NCBI GenBank assembly: GCA_019694795.1
Contig: JAIBBF010000016.1
Coordinates: 1 to 57,946, forward strand
Length of the DNA: 57,946 nucleotides
Direction of reading: 5' to 3'
From: Flavobacteriales bacterium
GTDB taxonomy: Bacteria; Bacteroidota; Bacteroidia; Flavobacteriales_D; UBA2798
Shown: positions 1 through 57,946 of the stretch, in pieces
Layout of the letters: the number at the start of each line of letters is the position of its first letter
How positions within the stretch are numbered: the stretch's first letter is position 1
The notes under the pieces: model-generated
The model's input: only the letters and a program-made list of their open reading frames with translations
Database searches by the model: none
Told to the model about the DNA's origin: nothing
Program-made: the position numbers and the translations under genes

Positions 1-123
1 GAAAAAGTAATTGTACGCGATCGGTCTTCTGTGGTTTTATGCGACGACTGCCTGCGGATTTCAATCGGATTACCTGCGGAAAATGCAATCCTGCTGGAAA
101 AATTAAAAAGCCTGACCAATTAA
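1..123 (+). CDS. C-terminal fragment of a protein entering from the left edge
   Basis: An open frame runs from the first base to a TAA at 121-123 and gives about 40 residues, including the segment CDDCLRISIGLPAE. The start lies outside the window. The end overlaps the end of the convergent pyrophosphatase gene by 21 bases, an arrangement also seen at two other convergent pairs here. I do not recognise the family from this short piece; the two nearby cysteines (CDDC) could bind a metal, but that is only a guess. Confidence 0.45.
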   Translation, partial: EKVIVRDRSSVVLCDDCLRISIGLPAENAILLEKLKSLTN

Positions 124-732
124 TTTTTTGTAGTCGTCCATACTGGCTTCAATCACTTTTCTGGCTTCGCTAGCATCGTAAACTTCTGCAATTTCTACAC
201 TCGGTTTGGCTTGTCCCGGTAAATCTTTATAGGTTAAAAAGTAGTGTAAAATCCGGTCGCGCAATTTTTGTGGCAGGTCCGAAATGTTTTGGTAAGGACC
301 ATATACCGCATCGTCTTTCATAACAGCAATGATTTTATCATCCGCTTCTTCCTTGTCGATCATTCTGATTCCTCCAATGGGAATGGCCTGAATAATGATG
401 GCACCGTGCATAATCGGACGCTCAGAAAAAACCAGAATGTCAATCGGATCTCCATCTCCCTTGATGTTTTTCTTGGATGTAGCCTGCATACATAAATCGG
501 CCACTGCTGTTCCGCAATACGTTTTCGGAATGAATCCGTATAGAGCAGGGACTACATTTGAAAATTTTTGTGGACGATCCACTTTCAGGAATCCCGATTT
601 TTTATCGATTTCATATTTCACGGTATCGGTAGGTACAATCTCAATAAAAGCATTGACCATATCCGGACTTTCTGCGTGCCAGTCGATGCCATGCCAGGGA
701 TGCAATTGAAAAGGTTGAAACATGCTGCTCAT
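103..732 (-). CDS. ppa: inorganic pyrophosphatase, family I
   Basis: This soluble enzyme hydrolyses pyrophosphate to two phosphates and so pulls biosynthetic reactions forward. The protein has 209 residues. It carries the family I metal-binding signature KGDGDPIDILV (Asp93, Asp95, Asp98) and the preceding FIEI and YGFIPKTYCG blocks, and is slightly longer at the N terminus than the roughly 175-residue E. coli enzyme. Its start overlaps the stop of the upstream menA gene in an ATGA arrangement, so the two are probably co-transcribed and translationally coupled. An internal ATG three codons in is an alternative start. MenA-type prenyl transfer releases pyrophosphate, which makes the pairing sensible, although coupling may be only economy of space. 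Confidence 0.95.
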   Translation of the reverse strand: MSSMFQPFQLHPWHGIDWHAESPDMVNAFIEIVPTDTVKYEIDKKSGFLKVDRPQKFSNVVPALYGFIPKTYCGTAVADLCMQATSKKNIKGDGDPIDILVFSERPIMHGAIIIQAIPIGGIRMIDKEEADDKIIAVMKDDAVYGPYQNISDLPQKLRDRILHYFLTYKDLPGQAKPSVEIAEVYDASEARKVIEASMDDYKKLIGQAF

Positions 733-1628
733 AGTGAAAGAAGTTGACCCGTTAAAAACAAGAGTGATAATAAAAAGGTACCTATTGCAATTCGTTTTAA
801 CTCCGGATCCAGTTGTTTGGGTTCTTTACAAGAGAATACAGTGAAAATATTTTTTATAAATAAGGGACTCACCAGTAGAAATAAAAATTGAAACCAGGAT
901 TCAAAACGCAGACTGGTCCAGGTAATAAAAAGTGAAGGTGCCAGCACCATGAGCTGTATATGATACCATTTGGCAGCATCAAATCCCATTTTTACCACCA
1001 GGGTGTTTTTTCCGGATGCTTTATCGTTAACATGATCCCTCATGTTATTCATGTTTAATACAGCAACACTCAACAATCCGATTCCGGAAGCAGGTAGAAA
1101 AATATCGAATTGTAATTCGGCGGTCATTAAAAAATGACTACCCGCAACGCCAACCCATCCGAAAAATAGAAATACAAACAAATCGCCCAATCCTGAATAT
1201 CCATACGCTCTTTTTCCGATGGTATAAAATAAAGCCGCCGCAATAGAGGCAATACCCAATATCAAAAAGAAGAGAGCCATTCTCCACCCATAGGTTTGTG
1301 TTGCAATGTAAATCAGACTTAATCCGGAAATTAAACTGAAGACGATAAAAAGCAGAATAGCTCTGAACATCTGTTGCTGACTAATGCTTCCACTTTGCAA
1401 GGCGCGTTCAGGTCCTACACGTTGAGCGTTGTCGGTCCCTTTTACAAAATCGCCATAATCATTGGCCAGGTTGGAAAGGATTTGTAGGAATAGAGTGGTG
1501 GTAAGTGCCAGTATAAAAATGAAGGTATTCCAATGTCCGGACAAAAGCGCACATCCCGATCCTGTAATGATGGTACTAAATGATAGGGGGAGCGTTCGTA
1601 AGCGAAAAGCTTTTATCCAGTTTTTCAT
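729..1628 (-). CDS. menA: 1,4-dihydroxy-2-naphthoate polyprenyltransferase
   Basis: This is a membrane-embedded UbiA-family prenyltransferase that attaches the isoprenoid tail to 1,4-dihydroxy-2-naphthoate in menaquinone synthesis. The sequence has about eight hydrophobic helices, the first Asp-rich motif in NLANDYGDFVKGTDNAQRVG and the second in NMRDHVNDKASGKNTL, as expected for prenyl-diphosphate binding through magnesium. I place the start at the ATG at 1628 (MKNWIKAFRLRTLP) and not at the upstream TTG-type start at 1664, because a good promoter at 1635-1665 would begin transcription almost exactly at this ATG. The protein then has 299 residues, normal for MenA. It shares an ATGA overlap with ppa downstream. 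Confidence 0.93.
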   Translation of the reverse strand: MKNWIKAFRLRTLPLSFSTIITGSGCALLSGHWNTFIFILALTTTLFLQILSNLANDYGDFVKGTDNAQRVGPERALQSGSISQQQMFRAILLFIVFSLISGLSLIYIATQTYGWRMALFFLILGIASIAAALFYTIGKRAYGYSGLGDLFVFLFFGWVGVAGSHFLMTAELQFDIFLPASGIGLLSVAVLNMNNMRDHVNDKASGKNTLVVKMGFDAAKWYHIQLMVLAPSLFITWTSLRFESWFQFLFLLVSPLFIKNIFTVFSCKEPKQLDPELKRIAIGTFLLSLLFLTGQLLSL

Positions 1629-1634
1629 GAGGAG

Positions 1635-1665
1635 CAAAAATACAATTCGCAATGCCACGAGCAAA
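1635..1665 (-). promoter_or_regulatory. Bacteroidota-type promoter of menA-ppa
   Basis: On the minus strand a TTTG (1665-1662) is followed after 19 bases by TATTTTTG (1642-1635), matching the TTTG / TAnnTTTG pattern of Bacteroidota primary sigma factor promoters. Transcription would begin around 1628, at the menA ATG itself, implying a leaderless or nearly leaderless mRNA. Confidence 0.6.
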
Positions 1666-1753
1666 CGCTTTTTTAGTTAGAGATTTCTATATTCTTCAAT
1701 TATTTGATTCAAACATTTGATTTTCAGAATTAATTTTTGCAAATTGTAAAGCT

Positions 1754-2155
1754 ATGTCCGATGTTTTCGGTAAATACGAATTAAAACGAACAATTTTCGA
1801 TTTCCGTCCAGATGGAATTGTTCACGTTCGTTTCAGAGATTGGGAAACCATTACTCTCGATGATTATTTTGAAGGGATTGAACTGATGCAGTCGCTCGGT
1901 AAAACCGACAAGTATCTTTTTCTTTACGAGTCTGGAGAAAATTCCCTGGTAAGTGATGATTTAAGAAGGGCAGCCGCTAGTTCCGAAAACAATCAGTATA
2001 CCATTGCAGATGCCTATGTGGTTCGATCGTTGGCTCAAAAAATAATCGGTAATTTTTACGTTCGCTTTAATAAACCGGTACGGCCAACTCGTATGTTCAA
2101 TACGCTTGATGATGCCATTGCCTGGTTAAAGGAACTTCAGGCCAGGGAGCTCTGA
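1754..2155 (+). CDS. small STAS/SpoIIAA-like protein
   Basis: This 133-residue soluble protein begins MSDVFGKYELKRTIFDFRPDGIVHVRF and shows an alternating beta/alpha pattern. A strand-rich start is followed by a helix near residues 35-50, a strand KYLFLYESG, a helix near 65-80, a strand DAYVVRS and a final helix DDAIAWLKEL. This resembles Bacteroidota STAS/SEC14-like proteins of unknown role (a DUF7793-type fold). No catalytic residues are apparent. Its 3' end overlaps the histidine-kinase gene by 19 bases on the opposite strand. A link to that kinase would be positional only. Confidence 0.6.
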   Translation: MSDVFGKYELKRTIFDFRPDGIVHVRFRDWETITLDDYFEGIELMQSLGKTDKYLFLYESGENSLVSDDLRRAAASSENNQYTIADAYVVRSLAQKIIGNFYVRFNKPVRPTRMFNTLDDAIAWLKELQAREL

Positions 2156-3279
2156 TCGGGGATATGAATTTCTACCAGGGTTCCATTGCTGGTGTCAAAG
2201 GCAATTTGTCCTTCTAATTGTTCCACCAAATCTTCTACCAAGCCAAGTCCGATCGAATTTCGTTTTTCATTTTTTGAATCGAAACCGGGACCATTGTCTT
2301 TGAATGCCAAATGAAATCCGGTGTTGTTTTTTTCGAATCGTACATTCAATATCCCGGGTTTTCCTGGTTTAAAGGCATACTTAAATGCATTGGTCACCAC
2401 TTCGTTGGTGATGAGTCCAAAAGGAATGGCTTTTTTAATAGCAATAGGCACATGCTGAATATTCTTATCGATATTCACATGCATACCTACACCCATGGAT
2501 CCGTTGAGGTGACTGAGTAAGTTCTCGAGGTAAACTCCAAAATCAATCTGTGCGTAATTTTTGGAAGTGTATAGTTGCTCATGGATATAGGCCATGGATA
2601 AAATTTTACTTCTTACTTCATCCAATAAGCCTTCATGAAATTCATCTTTCGCTTTGTATTTCTGAAGATTGATCAGGCTGCAAATAATCATCATATTATT
2701 TTTCACCCGGTGATTGATTTCATTGAGCAGGACTTCCTTCTCATGCAAGGCAATCTCCAATTGATGATGCAATTCATTTCTACGATGTGTCTCCATACAG
2801 AGTGAAAGCATTTGCGCAATACTAATGGCAAAACTTTGTTCTGAAATGGTCCATAACCGTTTTTCTCCCACATGCTCGAAACAAACCAGTCCTACCATTT
2901 CTCCTTCGATGCGGACAGGAATATCCATCATAGACTGGATACCCAGTGGCAAAATATAACTGTCTAATAATTCCTTGTTGAATGATGCAGAAACGGCATC
3001 GTCGCTCACAATTTTTTCTGCACCCGAAATATGTTTGAAATAATTGGGATATAATTCTACCGGCAACAATTGTCCTTTGCTAAAACCTTCAAGTCCTTTT
3101 TCAATGGAACCGATACAGGTAAGTGCTGTAAACTTCGGATCTATGGTCCACACATTCACGCGCGCCACTTGTAATCCCTCTGCCGCTTTTACCAGAATTT
3201 CATGAATGGCCACATCCAAATCGCCATGCCGGATAGCAGAACTTTTTGTTAATGATTCTATGATTCCGATATAATTCAC
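2137..3279 (-). CDS. GAF-domain sensor histidine kinase (HisKA_2 type)
   Basis: This is a 380-residue cytoplasmic sensor kinase with no membrane segments. Residues about 20-165 form a GAF-like sensor domain (VNVWTID and GEMVGLVCFEHVG strands). The phosphoacceptor region EVLLNEINHRVKNNMMII holds the probable His190 in the HisKA_2 context typical of HWE-like kinases. The ATPase domain follows with N box TNEVVTNAFKYAF, G1 box DNGPGFD and G2 box GLGLVEDLV. The end is at residue 380 with no receiver domain. No response regulator lies beside it, so its partner is elsewhere. The family often acts in stress or light signalling, but nothing here identifies the signal. Confidence 0.85.
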   Translation of the reverse strand: MNYIGIIESLTKSSAIRHGDLDVAIHEILVKAAEGLQVARVNVWTIDPKFTALTCIGSIEKGLEGFSKGQLLPVELYPNYFKHISGAEKIVSDDAVSASFNKELLDSYILPLGIQSMMDIPVRIEGEMVGLVCFEHVGEKRLWTISEQSFAISIAQMLSLCMETHRRNELHHQLEIALHEKEVLLNEINHRVKNNMMIICSLINLQKYKAKDEFHEGLLDEVRSKILSMAYIHEQLYTSKNYAQIDFGVYLENLLSHLNGSMGVGMHVNIDKNIQHVPIAIKKAIPFGLITNEVVTNAFKYAFKPGKPGILNVRFEKNNTGFHLAFKDNGPGFDSKNEKRNSIGLGLVEDLVEQLEGQIAFDTSNGTLVEIHIPDQSSLA

Positions 3280-3357
3280 CTGTGTGACTTTATAACAATT
3301 TAAATTATTCTCGGTTCAAATCCAAAAGCTTATCGATTACATCGCAGAAATTGTGAC

Positions 3358-3391
3358 AAAAAAAATCCCGGTTCATTGCTGACCGGGATTT
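3358..3391 (-). terminator. intrinsic terminator of citrate synthase
   Basis: Read leftward, AAATCCCGGT and ACCGGGATTT form a 10-bp perfect stem around a 9-base loop, followed by a run of T. It lies 18 bases past the gltA stop codon. Confidence 0.85.
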
Positions 3392-3408
3392 CATAGTTAT
3401 TGCGGATA

Positions 3409-4698
3409 TTATTTGCGGCTTTTGATGTCCACATAATCTCTCTTGGTATAACCAGTGTAGATCTGACGCGGACGACCGATTGGTTCTTTGTTTTCGCGCA
3501 TTTCTTTCCACTGAGCAATCCAGCCCGGTAGACGTCCAATAGCGAACATAACCGTGAACATATCTACAGGAATTCCAAGTGCACGGTAAATGATACCGGA
3601 ATAGAAATCCACGTTTGGATAGAGGTTTCTTTCTTTGAAATATGGATCGTTCAATGCATGTTCCTCGAGTTTCTTCGCGATTTCGAGAACCGGATCGTTG
3701 ATGCCAAGTTTGTTCAATACATCGTCGCACGCTTTTTTGATGATGCGGGCACGCGGATCGAAGTTTTTGTAAACGCGGTGACCAAATCCCATTAAGCGGA
3801 ACGGATCGTTTTTGTCTTTTGCTTTAGCAACCCATTTGTCAACGTTACCGCCATCCTGACGAATCGCTTCCAACATTTCAATTACTTCCTGGTTTGCACC
3901 ACCGTGAAGTGGTCCCCACAATGCATCGATACCTGCAGAAATTGCAGAATATAAATTTGCTTGCGAAGATCCTACAATACGAACGGTAGAAGTAGAACAG
4001 TTTTGTTCGTGGTCGGCATGTAAAATCAACAATACATCCAATGCACGTGCAACAACCGGATCAGGAGTGTAGTCCAGCGTTGGCATGGAATACATCATGT
4101 GCAGGAAGTTTTCGGTGTAGGAATATTTGTTTAATGGATAAACCACCGGGTGACCAATTGAATTTTTATAAGCCCACGCAGCAAGTGTTGGCATTTTTGC
4201 AAGTGCACGGTAAATGGTGAGCATTACTTTTTCATTGGACCTGTTTGGATCTAATGAGTTGGGATAGAAAGTAGATAGTGATGACATCAATGAAGCAAGA
4301 ATTCCCATTGGATGTGCTCCGGATGGATACGCTTCATAAAAACGTTTCATGTCTTCATGCACCAATGTGTGATTGGTGATGTTATCGTTGAATTGTTTGA
4401 GTTGTTCAGCAGTTGGAAGTTCACCAAAAATCAACAAATAAGCGACTTCTACAAATGAAGATTTTTCAGCAAGTTGCTCAATGGGATAACCGCGGTAATG
4501 CAATACTCCATTTTCACCATCAAGGAACGTGATGGCACTTTTTGTTGCACCGGTGTTTTTGTACCCGGTGTCCAGTGTAATGTACCCGGTTTCATCACGA
4601 AGTTTAGTGATGTCGATGGCTTTCTCTCCTTCTGTTCCTTCAATTACCGGCAGTTCGTACTCTTTGCCGTCAAGGATAATTTTTGCTGTCTTGCTCAT
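3409..4698 (-). CDS. gltA: citrate synthase
   Basis: This enzyme condenses acetyl-CoA with oxaloacetate to citrate, the entry step of the TCA cycle. The sequence shows the family signature GPLHGGANQEVIEML with its active-site His, the block HADHEQNCSTSTVRIVGSS, and MGFGHRVYKNFDPRARII with the second His and downstream Asp region. I start it at the ATG at 4698 (MSKTAKIILDGKEYELP), giving 429 residues, the usual length of bacterial type II synthases; a start at 4728 would add ten low-complexity residues. It is monocistronic, with a perfect terminator after it and an unusually long, partly structured non-coding region before it (4699-5265). Confidence 0.96.
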   Translation of the reverse strand: MSKTAKIILDGKEYELPVIEGTEGEKAIDITKLRDETGYITLDTGYKNTGATKSAITFLDGENGVLHYRGYPIEQLAEKSSFVEVAYLLIFGELPTAEQLKQFNDNITNHTLVHEDMKRFYEAYPSGAHPMGILASLMSSLSTFYPNSLDPNRSNEKVMLTIYRALAKMPTLAAWAYKNSIGHPVVYPLNKYSYTENFLHMMYSMPTLDYTPDPVVARALDVLLILHADHEQNCSTSTVRIVGSSQANLYSAISAGIDALWGPLHGGANQEVIEMLEAIRQDGGNVDKWVAKAKDKNDPFRLMGFGHRVYKNFDPRARIIKKACDDVLNKLGINDPVLEIAKKLEEHALNDPYFKERNLYPNVDFYSGIIYRALGIPVDMFTVMFAIGRLPGWIAQWKEMRENKEPIGRPRQIYTGYTKRDYVDIKSRK

Positions 4699-5252
4699 GG
4701 ATTGGTGATTTTGCTGTTTTTTGGTCACTATAATCGCCTAAAAATAATAAAAGAAGACATCAAAAAGCGGAAAGGAGAAAAAAAATATTGAACGGTAAAA
4801 AGGAAGGGATGGGCAAAAAAAAATGCCGCTGGTTGAACAATCAAAATCAGAGAGGTCATGTTCAATTTGCCATCGGCATTTTTCGCAAGCAGGGTCGCAG
4901 TGCGACTCAAAACTTGTTGACCGGTTAAGGTCTCGTATGTTTTATCCGGTGGGAAATATGCGCCACCTGGAACTTGAGTTTTTGTCCGGGCGGCTTCGAA
5001 GCAGAATGCTTCTCAAGGGTGTTCGCTTTTCCAAATCTAAACAGATTTTGCTAAATAAAAAAAGGGTAGCGGGGAATTTGGTTGATAAACCCTAAAAGGA
5101 GAATCTAAGGGCTTGAAACTTAGAAATTAAAATGTTGAAATTATTTTTTATATACATCTGTATCAATCTGGCAGATAATCAACAGATAAGGACAGATATT
5201 CATTGTTAACAATTTGAAAGGTGCATCATTCTTCTGCTGGCCTTCCGAATGT
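4699..5252 (-). other. long intergenic region with a structured segment, possible gltA leader
   Basis: No credible gene lies in these 554 bases between the divergent gltA and guaA genes. The part from about 4880 to 5050 is more GC-rich than the rest and contains several short hairpins (GTCGC/GCGAC near 4890, GACC/GGTC near 4920, GGTGG/CCACC near 4970, GAAGCA/TGCTTC near 5000). On the minus strand a TAGATTTG box at 5039-5032 could start a transcript that runs through the whole segment into gltA. A small RNA or a long regulatory leader is possible; so is decayed sequence. Confidence 0.3.
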
Positions 5253-5260
5253 TATCTTTG
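5253..5260 (+). promoter_or_regulatory. -7 element of guaA promoter
   Basis: TATCTTTG matches TAnnTTTG exactly and ends five bases before the ATG at 5266, implying a leaderless mRNA or initiation at the ATG at 5275. No clear TTTG lies at the expected distance upstream. Confidence 0.5.
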
Positions 5261-5265
5261 CGCCC

Positions 5266-6795
5266 ATGCATGAAATGATCCTCATCCTCGACTTTGGGTC
5301 GCAATACACCCAGCTGATTGCCCGCCGTCTCCGCGAAATGAATGTTTACTGCGAGATCCACCCCTTTAATAAAATTCCCGCTATCGATCATCACCTGAAA
5401 GGTGTTGTATTATCGGGAAGTCCTTTTTCAGTTCACGATCCCAATCACCCGGTGCCTGAATTGAGCGATTTTATTGGTAAGGTGCCTGTGTTAGGTGTAT
5501 GCTACGGAGCTCAGTTTCTGGCGCAGACCAATGGCGGTTTAGTAGAGCGTTCGCAGATTCGCGAATATGGAAGAGCAACTTTGAAATATGTGGATGAAAA
5601 TTCGGCATTGACCAAGGGCATGAGCGAAAACTCGCAGGTGTGGATGTCGCACGGAGATACCATCACCAAAGTGCCGGAAGGATGTGAAATCATCGCTTCT
5701 ACTTCCGACGTGAATGTGGCAGGTTATCAGTTTAAGGATAAACAAGTGTGGGGAATTCAGTTCCATCCGGAAGTGTATCACTCCACCGAAGGAATGATTT
5801 TACTCGGAAATTTCGTTAAGGATATTTGTGCTTGTTCAGGAAGCTGGACACCCGGTTCCTTCATCGATTCTACCGTTGAGGAATTAAAAAATAAAATCGG
5901 AAACGATGTGGTGATAATGGGCCTATCCGGAGGAGTAGATTCATCAGTTGCCGCTGTTTTATTGCATAAAGCAATTGGGAAAAATCTCCATTGCATTTTT
6001 GTAGATAATGGATTGTTGCGTAAAAACGAATTCAATGAAGTTTTAGAAAGCTATAAGCACATGGGACTCAACGTTACCGGTGTGGATGCCAGAGATCGTT
6101 TTTATTCGGCGTTAAAAGGACAAACCGATCCGGAACAAAAAAGAAAAACCATCGGTCGCGTTTTCGTTGAGGTATTTGATGACGAATCCAAAAAACACAG
6201 CGCAGCGAAATGGTTGGGACAAGGAACGATTTATCCGGACGTTATTGAATCGGTTTCCGTAAAAGGTCCGAGCGCTACCATTAAATCGCATCACAACGTG
6301 GGAGGATTACCCGATTATATGAAACTTTCGGTGGTGGAGCCTTTGCGTGCTTTGTTTAAAGACGAAGTTCGTCGCGTTGGAAAAGCATTGGAAATTGATC
6401 AGGCGATTTTGGGTCGACACCCATTCCCCGGTCCGGGATTAGGTATTCGTATTCTTGGTGATATTACGCCGGAGAAAGTGGCCATTTTGCAAGAAGTGGA
6501 TCATATTTTTATTTCCGGTCTGAAAAAACATGGACTGTACGACCAGGTTTGGCAAGCAGGAGCAATTTTGTTGCCGGTTCAAAGTGTGGGTGTAATGGGG
6601 GATGAAAGAACCTATGAAAATGCAGTGGCTTTAAGGGCAGTAAGCAGTACAGATGGGATGACGGCCGACTGGGTTCATCTGCCTTATGAATTTTTGGCAC
6701 ACATTTCGAATGAGATCATCAACAAGGTAAAAGGTATTAACCGTGTAGTTTATGATATCAGTTCAAAACCACCTGCAACAATAGAATGGGAATAA
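5266..6795 (+). CDS. guaA: GMP synthase (glutamine-hydrolysing)
   Basis: This enzyme converts XMP to GMP using glutamine nitrogen and ATP. The N-terminal class I amidotransferase domain begins [17 protein letters not shown], has the nucleophile in GVCYGAQFL and the His-Glu pair in [11 protein letters not shown]. The ATP-pyrophosphatase domain carries the P-loop [12 protein letters not shown], and the C-terminal dimerisation domain includes [14 protein letters not shown] and ends in TIEWE. From 5266 the protein has 509 residues, normal for the family. I reject a start at 5221 because the promoter box lies at 5253-5260; the ATG at 5275 is also possible. The stop overlaps the next gene by 10 bases. 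Confidence 0.96.
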
Positions 6796-8867
6796 AAAGA
6801 AATATACTTGGTATAATGCTGTGTCTGGTCACCCTGGTGATGACCGGCTCATCTGCTTTTGCTCAGCCTTCCGGTGCAAAAAAAGAAGTTATTGATGGAA
6901 AGGAATACTACATCCATACCGTTGTTAAAGGTGAAACCATTTATGGTATTTCCAAAACCTACAAAACAACCCAGGATGCCATTTTAAAAGCCAATCCGGG
7001 AAGTGAAAAAGGATTGAGTATTGGTCAGCAATTGCGCATTCCTGTTGCTTCGGAAAAAACGGTTAAAGATGGAGGAAAAGATAACTCCAAAGATCAATCG
7101 GAGATTGATAAGAAATTTAATCAGTACATGGCCGATGGCGATAAGGCGATGAGTGCAAAAGATTATGCCAAGGCTTTACAATTTTATAAATCGGCCAAAG
7201 ATTTAAAACCGGAATCGCCCACTGCTTTTGCTGCGTATAAAAAAGCGGATGAGGCACTGGCTGCGCAACAGAAGGAGCAAAAAAATGGTGCTCCAGTTGC
7301 AACCAAAGAATACAAGGTTGAAAAGGGAGAAACCATTTATGGTATTTCCAGGAAACTGAAAATATCGCAGGAAAAAATACTGGAATTAAATCCCGATGCC
7401 ATTCACGGATTGCAGGAAGGACAAATACTAAAAATTCCGGCAGAAGGGGAAGGCAATAATGAAAAAGTAATTAAAGATAATCCTGCTAAAGAAATTGTTA
7501 GTGGCGATATTGTATTGCTGGAACATGCCGTACAAAAAGGAGAATCGCTCTATGGTTTGTCGCAAAAATACCATGTTAGTCAGGATTCCATAAAACTTTA
7601 CAACAATGGTTTACCGGAGGGAATAAAATCCGGACAGGTTTTAATTATTCCCGTAAGCAAAATTGCAGCTGAGAAAAATGGCTGGAAGGCTTATCCGGAT
7701 ATTCGCAAGAATGAGGAAACCAAAGTTGAAATGCCGCGTGGAAATGGGGTGAAGGAAGTGTATAAAGTTGGATTGTTTTTACCATTTTACCTCGATAAAA
7801 ATCAGAGTATGATGGAAAACAAAGGACCATTGTCCAATGTTGAATTATTTGAACCTACCCGTCAGTCGCTCGATTTTTACCACGGGGTTTTATTGGCGCT
7901 GGATTCTTTAAGTAAATACGGATTAAATGTCGATCTTAAAGTATACGACACGGCACGCGATTCGGTAAAGCTCGCCAAATATGTAGCAGAGGCTGATTTC
8001 GCCAATCTGGATTTAATTATTGGTCCAACCGACCTCGTTGAAATTGTGGCTCGCGCTGCCAAAGAAAAAAAGATCCCGATGGTTTGTCCCTTTGGTTACA
8101 CCAATAAAATTCTATTCGAAAATCCATACGTCACCAAAGCCGTTTCCACCACTTCAATCATGGTGAGTGAGATGTCGGAATACATCGCTACTACCTATGC
8201 CAATGAAAATATTATTCTAATTGACGGCAAAGGGAAAAAAGATGAAACCATTGTTGCCGCCTATAAAAAGGAACTCAATGAAAAATTAATATCGGGTGGA
8301 AGAAAAGATTCCATTCGAATAGTAAAAACAGATGTCTCCGGAAATAAAGCATGGGTTGAACGATTATCGAAAGATAAAATCAATGTATTGGTCGTTCCCA
8401 GCAGTGATTTAAGTTTTGTGTCCAGCTTCTTTAATACGTTACAGGGGACCAGTTTAAAAACTCAGTACAAGGAATATCGTTTTGCGGTGATTGGAACGGA
8501 AGATTGGATTAAGTGGGACGATATTGAGGCGCATCTGAAAGTGAAGTTTGGGGTTCACATTCCATCCAGTGTATCTATTTCGTTTAACGACACCCTTCGT
8601 ACGGTTCCTTTCATTCAGGCATTCCGTTCTAAATTTTCTACCGATCCGGATAAATATGCCATGATGGGATTTGATCTGGCCTATTTCTATTTGGGTGGTT
8701 ATTTAAAAGAGGGAACATCCTTTGCCTCGCATTTAGAAGATTTTGATGTAGAGTTGGTTCACACCCGATTCAAATTCCGCAGGGTTTCGAATGGAAGCGG
8801 ATACATTAACTCGAATGTTTACATCCTTAAGTATGAGGATTTCCGATTAATACCGGTTAAAAAATGA
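6786..8867 (+). CDS. secreted LysM protein fused to a type 1 periplasmic-binding-like domain
   Basis: The 693-residue protein has a signal peptide ending near SSAFAQ. LysM domains follow at about 43-86, 175-218 and 247-290; each has the G-E-(T/S)-(I/L)-YG(I/L)S core. A helical TPR-like segment lies at about 113-158, and the rest (about 325-690) resembles the amino-acid ABC transporter substrate-binding fold. LysM modules bind peptidoglycan N-acetylglucosamine, so the protein probably sits in the periplasm on the wall. The binding domain may sense a ligand or have become structural. The start overlaps the end of guaA by 10 bases and its stop overlaps hemF (ATGA), so the three are probably one operon. 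Confidence 0.82.
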
Positions 8868-9760
8868 CAACAACCAAGGAAGCGATTGCTCATGAGTTTC
8901 GACTGATTCAGGATGAAATCTGCAAAGGTTTGGAGCAATTGGATGGCAGCGGAAAATTTGTAGAAGATGCATGGCAACGTGATGGTGGAGGAGGTGGTCG
9001 TTCCCGAGTATTAATGCATGGTGCTTTAATTGAAAAAGGCGGTGTAAATTTTTCTGAGGTCCATGGCGAATTGCCTGCCCACATGAAAAAAGAATTCGGA
9101 GAAGAAAATACTACCTTCTACGCTACCGGAGTTTCCATTGTGCTTCATCCCGAAAATCCTTGGGTGCCCATCATTCACATGAACATCCGCTATTTCGAAA
9201 TGAGTAATGGCACCTGCTGGTTTGGTGGGGGGATTGACTTAACTCCGCATTATGTACGACCCGATCAGGCTGAGCGTTTTCATTTGCACATGAAAAAAGT
9301 ATGCGATGCTTTTCGTCCCGATGCCTACACGCAGTTTTCTCAATGGGCTGATGAATATTTTTTTATTCGCCACCGCAACGAAACCCGTGGTATTGGCGGT
9401 ATATTTTTCGATCACCAGAAACCTGCCAATGATCAGGAACGAAAATCACTTTTTGATTTTGTATGCAGTGTAGGCAGGACTTTTGTCCCCGCTTATTCCG
9501 AACAAGTTCAATTAAACCGCCATCTCCCTTACGGAGAAACCGAAAAGCAATGGCAACTGTTGCGCAGAGGTCGTTATGTGGAATTTAACCTGGTTTACGA
9601 CAGAGGGACACGCTTTGGACTGGAAACCAATGGTCGGATCGAATCGATTCTCATGAGTTTACCGGAAACGGCATCCTGGTTGTATAACCATCAGCCTGCA
9701 CAAGGGAGCAAAGAGGCTGAAACGTTGAAATTATTACAACCCGGACAAAAACGTCTCTAA
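8864..9760 (+). CDS. hemF: coproporphyrinogen III oxidase, aerobic
   Basis: This soluble, oxygen-dependent enzyme decarboxylates coproporphyrinogen III to protoporphyrinogen IX in heme synthesis. The sequence matches the family over its 298 residues. It has DGGGGGRSRVL near the N terminus, VHPENPW-like HPENPWVPIIHMNIRYFE, the signature CWFGGGIDLTPHY, then FFIRHRNETRGIGGIFFDH and the C-terminal RRGRYVEFNLVYDRGTRFGL. It is coupled to the preceding LysM gene by an ATGA overlap; the functional connection is not obvious. Its presence argues for an aerobic organism. Confidence 0.96.
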   Translation: MTTTKEAIAHEFRLIQDEICKGLEQLDGSGKFVEDAWQRDGGGGGRSRVLMHGALIEKGGVNFSEVHGELPAHMKKEFGEENTTFYATGVSIVLHPENPWVPIIHMNIRYFEMSNGTCWFGGGIDLTPHYVRPDQAERFHLHMKKVCDAFRPDAYTQFSQWADEYFFIRHRNETRGIGGIFFDHQKPANDQERKSLFDFVCSVGRTFVPAYSEQVQLNRHLPYGETEKQWQLLRRGRYVEFNLVYDRGTRFGLETNGRIESILMSLPETASWLYNHQPAQGSKEAETLKLLQPGQKRL

Positions 9761-9809
9761 GTTCTAACACAAAAAAAAATTTCTATCTTTTCCTGCAAAT
9801 TCTAAGCGC

Positions 9810-11285
9810 ATGAAAAGACTTTTACTGTTGATCGCCTGCGGATGGGTTGGAACCCTTCATGCACAGCAGGAGTATTCCTCATTTACGGCAACAGGAAGAG
9901 GTGGAGCCACCACTTTTGTAACCGACTATCAGGCAGTGGGAATTAATCCTGCCAATGTGGGACTCCAAAACCAATATGGCAAAAAAATGGCCATGGGATT
10001 TTCGGAAATGACTTTCTCACTTCACTCCGAAGCTTTAACCAAACAAGATTTACGCGATAACCTGAGTGCATGGATCAGAGGCGACTCTACCAATAATTTT
10101 ACTCAGGCAGAAAAAATCAATGCAGCCAAAAGTTTTACCGATGCCGGTTTTGCGATTAATGCAGACGTTGGAGGTTTCGGTTTCTCTTATTGCGATCCGA
10201 AAATCGGTGGTATTGCATTCCGCATGAGCGACCGTTTTCAGTGGTATTCTAAATTAGGACAACAAGCCAGTGAAATGCTTTTCCTCGGTTTTAATGCTCC
10301 ATATTTCGATAGTCTTCTATACAACAACGGAATCGATACCGTAACCATTGCGAATAATCCGAACATGTCGCAAGACAGTATTGATAATGTGGTGTTAGGA
10401 TTTACCAATGCACCTAAAATGATTTCCCAATTGCTCGACGGAACTGTAATGACGATGTCGTGGACACGCGAATACAATTTATCGTATGGCAGAAAATTAT
10501 TTGGTAACGATAGCACCTTCGCTATTTACGCCGGAGCAGGAATTAAATATTATCAAGGGATGGCTTATCTGGATGTGAATGCAGAAGGAGGTCAACTGAA
10601 TGCCTTTTCTTCCATTTCTCCCGCTTTTAATATCGATTACGGAACTGCAGCATCGAGCAATCCTTCTACGGTTACCCAAACCGGAAAATTTCCTAAGCCG
10701 GTGGGTATGGGATTTGGTTTTGATTTAGGGGTGAACATCCTGATCAAAAACAAAATAAAAATCGGTGCGGCCATTACCAATATTGGTAGCATGACCTGGG
10801 ATGGAAATGTGTACACCATGCGTGATACCTTGATTTATGATACCGATAATCCGGGTGCAAACAATTACAATATTGTGGGTCAACTCAGCGATTTATCCGG
10901 TGATAAAGGATTGTTCGCCTGGCAAGGTGTTGAAAAACGCAAAGTGAATTTACCCACTACAGTTCGTTTTGGTGCAAGTATGAAAATCGGAAAAATTGCA
11001 GAATTAGGTTTTGACTGTATCGTTCCTACCAATACCGAAGCAGGTAGTTTTCAGAAAGCAATTATCGGATTTGGTGGCGACATCACCCCGGTGAAATGGG
11101 TACGCTTATCGGCAGGATTTATGACGGGTGGAAATTATGATTTCTCTGTTCCTCTCGGAATTACGTTCATTGCGCAGGATGGTCGCTGGGAAGGCGGTAT
11201 TGCGAGTCGTGATGTGGTGACCTTCTTTACGCAGAATGGTCCTACCATTTCCTTCTCTGTTGGATTCCTCCGTTTCAGATTCTGA
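9810..11285 (+). CDS. outer-membrane DUF5723-type protein
   Basis: This 491-residue protein has a signal peptide (MKRLLLLIACGWVGTLHAQ) and a sequence of short amphipathic strands rich in Gly and aromatic residues, ending FLRFRF, as in outer-membrane beta-barrels recognised by the BAM machinery. It resembles the DUF5723 family of Bacteroidota, in which the N terminus carries GINPANVGL-type motifs (here AVGINPANVGL). Function is unknown for the family. A near-consensus -7 box TATCTTTT at 9784-9791 suggests its own promoter. The gene after it encodes a small secreted protein and may be co-transcribed, only 42 bases downstream. Confidence 0.7.
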   Translation: MKRLLLLIACGWVGTLHAQQEYSSFTATGRGGATTFVTDYQAVGINPANVGLQNQYGKKMAMGFSEMTFSLHSEALTKQDLRDNLSAWIRGDSTNNFTQAEKINAAKSFTDAGFAINADVGGFGFSYCDPKIGGIAFRMSDRFQWYSKLGQQASEMLFLGFNAPYFDSLLYNNGIDTVTIANNPNMSQDSIDNVVLGFTNAPKMISQLLDGTVMTMSWTREYNLSYGRKLFGNDSTFAIYAGAGIKYYQGMAYLDVNAEGGQLNAFSSISPAFNIDYGTAASSNPSTVTQTGKFPKPVGMGFGFDLGVNILIKNKIKIGAAITNIGSMTWDGNVYTMRDTLIYDTDNPGANNYNIVGQLSDLSGDKGLFAWQGVEKRKVNLPTTVRFGASMKIGKIAELGFDCIVPTNTEAGSFQKAIIGFGGDITPVKWVRLSAGFMTGGNYDFSVPLGITFIAQDGRWEGGIASRDVVTFFTQNGPTISFSVGFLRFRF

Positions 11286-11327
11286 TTTTTTTGGTTCATT
11301 TTTTGCATGATTTTCAAAAACTTCAAT

Positions 11328-11858
11328 ATGAAAAAATCAATACTATTCTTCACTTTGCTTTTGGTATCTGCCTTTGCTCAGGCACAGTTTACCATCGATT
11401 CGCCCGATTTTTCGGCCAAGTTTAAGAGCTTATTCGAATTGGCGAAGAAAAGATGGACTACCGAAAAAACAGGTACCAAAAAGGATATTTCAGAATATGG
11501 TTTTGTGGCGCAGTACAATGCAACAACCACATTTAACCAATCACAGTATTCGCGCATTGTGGTGGATAAAGACGGAATTTTCGGTCACGATACCCGTTTT
11601 AAAATCGGTGCCGACAAAGCGGCTGCAAAGCGTGTTTTATCGGAAATGACGGAAATCATAAAGGCCAATATGCCGGCTAAATTTCTCCTGCGCGACAGCT
11701 GGGATGAGAATTACCTCGATGGTACGGCTTATGTGGTGGAGTACGACTCTGAAATCTTTGCCCAGCAAGCGAAACAGCCTTCTGCGCGCATTGGAATAAG
11801 AGAGGTAAACGGAAGTTTTGTAATTGATCTTACCATCTTTGAACCTATTTTTAAATAA
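11328..11858 (+). CDS. small secreted protein of unknown function
   Basis: From the ATG at 11328 the protein has 176 residues with a clear signal peptide (MKKSILFFTLLLVSAFAQAQ). The mature part is mixed alpha/beta with no cysteine or obvious catalytic motif. An upstream ATG at 11307 would put charged and hydrophobic residues before the signal and is less likely. The gene follows the DUF5723 gene closely and ends just before a strong terminator, so it is probably the last gene of that unit. I do not recognise the family. Confidence 0.65.
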   Translation: MKKSILFFTLLLVSAFAQAQFTIDSPDFSAKFKSLFELAKKRWTTEKTGTKKDISEYGFVAQYNATTTFNQSQYSRIVVDKDGIFGHDTRFKIGADKAAAKRVLSEMTEIIKANMPAKFLLRDSWDENYLDGTAYVVEYDSEIFAQQAKQPSARIGIREVNGSFVIDLTIFEPIFK

Positions 11859-11880
11859 GTAAAAATTACTGTTTTAGAGG

Positions 11881-11910
11881 GGGACAAGCTTGCTTGTCCC
11901 TTTTTATTTT
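11881..11910 (+). terminator. intrinsic terminator before pyrG
   Basis: GGGACAAG and CTTGTCCC form a perfect 8-bp stem with a 4-base loop, followed by TTTTTATTTT. It closes the DUF5723 transcription unit. Confidence 0.9.
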
Positions 11911-11942
11911 TGCTCATTTTACATTTGGTGGTCTTTTTCGGT

Positions 11943-11950
11943 TAACTTTG
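11943..11950 (+). promoter_or_regulatory. -7 element of pyrG promoter
   Basis: TAACTTTG matches TAnnTTTG and lies 25 bases before the pyrG ATG, just after the preceding terminator. A TTTG at 11924-11927 is only 15 bases upstream, shorter than at the other promoters in this window. Confidence 0.5.
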
Positions 11951-11975
11951 AACCCCGTAGTTACACAATAAAATC

Positions 11976-13583
11976 ATGTCGAATCCAGCCAAGTACATTT
12001 TTGTAACCGGGGGCGTTACATCGTCGTTAGGAAAAGGGATCATTTCTGCATCTCTAGCCAAGCTTCTTCAGTCCAGAGGTTACTCCGTTACCATTCAGAA
12101 ACTCGATCCCTACATCAATGTGGATCCGGGAACCTTAAATCCTTATGAGCATGGTGAATGCTTCGTAACCGAAGACGGTGCCGAAACGGATTTGGATTTA
12201 GGTCACTACGAACGTTTTCTCAATGTTCCAACTTCCCAATCGAACAACGTAACTACTGGTCGCATTTACATGAATGTGATCGAGAAGGAGCGCAAAGGGG
12301 AATACCTGGGGAAAACAGTACAGATTATTCCTCATATCACCGATGAGATCAAGAACCGCATCAAAATTCTCGGGAACAAAGGCGATTTTGAATTTGTCAT
12401 CACCGAAATCGGTGGAACGGTAGGCGATATTGAATCCTTACCCTATGTTGAAGCAGTACGTCAGTTAAAATGGGAATTGGGTGGCGATTGTATCGTTATT
12501 CACCTCACGCTAATTCCATATCTGGCCGCATCGGGCGAATTAAAAACAAAGCCTACGCAGCACTCCGTAAAACAATTACTCGAATTGGGAATTCAGCCCG
12601 ATATTTTGGTTTGCAGAACGGAACATCACCTCAACAAAGAAATCAAAGAGAAGATTGCGAAGTTTTGTAATGTGAGTAAGAATGCCGTTATCGAATCGAT
12701 TGATGCTTCTACCATTTATGAAGTTCCATTGTTGATGAAGGATGAAGAACTGGATCAGGTGGTATTGGAAAAATTAAACATGCCACAACGCAGTGAACCG
12801 GATCTTTCGAAATGGAATGAATTTTTATACCGGTTAAAACATCCAACCCGAAAAATTAAAATCGGATTGGTAGGAAAATACATTGAATTAAAAGACAGTT
12901 ATAAATCCATCGTAGAATCGTTTATTCACGCCGGTGCAGCGAATGATTGTAAGGTGGATTTGCAATGGATCAGTTCTGAAACTTTAACGGAAGAAAACCT
13001 TGCCGAAAAACTGGATGGATTAAAAGGAATTCTGGTTGCTCCAGGTTTTGGTTCGCGCGGTATTGAAGGTAAAATTCTTGCGATTCAGTATGCACGCGAA
13101 AACCGTATTCCCTTTTTCGGAATTTGTCTGGGAATGCAATGCGCCGTTATTGAGTATGCACGAAATGTATTGGGATTAAAAGATGCCCATACGATGGAAA
13201 TTGAACCCAATACCAAGCATCCGGTTATTGCATTGATGGAATCGCAAAAGGATATTACTGCTAAAGGAGGAACCATGCGTTTGGGTGCCTATCCTTGTAA
13301 TTTACGGGAGGATTCCAAAGCTTTCCAGGCCTATGGAAAATCGGCCATCTCAGAACGTCACCGTCACCGTTACGAATTCAATAATTTGTATTTAACCCAA
13401 TTGGAAGAAGCAGGATTAAGTCCGGTGGGAATTAATCCCGATAATCAATTGGTAGAGATTGTAGAAATAAAAGATCATCCATGGTTTGTTGGTGTGCAAT
13501 TCCATCCGGAATACAAGAGCACCGTTTCGAACCCGCATCCTTTGTTTGTTTCATTTGTTAAAGCAGCAGGCGCCGCACAATAA
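11976..13583 (+). CDS. pyrG: CTP synthase
   Basis: This enzyme aminates UTP to CTP with glutamine and ATP. The synthetase domain starts [20 protein letters not shown] (the family P-loop region) and includes the [19 protein letters not shown] block. The glutamine amidotransferase domain has the nucleophile in [14 protein letters not shown] and the triad in [10 protein letters not shown]. The length of 535 residues is standard. The stop codon shares one base with the start of the following small gene (TAATG), so that gene and the thioesterase after it are probably in the same operon. Confidence 0.97.
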
Positions 13584-13996
13584 TGATCATGAACAATAAT
13601 GAACTTGTAGAAATTGCCACTCTCCAGAAGGAGATTGGGACGTATATCGGCGGACTCGAACCAGAGAGTCTCTTATTCGAATTCAGCACGCGTGATGCGG
13701 GTAAAATTCGTTTGGATTTAATTACCGTAAACCCACGTCACAATCAATCGTTTCTTTTTCAAACCGTAGAAGGTTATGATAAAGCAGACGCATTGAAAAA
13801 AATGCTGGATTACGTAAAAAACTACAAGGAACGCGAAAGCTCATATACCATTCAATGGTCACTAAGAGGCGGAGTTGAATTGCATACTTCTTATTTCCGT
13901 GCCAGAAATGTGTTTGAGGCATTGGATAAACTTACCTATGGACGCGATATTCATTCCATCATTGTTTATAGTGTGGTATTAAACCCCATCAGCTAA
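13583..13996 (+). CDS. conserved small protein of unknown function
   Basis: This soluble protein has 137 residues (135 if it starts at the second ATG, 13589) and no signal peptide or membrane segment. It is predicted to be a compact alpha/beta domain with strands such as SLLFEFS, KIRLDLITV and YTIQWSLRG, and a helix near residues 60-80. It lies between pyrG and a thioesterase gene with overlaps of a few bases, so it is probably co-expressed with CTP synthase. I cannot assign a function. Confidence 0.6.
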   Translation: MIMNNNELVEIATLQKEIGTYIGGLEPESLLFEFSTRDAGKIRLDLITVNPRHNQSFLFQTVEGYDKADALKKMLDYVKNYKERESSYTIQWSLRGGVELHTSYFRARNVFEALDKLTYGRDIHSIIVYSVVLNPIS

Positions 13997-13998
13997 AC

Positions 13999-14406
13999 AT
14001 GGAGCGCATTTCTCATACCTGTAAGATTGAAGTCCGCTTTGTAGATATCGATGTAATGGGACATGTAAACAATGCGGTTTACCTCAATTATTTCGAGCAG
14101 GCAAGGATGCATTTTTTTCGCGCAAAAATTGGAACGGAGTGGGATTGGGTGAATCATGGAATTCTCCTGGCCAGAAATGAAATTGATTATAAAGAGCCCA
14201 CGCTTTTATTCGACGATTTGCATATCGAAACCTGGCTGGGTAAGGTGGGGACAAAAAGTCTTGAAATGGAATACGAAGTATTTGTTCCCGAATCCGGTTC
14301 CCGAAAAATAAAGGCAAAAGGTAAATCTGTATTGGTTTGTTTCGATTACACCCGCAAATGCACCACCGAAGTGCCCGAAGTATGGCGTTCACTTTCTAAT
14401 TCTTAA
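13999..14406 (+). CDS. acyl-CoA thioesterase of the hot-dog fold (4HBT/YbgC type)
   Basis: The 135-residue protein has the typical hot-dog start EVRFVDIDVMGHVNNAVYLNYFEQAR, in which the Asp of the D-x-D-x-x-G-H-V-N motif is the catalytic acid of 4-hydroxybenzoyl-CoA-type thioesterases. A long central helix (YLNYFEQARMHFF) and strands DDLHIETWLGKVG and GKSVLVCFDYT complete the fold. It would hydrolyse an acyl-CoA thioester in the cytoplasm; the substrate cannot be read from the sequence. It is two bases from the preceding gene. Confidence 0.85.
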   Translation: MERISHTCKIEVRFVDIDVMGHVNNAVYLNYFEQARMHFFRAKIGTEWDWVNHGILLARNEIDYKEPTLLFDDLHIETWLGKVGTKSLEMEYEVFVPESGSRKIKAKGKSVLVCFDYTRKCTTEVPEVWRSLSNS

Positions 14407-14418
14407 GCATCAATTCCT

Positions 14419-14426
14419 TACATTTG
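14419..14426 (+). promoter_or_regulatory. -7 element before the WD40-caspase gene
   Basis: TACATTTG fits TAnnTTTG and lies 22 bases before the ATG at 14449, so this large gene probably has its own promoter. Confidence 0.45.
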
Positions 14427-14448
14427 GTTAGAACCCAATGCAAGGATT

Positions 14449-17400
14449 ATGAAGTCAATTTTTTCCGTCTTATTTTTTCTATTCGTAATCAACCTTTATT
14501 CGCAGGAGAATGGCGTTGCCGTTGCGTTGCAAAAAGGACATTCCCGCTATTTTACCTGTTACGATTTTAGCAGCGACGGAAAATTACTTGTTACCGGTAG
14601 TTATGATAATTCCATTATCCTGTGGGATTTTAAAACGGGAAAACAAATTCGAAGTATTTCCCGCCACAGCAATGCTTTGCGAACGGTTGAATTGAGTAAG
14701 GACAATTCCCAAATTCTTACTTCATCGGCCGATGGGAAGTCCAAATTATTTTCCGTTAACGACGGTAAGCTTTTGCAGGAATATGAATTGAAAAAAAACG
14801 ATTTATTCGAAGCCCATTTTTCGCCTTTAAATACCTATGTCTATTTGATCGATAATCGGGATGGCGTTGAGGTTTTTGACCGCCTTTCCGGAAAACATGT
14901 TCGAAGAGTAGAAAAAAGTTATTCTGCCTTCCATCAGGATCGCATCATTTCCGTGAATGATGAATGGATTTTGAGCAGCGCTGATTATCAAAAAGCAGTT
15001 GTATTAAACATATCAAGCGGCGATACGGTTTTAAAAATTCCGTTCGACAAAGCCAATGGAATGAGTTTTTCTCCGGATGGAAAACATATTATTATTTCAT
15101 CGGCTAAATTATTTACAACGGTTTTTGATGCCAATACCGGAAAGAAAAAAATGGATTTAATTGCCGACCCCGAGAAAAATTGTGATGGTTGTAATGATCG
15201 TCACGCCATTTCTCCCAAGGGGAATTTTATCGTTACTAAATCATCACGTACACCGGCGGTTTTGTGGACCATCAACGGAAAGAAAGTACATACGTTTTGT
15301 CCACGTGAGGATAGTCCCGAATTCATCTGTTTTAACGATAATGAGGACCTCATTTTAATTGCATTTGATGATGAAGTAGAGTGCTATAGTTTGAAATCTG
15401 GAAAATTAATTGCCGCCGTTAAAAATCCACATGCAGGTGCCATCGAGTTTCAGTTTCTTCCCTCATCCAATCAGTTTTTATTGCCCGGAGATATGAATGA
15501 AATCCGCGTAATGGATGCTGCCAACGGAAAGGTGATCCGTAAACTGGAGGGCTATTTAAATAAACCGAAAGACGATGGATTGCGTTTCGATTATTCCTAT
15601 TGGCGCGATAAAGCGATATTGAAATTCATCAGCATGAAACGAAGTTTTTCATTGTCGCCCGATGGTGGAAAATTATTGTTGGGGAATGTAGATTCAAGTG
15701 CACTCGTTATTGATTTGCACTCGGGCAGAGTTATGCACCGTTTGCGCGGACACAGTGGTGTGGTGTACGCCTTCGACTGGAGTTCGGATGGGAAAATGAT
15801 TGCAACGGCAGGAGCCGACAGAAATATTTCAATATGGAATGCTGCGGATGGAAAGCTGGTAAAAAAATTGACGGGTCACAGAGAATTGATATTCGATGTT
15901 AAGTTCAGTGCCGACGGTTCACATTTGATCAGCGGTTCATGGGATGGTACATTGCGGAATTGGGATTTAAAAGAAGATGAATTTCGCGTTATCGATCTTG
16001 GCGATGTTTCTCCTTATGCCATTTCCTATTCTCCCAATGAAATATATTTGGTTACGGCAGATTTAGGGAAGGGACTCCATTTCTGGGAGCCGGATGCGGG
16101 ACAAATATTCCGCACGTTGATCGGACATACCGATTTAGTTTCTTCGTTCGATTTCTCTCCGGATGGAACCAAAATGGCGAGTGCTTCATGGGATGGAAAA
16201 GTTAAAATCTGGGATGTGTTATCCGCCATGCAAATTCAACGTTATTCCGATCACCATGCACCGGTATATTCCCTTCGCTGGTCGCACCAGGGTGATTTAA
16301 TTGCCAGTGGAGGAGGGGATAATCGCATTGTTTTATATTCTACTTCAAAAAAGAATGTGCTTCGTATACTCGAGGGACATCAGGCTGCAGTTACCTGTTT
16401 GCGTTTTTCGGAGGATGATCGCTGGTTGTATTCATTAAGTGATGATGGGGTGTTTAAAATCTGGGATTTAAAAAGCGGAAAAGAACTTTATTCGCGTATG
16501 CAGATTTCATTCGAGGAATGGTTAGCGATTAGTCCCACCGGTTTTTTCGATGGCTCACCAAAAGCCTTAAAAATGGTGAATTATGTGGATGGTGTTACCG
16601 TGGTTCCTGTAGGGTCTTTATTTGATAAATACTATACGCCATCGCTTATTGAAAAGATCAATAACGGAGAGCTGAAAAGTTCTACCGGTTCCTTGAAAAA
16701 GGACATGACCGGAAGTGCTTATGTTGAATTTGTTTTCGATGAAAAACAGCGTTCCCTATCCGATAGCGGAGATGTGGTTTTTAAAACCAGCACGGCAAAA
16801 TTTCCGGTGAAAGTGAAAGTAAGTTCCAACGGAAATGCAGCTGAACGGATCCGGATTTATAACAATGGAAAATTGTTGATTGATGATGTTTTAAAAGACA
16901 ATACCGTTTTTCGCGGAGGGGAACAAAATGTGCGTGATTTTGATGTGCCCTTGTTTAGCGGAACCAATGAGATTTCCTGTGTGGTGATCAATGAAAATAA
17001 AACGGAATCTTCTCCTGCGCTTATGCAGGTTCAGTATGATGCCGAAGGTGGAAAAACAGATTTGTTTTTGTTTTGTATCGGAATCAATGAATATAAAAAT
17101 CCACAGTATCACTTAAAATTTGCTGTTAACGACGCACGCTCTTTTTCTGCTGCAGTTCAACACGGAGCCTCCGGATTATTTAATTCCGTAAACGAAGTTT
17201 GGTTGTCGGACAAAGACGCAACGCGCGAAAATATTCTAAAGAAGTTCGAAGAATTAAAAACGAAGATTGGTCCTGAAGATGTCTTTGTTTTTTATTATGC
17301 GGGTCACGGTGTAATGAGTGTGGAATCCGATCCTTCAAAGAGTGATTTTTTTCTCGTCACCACCGATATCACCAATTTCTACGCGGATCCTTCCACATTG

Positions 17401-17829
17401 CAATCGAAAGCGTTTTCAGCTACCGAATTAATGGCATATTCTGTGGCCATTCCAGCACAAAAGCAGTTGTTTATTCTGGATGCATGTCACAGTGGTGGCG
17501 CGCTTAATGCCATGGCTTCACGAGGTGACGGAAGAGAAAAGGCCATTGCTCAATTGGCAAGAAGTACGGGTACATTTTTTCTCACGGCATCTCAGGATGC
17601 TCAGTTTGCCAATGAATCAGGTAATCTTAAACATGGATTATTTACCTATGCATTGCTGGAAATGCTGGAAGGAAAAATTTCCGACAACGATAAAAAGATT
17701 ACAGTTAATGAAATGAAGACCTACGTTGAAGAGCGTGTCCCCGAATTATCGATGGAGTTCAGAGGTTCTGCTCAATATCCGGTAAGCTATAGTTTTGGTC
17801 AGGATTTCCCCGTAATTATTTTGCGCTAA
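14449..17829 (+). CDS. secreted WD40-repeat protein with C-terminal caspase (peptidase C14) domain
   Basis: The 1126-residue protein begins with a signal peptide (MKSIFSVLFFLFVINLYSQ). Residues about 30-690 hold a dozen or more WD40-like repeats (for example GHSGVVYAFDWSSDGK, GSWDGTLRNWD, ASWDGKVKIWD), enough for two beta-propellers. A beta-rich linker follows, then a caspase fold from about 880: FYYAGHG gives the catalytic His953 and LFILDACHSGG gives Cys1013, so the dyad is intact. Bacterial WD40-caspases are proposed to act in regulated proteolysis or cell death; an exported one must act in the periplasm or at the surface. The gene stands alone, and its stop overlaps folP by 14 bases. Confidence 0.88.
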   Translation: MKSIFSVLFFLFVINLYSQENGVAVALQKGHSRYFTCYDFSSDGKLLVTGSYDNSIILWDFKTGKQIRSISRHSNALRTVELSKDNSQILTSSADGKSKLFSVNDGKLLQEYELKKNDLFEAHFSPLNTYVYLIDNRDGVEVFDRLSGKHVRRVEKSYSAFHQDRIISVNDEWILSSADYQKAVVLNISSGDTVLKIPFDKANGMSFSPDGKHIIISSAKLFTTVFDANTGKKKMDLIADPEKNCDGCNDRHAISPKGNFIVTKSSRTPAVLWTINGKKVHTFCPREDSPEFICFNDNEDLILIAFDDEVECYSLKSGKLIAAVKNPHAGAIEFQFLPSSNQFLLPGDMNEIRVMDAANGKVIRKLEGYLNKPKDDGLRFDYSYWRDKAILKFISMKRSFSLSPDGGKLLLGNVDSSALVIDLHSGRVMHRLRGHSGVVYAFDWSSDGKMIATAGADRNISIWNAADGKLVKKLTGHRELIFDVKFSADGSHLISGSWDGTLRNWDLKEDEFRVIDLGDVSPYAISYSPNEIYLVTADLGKGLHFWEPDAGQIFRTLIGHTDLVSSFDFSPDGTKMASASWDGKVKIWDVLSAMQIQRYSDHHAPVYSLRWSHQGDLIASGGGDNRIVLYSTSKKNVLRILEGHQAAVTCLRFSEDDRWLYSLSDDGVFKIWDLKSGKELYSRMQISFEEWLAISPTGFFDGSPKALKMVNYVDGVTVVPVGSLFDKYYTPSLIEKINNGELKSSTGSLKKDMTGSAYVEFVFDEKQRSLSDSGDVVFKTSTAKFPVKVKVSSNGNAAERIRIYNNGKLLIDDVLKDNTVFRGGEQNVRDFDVPLFSGTNEISCVVINENKTESSPALMQVQYDAEGGKTDLFLFCIGINEYKNPQYHLKFAVNDARSFSAAVQHGASGLFNSVNEVWLSDKDATRENILKKFEELKTKIGPEDVFVFYYAGHGVMSVESDPSKSDFFLVTTDITNFYADPSTLQSKAFSATELMAYSVAIPAQKQLFILDACHSGGALNAMASRGDGREKAIAQLARSTGTFFLTASQDAQFANESGNLKHGLFTYALLEMLEGKISDNDKKITVNEMKTYVEERVPELSMEFRGSAQYPVSYSFGQDFPVIILR

Positions 17830-18727
17830 AATGATGGAATAAATCGGCGATTTGCCTTGCTTCTTTCACATCGTGTACGCGTAAAAAACGGGCTTGTTTG
17901 AGCAGCGAAAGCGCATGCAGTGCATCCGTTCCGGGTAAGGCCTCTTCGGCGGAAATTCCCAATGATTTATAAATCATGGATTTTCTTGAAACGCCAATGA
18001 GAATGGGTTTTCCCAGAATGTGCAATTCATTCAATCGCTCCAATAGTTCGAAATTTTGTTCGGCTGTTTTTGCAAAACCAATTCCCGGGTCAATGATAAT
18101 ATCGTGAATTCCCAGGCGATGCAGCTCCTCGATTTTTGAGGAAAAATAGCGGATCAGTTCCCCGACAATGTCATGATAATCCGTCAATCCCTGCATCGTT
18201 TCCGGTGTGCCCCGCATGTGCATGAGGATATAGGGACACTTATGTCTGACCAACACCCCGGCCATCTCCGGGTCCAGTGTTCCTCCGGAAATATCATTGA
18301 TTAAATCAGCTCCAGCATCTAAGCATTTTTCGGCCACCGAAGCGTGAAAGGTGTCGATAGAAACCGGAATATCGGGATTCATTTTCCGTATGATTTCCAG
18401 TGCCGGAAGGAGTCGGTTCAGCTCTTCCTCCTGCGAAACCGGCTTAGCTCCGGGTCGGGATGAAGCCGCTCCGATATCGAGAATATCCACCCCGTTTTCC
18501 AGCATTTGGCGGACCCGCTGTTCCAGTGCTTCTCCCTTAACGCGACTACCGGCATAGAAGGAATCTTCGGTAAGGTTTAGAATTCCCAAGATGAAAGGCC
18601 TGTTCAGGGCTATCAATTCTCCTCTGAGAAATAAGCTTTTTGTAAGGGGAAAAACGTTATCTTTCGGCACCTTTTTGCAGTTTTTTCGCAAGATAAGGTT
18701 TGTGCAAACAAAAACTAAATGAACCAT
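17816..18727 (-). CDS. folP: dihydropteroate synthase
   Basis: This enzyme joins para-aminobenzoate to dihydropterin pyrophosphate in folate synthesis and is the target of sulfonamides. Conserved blocks are present: FILGILNLTEDSFYAGSR (pterin/pyrophosphate loop 1), DIGAASSRPGAKPVS (loop 2), PVSIDTFHA, DLINDISGG, YILMHMRGTPETMQ, DIIIDPGIGFAKTAEQN and LIGVSRKS. From 18727 the protein has 303 residues. About 30 residues precede the conserved core, so the true start may be an internal GTG near 18671. The 5' end overlaps the divergent DUF1599 gene by nine bases, which also argues for a later start. Confidence 0.93.
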   Translation of the reverse strand: MVHLVFVCTNLILRKNCKKVPKDNVFPLTKSLFLRGELIALNRPFILGILNLTEDSFYAGSRVKGEALEQRVRQMLENGVDILDIGAASSRPGAKPVSQEEELNRLLPALEIIRKMNPDIPVSIDTFHASVAEKCLDAGADLINDISGGTLDPEMAGVLVRHKCPYILMHMRGTPETMQGLTDYHDIVGELIRYFSSKIEELHRLGIHDIIIDPGIGFAKTAEQNFELLERLNELHILGKPILIGVSRKSMIYKSLGISAEEALPGTDALHALSLLKQARFLRVHDVKEARQIADLFHHFSAK

Positions 18728-19264
18728 ACATCCTCACAATACGATTCTGCAATTGCCAAGTGCAGGGATATTTTTGTTAAAAAAACGCACGATTACGGCA
18801 GTGCATGGCGAATTTTGCGCACTTCTTCACTTACCGATCAGATCTTCATTAAAGCACAACGCATTCGTACCCTCGAGGAAAAGGGGACGTCCAAAGTGGA
18901 TGAAGGGATTGAACCCGAATTTATCGGAATTATTAATTATTCCATTATGGCTTTGGTCCAATTGGAATTAGGCTCGGAAGCCGAAACAGATATGCCTGCG
19001 GAAAAGGCATTGACCTTATTCAACAAAATGGCAGCCCAGGCTAAATCGCTGATGGAAAATAAAAACCACGATTACGGAGAAGCCTGGAGAAGTATGCGGA
19101 TTTCCTCCTTTACGGATCTCATTTTAATGAAGCTGTTGCGCATCAAACAAATTGAAGATAACAAAGGAAAAACACTCATATCCGAAGGAATAGATGCCAA
19201 CTATTTCGATATGATCAATTATGCTATTTTTGCTCTCATCAAACTGGATGAAGGGGAACGTTAA
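18719..19264 (+). CDS. DUF1599 protein made of two tandem copies
   Basis: The 181-residue soluble protein consists of two homologous halves, about residues 5-85 and 98-178. Each has a helix ending in a K-x-x-D-YG-x-AWR motif (KKTHDYGSAWRILR and KNHDYGEAWRSMR), then SS(L/F)TD, a basic helix and a final INY(S/A)I-A-L helix. This is the layout of DUF1599, a nucleotide-modification-associated family in Bacteroidota. In this phylum it commonly sits divergent from folP, as here. A TATCTTTC box near 18658-18665 could be its promoter. Biochemical role is unknown; a nucleotide or pterin substrate is only inference. Confidence 0.82.
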   Translation: MNHTSSQYDSAIAKCRDIFVKKTHDYGSAWRILRTSSLTDQIFIKAQRIRTLEEKGTSKVDEGIEPEFIGIINYSIMALVQLELGSEAETDMPAEKALTLFNKMAAQAKSLMENKNHDYGEAWRSMRISSFTDLILMKLLRIKQIEDNKGKTLISEGIDANYFDMINYAIFALIKLDEGER

Positions 19265-19327
19265 ATACCTGTTAAAGAAGCGCCCCATGAAAATCGATCG
19301 TCTATTTTCGAAAAAATTGTTCAGCGT

Positions 19328-20974
19328 ATGAAACGAGTTTTAAGTCTTCAGGGTGTATTAGCCATACTGTTTGTGATTGCAGCAGGAATTTTCCTGTACC
19401 TGCCTTCACAAAGTGAAACAGTGGTGGATGAGTTTAATATTTATTACATGTTTACCTATTCGGCATTGGGACTCGGTTTCCTGATGCTGGTGCATGAAGC
19501 CGGTTTTACCATTGCCACGTTTATTGCGCGGATTTTTACCGGTTCGCTGTTCATTGTATCCGGATTGATTAAAGCGAATGATCCGCGTGGTTTTGGATAT
19601 AAACTGGAAGAATATTTCCGAGAAGATAGTCTGGGTGGATTCTGGTCGAACTTTCACGACTGGGCTTTACCATTGGCCATTCTCATTGCTTCGAGTGAAG
19701 TGGTATTGGGGCTGGCAGTGTTGTTCGGAGGAAAATCGCGTTTAACCAATTGGACCCTCTTTGCCATGGCCTTGTTTTTTGCCTGGCTCACCTGGTTTAC
19801 CGCATCCTGCAACGATTCCCGCGATCAGTTTCAGGCCGACCGTGCCTTGAAGATGGAACAGGTGGAAAAAGAATGTGGAGAATGGTTTCAATACAAGGAC
19901 GATGTAATTGATGAATCGTATTTACCCGAAGAGGTAGCCGGAATTACTTCCTGCAGAGAAAAATTTCAGGCCGTAGATACCCTGCATTTCGATCGCGAAT
20001 GCGTCAACGATTGCGGATGTTTTGGTGATGCGCTCAAAGGAAGCATTGGCCGCTCACTCACACCGTGGGAAAGTTTTTACAAGGACATCACCCTCATGTT
20101 TTTTGTACTGGTGCTATTGGTCGCACAAAAGAAAATCGCATTCAACACACTGCGTGATGATGTAGTGATTTTACCTGCTTCCTTATTGGCCATTGCATTA
20201 TTTGCGGGCGGACTCTTCAGCTGGTGGTTCCCATTCTGGTTTACGCTGATTTGCATTGCACTTTATTATCTGCTTAAAAAATGGTTCATCCCTGCATTGG
20301 GTAAAGAATGGACCGTTGCCATCGGAATGATCATTGCATCATTGGTATTTACTTTGTATTGCACGTACTATCTTCCAATCAAAGATTTTCGTCCCTACGC
20401 CATTGGTCACGATATCAATGTAGAACGCACAGATATTCCTCCGGTTCTCAAGTTTCAGTATTTGCTCAAGGAAAAAGCAAGCGGAAAAGAAATCTGGTTC
20501 GATCAGTTTCCTGAAAACTACGAAGAGAAATACGAATACGTAACCAACAAATCGGAGATCATCGATCCGGGTAAAGATGCACCTGCACGCGATTTTTCAA
20601 TTAGCCGGATGGAAGATGGAACAGATATTACAGATTCCGTTTTACATATGGATCATGCCTTGCTGGTGGTTGCTTATGATTTAACGCATAGTCCGGTTGG
20701 CCGACTCCAAACACTTCAGCAATTAAGTAAAACCGCTTCCGAATCCGGAATGCATACCTATTTGCTGACTTCAACCTTACCCGATCAGATCCGTGAGATT
20801 GCATCGAAATATCAATTGGAATTTAATTTCTGTCTGAGCGATGAGAAGGTATTGAAGACGATGATTCGCAGTAATCCGGGATTAATGTATTTGCGCAAAG
20901 GTGTGGTAACAGAAATGTGGCCGGGTACACGATTGCCGAATGTGGAGGAAATACAAAGTTTAACTACTAAATAA
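19328..20974 (+). CDS. DoxX-like membrane protein of the BT_3928 family with thioredoxin-like tail
   Basis: The 548-residue protein has an N-terminal membrane helix and a DoxX-like bundle (RIFTGSLFIVSGLIKANDP and several helices to about residue 160). A Cys-rich periplasmic loop contains the family motif NDCGCFGDALKGS near residue 230, and four more helices lie at about 255-350. The C-terminal part from about 420 looks thioredoxin-like but lacks a CxxC pair. BT_3928-type proteins are typical of Bacteroidota and are thought to act in envelope redox or respiratory functions. It is followed after seven bases by the permease-tpiA-prmA run. Confidence 0.75.
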   Translation: MKRVLSLQGVLAILFVIAAGIFLYLPSQSETVVDEFNIYYMFTYSALGLGFLMLVHEAGFTIATFIARIFTGSLFIVSGLIKANDPRGFGYKLEEYFREDSLGGFWSNFHDWALPLAILIASSEVVLGLAVLFGGKSRLTNWTLFAMALFFAWLTWFTASCNDSRDQFQADRALKMEQVEKECGEWFQYKDDVIDESYLPEEVAGITSCREKFQAVDTLHFDRECVNDCGCFGDALKGSIGRSLTPWESFYKDITLMFFVLVLLVAQKKIAFNTLRDDVVILPASLLAIALFAGGLFSWWFPFWFTLICIALYYLLKKWFIPALGKEWTVAIGMIIASLVFTLYCTYYLPIKDFRPYAIGHDINVERTDIPPVLKFQYLLKEKASGKEIWFDQFPENYEEKYEYVTNKSEIIDPGKDAPARDFSISRMEDGTDITDSVLHMDHALLVVAYDLTHSPVGRLQTLQQLSKTASESGMHTYLLTSTLPDQIREIASKYQLEFNFCLSDEKVLKTMIRSNPGLMYLRKGVVTEMWPGTRLPNVEEIQSLTTK

Positions 20975-20981
20975 CCGACGA

Positions 20982-22298
20982 GTGCTGAGGTTTATAATAA
21001 AAAAATTAATGTATGGATTCCTCGTATTGTTCGGGGTGATTACGGTTATTTTCTTTTTGTTCCATACCAAACCCGGTGACCCGGCAAGGATGTTGGGCGG
21101 ACAAAACGTCAATGAAGAAATCATCAAATCCATTCGTCACGACCTCGGTCTGGATCTTCCATTGTACAAACAATACCTGCTTTATCTCAACGACCTTTCA
21201 CCGATTTCCATCAATTCCAGCAATGAAGAATCTCATCTGTATTGGGATACGACCAAATACAGCGGAACAGAACTGGTATCATTGGGTGGCGATAAAGTTT
21301 TAACACTAAAACTTCCGCATTTCAGAAGAAGCTACCGTTCTAAACAAAAAGTGGCGGATATCATTATGGAATCTTTACCGGGTACCATTGTCCTTGCTGC
21401 ATCTGCCATTGTGTTTGCCACCTTTATTGGAATTATTCTTGGAATATTTTCTGCATTGTACAAAGGATCATTTTTCGATAGTTTTTCATTGGTGGTGGCA
21501 GTGTTGGGGATGAGCGGACCATCGCATTTTATGGCGATTATTATTGCCTGGATAGGAGGGTACCTGTGGTATGAAGTCACGTGGATACCGCAATTGCCGA
21601 TGTATTTTTTAGTGGCCGGATTAATTGTGGGTGTCGCGTTTAACAAGTACAGCACGCGAAAACAAGTCGCGAAGAATTTCTCCTGGCAGTTTTTGTTTGA
21701 GTCGGGATTAAAAGGATTCGGACTTGGAATTTTAGGTTGGTTAGTTGGATTGGGAATCAATGGAATTATGGGATATGAATGGTTACCCTTAATCAATTCG
21801 TATTTCGGATTACCCGGAACTGGACTTGAAACAAATGGTTCCTTGTATGAGGTAGATAACCTGACCGGTAACGAATATCTCAAGCTCAGCAATCTTATTC
21901 TGCCGGCGCTTACATTGGGAATTCGTCCACTCGCCATTGTGCTTCAGCTTACCCGCAGTTCCATGCTCGATGTAATGTCGCAAGATTATATTCGAACGGC
22001 TACTGCAAAAGGACTGTCGAAATATACCGTTGTTGCCAAGCATGCTTTAAAAAATGCATTGAATCCGGTAATCACCGCTATTTCCGGTTGGTTTGCATCA
22101 CTATTGGCAGGAGCTGTGTTTGTTGAGAATATTTTCAACTGGAATGGAATTGGAAAAAAAGTGTTCGACTCAGTAGTGAACGACGATTTTCCGGTGGTGG
22201 TTGGTAGTGTTTTGATCATCGCCACCATGTTTGTTATCATCAACATCATGGTTGATATTATTTACGGAATTCTAGATCCCCGAATCAGATTAAAATAA
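20982..22298 (+). CDS. ABC transporter permease, oligopeptide/nickel (OppB/DppB) type
   Basis: The 438-residue inner-membrane protein starts with a GTG (MLRFIIKKLMYGF...). It has the OppB N-terminal signature PGDPARMLGG and the later BPD permease region LARIVLQLTRSSMLDVMSQDYIRTATAKGLS-like block, whose EAA loop is recognisable in DYIRTATAKGLSKYTVVAKHAL. A large extracytoplasmic insert (about residues 60-125) and extra helices make it longer than the roughly 310-residue E. coli protein. No second permease, ATPase or binding protein is adjacent, so the partners are elsewhere. Its stop shares a base with the tpiA start. Confidence 0.82.
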   Translation: MLRFIIKKLMYGFLVLFGVITVIFFLFHTKPGDPARMLGGQNVNEEIIKSIRHDLGLDLPLYKQYLLYLNDLSPISINSSNEESHLYWDTTKYSGTELVSLGGDKVLTLKLPHFRRSYRSKQKVADIIMESLPGTIVLAASAIVFATFIGIILGIFSALYKGSFFDSFSLVVAVLGMSGPSHFMAIIIAWIGGYLWYEVTWIPQLPMYFLVAGLIVGVAFNKYSTRKQVAKNFSWQFLFESGLKGFGLGILGWLVGLGINGIMGYEWLPLINSYFGLPGTGLETNGSLYEVDNLTGNEYLKLSNLILPALTLGIRPLAIVLQLTRSSMLDVMSQDYIRTATAKGLSKYTVVAKHALKNALNPVITAISGWFASLLAGAVFVENIFNWNGIGKKVFDSVVNDDFPVVVGSVLIIATMFVIINIMVDIIYGILDPRIRLK

Positions 22299-23053
22299 TG
22301 AGAAAAAAAATTGTTGCAGGTAACTGGAAAATGAACCTCAGTTATCATGAAGCCCACGCTTTTTTTGCTCAGTTGCTGGAGCACAAAGATGAATTTCCCC
22401 GTAAGGCGGAAGTAATTGTTTGTCCACCCTCCATCTACATTCGCGAATTTGCCAAGAAAGCGGGATCGGCCATTGCTGTGGGAGCGCAGAATTGTCACCA
22501 TTTACAAGAAGGTGCCTTTACCGGCGAAGTAAGTGCGGAGATGATGAAATCCATTGGTGCAAAATATTGCATTGTGGGTCATTCTGAACGCCGAATGATG
22601 TGCAATGAAAATGATGAAATCGTCGCTTTAAAATTGCGCTCTGCTCTTCAGGTTTCCCTGAATGTGATTTTATGCTGTGGGGAGCCGAAAGAAATCCGCG
22701 AAAAGCAGGAGCATTTTGGTTTTGTTGAACAACAAATTCGTTCGGCTTTAAGTGGATTGGATCTTGCTGCACTTTCCAAAGTAATCATTGCTTATGAACC
22801 TATATGGGCCATTGGTACGGGACTAACCGCCACTACTGAACAGGCACAGGAAATGCATGCCCACATCCGTTCGGTGATAGCAAGCCTGTTTTCGCAAGAA
22901 GTTGCGGATAACATTTCCATTCTGTACGGCGGATCATGCAATGCAGAAAATGCACCGGGACTATTTCGTTGCAAAGATGTGGATGGCGGATTAATCGGTG
23001 GTGCGTCGTTGAAATTGTCCACCTTTCTACCCATTATTAAAGCTGCTATCTGA
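22298..23053 (+). CDS. tpiA: triosephosphate isomerase
   Basis: This enzyme interconverts dihydroxyacetone phosphate and glyceraldehyde 3-phosphate. All landmarks are present: GNWKMN near the N terminus with the catalytic Lys, GHSERR with the catalytic His, AYEPIWAIGTG with the catalytic Glu and the start of the mobile loop, and ILYGGSCNAENA plus DGGLIGGASL binding phosphate. The length of 251 residues is standard. The start overlaps the permease stop and its stop overlaps the prmA start by one base (TGATG), so translation is coupled along the run. Confidence 0.97.
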   Translation: MRKKIVAGNWKMNLSYHEAHAFFAQLLEHKDEFPRKAEVIVCPPSIYIREFAKKAGSAIAVGAQNCHHLQEGAFTGEVSAEMMKSIGAKYCIVGHSERRMMCNENDEIVALKLRSALQVSLNVILCCGEPKEIREKQEHFGFVEQQIRSALSGLDLAALSKVIIAYEPIWAIGTGLTATTEQAQEMHAHIRSVIASLFSQEVADNISILYGGSCNAENAPGLFRCKDVDGGLIGGASLKLSTFLPIIKAAI

Positions 23054-23886
23054 TGGAATATGTAGCTGCTCATTTTGATCTTGAAGAACTGCTTCCCTTT
23101 CGCGAAATTTTATTGTACGAATTGGGTGAACTGGGTTTCGAAAGTTTCGAAGAGCATGAAGAAGGATTATCGGCTTACATTCCTTCTGATCATTTCAATA
23201 AACAGGCTTTGGATGAAATGTTGGTTCCTTATGCGAATCAGTTTAAATGGGAATTAAGCTTTGAAACGATTCCTCAGCAAAACTGGAATGCACAATGGGA
23301 ATCGAATTTTCATCCGATTGTGGTGAATGAAAAATGTTCAATCCGCGCCCCTTTCCATCCTTCATTCCCCAATACCGAGATAGAATTGATCATTCGTCCC
23401 CAAATGAGCTTCGGTACGGGTCACCATGAAACCACCTGGCTGATGTCGCGCAGGATTTTTGGTTTGGAGCTGAAAAATAAATCCTTACTCGATATGGGTT
23501 GCGGAACTGGGGTACTCGCAATACTTGCTGCAAAGCTGGGAGCCGGACCAATTACTGCGATAGATATTGATGAGTGGTCCTACGAAAACACACTGGAAAA
23601 CAATCAACTTAACAACATATCGGGGATGATTGTTGAAAAAGGAGATGCTTCTTTATTGGCTGGGCGCTCCTTTCAGGTTATATTAGCTAACATCAACCGA
23701 AACGTTCTTTTGGCTGATATGGGAACCTATGCAACGTGTCTGCAAGCAGGTGGCAGGATTCTCTTCAGCGGTTTTTTTGTAAGTGATGTGGAGACGATCC
23801 GCCAAGCTGCAGAAAAGCAAGGCCTGATTTTTGAAGGTCAGGATGAAAAGAACAATTGGGTGGTGTTGGAATTCAAAAAAAGCTGA
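23053..23886 (+). CDS. prmA: ribosomal protein L11 methyltransferase
   Basis: This SAM-dependent enzyme trimethylates ribosomal protein L11. The 277-residue protein has the PrmA N-terminal substrate-recognition domain (ELGFESFEEHEEGLSAYIP, then NWNAQWESNFHPIVV). The methyltransferase core follows with the family block PQMSFGTGHHETT, motif I LLDMGCGTGVLAILAAKLGA, ITAIDIDEWSYENTLEN and VILANINRNVLL. The stop is followed one base later by the next gene's ATG at 23888. Confidence 0.95.
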   Translation: MEYVAAHFDLEELLPFREILLYELGELGFESFEEHEEGLSAYIPSDHFNKQALDEMLVPYANQFKWELSFETIPQQNWNAQWESNFHPIVVNEKCSIRAPFHPSFPNTEIELIIRPQMSFGTGHHETTWLMSRRIFGLELKNKSLLDMGCGTGVLAILAAKLGAGPITAIDIDEWSYENTLENNQLNNISGMIVEKGDASLLAGRSFQVILANINRNVLLADMGTYATCLQAGGRILFSGFFVSDVETIRQAAEKQGLIFEGQDEKNNWVVLEFKKS

Positions 23887-23887
23887 T

Positions 23888-26800
23888 ATGCCAGTATTGA
23901 GGAGAGCAATTACTGCGATCATTCTGATCGCTTCATTTTCATTTGTCAACGCACAAACATCGTTCACGGCCAATCCGGAGAAATTCATTTCTCAGTTGCA
24001 GGATTACCTCGCGCAGTACGATCGTAAAGAGGCAAAAAATTTCATGGACAAATTCGAGCCGGTGTTTTTAAAAATGCCATCGAATATTCAGTCCGACGCC
24101 TACACCATGGCCAATAACCTCTCGGCCAAAGGAGCAAAACCCTTTCCGGAGTTTTTCGGGTATTTAACGGGACTCCACTACATGGCGGAGAACAACATGT
24201 TCGAAAAAATTTATCCTTCCTGGAGATCTGCACTGGAAAAAACGCTGGCAGCAAAGGATAAAAAGCAATTGCCTGAATTTTTACAGTTCTGTCTTAATTT
24301 TTATACCGACGGAACCATTTACAAAACTTCCAGCTCATCCTGGAAAGCGCGCAGCAATGATTACACCTATGAGTACGATAATTCGCCGAAAATTATTTTT
24401 GCGAAAACAGATATCATCGGGTATGCTAAGAATGATAGTTCCGTTTTAAAAGGAACCTCCGGTACACTTTCCATTCTCAAGGAAAAATTCGATGGTAAAG
24501 GTGGAATTATCACCTGGGAACGCGCAGGTTTAGCGGCCGATCAAACGTATGCAGAATTAAAGCGGTTCGACATCAGTTTAAAATCGGTAGGTTATGATGC
24601 CGACTCCGTGATTTTTCACACGCCTTATTTTAAATCACCTTTATCGGGACGATTAATCGAGCGCATTGTTTCCGTTCCAAAAGCAAGTCTGGCAGTTTAT
24701 CCGCAGTTTCAATCGTATTCGAAACGACTGTTCATTAAAAACATTTTTCCCAATATCGATTACGAAGGCGGATTCATGATGCATGGTGCCAGTTTGAAAG
24801 CCTTCGGTACAGCCGATGAATTGGCAAAAATTAATATTTACCGCAATAACAAAATCTTCATGCGTGCTTTATCCACCAGCTTTACCATTAAGCCGGAAAG
24901 TATCGATGCAGAGTTTGCTGCCAATATCATCTACATTGAAAAAGATTCGATTTCGCATCCGGGATTGCGGTTTAAATACCAGAAAAGCGAAAATAAAGTC
25001 ACGCTCTCGCGTGATAAATCCGGTTTGGCTCAATCGCCTTTCTTTAATACCTACCACAATCTCGAAATGAAATTCGAGGCCTTGTACTGGAAACTCGAAG
25101 ATCCCGTAATGGAGTTTGGACCACTCTTCGGTTCCTCCGAAAAGGGAGCAACCTTCGAATCGAATAACTTTTACAGCGAACGGATTTATCAGGAATTGCG
25201 TGGAATGGATGCCGTACATCCAATGACGCCTATTGAACAATTATCTATTCGAAAAGATACCACGGTATTGCCATTGGATGAGGTTGCATCGTTTATGGGT
25301 CGACCAACAGATCAGGTAATTTCTATAATCGGAAAACTGAATGAAGGCGGATTTGTTTCTTATGATCCGGATCGGCAATTGGTAACCGTAAAGAAAAAGC
25401 TTACCAATTATTTGAGAGCGAATGCAAAAAAAATCGACTACGATCCCATCGAGATTCAGAGTGACATAGAAACACAAATGAATGCTACGTTTAATTTGCT
25501 CACGAACGATTTATTGATTCGCGGCGTTAAACGCGTTACACTTTCGGATAGTCAGTTTGTAAAAATTTATCCCGAGAAACAGGAATTGATTGTGATGAAG
25601 AATCGCAATATGAAATTCGGAGGAATTGTCAATGCAGGTTCAACGGAATATTTCGGATCGGAGTTCTTTTTTAATTATGCCGATTTTAAAGTAGATCTCT
25701 TGCGTTGCGATAGTATGCGTTTGCGTGTATGGCCTTTTGAGCCGCCGAAGGATAAACAAATCCGTGTAAAATCATCTATACGCGGGGTAAAAGGTTCCAT
25801 TGCCATTGACGGGAAGGATAATAAATCCGGTGTGAAAAAAGGATTCCAGAATTATCCGATTCTCACTTCTACTGCTCCAACCTATGTGTTTTATAACGAT
25901 AAATCCATTCACAAAGGGGTGTACGACAGTACCGCATTTTATTTCAAGGTTGATCCGTTTACCATGGATAGTCTCGATAATTTTAAATCCACCACACAAA
26001 AATTCCCCGGAGAATTTAAGTCGGCCGGTATCTTGCCTACCATTCGCGAAGAGTTAATGGTACAAAAAGATTATTCGCTTGGTTTCATTCGGAAGCTGGG
26101 TCCCGAAGGGATGAAATTGTATGGCGATAAAGCCGTATTTAAAAATGAAATTCGTTTATCGAACAAAGGACTTCAGGCAGATGGTACGCTAAACTTTTTG
26201 ACATCCTCTGCTGAGTCGAATGCCTTTACGTTATTTCCGGATTCTCTTTCGGGTGTTGCGCAGAAGTATAAAAATGTTGAGCAGAAATCCGGAATCCAGG
26301 AAGTACCCGAAGTTCACGCCAGTGAAATTATTGTACGTTATCATCCGAAAAACAAAGTGCTCTATGCACAGTCCACCGATTCTTTATTGCATTTGTTCGA
26401 CAACACCTGCAAAATGCGCGGCTTTACAGCTTTGCGTCCCGACGGAATGACGGGTCGTGGAAGAATATATTTCTCCACTGCCGAACTAAGTTCGCGGAAC
26501 TATAAGTTTAAGGCGAAGATCATTGATGCGGATACGGCGAATTTTAAATTAAAGAATCACGATTTAACATCCGAATTAGCCTTTAAGACCGATAATGTAA
26601 ATGCACATATCGACTTCACCCAGCGGGTGGGCGAATTTAAATCGAATGGTGAAGAAACCTTTGTAGAGTTCCCCGAGAACCAGTACATCTGTTATATGGA
26701 CCGCTTTAAGTGGTTTATGGATAATGAGGACATCGAACTCGAATCCGACAAACGCGCTGTATCGGGTAACATCAATATTGATACGGATATCGACTTGAGC

Positions 26801-28327
26801 GGATCTAATTTCTTCTCGGTGCATCCCGATCAGGATTCGCTTAATTTCTCAGCACCGAAAGCGAGATTCGATTTGAAAAAGAAAATTATTACCTGCCAGA
26901 AAGTGGATAATATGAACATTGGTGATGCACGGATTTATCCGGATAGTCAACGTGTAGTTATTCGCAAAAAAGCAGAAATGGAAACGCTGAAAAACGCGAA
27001 AATCGTTTGTAACTATGTTACCAAGTACCACAGTATTTACAATGCTACCGTAAAAGTTTCGGCGCGTAAAAAATATCAGGCAGAAGGCGATTACAGTTAT
27101 GTGGATGAAAATAAAATGGAGCAAAAAATCCATTTCGCCAATATATCGCTCGATACCACTTTCCAAACCTATGCAAAGGGTGACGTAAAAGAAGAAGAAC
27201 GGTTTATGTTAAGTCCGCACTTCGAATACAAAGGTGGGGTAGAGTTGAAGGCCAATGATAAAGGTTTGAACTTTAATGGCGGTGTTCGTCTGGTTCACAA
27301 ATGTGCAGCGATTGATAAAAAATGGCTGGCCTTTAAAGGGGTAGTGGATCCGAATGATATCCGCATTCCTGTTGGCGCAGATATGTTGAACATTGAAGGC
27401 GGATTTTTGGGTGCAGGACTCAGCGTGAATTCCGATTCGGTTTCATTGTATCCGACCTTCTTATCCACCAAAATGAAAAAAGAGCACCCCGATGTGGTGA
27501 AAGCAGAGGGCTTCCTGGTATTTGATAAGCGACTTCAGGAATATCAGATTGCCAAAGAAGACAAATTGAAAGAAAATACCTTACCCGGAAACTTTGTTGC
27601 TTTTGCCAAGGAGAAATGTCTCCTTCGCGGTGATGGTGCTCTGAGTTTTGGTACCAAGACCGGACAAATGAAGGTGAGTCCGATCGGAACCGTGGAGCAG
27701 GATCTTGCCACAGGAAAAACCGCTATGAAGGTGGCCATCATGTTTGACTTTCCGTTCCTGGAAAGTGCTATGGAGAAAATGGCGGATAAAATCAACAACT
27801 ATCCCGAGCTGCAGCCTTTTGAGTACGAGAAATCCAACTACGAAAAAGCACTCCGTGAATTGATTGGAATGGAGAAGGCGGATAAAGTGATTTCGGATCT
27901 GAGCTTAAACGGTGAAGTGAAAAAATTCCCGAACGAGCTGGATAAACCCATTGTACTGGCGGATGTCAGCATGAAATGGATCCCCGAAGAAGGCGTATGG
28001 ATTTCGGAAGGAAAAATCGGTATTAGTAATATTTATAAAAAGCAGGTTTTCAAGTACGTAGAGGGTAGGGTGATGATCCAAAAGGGACGACAGTTCGATG
28101 TTGTGAGTATTATTCTTAAATTGGACGACCAAAACTGGTATTTTTTCACCTATTCGAAGGAGATGCTGGAAGTGGTTTCGTCTGATAATGCGTTTAATAC
28201 AGCGATTCAGGAAACCAAAGACGATAAAAGGAAGTATAAAGGCGAAAAGGGAGAACAGGATTTTGAATTCCGATTTAACCAGGCCAAGCGTTCAAGAGCG
28301 CAGGAATTGTTGGATCGGACTTATTAA
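23888..28327 (+). CDS. very large secreted protein of unknown function
   Basis: From the ATG at 23888, one base after the prmA stop, the protein has 1479 residues with a signal peptide (LRRAITAIILIASFSFVNAQ). An N-terminal helical domain is followed by long runs of beta strands. Near residues 440-490 there is a winged-helix-like patch (PLDEVASFMGRPTDQVISIIGKL in outline), and the C-terminal third has repeated strand motifs reminiscent of OstA/LptA or AsmA-type beta structures. No cysteine pairs, protease or glycosidase motifs are evident. The gene is conserved in style with other Bacteroidota giant periplasmic proteins, but I cannot assign a function. plsY follows after 14 bases. Confidence 0.7.
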   Translation: MPVLRRAITAIILIASFSFVNAQTSFTANPEKFISQLQDYLAQYDRKEAKNFMDKFEPVFLKMPSNIQSDAYTMANNLSAKGAKPFPEFFGYLTGLHYMAENNMFEKIYPSWRSALEKTLAAKDKKQLPEFLQFCLNFYTDGTIYKTSSSSWKARSNDYTYEYDNSPKIIFAKTDIIGYAKNDSSVLKGTSGTLSILKEKFDGKGGIITWERAGLAADQTYAELKRFDISLKSVGYDADSVIFHTPYFKSPLSGRLIERIVSVPKASLAVYPQFQSYSKRLFIKNIFPNIDYEGGFMMHGASLKAFGTADELAKINIYRNNKIFMRALSTSFTIKPESIDAEFAANIIYIEKDSISHPGLRFKYQKSENKVTLSRDKSGLAQSPFFNTYHNLEMKFEALYWKLEDPVMEFGPLFGSSEKGATFESNNFYSERIYQELRGMDAVHPMTPIEQLSIRKDTTVLPLDEVASFMGRPTDQVISIIGKLNEGGFVSYDPDRQLVTVKKKLTNYLRANAKKIDYDPIEIQSDIETQMNATFNLLTNDLLIRGVKRVTLSDSQFVKIYPEKQELIVMKNRNMKFGGIVNAGSTEYFGSEFFFNYADFKVDLLRCDSMRLRVWPFEPPKDKQIRVKSSIRGVKGSIAIDGKDNKSGVKKGFQNYPILTSTAPTYVFYNDKSIHKGVYDSTAFYFKVDPFTMDSLDNFKSTTQKFPGEFKSAGILPTIREELMVQKDYSLGFIRKLGPEGMKLYGDKAVFKNEIRLSNKGLQADGTLNFLTSSAESNAFTLFPDSLSGVAQKYKNVEQKSGIQEVPEVHASEIIVRYHPKNKVLYAQSTDSLLHLFDNTCKMRGFTALRPDGMTGRGRIYFSTAELSSRNYKFKAKIIDADTANFKLKNHDLTSELAFKTDNVNAHIDFTQRVGEFKSNGEETFVEFPENQYICYMDRFKWFMDNEDIELESDKRAVSGNINIDTDIDLSGSNFFSVHPDQDSLNFSAPKARFDLKKKIITCQKVDNMNIGDARIYPDSQRVVIRKKAEMETLKNAKIVCNYVTKYHSIYNATVKVSARKKYQAEGDYSYVDENKMEQKIHFANISLDTTFQTYAKGDVKEEERFMLSPHFEYKGGVELKANDKGLNFNGGVRLVHKCAAIDKKWLAFKGVVDPNDIRIPVGADMLNIEGGFLGAGLSVNSDSVSLYPTFLSTKMKKEHPDVVKAEGFLVFDKRLQEYQIAKEDKLKENTLPGNFVAFAKEKCLLRGDGALSFGTKTGQMKVSPIGTVEQDLATGKTAMKVAIMFDFPFLESAMEKMADKINNYPELQPFEYEKSNYEKALRELIGMEKADKVISDLSLNGEVKKFPNELDKPIVLADVSMKWIPEEGVWISEGKIGISNIYKKQVFKYVEGRVMIQKGRQFDVVSIILKLDDQNWYFFTYSKEMLEVVSSDNAFNTAIQETKDDKRKYKGEKGEQDFEFRFNQAKRSRAQELLDRTY

Positions 28328-28341
28328 TTGATTGAAACTGA

Positions 28342-28995
28342 ATGGAACAAATTTTTACACCTTACAACCTAATGGCCATTTGCGTGGCCTATCTGATGGG
28401 ATCCATTCCCTCGGCAGTTTGGATAGGGAAAATTTTTTACAGTAAAGACGTTCGCCAACACGGTAGCGGAAATGCCGGAGCCACCAATACCTTTCGTGTT
28501 TTAGGAAAGCTGGCAGGAACAATTGTTCTCATTATGGATATTTCTAAAGGACTCGGTTCCATTGCTTTACTGGCATGGCTGAATCCCTATGAAACCGATT
28601 CATTTGAGCAAATCAACTTTAAACTGGCCGTTGGTATATCTGCTGTTTTAGGACATATTTTCCCCATTTTCGCCGGATTTAAAGGTGGAAAAGGGGTGGC
28701 CACTTTATTGGGAATAGTAGTTGCGCTTCATTGGCAGGCGGCATTGATTTGTATTGCAATTTTCCTGCTCATCTTCCTGGTTACCCGTTATGTTTCCTTA
28801 GGATCAATGATCACAGCGGTGAGTTTTCCGCTTTTATTTTTCTTTTTCTTTCGTCCCGTACCACTTTCACTGATTTATTTTGCCATGGTGATTGCGGTAT
28901 TGGTCCTGATTACTCACCAGAAGAACATCGAGCGACTCATGCGTCGTGAAGAGAACCGAATGAATATCCGGATCCGTAAAAGAGGTGAACGATAA
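28342..28995 (+). CDS. plsY: glycerol-3-phosphate acyltransferase PlsY
   Basis: This inner-membrane enzyme transfers the acyl group of acyl-phosphate to glycerol-3-phosphate, the first step of phospholipid synthesis. The 217-residue protein has five or six membrane helices and the PlsY loops: LMGSIPSAVWIGK, DVRQHGSGNAGATNTFRVLGK (motif 1), then GHIFPIFAGFKGGKGVAT (motif 2) and VTRYVSLGSM (motif 3). It lies directly after the 1479-residue secreted protein gene and may share its transcript. Confidence 0.95.
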   Translation: MEQIFTPYNLMAICVAYLMGSIPSAVWIGKIFYSKDVRQHGSGNAGATNTFRVLGKLAGTIVLIMDISKGLGSIALLAWLNPYETDSFEQINFKLAVGISAVLGHIFPIFAGFKGGKGVATLLGIVVALHWQAALICIAIFLLIFLVTRYVSLGSMITAVSFPLLFFFFFRPVPLSLIYFAMVIAVLVLITHQKNIERLMRREENRMNIRIRKRGER

Positions 28996-29045
28996 TTCAA
29001 CTATCTTTAAGGTTTGGTGTACAGACCTTTAGGAATCACGAGCGT

Positions 29046-32000
29046 TTGAGATTTTTGACATCATATCGAAGAGCGTATTTTTTATTTTTTCTGTTCGTTC
29101 CATTATTGGTTCAGGCACAGAAAAATGAAGCTGAGCTTATTAAAATGGCTAACAAACTTTTTGAAGAAGAAAAGTATGTTGAAGCTACGCCTTTGTATTC
29201 GCAATTACTTTCTAATAATGCAGCGAGTCCGGAATACAATTACCGTTACGGAACTTGTTTGTTGTTTAGCGACGGAGAAAAAGCAACGGGATTAAAACAT
29301 CTTGTTTTTGCAGCGCAAAGTCCGAACGCACCCAAAGAATGTTTTTATTTTCTCGGTAGAGGATATCACCTCAATTATCAGTTTGCATTAGCCATTTCCG
29401 CTTATCAGAAATACGCATCCATGGCCACTCCCAAAGAGATGGAAAAATACCAGGTGCAACGTCAGATAGAAATGTGTAACAACGGAAGAAAATTGTTGCG
29501 CAACATCACCGATCTGGTGGTAATTGATAAACGAGATATTGACGAAGAACGATTTTTTCGTTTGTATTCAATGAAAGATATCGGCGGACAACTCATTGTG
29601 GTGGAAGCATTGCAATCGTCGCTCGATAAAAAGAAAAATCACCGCGTGGTGATTCACAATCCGAAAAATTCCGATGTCGTTTTTTATTCGAGCTACGGAA
29701 GTGATGGAAAAAATGGTCTGGATATTTACAAAGTAAAGCGATTACCCAATGGCGAATGGGCACAGCCGCAAATTGTAAAAGGATTTGTGAACACGCAATA
29801 CGATGAAGATTTCCCGTACATGCATCCTGACGGCAGAACGCTATACTTCTGTTCCAAAGGACATAACTCCATGGGGGGATACGATATTTTCCGATCGGTG
29901 TACGATCCGGAAAGTGATCAGTTCAGTTCGCCTGAGAATGTAGATTTCGCTATTTCGTCGCCTGATGATGATATGTTTTATGTGGTGGACTCGCTCGACC
30001 GCATGGCCTGGTTTGCTTCGAAACGCGAAAGTGAAAACGGAAAAATTCATGTGTACAATGTGCGTGTGGAACGCATACCGATATTGCTCGCTATTATTAA
30101 AGGAAAATTTACCACCGAAATTTCTCCTTCCAATTTAGGCGCTTCCATTCGGGTGGAGGATATGTCGACCAACGAAGTGGTTGGAATTTACAACACCAAA
30201 GCTACCGATGGAAATTACCTGATTACATTACCAAAAAGCGGGAAATATAAATTCACCGTAGTGAGTGATAATTCTAAAATTGCTCACGTTGGCATTGTAG
30301 ATGTACCCTACCAGAAAGAATTGCGTCCGCTGAAACAGGAATTGCAATTGGTCAATAATTCCGGTACAGAACAATTGCGCATTAAAAACATGTTCGATCA
30401 GGAAGTGGATGATGCCGATGCCATTGTGGCGCAAATTCTGAAAGAAAAAGGATTGTTGAATCCCAATGCTGCCGATTGGAATCTGGATAGTCTGGATAAA
30501 GTAAAAGAAACCAAAACCGAAGTGAAGACCAATGATAAAGTCGGGAATTATTCCGACCAGGATTTGGTGGATATGGTGAAGAAAGATGCGGATGATATTG
30601 CCAATGAAGTAAAAGAATTAAAGGAAACGGTAGAAGCAGCTTATGTGGTTGCCGATAAGAAAAATGATTTAGCCAGAGAGAAATCGAAAGAGGCAGAGAT
30701 TCTGATTTCGAAATTGAATACCACTACCGACGAACAGGAGAAAAAACAAATTATTGAAGAGGCTAATAATCTGAATAACGATTCACGCAGATTAATTACC
30801 GAATCGGCTGCGGCATACGAAGTGGCGAAGGGACTGGAAGAGCAGGTGAAGAAGAAAGAACAGGAAGCCGTAGTTGCCAAAGAATTTGCTAATGGGATTG
30901 AGCAAGCCATCAACACCAAAAACCGGACTGAGGCAGAGAAAAAATTAAGAGAGCAGCAAGCTTACATTCGTAAGGTGATGGAGACGGAACCTAACCGTAA
31001 AGATGAACTGGATGATCTTCGTGCAAAAGCGGCTACCAAAAAACAAGAAAGCGACAAAGCCCTACAAAATGCACAGACCTTGCGTCAGGATGAAGCCGAC
31101 TTAACGGTTGAACTTAATTCCTTAAAACGTCAGCAGGAAGCCGCTAAAAACGATAAAAAGAAACAGGAGATTCAGGCGGAGATAGATCGTAAAACGGAAG
31201 ATCTGAATCAGGTGAAGGTCGATTTGAAAACGGCGTTCAACAAGTTTGAGATGCTGGAGCAGGAAGTTGAAATTTTGAATTCGCAGATTTCCGTACTCGA
31301 AGAAATTCAATCCGGAACTGTATCCGGAACCTTGACGGAAGCGGAGAAAAATGCCCTGGAGAAAGATCTGAACAGTGGAACAACGAGTCGCATTTTTGAA
31401 GAGAACGATAAGAAATTACGCGAAAATGTAAATGAAGAACGCAGCGAGCAGGAACGTCTGAATAAATATCTATACGGAAATCCGTTGTATGAAGGATTGT
31501 TGCTTAAGGACCAGAATGTAGCTGGTATTGGCGACAAGAAGAAACGGATGCAGGAAGAGAATAAGGTGAACAAAGAATGGCTCAAAACGATTGACCAGGA
31601 TTTGGCTGATTTGAAATCGAAACTGAAAAATGAAAATGATCCGGCAAAACAAAAGGAATTAAAAAATCAGATTTCCGATTTAACGAATTACCGGAAAGTG
31701 AAAGAAGAAAAAATTGCTGCCAATGAAAAAGAATTGGGCAATTCAACCGGCGATGTCATTGCAAACAATACGACCAATGACAAAGAAACCAAAGTTGATC
31801 CGCAATACAACGATAAAGTAAAAGAAATTAAGAGCGATCCGGGTCTTACCAAAGAACAAAAACTGGAGAAGGAAAATCAACTCAACCGCGAGTTGGTGAT
31901 GTCGATTGACGAGAAAATTGAGGCGAACAATAAGAAAATGATCGAGGCTGATCCGCAAGACCGCGATAAGCTGGAAGCAGAGAATAAAGAATTGTATCGT

Positions 32001-35000
32001 TTAAAAGAGCAGAAGAATGAAGATATCCGGAATAATGAGCGTAAAATTTCGACCGGACAAGTGGAAGAAAATAATACGGCCATTGTTGCAGATGTGAATA
32101 CGGTGGATCCGAAATTCACGGCTTCGAAAGATAAAATCAACAGCTCGAACAAATCGCCGGAGGAGAAGCTGAAGGAAGAAAATAAACTCAATCAGAATCT
32201 GATTGCCAAGATTGATAAAGAAATTGTAGCTACCGATAAGAAATTAAGCACAGCCAAGGAAGAAGATAAACTCAAACTTCAAGAGAAAAAAGAGGGACTC
32301 GAAAACCTGAAAAAACAAACGCAAGAGGAAATTGCTTCTAACGAAAAGGAAATTGCTCAACTTAAAAATCAGCAGAACACCACCAATGTGGCCAGGGTGG
32401 ATGTGAATACGGTTGATCCTAATTATGAAAATAAGCGGAAAGAGATTCAGTCCTCCAACAGCTCTGCCAAAGAAAAGCTGCAGCAGGAAAATGAACTCGA
32501 TAAGAATTTACTGATCGCCGTAGAAGAGCGGATTCAGGAGGTGGACCGTAAACTAGAATCGGGCACACCCGAGGAAAAAATTGCTGCGCAACAGGAGAAG
32601 AATCAGTTGCAGAATCTTAAGAATGAAAAAGAACAGCATATTGCCTCGAACGAAAAGAAAATTACAGCCATAGAAAGCGGTAATAACGTAACCGATCCTT
32701 CGCAGATTACCAGTTCTGCCATTCGCACAAATCCCAATCTTCAATCGGTGGATCCTTCCTACAATGCGCAGTTGAATGCCATTGAGAATTCGAATTTGAG
32801 TCCACAAGAAAAAGCCCTGGAACGCAAAAAACTGAATGAAACCACCATCACCCGTGTGGATGCTGCCATTAACAAAGAAAACGCTGCAGGCAATACTCGG
32901 AAGGTGGAGGAATTGAATACACTGAAGGAGCAACTGACAGCGATGGTGACCAAAGATGAAGCGGTGATTGCCGGAAATAATATTTCATCGAATGTTGCCA
33001 AAGAGAATGCAGAGAATACGGCCAAGAATGTTGATCCTTCTTACGAATCAAACGTAGATGCCATTGAGAATTCCAATAAATCGGATATCCGTAAAACTTC
33101 GGAGATCCGGAAACTCAATGAGGAAATGGTGCGCAAAACCGATGATCGCATTGCTCAATTGGAGAATGAATTATCAACGGGAACAGCGAAAAATCCGGAA
33201 GCCAATCGCAAAGAGATTGAGGCGTTAAAAGAATTAAAATCGGAGAAGGAAAATGAAATTGCTGCAGCGGATAAAAAATTAATTGATGCTGGTGTTGAAC
33301 GCACCGATGAAAATGGTCGCGCAGTTTCCGGTTATGCCTTTATGCCGGAGTACGGATCGAGTGAAGCACAATCCATTATTGCTTCTATTCAACCACTGAT
33401 TGAGAAAGTTCGCGTGTTGGAAGAAGAACTGACCGAATTAAAACTTCGTCGCGCAGAGGCCACTTCCGAAAGTGAAAAACAAAAAATTACGGATCAGATT
33501 TTAGCGAAAGAACAAGAATTAACACGTACGGAGTTAGAGATTGCCGCTAAAGTTGAACAAGCCAATAAAGCGGAGAAAAATCGATTGGATACGCAGTTGT
33601 CGGCTGTAAAAGCGGATGTAAAAAATGTAAAAGTACCTGCTGATAATGCTGATTTACTAGCAGCGCAGACGACCGAGGAAAAAGCAAAAACGAAATTTGA
33701 GGACGCTAAAAAATTCCGTGCAGAAGCGGCGAAGGAAAAAGATGAGAAAAAGAAAAATCTGCTTCTCATGAAAGCAAACGTTGCGGAACAATTAGGTAAT
33801 AAATATTTAGAAAACGCAGCCAATTCCTACCGCAAAGCCATTCGCAGCACGACGGGTGTGAACGCAGAAGAACCCATTGTGAATGTGGCAGCGATTTATC
33901 CGGAATACACTTCTTCCATCGATAATGCCAATTCGGCCACTACCACCGAACAAAAACTGGAGCAGCGCATACAAGCGAATCAGGAATTGGTAAAACGACT
34001 CGAAGCTGAACTGGCAGCATTGAAAGATAAAAAGGATCCGGCATCCAATGAAAAAAGGACTGCCATTGAACAGCTGCTCAATCAGAAGAAAAACGAAATT
34101 ACTTCCGACCAGAACCAGTTGCAAAGTTTGAGGATGAGTCCACAGTTAAGCTCAAACCAGCAAAATGTATTAAGCAGTGTTGATCCCTCCTATAGCAGTG
34201 AACTTGACCGAATCAATGCTTCCGTATCACCCGAAGTGGTGAAAGCCAAAGAGCGCACTGCTTTGAATGAACAACTGATTGAAAAAATCAATAAAGAAAT
34301 TGCTGATCTCAATGCGGTGGTTCTCACCACCACCAATGAGGAAGAAAAACGGAATGCAGAAAATCGCATTGAACAATTGCAGGAGTTAAAACGCGCCAAA
34401 TTACTCGAGATAGGAGCTAATCGTGAGCTCATGGCCAAATCGGGTTTCAGTTTCCCGAATCCTGAATTGAATTATGAAAATACCTTCGACTATTCCTCCG
34501 AAAAAGGTAAAACTGAAATTGCATCAATTAATACCCAGTTAGAAGAAATCCGTAAGGAACGTGAAAAATTGGAAAACCTGCAGGCTCAACGGGCGGTGAG
34601 TACCGATAAGAACGAACAAAAGAAACTGGACAAAGAAATTGCAACACTTCAAAATGATCTGATCACCCGTGAGACCAATGTAAGCGCATCCTTTGCAATG
34701 GCTAATGCAGCTGAGCGCGAGAACCTGGAAAAGAAAATTGAGGAGAAGAAAAAAGAAGCAGGGTATAAGGATATTCCGGCCGGACATCCCGCTCTGAAGA
34801 AGGTGGAAGAGTTGAGAAATGAAGCGAACAAAGAATTTGAACTGGCAGCAGATTTAAGAGCGAAAGCGGCAATCGAAAAAGATAAAAAGAAGAAGAATGA
34901 ATTGCTGAAAGAAGCAAATAGTCACGAAGTAAAAGGCAACGAATTGCTCGCGCAGGCGGATCGCTTAATGGATGTATTGCTGGGCGATGTAAGTATTGCA

Positions 35001-37871
35001 CAGAATAATTCTAATGGTAATAACGGTCAGAATAATACTACGGAGAATAACGGTCAAAATAACAATGGCCAGAATAATACAACCGACAACAACGGACAAA
35101 ACAACAACGGACAAAACAACACAACGGATAATAATGGTCAGAATAACACCACCAGCAATAACGGGAATGGCAATCTGACCGATAACAACGGTAATCAGAA
35201 TATTGCTCAGAATAAAAATAAAGAAGGATTTCCGCTCAATGAAAATGGGTTGACCTCCGAACAGATGGCGGATCCATCGAACAGAAAGAGTTCTACTTTA
35301 TTTAAAGAAGCCGATGACTTAAAAGAACAGGCTGAAAATTTAAGAACACGTGCAACTGAATTGGAAGATTCTTCCAAAACGGTGAAAAAGAAATATCGTC
35401 AGGCTATTCTTGACGATGCGGCGCAAAAACGAAAAGAAGCCGATGCACTCGATCAGCGTTCCAACGAAGTACTTGCCAGTGCGAATACGCAAAAGCAAAC
35501 GGAGGACCGTAAAATCGAAGAGCAGCGTCAACGTGAAAATGATTTCGCGGCGTTTAAGGAACGTGAAAAAGATTTGGTGAAGAGTCCGGAATACGCCCGA
35601 TATTATCAATTAAAACGCGAAGCGGATGCTAAAAACCAAACAGCAAAACGCGCGGAAGAAAATCTGAATCGTCAGAACGACATCGCAACAAAAATGCGAG
35701 ATGAAGTAAAATCCATCCGCACGGCATCTGCGAATGAAACGGACAACATCCGTAAAAACCAAATGCTCACCCAGGCCTCCGATTTGGAACGTCAGGCCAT
35801 TCGTGAAGAACGCAAACGTGATTCCTTACGATTGATTGCCGAACAACGCAAAGCAGAAGCCGTACGTGCCGAAAATGAAGCGAACAATTATCTGGCAAGC
35901 ATCGATCCGCGCAGAGCTGAAGATATTCGTACACTGGCTTCCAATTCATCGATGCCTAATCCGGAAGGGAATTCAACGGTTCCTTCTGTGATCAATACCT
36001 TATCGGCCGAAGAAATTGCGCGTAAATACACCGTGCCCGACCGCGTAGAAACAGAAATTTTTGCGAAATCCGACAAAGCCGTATACAACGCCGCTAATCC
36101 GATTCCGGTAGATCCTGTCATGCCAAAAGGTGTTTACTTTAAAGTACAGGTAGGTGCATTCCGTAATCCGATTCCAAATGAAACCTTTAAAGAATTTGCT
36201 CCGATTACCGGCGAACGTACTCCTGCGGGATTAACCCGGTATACGGTTGGTTATTTCACCAATTTCAATTCGGCCAATGATGCGAAGAATGAAATTCGCG
36301 GAATGGGATACAGTGATGCGTTTGTGGTAGGATTTAAAGATGGTAAGCGCATTCCACTTAATGAAGCGCTGGCAGAAATCGGACAAGGTAATCTTGCTCA
36401 AAATAATACCGGTCAAAATAACAACGGACAAAACAATAATGGCCAAAACAACAATGGCCAAAATAACAATGGCCAGAATAATAATGGTCAAAATAACAAC
36501 GGACAAAACAACAACGGTCAGAACGGAAATACCCAGGAGTATGTAAATACATTTGTTCCGGATCGCAATGCAACGAATTATTATAATGAAACACCGGGAG
36601 CTGCGAAAGCCAATCAGGTGGAAGTGATTGCCGGATTATTCTTCACCGTACAGGTGGGTGTATATTCCAAACCTGTTAGTCCGGATAAAATCTTCAACCT
36701 CAATCCGCTCAACAGCGAAAAACTGAACAATGGAACCATTCGTTATACCACGGGCGTATTTACCAATTTTGATGTAGCCACATCACGACGTGACCAGATT
36801 CGCCAGATTGGAGTAACGGATGCATTTGTGCGCGCCTACATGAATGGAAAACCAATTACCATTCAACAAGCACGCGATTCGATTGCTAAATATGGAGCAA
36901 GTGTTTATGTTAAAGACGCAAGCCTCATCAGCAATCAGGGTGAACCTACCGTGATTAATAATAATCAGCAAAACAATAACCAGCAAAACAACAACCAGCA
37001 AAACAATAACCAGCAGAATAATAATCAGCAAAACAACAATCAGCAAAACGTTCCTCAGTCGTCGAGCTACAAAGTGATTTTGGGTCAGTATGATAAGGAA
37101 GTCCCAACGAAGGATGCTGAAATTTATTTAACCAACATGACCTATGGTATCCGCAAAGCCACAACGGCCGACGGAAAAACCATTTATTTTATTGATAACA
37201 TTACATCACGTACGGAAGCCTTTAATATTGCAGATGCATTTATCCAAAAAGGAATTGCGGGTGCTTATGTAAGCGATAAATTACCGGCAAGCTCCACACA
37301 AACCACCATTGTGGAAGCGAAACCGGCACAGGGTGTAAAATTCCAGGTTTATATTGGAGAATTCATTGGAGAAGTTCCACCGGAAGCTACCGAGGTTTAC
37401 CTGAACAATTATGATAAAGGCGTAAAACGTAAAAAATTACAGGACGGCACCATTATCTATTACGTGCTGGATGGCGATTCTTATGATGAAGCATTAAAAA
37501 TGAAAGCTCACTTTATTTCCGAAGGATTATCATCCGTGCGCATTGTTGCTTTCTCCGACAATAAAGAAATTTCATTATCGAAAGCCTATACTGCGGGATT
37601 ACGCTTTAATGTAATTGTTGCCGAATATCAGGGCGAATTACCAGCAGAAGTTTCGGAAGCTGTAGAAAACATTCCTGAAATTACCCTGAAAACAGAAAAT
37701 TTAGCCAATGGATTCACCATGGCCTATGCAGAAAATGTGGCGGATCTGGATGCTGCTTTAAAACTAAAAGCGAAGTTGATTTCGGAAGGACTTTCTTCCG
37801 TTCGCATTGTTGCAATAAAAGATGGAAAACAAATATCTTTGTCGGACGCAATTCAACAGGTTTATGAATAA
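29046..37871 (+). CDS. giant envelope protein: TPR, PD40, coiled-coil repeats and five SPOR-like domains
   Basis: This gene encodes 2941 residues. I use a TTG start at 29046 because the signal peptide (RRAYFLFFLFVPLLVQAQ) directly follows and no in-frame ATG precedes it; a TATCTTTA box lies at 29002-29009. In order: TPR-like helices (about 25-140), PD40 blades (about 215-330, HPDGRTLYFCSKGHNSMGGYD in outline), a short Ig-like region, a Lys/Glu-rich coiled-coil region (about 490-1980), Asn/Gln linkers, and SPOR-like domains near 2360, 2530, 2670, 2760 and 2850. The coiled coil has about seven diverged 95-100-residue repeats opening VDP-x-(Y/F). SPOR domains bind denuded septal peptidoglycan, so a structural role at the wall or division site is inferred. 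No OmpA domain is present. clpS overlaps its end. Confidence 0.85.
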   Translation: MRFLTSYRRAYFLFFLFVPLLVQAQKNEAELIKMANKLFEEEKYVEATPLYSQLLSNNAASPEYNYRYGTCLLFSDGEKATGLKHLVFAAQSPNAPKECFYFLGRGYHLNYQFALAISAYQKYASMATPKEMEKYQVQRQIEMCNNGRKLLRNITDLVVIDKRDIDEERFFRLYSMKDIGGQLIVVEALQSSLDKKKNHRVVIHNPKNSDVVFYSSYGSDGKNGLDIYKVKRLPNGEWAQPQIVKGFVNTQYDEDFPYMHPDGRTLYFCSKGHNSMGGYDIFRSVYDPESDQFSSPENVDFAISSPDDDMFYVVDSLDRMAWFASKRESENGKIHVYNVRVERIPILLAIIKGKFTTEISPSNLGASIRVEDMSTNEVVGIYNTKATDGNYLITLPKSGKYKFTVVSDNSKIAHVGIVDVPYQKELRPLKQELQLVNNSGTEQLRIKNMFDQEVDDADAIVAQILKEKGLLNPNAADWNLDSLDKVKETKTEVKTNDKVGNYSDQDLVDMVKKDADDIANEVKELKETVEAAYVVADKKNDLAREKSKEAEILISKLNTTTDEQEKKQIIEEANNLNNDSRRLITESAAAYEVAKGLEEQVKKKEQEAVVAKEFANGIEQAINTKNRTEAEKKLREQQAYIRKVMETEPNRKDELDDLRAKAATKKQESDKALQNAQTLRQDEADLTVELNSLKRQQEAAKNDKKKQEIQAEIDRKTEDLNQVKVDLKTAFNKFEMLEQEVEILNSQISVLEEIQSGTVSGTLTEAEKNALEKDLNSGTTSRIFEENDKKLRENVNEERSEQERLNKYLYGNPLYEGLLLKDQNVAGIGDKKKRMQEENKVNKEWLKTIDQDLADLKSKLKNENDPAKQKELKNQISDLTNYRKVKEEKIAANEKELGNSTGDVIANNTTNDKETKVDPQYNDKVKEIKSDPGLTKEQKLEKENQLNRELVMSIDEKIEANNKKMIEADPQDRDKLEAENKELYRLKEQKNEDIRNNERKISTGQVEENNTAIVADVNTVDPKFTASKDKINSSNKSPEEKLKEENKLNQNLIAKIDKEIVATDKKLSTAKEEDKLKLQEKKEGLENLKKQTQEEIASNEKEIAQLKNQQNTTNVARVDVNTVDPNYENKRKEIQSSNSSAKEKLQQENELDKNLLIAVEERIQEVDRKLESGTPEEKIAAQQEKNQLQNLKNEKEQHIASNEKKITAIESGNNVTDPSQITSSAIRTNPNLQSVDPSYNAQLNAIENSNLSPQEKALERKKLNETTITRVDAAINKENAAGNTRKVEELNTLKEQLTAMVTKDEAVIAGNNISSNVAKENAENTAKNVDPSYESNVDAIENSNKSDIRKTSEIRKLNEEMVRKTDDRIAQLENELSTGTAKNPEANRKEIEALKELKSEKENEIAAADKKLIDAGVERTDENGRAVSGYAFMPEYGSSEAQSIIASIQPLIEKVRVLEEELTELKLRRAEATSESEKQKITDQILAKEQELTRTELEIAAKVEQANKAEKNRLDTQLSAVKADVKNVKVPADNADLLAAQTTEEKAKTKFEDAKKFRAEAAKEKDEKKKNLLLMKANVAEQLGNKYLENAANSYRKAIRSTTGVNAEEPIVNVAAIYPEYTSSIDNANSATTTEQKLEQRIQANQELVKRLEAELAALKDKKDPASNEKRTAIEQLLNQKKNEITSDQNQLQSLRMSPQLSSNQQNVLSSVDPSYSSELDRINASVSPEVVKAKERTALNEQLIEKINKEIADLNAVVLTTTNEEEKRNAENRIEQLQELKRAKLLEIGANRELMAKSGFSFPNPELNYENTFDYSSEKGKTEIASINTQLEEIRKEREKLENLQAQRAVSTDKNEQKKLDKEIATLQNDLITRETNVSASFAMANAAERENLEKKIEEKKKEAGYKDIPAGHPALKKVEELRNEANKEFELAADLRAKAAIEKDKKKKNELLKEANSHEVKGNELLAQADRLMDVLLGDVSIAQNNSNGNNGQNNTTENNGQNNNGQNNTTDNNGQNNNGQNNTTDNNGQNNTTSNNGNGNLTDNNGNQNIAQNKNKEGFPLNENGLTSEQMADPSNRKSSTLFKEADDLKEQAENLRTRATELEDSSKTVKKKYRQAILDDAAQKRKEADALDQRSNEVLASANTQKQTEDRKIEEQRQRENDFAAFKEREKDLVKSPEYARYYQLKREADAKNQTAKRAEENLNRQNDIATKMRDEVKSIRTASANETDNIRKNQMLTQASDLERQAIREERKRDSLRLIAEQRKAEAVRAENEANNYLASIDPRRAEDIRTLASNSSMPNPEGNSTVPSVINTLSAEEIARKYTVPDRVETEIFAKSDKAVYNAANPIPVDPVMPKGVYFKVQVGAFRNPIPNETFKEFAPITGERTPAGLTRYTVGYFTNFNSANDAKNEIRGMGYSDAFVVGFKDGKRIPLNEALAEIGQGNLAQNNTGQNNNGQNNNGQNNNGQNNNGQNNNGQNNNGQNNNGQNGNTQEYVNTFVPDRNATNYYNETPGAAKANQVEVIAGLFFTVQVGVYSKPVSPDKIFNLNPLNSEKLNNGTIRYTTGVFTNFDVATSRRDQIRQIGVTDAFVRAYMNGKPITIQQARDSIAKYGASVYVKDASLISNQGEPTVINNNQQNNNQQNNNQQNNNQQNNNQQNNNQQNVPQSSSYKVILGQYDKEVPTKDAEIYLTNMTYGIRKATTADGKTIYFIDNITSRTEAFNIADAFIQKGIAGAYVSDKLPASSTQTTIVEAKPAQGVKFQVYIGEFIGEVPPEATEVYLNNYDKGVKRKKLQDGTIIYYVLDGDSYDEALKMKAHFISEGLSSVRIVAFSDNKEISLSKAYTAGLRFNVIVAEYQGELPAEVSEAVENIPEITLKTENLANGFTMAYAENVADLDAALKLKAKLISEGLSSVRIVAIKDGKQISLSDAIQQVYE
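35001..35219 (+). repeat. in-frame Asn/Gln/Gly tandem repeat, linker 1
   Basis: Units of 12-18 bases encode variants of NNGQNN and NNTT between the coiled-coil region and the next helical segment of the giant protein. The third codon positions vary between units, which suggests old duplications kept at the protein level. Confidence 0.8.
36398..36531 (+). repeat. in-frame NNGQ tandem repeat, linker 2
   Basis: About eight to nine units of 15 bases encode QNNNG and separate the first and second SPOR-like domains. The units are more uniform than in linker 1, so length variation by slippage is plausible without loss of frame. Confidence 0.85.
36956..37049 (+). repeat. in-frame NNQQ tandem repeat, linker 3
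   Basis: About six units of 15 bases encode NNNQQ and separate the second and third SPOR-like domains of the giant protein. Confidence 0.85.
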
Positions 37872-38157
37872 GTTATCTTTTGCTAGTCCCCAATGGCAGG
37901 AAGAAGAAGATCTCCTGGTGTTGGAACAGGAAACGGAACAACGCGATATTGTGTTGTATAATGATGATCACAATACGTTTGATTTTGTGATTGACTCGCT
38001 GATTAAATATTGCAAACACGATCCCATTCAGGCGGAGCAATGTACTTACCTCGTACATTTCACTGGTAAATGCGGTGTGAAACGCGGATCGTACGACGAA
38101 TTAAAACCCATTTGTACTCAATTACTCGACCTTGGTTTAACAGCCGAAATTCAATAA
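37864..38157 (+). CDS. clpS: ATP-dependent Clp protease adaptor ClpS
   Basis: ClpS binds proteins with destabilising N-terminal residues and delivers them to ClpAP-type proteases. From the ATG at 37864 the protein has 97 residues. It contains the conserved core VLYNDDHNTFDFVIDSL (the NDD and T/F residues that line the N-degron pocket and hinge), HPIQAEQ-like DPIQAEQCTYLVHFTGKC and the C-terminal AEIQ end. The start lies eight bases inside the end of the giant SPOR gene, so expression is coupled to it; the functional reason, if any, is unknown. Confidence 0.9.
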   Translation: MNKLSFASPQWQEEEDLLVLEQETEQRDIVLYNDDHNTFDFVIDSLIKYCKHDPIQAEQCTYLVHFTGKCGVKRGSYDELKPICTQLLDLGLTAEIQ

Positions 38158-38163
38158 CACATC

Positions 38164-38943
38164 ATGAAACAATTTTTTGTACTTGCCTTTTCATTTGTTT
38201 TTATCACCGCCTGTGTGCGTGTGCCCATTACCAATCGCAAACAATTAAAATTATTACCCGAAGACCAGTTAATTGCCATGGCAGATACCGCCTACCGCGA
38301 TTTTTTGGCTACCCATAAAGTACTTCCGCGGAATGATCAGCGCACTCAAAAAGTTTTGCGCGTAGGAAATAAAATTAAATCGAGTGTTGAATCTTTTTTG
38401 AATGCACACAATGCTTCATCACGTGTGAGAGGATTTAACTGGGAATTTAATGTGGTGGAAGAAAATACCGTTAACGCCTGGTGTATGCCGGGTGGAAAAG
38501 TGGTGGTGTATACCGGAATTTTACCATTGTGTCCGGACGATACTTCTCTGGCGGTTGTAATGGGACATGAAATTGCCCATGCCGTTGCGCGCCACGGAAA
38601 CGAACGGATGAGTCAGCAAATGGCCGTGAACGGTTTTGGTCAGGTTTTAGGCGGCGTAATGGCCGATCCTGCCAAGCGTAATGTGTTTCTTCAATCGTAC
38701 GGGGTTGCGTCGACCCTGGGTGTTTTAAAATACTCCAGAACGCACGAGAGTGAAGCAGATAAGATGGGGTTGGTGTTTATGTACCTGGCGGGATATAATC
38801 CGTGGAAGGCGATTGATTTTTGGGAGCGTATGGCCGCACAAGGTGGATCGGTTCCCGAAATATTAAGCACGCACCCGAGTGATGCTACACGGATTAATGA
38901 TATCAAGGCTTATTTGCCCGATATCAAAAAGCATGCGGAATAG
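38164..38943 (+). CDS. lipoprotein M48-family metalloprotease
   Basis: The 259-residue protein has a lipoprotein signal with lipobox ITAC (Cys17) and is therefore probably anchored in the periplasm. The zinc site is intact: VMGHEIAHAVARHG gives HExxH (His135, Glu136, His139) and ESEADKMGL near residue 200 gives the third ligand Glu. This matches the Oma1/BepA-type M48 proteases, which degrade misfolded or stalled outer-membrane proteins. It is six bases after clpS, placing two protein-quality-control genes together. Confidence 0.92.
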   Translation: MKQFFVLAFSFVFITACVRVPITNRKQLKLLPEDQLIAMADTAYRDFLATHKVLPRNDQRTQKVLRVGNKIKSSVESFLNAHNASSRVRGFNWEFNVVEENTVNAWCMPGGKVVVYTGILPLCPDDTSLAVVMGHEIAHAVARHGNERMSQQMAVNGFGQVLGGVMADPAKRNVFLQSYGVASTLGVLKYSRTHESEADKMGLVFMYLAGYNPWKAIDFWERMAAQGGSVPEILSTHPSDATRINDIKAYLPDIKKHAE

Positions 38944-38984
38944 GTTTGGTGACATTTCTCACTTCCATTGGCGTTGGTGCATTG

Positions 38985-38992
38985 TAATTTTG
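38985..38992 (+). promoter_or_regulatory. -7 element of the thioredoxin gene
   Basis: TAATTTTG fits TAnnTTTG and ends 22 bases before the trxA ATG. No exact TTTG lies at the preferred distance upstream. Confidence 0.4.
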
Positions 38993-39014
38993 TATTCATA
39001 AAATCATATATAAT

Positions 39015-39380
39015 ATGCCAACCGTAAAATTGACCGCAGAAAAATTTCGCAACGAGATTTTCGATTATACCACCGAAAAGGACTGGAAATATAAAGGCAC
39101 AATGCCCGCCATTATCGATTTTTATGCCGACTGGTGTGGTCCCTGCAAAATGGTAGCTCCCATTCTCGAAGAGTTGAGTGATGAGTACAAGGATCAGATT
39201 ATTATTTATAAAGTAGATACCGAAGCCGAAGAGGAATTATCCTATGTATTTCAGATACGGAGTATTCCAAGTATTCTTTTTATTCCCGGTGAAGGTCAAC
39301 CCATGATGCAACCCGGAGCATTGCCTAAACATGTATTTAAGCAAGTGATTGAAGAAGAATTGCTGAAAAAGAAAGAATAA
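39015..39380 (+). CDS. trxA: thioredoxin
   Basis: The 121-residue protein carries the active site FYADWCGPCKMVAPIL (Cys41, Cys44) and the cis-Pro in RSIPSILFI. It has no signal peptide, so it is a cytoplasmic dithiol reductant. It is longer than E. coli TrxA by about 12 N-terminal residues (an extra helix). It has its own -7 box and is followed by an intrinsic terminator, so it is monocistronic. Confidence 0.95.
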   Translation: MPTVKLTAEKFRNEIFDYTTEKDWKYKGTMPAIIDFYADWCGPCKMVAPILEELSDEYKDQIIIYKVDTEAEEELSYVFQIRSIPSILFIPGEGQPMMQPGALPKHVFKQVIEEELLKKKE

Positions 39381-39430
39381 GCGATACTACTTTTTGGGTA
39401 GAAAGTAAATATTGGTATTTTGAATAATCA

Positions 39431-39458
39431 AGAGTGGTAAATGCCACTCTTTTTTTTT
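39431..39458 (+). terminator. intrinsic terminator after trxA
   Basis: AGAGTGG and CCACTCT form a 7-bp stem with a 6-base loop followed by eight T. It lies about 50 bases after the thioredoxin stop codon. Confidence 0.9.
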
Positions 39459-39542
39459 GATTAATAATGTTTTACTACTTTTTGCGTATTGAATTTATGT
39501 TTCAGGAAAAGGATTTTTGTTTTGCGATAAAATAGTTATTCC

Positions 39543-40463
39543 ATGAAACTCCGAATCCTTTGTACAGGTATTATTTTAATGATCCCTTGTTTTTCATTCA
39601 CTGCTTTATCACAAGGTGATGCAAAAGAAGAAAAAAGTGATCCGCTAAAATTACGTGCTCAGATTTTATTGCTCGATTATGGATTGGGTAGTTTATACAA
39701 TGGCGGATTTATGGGGATACACAGCGGTATTCGTCTGGAGAGTTATTTGTTAAAAGGGAAATTAATTCCCGAGATCATTTATAAGCGTGGTTGGCTCGAT
39801 ATTGAAAAGCTGACCTATAAGTACGATGAAATGAAACCTTTTTCGGAGATGAAAATCGGTGTGCGTTTTGGAATGAGTGAAGCCGGAAAAGCAAGCTGGA
39901 GGAATTTGCGTTGCATCGACCGGACAGAACGAAGCGGAAATATCATTACCACTTATTATGAGCAGGAAAAAGTGACCGGTGTATTGCATTTTGGTTTTGC
40001 AGGCGGACTATATTTCAGTCGCGGTTTTGCGGGGAATCCTTTTACAGAGGAATCTCAAATGGAGGGATCCATATTTACAAGTTCTCAATCGGTATACGGC
40101 GGTATTGCTATTACGAAGATGAAGAACAATGAAATCAAACGATACAGCAGCGGGAATGAATGTCGCTGGGATAAATACACGCAATATTATATTCATGCCC
40201 TGTATTCCGTGCATCACACCCTTGGTGATGTTTATTATTACGGCGGATCTTCCAGTCCGATCGACGGAAGTACAACTTTTCCCGCAATACCATCCAAACG
40301 CGAATACCTGCGCGATTTTCGTCCATTCGGACTTGTCGTTGGTTTTGAAGACGGAAGAATGCGCAGAGGATTTATCGGCAATTACGAAGCCGGATTTATT
40401 CCCGGATTAAAAGGGAACGGATTTTATTTTAAAGCAGGTGCTAATATTGCTATTGGGATGTAA
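39543..40463 (+). CDS. secreted beta-rich protein of unknown function
   Basis: This 306-residue protein has a signal peptide ending near FTALSQ. The mature part is rich in Gly, Tyr and short alternating strands (GGFMGIHSGIRLESYL, GVLHFGFAGGLYFSRGF, FYFKAGANIAIGM), which suggests an outer-membrane barrel or surface-exposed beta protein. Two cysteines (RNLRCIDR and GNECRWD) could pair. It is isolated, between a terminator and the Rrf2 promoter. I do not recognise the family. Confidence 0.6.
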   Translation: MKLRILCTGIILMIPCFSFTALSQGDAKEEKSDPLKLRAQILLLDYGLGSLYNGGFMGIHSGIRLESYLLKGKLIPEIIYKRGWLDIEKLTYKYDEMKPFSEMKIGVRFGMSEAGKASWRNLRCIDRTERSGNIITTYYEQEKVTGVLHFGFAGGLYFSRGFAGNPFTEESQMEGSIFTSSQSVYGGIAITKMKNNEIKRYSSGNECRWDKYTQYYIHALYSVHHTLGDVYYYGGSSSPIDGSTTFPAIPSKREYLRDFRPFGLVVGFEDGRMRRGFIGNYEAGFIPGLKGNGFYFKAGANIAIGM

Positions 40464-40551
40464 GAAGTGAATCACAGGGTATTCATTGAGATCACCATTT
40501 GAAAACCAGTCTTTTTCTGAGCTTATGGGTTGATTTTTAAGGTTCAATTAA

Positions 40552-40579
40552 AATTAAAGGACAAATTTGTCTTTTAATT
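40552..40579 (+). promoter_or_regulatory. 28-bp near-perfect palindrome, candidate Rrf2 operator
   Basis: The core GGACAAATTTGTC lies inside AATTAAA...TTTTAATT arms; only one pair of positions breaks the 28-bp symmetry. It covers the -33 box and the spacer of the rrf2 promoter, ending nine bases before the -7 box. A regulator bound here would block RNA polymerase, so autoregulation by the downstream Rrf2 protein is the natural inference. Confidence 0.6.
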
Positions 40580-40596
40580 AAAAACAATTATCTTTG
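40566..40596 (+). promoter_or_regulatory. promoter of the rrf2-ric module
   Basis: TTTG at 40566-40569, a 19-base spacer and TATCTTTG at 40589-40596 match the Bacteroidota promoter consensus exactly. Transcription would start a few bases before the rrf2 ATG at 40611. Confidence 0.7.
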
Positions 40597-40610
40597 TATA
40601 AAACAATGAT

Positions 40611-41045
40611 ATGTTTTCCAAGGCTTGCGAATACGCCATACGTGCTACACTTTATATTGCTGTTCAATCTGAAAAAGGGGAGCGTTGCGGTATTAAGGAA
40701 ATAGCGGCATCGATCGATTCTCCGGAAGCGTTTACGGCAAAGATTCTTCAGACCTTAAGCAGAAATAAAATTATAGAATCAGTTAAGGGGCCCAACGGAG
40801 GATTTTTCATTGAACCGACACAAGCTAAAAAAATAAAACTCAGTGAAATTGTTTTTGCTATAGATGGCGATGGCGTGTATAAGGGGTGTGGACTCGGTTT
40901 AAATGATTGCAATGCCAAAAAACCTTGTCCGGTACACAATCAGTTTAAACAAATCCGGGATGATTTACGGAAAATGCTGGAAAGTACCAGCGTAAACGAA
41001 TTATCACATAACATTCACAAGGGCGGTGCTGTATTAAAACGATAA
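40611..41045 (+). CDS. Rrf2-family transcriptional regulator, probable iron-sulfur/NO sensor
   Basis: The 144-residue protein has the Rrf2 winged-helix start (FSKACEYAIRATLYIA), the recognition region ASIDSPEAFTAKILQTLSR and the wing KGPNGGFF. Three cysteines, Cys93, Cys100 and Cys106, in KGCGLGLNDCNAKKPC have the spacing used by IscR and NsrR to hold an iron-sulfur cluster. Its promoter is covered by a palindrome, and the ric gene for repair of nitrosative or oxidative iron-sulfur damage lies three genes downstream. I infer a repressor relieved when its cluster reacts with NO or is lost; the exact signal is unproven. Confidence 0.9.
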   Translation: MFSKACEYAIRATLYIAVQSEKGERCGIKEIAASIDSPEAFTAKILQTLSRNKIIESVKGPNGGFFIEPTQAKKIKLSEIVFAIDGDGVYKGCGLGLNDCNAKKPCPVHNQFKQIRDDLRKMLESTSVNELSHNIHKGGAVLKR

Positions 41046-41060
41046 AAAAATTTGCACTAA

Positions 41061-41083
41061 TAAAGGATAAAAAGGTCTTTTTA
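41061..41083 (+). promoter_or_regulatory. second, degenerate copy of the Rrf2 operator
   Basis: AAAGGATAAAAAGGTCTTTT (41062-41081) matches the core of the rrf2 palindrome at 16 of 20 positions. It is followed directly by TAACTTTT (41082-41089), a near -7 box, and by the ATG at 41096. The small membrane-protein gene may therefore have its own promoter under the same regulator. Confidence 0.4.
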
Positions 41084-41095
41084 ACTTTTAAAAAA

Positions 41096-41413
41096 ATGGA
41101 ACAGAGAAAAAATCAATCAGAATCTGCAAGCCTCGGATGGCTGGAACTGCAGTCGCAAAAATTTGAAGAGGGGAGGTTTGCCTGGATGACCATCCTTATC
41201 ACCTTTCAAAGCTGTTTAGGCTCTATTGCCTGTATGTATCTTTTGAAAGGAAATAGCACTGCCTGGTTACTGGCAGGATGTGCAATGATTACCATGGCAT
41301 CTAACGCTATGTTTATAGCACAGGCTCCGGGAAAAATTTGTTTACTGGTATTTTATGCCAGCGTTCTTATCAATACACTATTAATTATTGTAGCCTATAG
41401 TGGAATCGCTTAA
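41096..41413 (+). CDS. small membrane protein in the Rrf2-Ric module
   Basis: The 105-residue protein starts with a charged, soluble stretch (about 28 residues) followed by three hydrophobic helices (WMTILITFQSCLGSIACMYLL, AWLLAGCAMITMASNAMFI, ICLLVFYASVLINTLLIIV in outline). It has three cysteines inside or near helices but no heme- or metal-binding pattern that I can recognise. It lies 50 bases after the Rrf2 gene behind a second candidate operator, so it is probably part of the same stress response. Function is unknown. Confidence 0.6.
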   Translation: MEQRKNQSESASLGWLELQSQKFEEGRFAWMTILITFQSCLGSIACMYLLKGNSTAWLLAGCAMITMASNAMFIAQAPGKICLLVFYASVLINTLLIIVAYSGIA

Positions 41414-41485
41414 TGAAAAACTGAAACCGTTTGTTCGATTAACCTCGGACGCTTTCTGTTTTAGTTGAAAATTAAATTCTGAATC

Positions 41486-41899
41486 ATGCTTATTGCAATT
41501 ATTTTTTTGTGGATTGGATTTGTAACTGCCATTAGTTTTATGGAAGCCTGGATTAAATTTTTAGCTCCCGGTGTTACATTGTCCGTAGGACTGAGCATAG
41601 GAAGATTGGTTTTTCGTGCGTTGAATGTTGTTGAATGGCTTTTTTGTTTCACCCTTATTGGTTTACACATATTCTTTTTGGTGAATCCGGAAAAGCGCTT
41701 CCTATTGCTCTTTCTTTTATGTGGAATTATCCTGGTGCTTCAGACCCTCTGGTTACTGCCTGCATTGGATGAGCGTGCTTTAAAATGGTTGAGGAATGAA
41801 AATCCCGGTCCATCTTCATTGCACAGGTATTATGTTTTGCTCGAAATAATAAAATTAAGCCTTCTCATTTATGCCGGAGTGCTGGCCTGTCAACATTAA
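41486..41899 (+). CDS. four-helix membrane protein in the Rrf2-Ric module
   Basis: The 137-residue protein has four predicted membrane helices (MLIAIIFLWIGFVTAISF, NVVEWLFCFTLIGLHIFFL, FLLLFLLCGIILVLQTLWLL and YVLLEIIKLSLLIYAGVL). Its loops hold a conserved-looking SIGRLVFRALN and a Pro/Arg-rich segment. The architecture resembles small DUF4149/TMEM205-like proteins, but I do not claim that identity. The ric ATG follows ten bases after its stop, so the two are almost certainly co-transcribed. Confidence 0.6.
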   Translation: MLIAIIFLWIGFVTAISFMEAWIKFLAPGVTLSVGLSIGRLVFRALNVVEWLFCFTLIGLHIFFLVNPEKRFLLLFLLCGIILVLQTLWLLPALDERALKWLRNENPGPSSLHRYYVLLEIIKLSLLIYAGVLACQH

Positions 41900-41909
41900 A
41901 ACTTTGAAT

Positions 41910-42644
41910 ATGAAAATTGAAACTGAACATACTATTGGGTCCATCGTAGCGGAAGACTATCGTACGGCCTCGGTATTTCAATCCATGGGTATTGATTTTT
42001 GTTGCCGTGGAAACCGAACTTTACAGGAGGTCTGTGATGAACGGTCGATTGATACCGATTTATTACTCCACACACTTGAGGAGGTTAGGCAAACTAAAAT
42101 CGCCGACGATCAGGAGTATCATTTGTGGAACCCAGTATTTCTATGTGATTACATTGAGCGGGTTCACCATACCTATGTAAATGAAAAAATTCTGCAGATT
42201 CAACCTCTACTTGAAAAATTATGCCGTGTGCATGGTAAAGCGCATCCTGAATTGTTTCGTATTCGCGAATTGTTTTTGGAATCAGCCGGTGAATTGAGTC
42301 AGCATATGAAAAAAGAAGAGCTGATTTTATTCCCGTATATCCGAAAGCTGAATAAGCCAGGTGATGAAGGAAGGTCTTTTATTGCGTCTTCTCCTTTCGG
42401 AAGCATACAAAATCCGATTGCCATGATGCAAAGTGAACATATACAGGAAGGAGAACGATTTGCAGAAATTGCTCAACTTAGTTCCGCTTACAATCCGCCT
42501 GCAGATGCCTGTGCAACCTATCGCGTTACCTACGCTTTATTGAACGAATTTGAAAGAGATTTACATCTGCATATTCATCTGGAAAATAATATACTTTTTC
42601 CTAAAGCCTTGCAAATGGAAAAGAACCAACTTCCTGCTGAATAA
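41910..42644 (+). CDS. ric: iron-sulfur cluster repair di-iron protein (Ric/ScdA/YtfE)
   Basis: From the ATG at 41910 the protein has 244 residues. The N-terminal ScdA_N domain contains GIDFCCRGNRTL with the paired cysteines. The C-terminal hemerythrin-like four-helix bundle provides the di-iron ligands: VHHTYV, HGKAHPEL, SQHMKKEELILFPYI, QSEHIQEGE and LHLHIHLENNILFPKAL. Such proteins restore iron-sulfur clusters damaged by nitric oxide or peroxide. The gene closes a module headed by an Rrf2 regulator, which supports a nitrosative-stress role. A start at 41871 would overlap the previous gene and add an unrelated stretch. Confidence 0.93.
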   Translation: MKIETEHTIGSIVAEDYRTASVFQSMGIDFCCRGNRTLQEVCDERSIDTDLLLHTLEEVRQTKIADDQEYHLWNPVFLCDYIERVHHTYVNEKILQIQPLLEKLCRVHGKAHPELFRIRELFLESAGELSQHMKKEELILFPYIRKLNKPGDEGRSFIASSPFGSIQNPIAMMQSEHIQEGERFAEIAQLSSAYNPPADACATYRVTYALLNEFERDLHLHIHLENNILFPKALQMEKNQLPAE

Positions 42645-42660
42645 TTCCGGGAACGATGGT

Positions 42661-43485
42661 CTAAAATTTCCTTGAATAGCCAACAAAGGGAAGGGCGGGT
42701 ATAATCTGACTGATGTCTTTAGAAACCAATAACCCGATATCGAATGCATTTTTTCGACTCATTAACCGGACACCATAAATTCCAAGATAATTTTTTTGGT
42801 TTTCGGAAATGAAGAAATAATTTTCGGTCATGATGCCAATATTATTTCCTGCACGAACCTGACCTGAAAATGTAAAGGCAGGATTTTTACCAAATTCTCC
42901 GGCACGGTTGGTTATTCCTATTCCCATTGTCATATGATCATCGTTTGTACCATAAGTGGCCAGAGCAAAACCAATACCATTCATGCGGTTTCCAAAACTC
43001 CGGTTGAGCAATGCAATTCCCAATGCACCAAAACCCAGATGGAAATTTTTTGCCACTTTGGTTGCCCATTTTGGACTAATAAAAAAAGTGGGCCGGCCGA
43101 ATAAACTTGAAATTAATTCCATTCCTATTCCCAGCGTAAAATGGTTTCCGATTCCAAAAAATACACTAATCGTAGTTAGCATTAAATTTCGGTAGTAACC
43201 CGTACCCGAAGCGAGGGGGATGGCTGAAGGACAAAAAAAGTAACGTGAAGGATGAGGATTCGGGTAGGTGAATTCCTCATTGGTATCATAATATTCTGTT
43301 TTTTTTATTTGCTGAACGTTTAAGCGGATTTCAACACCATTACTGGTGATGGTGAGTTGAACGCTATCCCGTTGGGTAATTACCACGGTGTATTCATCAC
43401 CATTTTTCATGGTGACCAGTGCCAGCCTTTTTATTTTTGAGGAATCGGTTTCATCGGGATCTTTATCCTCCATTTGTTGCAGCAA
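42661..43485 (-). CDS. exported beta-rich protein, 5' part separated by a frameshift
   Basis: This frame encodes 274 residues from a TTG at 43485. After a short Lys/Asp-rich region comes a small beta domain (ALVTMKNGDEYTVVITQRDS) and then Gly-rich strands suggesting an outer-membrane barrel. It lacks a signal peptide, but one is present just upstream in another frame (43497-43586). A single-base insertion or deletion between about 43504 and 43520 would join them into a normal 300-residue exported protein. The gene is therefore either inactivated or affected by a sequencing error. Function is unknown. It converges with ric. Confidence 0.6.
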   Translation of the reverse strand: MLQQMEDKDPDETDSSKIKRLALVTMKNGDEYTVVITQRDSVQLTITSNGVEIRLNVQQIKKTEYYDTNEEFTYPNPHPSRYFFCPSAIPLASGTGYYRNLMLTTISVFFGIGNHFTLGIGMELISSLFGRPTFFISPKWATKVAKNFHLGFGALGIALLNRSFGNRMNGIGFALATYGTNDDHMTMGIGITNRAGEFGKNPAFTFSGQVRAGNNIGIMTENYFFISENQKNYLGIYGVRLMSRKNAFDIGLLVSKDISQIIPALPFVGYSRKF

Positions 43486-43496
43486 GTCCGCATGGA

Positions 43497-43586
43497 CTAT
43501 TCCTGAAGAATCTGTCCTTGATTAAGCCAATTTTGGGCATATGGGAAAAAGAGAAACAGGATCTGAAAAGGGATTAACTTTTTCAT
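43497..43586 (-). other. detached signal-peptide fragment of the preceding gene
   Basis: An ATG at 43586 opens a 29-codon frame, MKKLIPFQILFLFFPYAQ followed by NWLNQG, ending at TAG. It is a textbook signal peptide with a YAQ cleavage site, out of frame with the downstream 274-codon frame. Confidence 0.55.
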
Positions 43587-43703
43587 CGCTTTTGAATTAG
43601 TGATACAAAATTGATGAAAGACAAATGAAAAGTGCTTAACCTGAGTTAATATTTGCGGAAGGCGAAACGACCTATTGAAATACGCTCAAATAAAACACTG
43701 TAT

Positions 43704-44657
43704 TTAATTTAACCCGGTAGCGTCCATCGATTTCTCCTTAAGAATACGTGCAATTTTTCCATAATTCCATTCAGCAGGTTTATATTGCTGCAACTCTTTC
43801 AAAACATAAACACACAAAGATTCCAGTTCGGTTCTGGATGAATTGGCCTTAAAATCGCTATGCATGGAACTGGTGCTGGAATAGGGGAGTGATTTCCATT
43901 TTTCGATGGTTTTCATTCGAAGTTCAGGATGAATGTGAATCTGTTTAAAGTTGGCCAGTTGAAGGATTTCATCCAATAGGGAAAGTAAATCCGTATAGGA
44001 ATCTTCTTGCGCCAATACTTCACCTATGGTGCGATCATAACAAGAAGTGATGCACGCAATAGGGGAAAGGAAAATATATTTTTCCCAAACGGTCGATTGA
44101 ATTTCCGTTGTTAAGTTCGCTTCGATTTCGGATTGAACGAGAAGTTGAAACAAGAGATGTAATCGTTCATCTTCTTTTTGGGGAAATCCGAAAAATAATT
44201 TTTGAATGTTCCCGCTGTTCTCAATGATACCGGGAGCTATTTTTCGTGCAACAATATAAACACAAGCATCAGCAACAGCGTGATTAGGGAATTGATGGTT
44301 GATTTTTTCATGATGATCAATTCCATTGAGCAAAGGAATAATCACGGTATTGGAATGAAGGTTGTTGGAAATATCGTGGAGGACCTTCTCCAGATCATAA
44401 CTTTTGCAGGCAATAAAAATAAAATCGAATCGATGCGATGAATCAAACTGATCGCCGGCATGAAAGGGATGTGCCATCAAGGTTCCGGTGGTTGTTCTGA
44501 CTTCTAATCCCTTCTCCCTGATTTTTTCTAAATGGGGACCACGGACCAGGAATGAAATTTCAACCTCCGGATTGCTCTTATAAAAGGCAGCCAGTTTTCC
44601 TCCGAAAAATCCACCAACACCTCCAATTCCGGCGATTAATATTTTTGTTTTTTTCAT
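43704..44657 (-). CDS. panE: ketopantoate reductase-like protein (2-dehydropantoate 2-reductase)
   Basis: From the ATG at 44657 the protein has 317 residues. It begins with the NADPH-binding Rossmann motif KILIAGIGGVGGFFGGKL, has the ApbA blocks FIFIACKSYDLE and VIIPLLNGIDHHE, and the C-terminal catalytic region VWEKYIFLSPIACITSCYD and SLPYSSTSSMHSDF. In pantothenate synthesis PanE reduces ketopantoate to pantoate. Many ApbA-family paralogues have other substrates, and no other pan genes are adjacent, so the substrate is not certain. The start lies 11 bases after the stop of the Cys-Gly-tail gene, which suggests co-transcription. Confidence 0.82.
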   Translation of the reverse strand: MKKTKILIAGIGGVGGFFGGKLAAFYKSNPEVEISFLVRGPHLEKIREKGLEVRTTTGTLMAHPFHAGDQFDSSHRFDFIFIACKSYDLEKVLHDISNNLHSNTVIIPLLNGIDHHEKINHQFPNHAVADACVYIVARKIAPGIIENSGNIQKLFFGFPQKEDERLHLLFQLLVQSEIEANLTTEIQSTVWEKYIFLSPIACITSCYDRTIGEVLAQEDSYTDLLSLLDEILQLANFKQIHIHPELRMKTIEKWKSLPYSSTSSMHSDFKANSSRTELESLCVYVLKELQQYKPAEWNYGKIARILKEKSMDATGLN

Positions 44658-44668
44658 GTTCAATTTTT

Positions 44669-45412
44669 TTAAGCTCCTCCACATCCGCCACAACCACTAC
44701 ATCCGCTACAACCGCTACAACCATCACCCGAGCAGGAAGAGCAACCAAAATCGGTAGTGGTAAAACTAAAACAACCTTCACCATTGTAGGTGCCATAGGA
44801 GGAATAAATGGTTGCTTTCACTAGTTCGTCGAGATAATTTATTTCTGAACTGTTGATTCCTTTTAGCAGATAAATATTTCCATGCAGGGAACGAATTACA
44901 GCTATCGCTTTTTCGCGGTCTTCTTTGATCAGGTATTGCAATTGCCGCTCCATATTCCCTATCTCTTCGAGGAGTTCATTTCTTGCGTTTTCACCCAAAT
45001 CATTAAGGCGAAAGCGATTAAAAATGCGCTGAAAAATATTCTGACTAAAAAACAATCGTATTCCGGAATGTTTTATCAATTGATAATTGAACTCTGGTTC
45101 AGTTCCCGTATTCTGATAAATTATTTTACTGTACTTCTGCATAATGATGCGGATGCCGGGACTTTTTTGAAAGGGACTGATAAACGGTTTTTCGAAGTGA
45201 TGCGGATGGTAGGCATCAAAAAGAACTCCGCGCTGAATGTATTTTATCTCACGCGATTTTCTGGATCCTTGTTTGATTTCAGTCGTGATTTCCAATACCT
45301 GACGAAGTAATAAATCGGCCAGGGTAAGTTTTAGCACTTCTTTGTGATTTGCTTTATTGTTGTAGAGCAAAATCAGGTTTTCGGCAGGACGAATTTGTTC
45401 GAGATACATCAT
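44669..45412 (-). CDS. protein with Cys-Gly repeat tail, TIGR04222-like
   Basis: The 247-residue protein is soluble, helical and basic over its first 200 residues (VLKLTLADLLLRQVLEI, RQLQYLIKEDREKAIAVI). It ends in a tail of about 37 residues with eight cysteines, finishing CSGCSGCSGCGGCGGA. This tail and the helical LTLADLL-type domain resemble TIGR04222-type proteins, which usually also have membrane segments that this one lacks. The start overlaps the stop of a glycine-rich-domain-like gene (ATGA), a neighbour pairing known for that family. A metal-binding or modified-peptide tail is possible; the role is unknown. Confidence 0.65.
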   Translation of the reverse strand: MMYLEQIRPAENLILLYNNKANHKEVLKLTLADLLLRQVLEITTEIKQGSRKSREIKYIQRGVLFDAYHPHHFEKPFISPFQKSPGIRIIMQKYSKIIYQNTGTEPEFNYQLIKHSGIRLFFSQNIFQRIFNRFRLNDLGENARNELLEEIGNMERQLQYLIKEDREKAIAVIRSLHGNIYLLKGINSSEINYLDELVKATIYSSYGTYNGEGCFSFTTTDFGCSSCSGDGCSGCSGCSGCGGCGGA

Positions 45413-45906
45413 TTTTTTAAACGATGAAATTTAGAAATTACCCAATAGCGATTCATGTTGACACGGCGGAATTCTATTTCGCTGAAACGAATTGAAGATT
45501 CCGGCCAAATGTCTTTTGGTGCTTCATAACCGAAATAGTGTTTATACCTCATTAAGGTGTTTTGGTAGAGGTTCACATATTTGTTTCGCTCCTGATTACC
45601 GCCTTTGGTTGGACCATGGTGAACCGGGTGCCCCAGAATCTCACCGCAGAATTCTTCCCAATAGGAATGGGTGTAGATTAAATGCAAATGCCAGACCTGA
45701 TCTACCTGGTCGGAAGGTGTTAAAGGTTCTTTACAAACGGAAATCAAAAACATAAACTTTTTGTATTCTTCAATGGCCCGAAGTGCAAATTCGATGCTCC
45801 AACCATTTTCACGCGCCAAACGATCAGAAAAACTGAAGTCCACATCGGGATCGTCGAGCTCGAAGTTTTTTATTTTGGTCCAGAATAATACGTGTTCCTG
45901 ATTCAC
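45409..45906 (-). CDS. glycine-rich domain-containing (GRDP-like) protein
   Basis: The 165-residue protein lacks a signal peptide. It contains the conserved His-rich core of the glycine-rich-domain-protein family: DQVDQVWHLHLIYTHSYWE, then CGEILGHPVHHGPTKGG, followed by a helix YQNTLMRYKHYFGYEAPKDIWP. The family (DUF1399 in plants) is uncharacterised in bacteria; the clustered histidines and acidic residues could bind a metal. It overlaps both neighbours by ATGA: a membrane protein upstream and the Cys-Gly-tail protein downstream. The three thus form a tight translational unit. Confidence 0.75.
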   Translation of the reverse strand: MNQEHVLFWTKIKNFELDDPDVDFSFSDRLARENGWSIEFALRAIEEYKKFMFLISVCKEPLTPSDQVDQVWHLHLIYTHSYWEEFCGEILGHPVHHGPTKGGNQERNKYVNLYQNTLMRYKHYFGYEAPKDIWPESSIRFSEIEFRRVNMNRYWVISKFHRLKK

Positions 45907-46301
45907 GCTTTCGGTGCTTTATGGTTCAGGTAAATGGAGATGGTAATTGCTAATGACAACAGCATTCCCGGAACTGAATAATCGATCCACCATTGGTAGG
46001 TGGTGTAGGTATGAAGATCGAGAAAGTTATTGTAAACGATGAAATAAATGAACATCACAAGGGTGCAAAGTAACAATGCGCTTTTCCAATAGTCTTTCAA
46101 TTTAAGCGGATGAAGATAAATGAGAAGTCCCGTGCTAACAAAAAAGATAGTCCAGCTAAGAACCATCATTGGAATAACACAAAGAAATCCATCGCATGGA
46201 ATTTGCGTTTGAATACCGGCGAAAACGGTCAGGTTAACGATCCAATAAAAAAGCGGAAGTAATTTTATGAATGTCATTTCGCTCTGCTTCTGGAAATTCA
46301 T
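45903..46301 (-). CDS. small four-helix membrane protein
   Basis: This is a membrane protein of about 132 residues with four helices (LLPLFYWIVNLTVFAGI, IPMMVLSWTIFFVSTGLLIYL, SALLLCTLVMFIYFIVY, SVPGMLLSLAITISIYL). I prefer the ATG at 46301, or possibly 46277, to an upstream start at 46316, because a -7-like TATCTTTC lies at 46311-46304 and transcription would begin near 46300. Two cysteines in an extracytoplasmic loop (PCDGFLC) could form a disulfide. It overlaps the GRDP-like gene. It does not belong to a family I can name. Confidence 0.6.
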   Translation of the reverse strand: MNFQKQSEMTFIKLLPLFYWIVNLTVFAGIQTQIPCDGFLCVIPMMVLSWTIFFVSTGLLIYLHPLKLKDYWKSALLLCTLVMFIYFIVYNNFLDLHTYTTYQWWIDYSVPGMLLSLAITISIYLNHKAPKA

Positions 46302-46346
46302 ATGAAAGATAAGCATTTTTGGCAGATGAGCAGAATGAGCATTTCC

Positions 46347-46712
46347 TTATGAATGTTGATTCATCTCGCTGGTATGGGTTTCGCGGACTTCAACACTGGT
46401 GTTTTTTCCGTTTAGAATAGGACATTCTTTTGCAATATTAATGGCCTCTTCCATGGTATTCACCCGAATGAGAATATATCCTGCCACCGAACAATTATCA
46501 CTTTCGTAGGGTCCTTCTTTTTGTTGTTTTCCCGGAAGCAGAACCGTTCCCTTTTTAGAAAAGTGATTGCCTCCCGGAATGAGTTGATTCTTTTCGCGAA
46601 TCGACTGAATCCAAACATTCCAGCTGTTCATGTATTCGATCATTTGTTCCTCACTGGGTTGTTGTGAAGGATCGCTGAGATTCATTCTGAAAAAGAGGGC
46701 AAATTCTTTCAT
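46347..46712 (-). CDS. YciI/DGPF-domain protein
   Basis: The 121-residue soluble protein has the YCII-related ferredoxin-like fold: strand KEFALFFRM, helix SEEQMIEYMNSWNVWIQSIREKN, strand GYILIRVNTMEEAINIAKECP and a final strand SVEVRET. Proteins of this family are common next to ECF sigma factors in Bacteroidota, but none is present here. Some YciI-like proteins act as small hydrolases or dehalogenases; no clear His/Asp pair can be assigned. It lies eight bases before the next membrane-protein gene's end, in an apparent leftward operon. Confidence 0.75.
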   Translation of the reverse strand: MKEFALFFRMNLSDPSQQPSEEQMIEYMNSWNVWIQSIREKNQLIPGGNHFSKKGTVLLPGKQQKEGPYESDNCSVAGYILIRVNTMEEAINIAKECPILNGKNTSVEVRETHTSEMNQHS

Positions 46713-46720
46713 GGTAGAGA

Positions 46721-47155
46721 TTAATTATTGGATGATTTGATTTTCGTCCATTTTAAAATGGCGGTAATACTATTGATCAGAAAGAATAATTGTCCGCCTA
46801 TAAACAAACAGATATAGGTGAATAATTGATAGCCTTCATTAAAATAGGGTGTCGACTGATTGATATTGGTCTGAATATTTTGAATGATAAAAACGTAAAT
46901 GAAAACCAATAATGGTGTTGCAAGGAGAAAATGAAAAATACCGGCAGCAAAGATGAGGTATCTACGCAAAATAAAATAGACGACTGCATAAAAAACTTGC
47001 ATCATGAATACCATTAGACCAATGTGACTGAATTGGATGATATAATAGGTGTCGTGGCAGTTCATTTCTAATTGTCCACCAATGGCAAGAGCAAGGACCA
47101 GAAAGAGGAGTCCCGATATTCCAAATAACCAATGAGGCAAAAGGAGTTGTTTCAT
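46721..47155 (-). CDS. small four-helix membrane protein with an oxidase-like HDTYY motif
   Basis: The 144-residue protein has four membrane helices (WLFGISGLLFLVLALAIGG, HIGLMVFMMQVFYAVVYFIL, GIFHFLLATPLLVFIYVFII, LFTYICLFIGGQLFFLI). Between helices one and two it has NCHDTYYIIQFSHIG, which looks like the HDTYY-V-x-H-F-H segment of heme-copper oxidase subunit I. The rest of the oxidase, including other heme ligands, is absent, so this is not a functional oxidase. It may be a derived small family or a chance resemblance. Confidence 0.6.
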   Translation of the reverse strand: MKQLLLPHWLFGISGLLFLVLALAIGGQLEMNCHDTYYIIQFSHIGLMVFMMQVFYAVVYFILRRYLIFAAGIFHFLLATPLLVFIYVFIIQNIQTNINQSTPYFNEGYQLFTYICLFIGGQLFFLINSITAILKWTKIKSSNN

Positions 47156-47179
47156 TTTTGTTCTTGTTCGTTTCCGGTA

Positions 47180-47923
47180 TTAATTGATGATTTTACCATT
47201 TGCCTGTTCTATTTTTTGTTTGAATTTTTCGATTTCATCCTGCGGATATCTTTCCCAATGATCTAACCGTCCTATAATTTTTAATGGCGCAGCAGAACGA
47301 TAGGAGCGCGTCGGATTACCGGGGAATTTTTTATCCGTAACATTCGGATCATTTTCAAAAGCACCACATGGTTCTATCATGTAAACCTGTTCATTCCCTT
47401 CTCCGTTAGCCAATGCTGCCGCTAATCCTGCTCCATTGATTAGTGCCGTAAAATAAATATGATTCATGGTTAATTGCGCCTGATAATTTGATCTGTTTCC
47501 GGGGTATAGGTAATCTCCAATTTCTAATTCCGCTTTAGTACCATGATAAAAAGGACCTGGATCCGGCGGATGATTTATTAAAGCTTCTATCTCCTTTTTA
47601 TACGCTTCTGTAACTGAGTTTTCATTCTCATGTTCCAATAACTGAACTATTTTTTGGTAAAGGGTCAGTAATGCGGTCCTTGCAGCAATGGAAGGACTAG
47701 CCTTTGCATGCTGAACAGATATCCTTAACCAATGCAATTGCAGGTTTTGATCCTTCTGAATTCCGGAATAATAATAAGCGGCCAGAAATTTACCGAAATC
47801 ATCCTGTGCTTCATTCCAGGCTTGCAAATAGTATTCTCCAGCCTCTGTGGTTTGACTATTCGCCTCCATTTCCATGCCTTGAAGGCAAAGTTTTACTATT
47901 GGATTAAAAGGGGAGAAGTCCAT
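47180..47923 (-). CDS. arr: rifampin ADP-ribosyltransferase with N-terminal helical extension
   Basis: The C-terminal part (about residues 118-247) matches Arr enzymes closely: PFYHGTKAELEIGDYL, GNRSNYQAQLTMNHIYFTAL, GAGLAAALA, VYMIEPCGAFENDPNVTDKK and FPGNPTRSYRS. Arr transfers ADP-ribose from NAD to a hydroxyl of rifampicin and inactivates it. The family's usual length is about 140 residues, so the N-terminal 115 residues are an addition. They look helical and TPR/Sel1-like (GEYYLQAWNEAQDDFGKFLAAYYYSG in outline). The gene is chromosomal, with no integron or transposon beside it. Resistance is predicted, not shown. Confidence 0.88.
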   Translation of the reverse strand: MDFSPFNPIVKLCLQGMEMEANSQTTEAGEYYLQAWNEAQDDFGKFLAAYYYSGIQKDQNLQLHWLRISVQHAKASPSIAARTALLTLYQKIVQLLEHENENSVTEAYKKEIEALINHPPDPGPFYHGTKAELEIGDYLYPGNRSNYQAQLTMNHIYFTALINGAGLAAALANGEGNEQVYMIEPCGAFENDPNVTDKKFPGNPTRSYRSAAPLKIIGRLDHWERYPQDEIEKFKQKIEQANGKIIN

Positions 47924-47976
47924 TTTATATGAATATTATGATACGAATAACCTTAAATATTTTCTTAGTGCAACAA

Positions 47977-48756
47977 TTACTTTTTTAGTTTCAGTTTATT
48001 TATTTTTTTTCTTTTTTTAAAAAGTTTTTTTTCGATTTTATAAGCATCCGATTCAGGATTGTTTTTTTCAATTTGAAGAGCAATGTTTTTAGGTGTAGTA
48101 TGGAAAATTTCGTGAATGAAACAAAAATAATATAGCTCTCGCTTATTTTGATAGAGCATTTCCGGATGTTGCACGGGTTCAATTTTAATCGTATCAAGAT
48201 TAAAATGCGCTATGTGCTCATTTTTTTTGTGGTCAAACAGCACCACATTTTCTTTTTTGATGCTGTAATTGCTGTCAAGACTATAATTTATTGATTCCGA
48301 AAAAATGGTTATGGTATTTTCCTGAAAAACCCAATTTGTATTTTTTCTCCTGTTTTTGACTTTTAAGTTAGAAGATTCCTGTATCAGGGAGTCGGATTGA
48401 TTTTCACTGGGACCTGTTAAACCTGCCATTAAATAGTATTTGCCGGAATAATAGATGATGCCAACCTTAGGTTCAATTTCAATTGTTATTTTGGAAGAGC
48501 TGGTAATTAAATGTTCCAGGTATTTTCTTCCTGTTCTTGTCAATTGAAGCGTGCGCAGCAAGGTGTCTAATTCAGGGTCATTACAACCTTGAATGTTTAG
48601 TTTTCTTCTCGAAACCACTTTTACATGGATAGGCAAATGATCCTTTGAATAGACAAGGCCCTCTACTTTTTTTATTGAATAGTAAAATGGTACCTGTGAG
48701 TGTACATTTAAAATGATAAAATTGATTATTATAAAAAATATTATTTTTTGTGCCAT
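47977..48756 (-). CDS. secreted protein of unknown function
   Basis: From the ATG at 48756 the protein has 259 residues with a signal peptide (MAQKIIFFIIINFIILNVHSQ). The mature part mixes strands and charged loops; YFCFIHEIFHTTPKNI contains HEIFH, an HExxH pattern, but I see no third zinc ligand or downstream motif of a known protease. The C-terminal end is very lysine-rich (KKLFKKRKKINKLKLKK). I do not recognise the family. The AT content is high compared with housekeeping genes here, which suggests acquisition or weak constraint. Confidence 0.5.
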   Translation of the reverse strand: MAQKIIFFIIINFIILNVHSQVPFYYSIKKVEGLVYSKDHLPIHVKVVSRRKLNIQGCNDPELDTLLRTLQLTRTGRKYLEHLITSSSKITIEIEPKVGIIYYSGKYYLMAGLTGPSENQSDSLIQESSNLKVKNRRKNTNWVFQENTITIFSESINYSLDSNYSIKKENVVLFDHKKNEHIAHFNLDTIKIEPVQHPEMLYQNKRELYYFCFIHEIFHTTPKNIALQIEKNNPESDAYKIEKKLFKKRKKINKLKLKK

Positions 48757-48804
48757 TTTAACTGATTCATCACCATATAATTTCATCCATTGGCTAATTT
48801 AACC

Positions 48805-49128
48805 TTATGAAAAGTAAAAATTTCCTTTGTTTTGCTCGAACCAATTTTCACCATATACACGATTAATTTTTTTAATAACCCTTCTATTATTTCTTCGAAT
48901 TCGGTTATTTAATTCACAACCGACACATTCAATTTTAAATCCGTAAATGAAGAGTGTGTTTTTCAGATTGGGACAAAATCTCCCATGCCAATAATAGGTT
49001 AATTCTTGTTTAGCTAATGAAACAGCCTTTTGGTTGGTACTATCCACCTGAGCATTGACGTCAGCGGCAATTTGAAAAAAGAGCCAAATGAAAATGGAAT
49101 TAAGTAAGACTCCGGTTTTTTTGTTCAT
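48805..49128 (-). CDS. small secreted protein of unknown function
   Basis: This protein of about 107 residues has a signal peptide (KKTGVLLNSIFIWLFFQIAADVNAQ). The mature part has three cysteines (RFCPN and IECVGCELN) and a basic middle (NRIRRNNRRVIKKINRVYG). The ATG at 49134 is an alternative start two codons upstream. No family is recognised; the size and charge would suit an exported binding or effector protein, but this is not demonstrated. Confidence 0.45.
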   Translation of the reverse strand: MNKKTGVLLNSIFIWLFFQIAADVNAQVDSTNQKAVSLAKQELTYYWHGRFCPNLKNTLFIYGFKIECVGCELNNRIRRNNRRVIKKINRVYGENWFEQNKGNFYFS

Positions 49129-49179
49129 TCCCAAATTTAATTATGACAAAAGATAGCAAAAATCCACCGAAATAACCCA

Positions 49180-49464
49180 CTAATCCTTAAAATAGTTCCA
49201 TTCCGGATCTCTGATATCCAACTCATTGACCGGACGAACAAATTTCAGGAATTCTTTATTACATGCTCCAAATAGGTTGAAATTTCGTTGTGCATCTTTT
49301 AAGGAAATGTCATTGGCCCCTCCGGAATAGTTGGGATCTTCTGATTGTATCGGATCATCTTCCCAAAAGCAAATTTCGCAAGTGTTAAAATGACCTTTAG
49401 GAGAATCGCTTCTGCAGATGTAGCCACAACATGGGCAGGTCATTTTATACTTTTTTGGTTTCAT
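49180..49464 (-). CDS. cysteine-rich CPCC-family protein
   Basis: From the ATG at 49464 the protein has 94 residues, starting two bases after the stop of the upstream gene (49466). It contains TCPCCGYICRS and FNTCEICFWEDDP, the four-cysteine zinc-ribbon arrangement and W-E-DD motif of the CPCC cysteine-rich family, then the conserved YSGGANDISLKDAQRNF. CPCC proteins are small, soluble and of unknown function; members often occur in variable genomic regions and toxin-immunity neighbourhoods. Here the neighbours are secreted proteins, not recognisable toxins. Confidence 0.78.
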   Translation of the reverse strand: MKPKKYKMTCPCCGYICRSDSPKGHFNTCEICFWEDDPIQSEDPNYSGGANDISLKDAQRNFNLFGACNKEFLKFVRPVNELDIRDPEWNYFKD

Positions 49465-49465
49465 A

Positions 49466-50107
49466 CTATTTATATCCCAGTGTAGAACGAATGGAATCTT
49501 CAAATAAATAATTTTTTAGAGATCTTCTCAGGCTTTCCTTGATCTTCATGAAATTCTGGTACGGATAGAAAGCATAGGTGTTGATCCAGAAAATGTGATT
49601 CGCTGATTTATATACAAAATTTTGAGCATTTGGGAATAGTACAGGAACAGATCCATTACCGTTTTTCATTGCAGTAAAAAGTTGATTAATCGTTGACGTA
49701 TCCTGGTGTTCATAACTCGTCACCGAAATTGTTTTATACACTATATCTTCCGGTGCGAAAAATTTATAATGGATAATATTCATTTTTACAAGATCGGAGT
49801 TTGTAGAACTGCCCTGAAATGCAACTTGTACTGCCGCATCAGTTTCCTCTTTGTTTATACTGCAAACAAATTCTTTTTTTATGGATGTAATGGTTGGTAT
49901 AAAACGATTAATCTCCTCCAGGAATAAGGTTGTATCGAAAAAGGTCAACTGAACATCCGGTTCTGCGGGCTTCTCAGATAATGATGGATTTTCAGCTGTG
50001 CTGGATGGCTTAGGGTAATCTGATACCGCCTTTTGATTGCATGCACACCATAGAAAGGTAATGGATAACCAAAAACCGAATACTAATTTTAAAAAGGAAT
50101 TTTCCAT
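49466..50107 (-). CDS. secreted or lipid-anchored protein of unknown function
   Basis: From the ATG at 50107 the protein has 213 residues with an N-terminal hydrophobic helix (LKLVFGFWLSITFLWCAC) ending in closely spaced cysteines, consistent with a lipoprotein signal. A low-complexity Pro/Ser/Glu linker follows, then a mixed alpha/beta domain. The C-terminal helix (KIKESLRRSLKNYLFEDS) is basic. It is coupled to the CPCC gene downstream. I do not recognise the family. Confidence 0.5.
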   Translation of the reverse strand: MENSFLKLVFGFWLSITFLWCACNQKAVSDYPKPSSTAENPSLSEKPAEPDVQLTFFDTTLFLEEINRFIPTITSIKKEFVCSINKEETDAAVQVAFQGSSTNSDLVKMNIIHYKFFAPEDIVYKTISVTSYEHQDTSTINQLFTAMKNGNGSVPVLFPNAQNFVYKSANHIFWINTYAFYPYQNFMKIKESLRRSLKNYLFEDSIRSTLGYK

Positions 50108-50161
50108 GTTAAGCATTCCTTGTTTTTTTATTCAAATTGTTTTTGCTGTTTATGATTCCAT

Positions 50162-50944
50162 TTAATCCCCCCTCCTGAAATGAATCCAGGGATCATCTCC
50201 TTTGTACCAGGATCCCGGTGTAACGTGTAAATAGGGATGATCATACCAAAAATAATAATCCCGTTTTTTTCCGCTGGTTTTTATCCAATAGACATTTTTT
50301 TGACTTAAGGCCGTTACAAATTGCGCTTTGGTTATTTCAATGGAATCGGGCAGGGTATAGGGGAATTTCAATTCATAATGGGTACCGTAATCGTAATCAT
50401 ACTCGCGTTGCAAGTACCATTTGCCGGCCAGTTCGGGGTAGTTGACACGGTACTTTTTTAAAAAGCTTAAGGTACTATCGCTAAACTCCGTTTTTATGTA
50501 GGCTTCTTTTAGGTACTCCGGACCATAGGTTCCCGGCACATAGCGGTATAAGGTGTCGTTTCGTTGTTCCATCGGACAGGCGCTCGTATAATCCCCGAAT
50601 TGGGTAACAATGTAACCGGTATCGATATTGAATTTAGAGCGCGTGATGATTTCCATTGGGTAATCGATTTGAAAGAGACTGTCCTTTTCAAAAACGAGAT
50701 CGCCTTGACGGTAATATTCGAAGGGACCCTCTTCCCTTGCGATTAAATCATTTTGTTTTTTGAGATCAGGTTTGATAAAAGGTACATCTTTAACAATGGT
50801 ACTTGCTACCAGTTTCCAATGACCTTCCACCTGCGGTACTGCCCAGTTCCCCCGAAGATCGTTGGATGCTGATATAGGATGATTATCCTTTTCCCGTGCC
50901 GAGCAACTCAGAAAAAGGAATAGAGGGAGGAGGTGTTTTAGCAT
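50162..50944 (-). CDS. lipoprotein of unknown function
   Basis: The 260-residue protein has a short lipoprotein signal (MLKHLLPLFLFLSCSAREKD) with a lipobox-like FLSC. The mature part is rich in Tyr, Asp and short strands, such as DYDYGTHYELKFPY and KKRDYYFWYDHPYLHV, and resembles a lipocalin-like or barrel-type domain. I cannot name the family. It stands 217 bases from the LytTR regulator gene, with an AT-rich gap in which I see no gene. Confidence 0.5.
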   Translation of the reverse strand: MLKHLLPLFLFLSCSAREKDNHPISASNDLRGNWAVPQVEGHWKLVASTIVKDVPFIKPDLKKQNDLIAREEGPFEYYRQGDLVFEKDSLFQIDYPMEIITRSKFNIDTGYIVTQFGDYTSACPMEQRNDTLYRYVPGTYGPEYLKEAYIKTEFSDSTLSFLKKYRVNYPELAGKWYLQREYDYDYGTHYELKFPYTLPDSIEITKAQFVTALSQKNVYWIKTSGKKRDYYFWYDHPYLHVTPGSWYKGDDPWIHFRRGD

Positions 50945-51157
50945 GGATATAGATTAATCGAGTAGTGTAAAATAGGAAAAAGAATGTGGAGTTCCTAATA
51001 TATACGCATCAATGAAGTAAAGTTACATTTCTGCTTGAATAATGGAATACTAATGATTTCTATTTTTCTTTTGTTGGGTAAATGGGGTACTTACATCTAG
51101 ATTACATTTTTCCTTAATTTTCTAAATATGGTTAGATAGCGGTGTAATCAAAAGTCT

Positions 51158-51913
51158 TTATTTGTCCATCCAGGCTTTAAATTTTGTTGCACCTTCTCTA
51201 CTAACAAAAACCGTAGTATTAAATTCCGGAATCAACTGCAGTTTTAGTTTTCCTTTGAACCACAATGTAATTTTAGATATGGCATTAACGCTAACAATCA
51301 TTTGACGATTGATTCTATAGAATTGGTTAGGGTTTAACACAAGAATAAGCTCATCTAAGGTAAATTTTATGGCGTAGCGCTCTCCATTTTTTAATACAAT
51401 GTAAGTTTCGTTATCCTTAAAGAAATAGGAGATATCTGCGGTTGGAATGATTAATAATTCATCTGCTTTGTTTACCAAAAATCGTTCTTTATAGGGTTGA
51501 TGCTGCGAAAAAGACTTTAGATCCTGAATCAGATTATTGTATGAATAAGGAGCTCGGTTTATACACGACTTAAATTTCGTAATTGACTTTTCTATACTGC
51601 TCCTTGAGATGGGCTTTAGAATGTAATCAATACTGTTTATCTCGAAGGCTTTGATGGCGTATTCATCAAAAGCAGTTGTAAATACAATAGGGACTGATAC
51701 GGCAACCGACTCAAAGATTTTAAAACTCAAATCATCGCTTAATTGAATGTCTAAAAAGATGAGATCAGGAAAATCATTTGTTTTAAACCATTGGATGGAT
51801 TGTTCAACGCTCTGTAACCAGGATACGATGTAAATTGATGGATCAATTTCCATCAAGATGCATTTCAAGTTTTCAAAAGCGCTTTCTTCATCTTCTATTA
51901 TTAATACATTCAT
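51158..51913 (-). CDS. LytTR-family response regulator
   Basis: The 251-residue protein has a receiver domain (VLIIEDEESAFENLK, phosphoacceptor Asp55 in LIFLDIQLSD, conserved Thr in VFTTAFDEYA, Lys in DYILKPIS) and a C-terminal LytTR DNA-binding domain (about 150-250: KNGERYAIKFTLDELILVL, FYRINRQMIVSVNAI). It is the downstream gene of a two-gene unit with a LytS-type sensor kinase, overlapping by an ATGA, so the two form a two-component system. LytTR systems typically control surface and envelope functions; the target here is unknown. Confidence 0.93.
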   Translation of the reverse strand: MNVLIIEDEESAFENLKCILMEIDPSIYIVSWLQSVEQSIQWFKTNDFPDLIFLDIQLSDDLSFKIFESVAVSVPIVFTTAFDEYAIKAFEINSIDYILKPISRSSIEKSITKFKSCINRAPYSYNNLIQDLKSFSQHQPYKERFLVNKADELLIIPTADISYFFKDNETYIVLKNGERYAIKFTLDELILVLNPNQFYRINRQMIVSVNAISKITLWFKGKLKLQLIPEFNTTVFVSREGATKFKAWMDK

Positions 51914-52941
51914 CTTGTTATTTTCAATAAAGGTAGTTTAACCGAGAACAAGTTGTTCTTTTCGTTTATTTCAATGGATTTGTTGGTGAGAAAGCTATAT
52001 TGCTCTCTTAAAATCTGCAGTCCTTTTTTTGTAGAATCCACATTATTCTTTCGGCTGATTGTATTTTCAACCACCAATGAATCTTCCTTTTGTTTAATGG
52101 TTAAATACAGAGGACATTCTTCGTCAATCCTATTGTGTTTGATAACATTTTCTAACAATAAGTGCAGTGAAATGGGGGGGAGTACATAATTGAAATCATT
52201 TACTTCAGTGGAGTAATTGAAGTTTTTACCGAAACGTTTTTTAAGTAAACGGGTGTAGCTTTCTGCAAATTGTATTTCTTCCATCAATGGGACAACCTCC
52301 GATTCAGTTGTTTTTAATATGTAGCGATACATGTCCGACATTTCTTTTAAAAATTCATTTGCAATCACTGGATCCTGCCGGATTAATCCAGATAATGTGT
52401 TCAGATTATTGAATAGAAAATGGGGATTTAACTGACTTTTTAAGGCTCGGTTCTGTAGTTCCAGTTCGTTTCGTTTTAAGCGTTCATTTTCTTCGTTTTC
52501 TAGTCTCCATCGCTTGAAAAAATGGAGACTGAACAAAAGGCTCATAATCATAATTCCTTTTAATAGACCTTCAAGTGTGGTGATAGTAAGCAGAAACCAA
52601 TTGAATAAAGGAAATTCCGGATACTTGATAGTGACGTAAATACTCCTAAAGGTAAAATAGATACATTCGTTTAATAAAACAATTGCAGTTACGCCAAGGA
52701 GGAAAAATGGAATGTTCATCTTCCATCCTCTTATTAGCAACCGATCAAGAGTAAATTGAGAAAGCCACCAAATTACCCCAAATTGAATGGTAAAAATGAG
52801 CACGGCAATCCAATCGAAACCATAATCTGCATCGCTCATCATACTCATCATGTAAAATGTCGTGTAGTAGACCAATGCCACTAACGGGATGAATACCCAA
52901 GGGTAAATGCGAAAACTGTTGTTCTTGGTTGCCTTTGCCAT
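51910..52941 (-). CDS. LytS-type sensor histidine kinase
   Basis: The 343-residue protein has four membrane helices in its first 140 residues and a short coiled coil. The His_kinase domain follows with LKSQLNPHFLFNNLNTLSGL (probable phosphoacceptor His174) and the HATPase region LHLLLENVIKHN. It is the sensor of the LytTR regulator encoded immediately downstream. A -7-like box TATCTTTA on the minus strand at 52955-52948 would place transcription start close to its ATG. Confidence 0.9.
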   Translation of the reverse strand: MAKATKNNSFRIYPWVFIPLVALVYYTTFYMMSMMSDADYGFDWIAVLIFTIQFGVIWWLSQFTLDRLLIRGWKMNIPFFLLGVTAIVLLNECIYFTFRSIYVTIKYPEFPLFNWFLLTITTLEGLLKGIMIMSLLFSLHFFKRWRLENEENERLKRNELELQNRALKSQLNPHFLFNNLNTLSGLIRQDPVIANEFLKEMSDMYRYILKTTESEVVPLMEEIQFAESYTRLLKKRFGKNFNYSTEVNDFNYVLPPISLHLLLENVIKHNRIDEECPLYLTIKQKEDSLVVENTISRKNNVDSTKKGLQILREQYSFLTNKSIEINEKNNLFSVKLPLLKITR

Positions 52942-52947
52942 GTGGTG

Positions 52948-52955
52948 TAAAGATA
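52948..52955 (-). promoter_or_regulatory. -7-like box of the LytS/LytTR operon
   Basis: TATCTTTA (minus strand) differs from TAnnTTTG at the last base only and lies seven bases before the kinase ATG, suggesting a nearly leaderless message. No TTTG is visible at the usual distance. Confidence 0.3.
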
Positions 52956-52970
52956 GATGTTGTTCCTTTT

Positions 52971-53852
52971 CTAGCTTAGTTTTTTATCGAAAAGCCCTTT
53001 TTTATGGGCAAGTCGCACAAGCAGGAAAACGGCTATTCCAATGAGCGGACCCGTAGCATAAAAAATGCCTGTTGGAATATCTTGAATTTCAATTCGAACC
53101 AAGGCCCCTAATTTCCAGTTTTCTATTGCTCCGCTAAAGGAAAAACCAAACCAATTGATGCCAGTGTGCACTCCAATGGCCAACCAAATGGAACTGGAAT
53201 AATAGTAAATCCCGGACAAAGCATAAGAGACGATAAGCAAGTCTATCGCATAAGCAATATCGAATTCGCGAACAATAAAATGTCCCAAAGTAAAAACTAG
53301 GCCTATTAGTGTGAAAATAATGTGTGGATTAAGTTGTTTCCGTAGTGCTTCAATAGGAAAAGCGCGACAAGCCAATTCTTCAATGAAAGAATTCCAAATT
53401 AATACCCCAAAGAAATAATAGCTGTAATAAGCAATATATGCTGCTATGGAAACATTGTTGGGAATTAGCGAGACAAATTGGACCTTTCCTGCGCTTATAC
53501 CCAGCACCAGGTATTCCAGTGCTAGCATCAACACGCCAGCCAAAAAACCAATGAAGAAATGCTTTAAAATTTTGGTTCTAAATCCGAGATCAGCGAGTGT
53601 GCTTTTGTGGAGGAATTTCTGTGCCAGGCCAATAATTGCAATCGTGCAAGTGCCAAAAAGAAAGAAGAAAAAGACGTTACCAAAATCAACCTTCATTTGA
53701 ACATTATTGTCTTTCATCAAATCTACTCCAAACAGCAAAGCAAGCTGTACAATTGGAATCATGATAGCGATGGAGGCAACTACAACCAGGAAAACTGTTA
53801 TCAGTTTTACGGATAGTTTCTTTTCATACTGTGTTCTGAATTTTTCGAGCAT
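52971..53852 (-). CDS. CPBP-family intramembrane glutamic protease
   Basis: The 293-residue protein has about eight membrane helices. The CPBP (Abi/Rce1-like) motifs are present: FIEELACRAF with the EExxxR pattern (Glu158, Glu159, Arg163), then TLGHFIVREFD with a second-motif His and a later GVHTGINWFG. The family cleaves CAAX-like or other membrane substrates and has been linked to bacteriocin self-immunity; the substrate here is unknown. The gene is next to the LytS/LytTR operon in the same direction. A perfect 17-bp dyad lies directly upstream of the start. Confidence 0.88.
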   Translation of the reverse strand: MLEKFRTQYEKKLSVKLITVFLVVVASIAIMIPIVQLALLFGVDLMKDNNVQMKVDFGNVFFFFLFGTCTIAIIGLAQKFLHKSTLADLGFRTKILKHFFIGFLAGVLMLALEYLVLGISAGKVQFVSLIPNNVSIAAYIAYYSYYFFGVLIWNSFIEELACRAFPIEALRKQLNPHIIFTLIGLVFTLGHFIVREFDIAYAIDLLIVSYALSGIYYYSSSIWLAIGVHTGINWFGFSFSGAIENWKLGALVRIEIQDIPTGIFYATGPLIGIAVFLLVRLAHKKGLFDKKLS

Positions 53853-53855
53853 TGT

Positions 53856-53872
53856 GTTGAATTTAATTCAAC
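53856..53872 (-). promoter_or_regulatory. perfect 17-bp dyad upstream of the CPBP gene
   Basis: GTTGAATT and AATTCAAC flank one central base, giving an 8+1+8 palindrome that begins four bases before the CPBP start. Its position fits an operator overlapping the transcription start; no regulator is identified. Confidence 0.4.
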
Positions 53873-54764
53873 AATCTTAATGCATAATTATAGTCTGGCG
53901 GAGCTAAAAATGGTTTAAGCCGCAGTATTTGGATGTGAAGCAGTAATAAAGGGCACTGAAATATTGATGGATTTCGATTTACGATTTATTGTAGCTGTTT
54001 CGGGCTTTGAGTAGGTCGGAAAAAGGTTACGAAAAGAAAAATAGCAAAAAAAATGGAAAGGGAGTTGGGTTAACCATTTTTAGTTGGTGACCCGGCTTAC
54101 ACAAAGGCCGTGTTATAGGTAGTGCAAAGCTACAGCATCTTAGTGGTATCATAAGACAAAGAAACACCTGTCACCTCCATATGCATAGCATTGGATAGAA
54201 AACCTGCTTTAAAAGCGAAGCAAAGAGCCAAAACAGCGCAATGAGTTTTAACCGAGCGAGACCGCCATTGTGCGGAATTAAATTCTATTAATAAAAGCTC
54301 CAGCAAAGGGATGAGTCACCTTGCAAAGTATGCAAAGCTCGATTGCTTTATTGCTAAGAAATAAAATTGATAAAGATGAATTGCATTTTACAGCAAAAAA
54401 GAATAGCGCTGATTGTAGTCATCCAAAACGCCCAAATTGGTCTAAAAAGGGTATTACCGCTTACGGACTACGCATAAAAGTAGTAGCGCAGCCTTGATTA
54501 AAGTACTGAACTTAATGCTAACCCGCCAAGCTGCGCAAAAATATTTTTAATAAATTTCTGTGATTAAAAATTTTTTGTGCAGCGTTGCTGCTAGGAAAAA
54601 CAGAAAGTGAGTGTACCAAATGCGCTTTTACTTTTTTTGCGATGTTAGCTGCTGGCTTTTCTGTGTTCAAATGTGCTGCTGTAAAAACCTCAGTTTTCTT
54701 GTTCAATTCTGGCCAATAGTCGTCAATTGTCATAGGGACTAATGTGTAAATGTTAGTTGATATA
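53873..54764. other. gene-poor, AT-rich kilobase with hairpins and possible gene remnants
   Basis: No convincing gene is present in about 890 bases. Two short open frames may be remnants: one on the plus strand at 54330-54497 (55 codons, including HPKRPNWSKKGITAYGL) and one on the minus strand at 54518-54733 (71 codons, including NIAKKVKAHLVHSLSVF). Neither has a recognised family or convincing start. Notable sequences are CCCGGCTTACACAAAGGCC near 54091 and a strong AT-rich hairpin at 54531-54582. The region probably marks an integration-prone boundary before the fic gene. Confidence 0.4.
54531..54582. repeat. long AT-rich inverted repeat
   Basis: CTGCGCAAAAATATTTTTAAT (54531-54551) pairs with 54563-54582 over about 20 bp with one bulge and one G-T pair around an 11-base loop. 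It could be a bidirectional terminator or part of a mobile-element end. I cannot tell which from the sequence. Confidence 0.55.
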
Positions 54765-54796
54765 TTTGTTAATTGTGGTAAAATGGTGTATATTTG
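54765..54796 (+). promoter_or_regulatory. promoter of the fic gene
   Basis: TTTG at 54765-54768, a 20-base spacer and TATATTTG at 54789-54796 fit the Bacteroidota consensus. The leader to the fic ATG is about 80 bases. Confidence 0.6.
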
Positions 54797-54882
54797 TAAT
54801 CAATTGATATGTAGGGCTGTTTATATTTAAAGTGTTAATTGTTGATTTTAATATTGTTAAATCATCTTAGCAGGATTTTAAA

Positions 54883-56049
54883 ATGTCAGAAGCGAAATTT
54901 TTACATTATGATCTAAAACTGGTAGAACCATCTTTTGGATCTTCTTTGACCGATTTAATCATCGAGTTAGACTATTTGCGCAAGAAACCTTTAGTGGGAT
55001 CAACGCACCCAAAAGTTTTTTTTCAGTTGAAACGGATTTTTCATACTCTTGAAAGTATCGGGTCCGCAAGAATTGAAGGAAATAATACAACAGTTGCAGA
55101 ATATATTGAAACAAAACTCACCGAAACTAAAAATATTGCTCCCAGCATAAAGGAAATTCAGAATATCGAAAAGGCAATGGCCTTTGTTGAGGAGAACGTA
55201 AATGACTATCCAATTAACAGAGCATTTTTAAGCGAGATGCATAAAATGATTGTGGAAGACTTGTTACCACCACCAAATGGCGAAGGCGATAATACGCCAG
55301 GTGAATATAGAAGAGTAAATTTGAAAATAAATAAATCCTTGCATATACCACCTGAGTGGTTACGTGTTGATGATTACATGAATGAGTTGATTGAATTTGT
55401 TAATAGGGAAGATAGTCCAAAATATGATTTGCTAAAGACTGCAATTGCTCACCATAGATTTGTTTGGATTCACCCTTACGGCAACGGCAATGGTCGGACT
55501 GTCCGGCTTTTTACATATGCAATGCTCGTAAAAACTGGATTTAACGTAAACGTTGGTAGAATAATAAATCCAACAGCGGTGTTCTGTAGCAACCGTAACG
55601 ATTATTATTCCAATTTATCTGAAGCGGACAAGGGGACAGAAGAAGGCCTGATGATATGGATAGAATATGTTCTGAAAGGATTAAAGGAGGAGATTGAAAA
55701 AATTGATAAGTTGTTAGATAAGAATTTTCTCAGTAAAGAAATTTTAATTCCGGCAATAGGTCATGCGCTGGAACGTAAGTACATCACTGATGTCGAATCG
55801 AAAATTCTAAAAAAAGTAGTTGAACAGCAAGTTATTCAGGCTTCTGATATCAAAGAGTTCTTTCCTGGAAAGGTGGATGCAGAAGTATCAAGGCAAATTC
55901 GGAAATTAATTGATAAAAAAATGCTTGTGCATGAAAAAGAAGGCACAAGAAAGTATGTACTTCGATTTGATAATAGCTACCTTCTTCGAAGCATTATAAA
56001 ATCTCTTGGTGAAAAGGGGTTTCTTCCTGTTCGAGACGAGATAGTTTAA
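54883..56049 (+). CDS. fic: Fic-family protein (protein adenylyltransferase)
   Basis: The 388-residue cytoplasmic protein has an N-terminal Fic_N-like region with the auto-inhibitory motif SARIEGN (Ser61, Glu65, Gly66). The Fic core motif HPYGNGNGRTVR follows (His197, Gly202-Gly204, Arg208), with all key residues intact. The C-terminal part from about 280 carries a helix-turn-helix-like region (QASDIKEFFPGKVDAEVSRQIRKL). Fic enzymes transfer AMP from ATP to a Ser, Thr or Tyr of a target protein. No antitoxin gene is adjacent, consistent with intramolecular inhibition. The gene sits alone in an AT-rich island beside a tRNA gene, so horizontal acquisition is likely. Confidence 0.9.
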   Translation: MSEAKFLHYDLKLVEPSFGSSLTDLIIELDYLRKKPLVGSTHPKVFFQLKRIFHTLESIGSARIEGNNTTVAEYIETKLTETKNIAPSIKEIQNIEKAMAFVEENVNDYPINRAFLSEMHKMIVEDLLPPPNGEGDNTPGEYRRVNLKINKSLHIPPEWLRVDDYMNELIEFVNREDSPKYDLLKTAIAHHRFVWIHPYGNGNGRTVRLFTYAMLVKTGFNVNVGRIINPTAVFCSNRNDYYSNLSEADKGTEEGLMIWIEYVLKGLKEEIEKIDKLLDKNFLSKEILIPAIGHALERKYITDVESKILKKVVEQQVIQASDIKEFFPGKVDAEVSRQIRKLIDKKMLVHEKEGTRKYVLRFDNSYLLRSIIKSLGEKGFLPVRDEIV

Positions 56050-56394
56050 AAGATATGGACTTGATTGCTGGCAGCTAACGTTTTCGGGCTTTGCGTTGCT
56101 GGGCTTTTGAAATTCCGCACTTTTGGGACTGAAGCCTTCCCTTATTTAGCTACATTCTAATTTAGAGTTTCTTTTGATTTGTTGATGTTATCCTGTTTTG
56201 GTGAGAAAAGCTTTTGTTCATTCGTTGAATTAATTTTTAATAAGAAATGAATCACCAAAATGATGCCTAAGTGGATAGAGTAGAATAGAACAGTCAAATG
56301 GTCAAGAGGCACTGCCAAAGTGGGTAGGAGCAGAAGAAAAAAGGGCAGTCACAAAACCAATTCCGGAAAAATGTGTGCAAAATGTGTGCAAATG
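56050..56394. other. intergenic stretch between fic and tRNA-Arg, with hairpin and a possible coding remnant
   Basis: No complete gene is visible. A hairpin at 56072-56101 pairs CAGC(T)AACG with CGTTGCTG around a 13-base loop with one bulged T. Its left arm GCAGCTAAC is the inverse of GTTAGCTGC at 54644-54652 on the other side of fic. From about 56279 to 56394 an open frame ends KPIPEKCVQNVCK then TGA; it may be the tail of a lost integrase or another gene, but I cannot confirm this. The direct repeat ATGTGTGCAAA occurs twice at 56371-56394. Confidence 0.35.
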
Positions 56395-56422
56395 AAAAAA
56401 GGAGCACTTTCGCACTCCTTTT
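56395..56422 (-). terminator. intrinsic terminator of tRNA-Arg
   Basis: Read leftward, AAAAGGAGTGC, a GAAA tetraloop and GTGCTCC form a stem of seven or more pairs including two G-U, followed by TTTTTT. It lies 17 bases after the tRNA. Confidence 0.75.
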
Positions 56423-56439
56423 AACTTGTTGATTTTTAG

Positions 56440-56513
56440 TGACCTCGTCAAGATTCAAACTTGAAACCTTCTGATCCGTAGTCAGATGCTCTATTCAGTT
56501 GAGCTACGAGGCC
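56440..56513 (-). tRNA. tRNA-Arg (anticodon ACG)
   Basis: The 74-base sequence folds into a full cloverleaf. The acceptor stem is GGCCTCG with CGAGGTC (one G-U), the D arm GCTCAACTGAATAGAGC, the anticodon stem TCTGA/TCAGA around the loop CTACGGA, and the T arm TCAAG/CTTGA around TTTGAAT. The discriminator base is A and CCA is not encoded. Anticodon ACG is normally deaminated at its first base and reads CGU, CGC and CGA. A promoter lies upstream at 56527-56559 and a terminator downstream. Confidence 0.95.
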
Positions 56514-56526
56514 GGTTTTGAGGCTG

Positions 56527-56559
56527 CAAATATAGTATTTTATTTATTTCCCCCACAAA
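56527..56559 (-). promoter_or_regulatory. promoter of tRNA-Arg
   Basis: On the minus strand TTTG (56559-56556), a 21-base spacer and TATATTTG (56534-56527) precede the tRNA by 13 bases. This is the same pattern as at menA and rrf2. Confidence 0.7.
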
Positions 56560-56608
56560 AAAATCCATATCCCCCTCCCAAAACCCATTTCCACCCCCCA
56601 TCACTCCC

Positions 56609-56638
56609 CACACCCACACCCACACCCACACCCACACC
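56609..56638. repeat. telomere-like CACACC tandem repeat
   Basis: Five perfect copies of CACACC sit in a longer C-rich tract (about 56550-56665), 50 bases upstream of the tRNA-Arg promoter. The opposite strand has runs of three or more G separated by TGT and could form a G-quadruplex. I see no coding signal in this tract. Confidence 0.85.
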
Positions 56639-56718
56639 CCACTACCCCCTTCCCACTACCTTTTTCCCATGTGTCCTTCTTTCAAAAATCCTTAGTGCCC
56701 TTTAGTTTGTATCGTGTT

Positions 56719-56726
56719 TAAATTTG
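56719..56726 (+). promoter_or_regulatory. -7 box preceding the IS110 leader RNA
   Basis: TAAATTTG matches TAnnTTTG exactly and ends 11 bases before the first stem of the candidate RNA. No TTTG lies at 19-21 bases upstream in the inserted state. That fits a promoter completed only when the two ends join in the circular form. Confidence 0.5.
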
Positions 56727-56737
56727 AAGAATAATCA

Positions 56738-56889
56738 CTTCCACAAGAAACAAGGGGAATCAATTAGTGTTAAAGGTTTTTAGGCCTATACTAAGATTAT
56801 GACCCTTGTTTCTTTGAGTGACTGGACCAAATAGAAATTGAGGCTTACGACCTATTATCAAGGACTTAGTCAATGCACTCCTGTGGAAG
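56738..56889 (+). ncRNA. candidate bridge RNA (seekRNA) of the IS110 element
   Basis: The leader of the transposase folds by eye into a closed structure. CTTCCACA (56738-56745) pairs with TGTGGAAG (56882-56889). Inside, AGAAACAAGGG (56746-56756) pairs with CCCTTGTTTCT (56803-56813), then AATC/GATT and TTAGT/ACTAA continue the same arm to a loop. A second arm pairs GAGTG (56816-56820) with CACTC (56876-56880) and AATAG with CTATT. Two arms with internal loops on a closing helix is the layout of bridge RNAs, whose loops pair with target and donor DNA. The fold is mine and has not been computed. Confidence 0.6.
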
Positions 56890-56910
56890 CAAAACAAAAA
56901 TATTATAATT

Positions 56911-57915
56911 ATGAATCAAAAGTATTTTATTGGCATTGATGTTTCCAAAGGAAAGTTGGATTGTGCCGTAATTCTTTCAGACTACTCAATTGTTCTAGAG
57001 CGGGTGGTCAAAAACAATGATCAGAAGATTGCTGTTTTTTTGAAAGCTCTAATGAAAAAATTGAAGTTGGAGTCGACTTCTGTTCTTGTGTGCTGCGAGA
57101 CAACAGGCATTTACAACAAGCCATTGATTCGTGTCTGTCATGAAATGGGTATTCCTCTTTGGGTTGAACACGCACTTAAAATCAAGCGTGCAGCCACAGA
57201 TATGCGAGGTAAGTCAGACCGAAAGGATGCTTTGCGTATTGCAGAATATGCTATGCGGTATCAGGACAAAAAAGTGCTTCATGTGCTTTCCGATGAGAGC
57301 ATTGAAATTCTTGACACCAACTGCAAAGCACGTCAATCCATCTTGGAGCAAAAGGTTGCCTTGGAAAACCAGTTGCGTGAAGCCAAATCACATGACCCAC
57401 GCATGTACAAGCAACTCTCGGATTTATTCCGACCACTACTGAAAGCAATGAAAAAAAGCCTCAAGGATATTGATCAAAAAATTAACGACTGTATTGAACA
57501 GTGCCCTAGCATAGAGAAAAATGTTGAATTGATCCAAAGTGTTCCAGGTGTTGGCAAAGTAACCGCAATACAATTTGTAATCATTACCAATAACTTCAAT
57601 AACTTTGAAAACGCAAAGCACCTGGCTTGCTATGCAGGAGTAGTACCATTCGCCAATGAATCCGGAACTATCATCAAACGACCCAGAATATCGAAAATGG
57701 CAAATCTCAAACTGAAAACACTACTCCACCTGGCAGCGATGGCGGCAATAAGAACAAAAACTGAACTCAAACATTATTACATCAGAAAAGTCAAAGAAGG
57801 AAAAAACAAAATGGCAGTAATCAACGCCGTAAGAAACAAGCTCGTACACCGTATCTGGGCCGTAATCGAAAGACAAGCACCCTATATGTACAAAGAAGAA
57901 TTTTTATCAATGTGA
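56911..57915 (+). CDS. IS110-family transposase (DEDD recombinase)
   Basis: The 334-residue protein begins KYFIGIDVSKGKLDCAVI with the first catalytic Asp10, followed by CCETTGIYN (Glu63) and GKSDRKDALRIAEYA (Asp103, Asp106), giving the RuvC-like DEDD set. A coiled-coil segment (about 135-195) leads to the Transposase_20 domain VPGVGKVTAIQFV and CYAGVVPFANESGT, where Ser251 is the expected nucleophile. All catalytic residues are intact, so the enzyme is probably active. IS110 recombinases are guided by the RNA encoded in their own leader; such a leader is present just upstream. Confidence 0.95.
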   Translation: MNQKYFIGIDVSKGKLDCAVILSDYSIVLERVVKNNDQKIAVFLKALMKKLKLESTSVLVCCETTGIYNKPLIRVCHEMGIPLWVEHALKIKRAATDMRGKSDRKDALRIAEYAMRYQDKKVLHVLSDESIEILDTNCKARQSILEQKVALENQLREAKSHDPRMYKQLSDLFRPLLKAMKKSLKDIDQKINDCIEQCPSIEKNVELIQSVPGVGKVTAIQFVIITNNFNNFENAKHLACYAGVVPFANESGTIIKRPRISKMANLKLKTLLHLAAMAAIRTKTELKHYYIRKVKEGKNKMAVINAVRNKLVHRIWAVIERQAPYMYKEEFLSM

Positions 57916-57946
57916 TAAAATCACTTGACTTTAAACATAGAAATCT

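Follow-up and report, generated by a model that had tools for sequence, protein, structure and literature searches.

A predicted bridge RNA in the leader of a Bacteroidota IS110 element and its natural guide variation

In this work, we analyzed the leader of an IS110 element that lies at the right end of a 57,946-nucleotide stretch of DNA (the window, contig C16 of a Bacteroidota genome of 3.45 Mb in 124 contigs). Positions 56738-56889 almost certainly encode the bridge RNA of this IS110-group insertion sequence, as had been proposed from the letters of the window alone (the sequence-only reading). Support comes from covariation of the guides with the target and with the donor, on both sides of each, from IS621-like catalytic residues in the encoded recombinase and from a predicted circle-junction promoter. 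The same reading had suggested that the RNA, lying beside a tRNA gene, could carry a new target specificity; the target specificity is carried by UUAGUGUUA and AUACUAAG, in the first arm only, and the tRNA gene is incidental, the target being an intergenic repeat.

The gene of the transposase/recombinase (56911-57915, 334 aa; this and the other parts of the element and its left flank are on the forward, +, strand) places the element in the IS110 group, with both PF01548 (DEDD RuvC-like) and PF02371 (Transposase_20, catalytic serine) scoring above the Pfam cut-off. Residues D10, E63, D103, D106 and S251 correspond to the DEDD and serine catalytic residues in an alignment with IS621 (PDB 8wt6, E = 2e-20), and the ISCro4 recombinase (PDB 9t56) is by sequence the next closest solved IS110-type transposase.

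Fold and covariation of the leader RNA

The architecture first described from the letters held up in each of its parts, by folding, by the covariance model and by covariation. The 8-bp outer helix joins 56738-56745 (CUUCCACA) to 56882-56889 (UGUGGAAG) and, stacked directly on it, a perfect 11-bp inner helix, the target-arm stem, joins 56746-56756 (AGAAACAAGGG) to 56803-56813 (CCCUUGUUUCU); the 7 and 12 pairs modelled for these two helices, respectively, all show compensatory changes. The first arm is capped by an apical AGG/CCU hairpin (56774-56787, helix 3 of the covariation model), and the second, donor-binding arm spans 56816-56880 (helices 4-6). Folding of 56733-56895 gave a minimum free energy of -46.7 kcal/mol (z = -3.73, with 1 of 200 shuffled sequences as good), and a tighter interval gave z = -3.96, with none of 200 as good.

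In an alignment of eight homologs with 48-100% transposase identity, made by sequence only and not fitted to the structure, compensatory changes were found in 17 of the 36 pairs, against 6.5 +/- 1.6 after shuffling. When 32 homologs were aligned with the model, which fits the alignment to the structure and biases it in the model's favour, all 36 pairs carried compensatory changes, 92.9% of the cells were paired and the covariation score reached 0.881, compared with 0.235 in shuffled and at most 0.193 in slid alignments. A lack of compensatory changes, named in the sequence-only reading as an outcome that would refute it, was thus not observed. The covariance model also located the same RNA immediately upstream of the transposases of relatives at more than 40 loci, including Flavobacterium-type, Spirosoma and Mesonia elements, with matches reaching relatives at roughly 31-35% protein identity. 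No Rfam family scored above threshold within the element, the best weak match being a snoRNA (E 0.65). The single-sequence fold contains an arm-1 hairpin, UUAGUGU with AUACUAA, that pairs both guide strands together; inside arm 1, the family covariation backs only the AGG/CCU apical stem and not this hairpin.

Element ends, target repeat and core base

The element occupies 56700-57944, starting with CTTTAGTTTG and finishing with ...AACATAGAAAT, and the core C is present once on each side, at 56699 and 57945. To set these boundaries, the window copy was compared with three copies from a Flavobacteriaceae MAG (56% identity), with other homologs and with two additional right ends of the own genome (contigs C97 and C100), in which the sequence common with the window copy stops at 57944. 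A left boundary at 56691 (CT-TAGTG) was ruled out by the copy comparison. The left target flank (56686-56699) has the shared core C as its last base, as read from the copies and homologs and from empty repeats, which end ...TTCGTGCAA/C (a slash marks the junction). Both termini are conserved in homologs: the left end CTTTAGTTTG (56700-56709) comprises the right-donor half-site and a -7-like promoter box (TAGTTTG), and the right end AACATAGAAAT (57934-57944) is the left-donor half-site. The non-coding ends measure 211 bp on the left (56700-56910) and about 29 bp on the right (57916-57944), the long-left and short-right arrangement of the IS110 group; with the RNA in the left end and a right end of this length, the element lacks the layout of the IS1111 group. 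The contig finishes two bases past the element, and the right target of the window copy was therefore read from the C97 and C100 copies. No relative of the element was found in viral contigs.

The element targets a family of intergenic repeats; the repeat beside the C100 copy has 35 matches in the own genome, and the targeting of one such family explains where the copies of this genome sit. Empty repeats read ...CTTCGTGCAA/CTTCGTGTAC... (e.g. ttcttcgtgcaa/CTTCGTG), and occupied ones ...CATAGAAAT/CTTAGTG... or /CTGAGTG... (e.g. catagaaat/CTTAGTG and catagaaat/CTGAGTG). The tRNA-Arg gene, about 190 bp from the element, was ruled out as the target, as the flanks match the intergenic repeat. Exact-pattern searches of the own genome found no unoccupied CTTAGTG-CTTAGTG site, the actual site being CTTCGTGCAA-CTTCGTG, and target-like motifs inside the window were no more frequent than by chance. 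On contig C74 of the own genome (about 5150-6091), part of this family is arranged in tandem, in units of about 70 bp.

The extent of the core could be read from a relative (G463) with five insertions and nine empty sites (TCGTTCCTCGAAATGACA), whose left (TCGTTCCTC/CTTTAG) and right (CATAGAAAT/CGAAATGACA) junctions have, according to these empty sites, exactly one base in common. G463 and the empty sites of the own genome thus show a short core common to both junctions, of one base, and no longer target duplication, as is usual in the IS110 group. A CT core as in IS621 was ruled out by the G463 empty sites: C is followed by T, G, C or A in the target and by C in the donor, and two relatives have A in place of C. 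A CT core characterizes IS621 and its close orthologues, not the family at large. As for the crossover chemistry, the sequence would be compatible with either a one-base overlap or a two-base overlap whose second base is resolved consistently.

Target and donor guides

Between the stem and the apical hairpin, arm 1 contains hypervariable segments. The 3' segment, which holds the right target guide AUACUAAG (56788-56795, complementary to CTTAGTGT), is in reverse complement equal to the right flank, in a fixed register (C-TTAGTGT for the window element); further guide and flank matches are CCCCTC (L004), CTCCGC (L040), CGGGAT (L110), AGGGAG (L106), CGAAAT (G463) and CGGCCC (L042, Fibrella). Across 19 distinct guides, 107 of 114 positions pair with the right flank, compared with 59.5 +/- 5.7 after permutation and a maximum of 88 in 200,000 permutations; without the core base, 88 of 95 pair, against 42.4 permuted. 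The 5' segment, with the left target guide UUAGUGUUA (56764-56772), matches each element's left flank, as in AGCTGCT (L004), GCGCTATCC (L082), TCGTTCCTC (G463), TTCCATTTC (L062) and AATGCAGC (L025). With shifts of up to 2 permitted, equally in the permutations, the summed run was 196 against 105.8 +/- 6.7 and was reached by 0 of 100,000 permutations, counts which, here and for the right guide, are not strict probabilities, the elements being akin to one another though their guides differ widely. The first loop is therefore complementary to the genomic target and covaries with it on both strands, as expected of a bridge RNA.

The empty repeats (CTTCGTGCAA-C) have two more bases between the matched block and the core than does the left flank of the window copy (CTTAGTGC-C), where the left-guide match is consequently out of perfect register. 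Within 56686-56699, one base separates the guide-matched block from the core, compared with three in the empty repeats and one to three in related elements; unlike this left-side spacing, the guide register on the right side is always fixed. Two adjacent elements at L109 (G774 C34) face opposite directions (2501-2656, minus strand, and 2921-3075, plus strand), with identical right target guides and different left target guides. At L082 the right terminus is followed by CCTTTAGTTGAG, which resembles a joined right-left end (a tandem dimer or its remnant) and not a target, and which the right guide of L082 mismatches.

The donor guides lie in the second arm. The left donor guide AUAGAAAU (56831-56838) is identical to the last eight bases of the element (57937-57944), and in relatives with variant guides (ATAGAATG, TTAGAATA, ATAGATAT, ATAGAAAG, ATGGAAAT) the right terminus changes alongside. 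The right donor guide AUUAUCAAGG (56854-56863) pairs, with a 2-nt bulge, with the core and left end CCTTTAGT; a left end with CCTTAG after the core (L110, L062, L081) is accompanied by the guide AGGG, and a core base A (L106, L051) by a right donor guide ending in U. In tables of 19 elements compiled by hand, with the bulge model picked after inspection, 133 of 136 left donor guide positions are identical to the left donor (permuted mean 108.8) and all 64 proximal pairs of the right donor guide with the right donor are kept, including the five elements with a changed right donor or core base; the second loop is thus complementary to the joined ends and covaries with them. The right donor guide also comes in another length, without the two bulged nucleotides, in L025, L065, L088, L090, L094 and L106 (e.g. 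AUUAAAGG, compared with AUUAUCAAGG). By analogy to IS621 (PMC11208158), the AUU at 56796-56798 resembles a handshake guide: it is complementary to the terminal AAT of the left donor, and in divergent relatives the two vary together.

A strongly folded leader directly upstream of the start codon, with about 20 nt separating the outer helix from the ATG, might also be a cis-acting regulator of the transposase mRNA (an attenuator or a translational regulator) and not a guide. This is highly improbable: the variable segments track the insertion-site flanks, which is unexpected of a cis regulator, and the constant segments match the element's own termini. A regulatory side effect alongside guiding is possible.

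A truncated left-end fragment in the own genome (L033, C85, about 1501-1598) is cut exactly after the DNA encoding the left target guide (GAATCAATTAGTGTT) and is joined to the right half of the target repeat (CTTTTGTCTAAATGG). The guide-coding DNA resembles the left target, and this single case may represent a self-directed deletion. The presence of such a fragment in the host, together with the two-base offset at the left junction of the window copy, could be taken to mean that the element is itself a degraded copy whose bridge RNA is no longer functional. We consider this improbable, as the 334-aa frame is open, the catalytic residues, both termini and the four guides are all intact, and the three right ends in the own genome are identical, which suggests a recent movement of the element.

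Circle junction and relation to known systems

Joining the ends brings together the right-end TTG, a -33-like box (57925-57927), and the left-end TAnnTTTG-like box, with identical spacing in 27 of 27 elements. Compared with other elements, those in the clade of the window element have one base more in the right-end part and one fewer in the left-end part, a single compensating event between the two clades; that the spacing is kept despite these opposite length changes indicates that the joined circle matters. TAnnTTTG is the -7 consensus of the flavobacterial primary sigma factor, with a TAnnTTGY variant in Flavobacterium psychrophilum (PMC9723704), and TAGTTTGT of the window element fits this variant. 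The excised circle would rebuild a Bacteroidota-type promoter at a fixed spacing.

This geometry also bears on the explanation that there is no functional RNA and that the transposase binds the helices as DNA structures or subterminal inverted repeats. DNA-level inverted repeats exist here by construction and the termini are conserved, but the nested, multi-branched structure with compensatory changes in all helices, the placement of the guides in unpaired loops, following the same strand logic as in IS621 (PMC11208158), and the geometry of the predicted promoter, which would imply transcription, make this explanation extremely improbable.

The sequence itself gave the structure, the covariation of the guides with target and donor, the element ends, the target repeat and the promoter geometry; for transcription, protein binding and recombination chemistry, the following model of the bridge RNA draws on IS621. 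The RNA would be transcribed from the excised circle, in which the split promoter is joined (TTG of the right end, TAGTTTG of the left end). Arm 1 would act as the target-binding loop, its guides matching the insertion flanks, and arm 2 as the donor-binding loop, using AUAGAAAU with the right terminus and AUUA(UC)AAGG with the core and left terminus CCTTTAGT. Loaded with this RNA, the DEDD/serine recombinase would insert the circle into the intergenic repeat, between CTTNGTGCAA and (C)TTNGTG, around the single shared C, with CATAGAAATCCTTTAGTTTG as the proposed donor and CTTCGTGCAACTTCGTGTAC as the proposed target.

A bridge RNA was to be expected in this element, as Durrant et al. 2024 (PMC11208160) predict such RNAs, for the most part within the left end, for 85.7% of the catalogued IS110-group elements. 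As in IS621 of E. coli (Durrant et al. 2024, PMC11208160; Hiraizumi et al. 2024, PMC11208158), the RNA lies in the left non-coding end and has a target-binding loop followed by a donor-binding loop, each with a left guide for the bottom strand and a right guide for the top strand. Further likenesses are a right donor guide with flipped-out nucleotides (residues 157-165 of IS621 pair discontiguously, PMC11208158, and AUUAUCAAGG has its 2-nt bulge), handshake-like nucleotides that follow the right target guide (PMC11208158), a circle-junction promoter, here predicted from sequence, insertion into a repeated extragenic sequence and a homologous recombinase. In contrast, the junctions share CT in IS621 and one base here (C, or A in two relatives), and in most elements target and donor do not have the same base after the core. 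The promoter is of sigma-70 type in IS621 and the predicted one is of Bacteroidota type here and, in the published description of IS621, a 5' stem-loop precedes the two arms, whereas here the outer helix closes both. The seekRNAs of IS1111/IS110 elements (Siddiquee et al. 2024, PMC11187229) are similar in that an RNA from a non-coding region guides a DEDD transposase, in the upstream location for the IS110 type and in the circle-junction promoter, predicted in the present element; they differ in that IS1111 members have a downstream RNA and long subterminal inverted repeats, neither of which is seen here.

The guide-RNA mechanism is already known, and the present case is ordinary in kind with some variant features. 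No earlier description of a bridge RNA in this Bacteroidota lineage was found in the literature, and the text of Siddiquee et al. 2024 (PMC11187229) mentions no Bacteroidota element (0 matches for 'bacteroid'). To the literature consulted, the present case apparently adds a description of a whole clade in which natural variation reveals all the guides, the one-base shared core and the closed three-way-junction layout. We regard as evenly balanced the proposition that this Bacteroidota IS110 clade uses a single-base core, naturally reprogrammed from C to A by matched changes of the two right guides, for target and donor, and of both DNA sites, and a closed three-way-junction bridge RNA; if true, the 'fixed CT core' constraint of IS621 would not be general. 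The natural target diversity of the clade suffices to read all four guides straight from sequence and provides a set of guides and targets already reprogrammed in nature, and a shorter, variable core could, if borne out experimentally, widen the usable target space.
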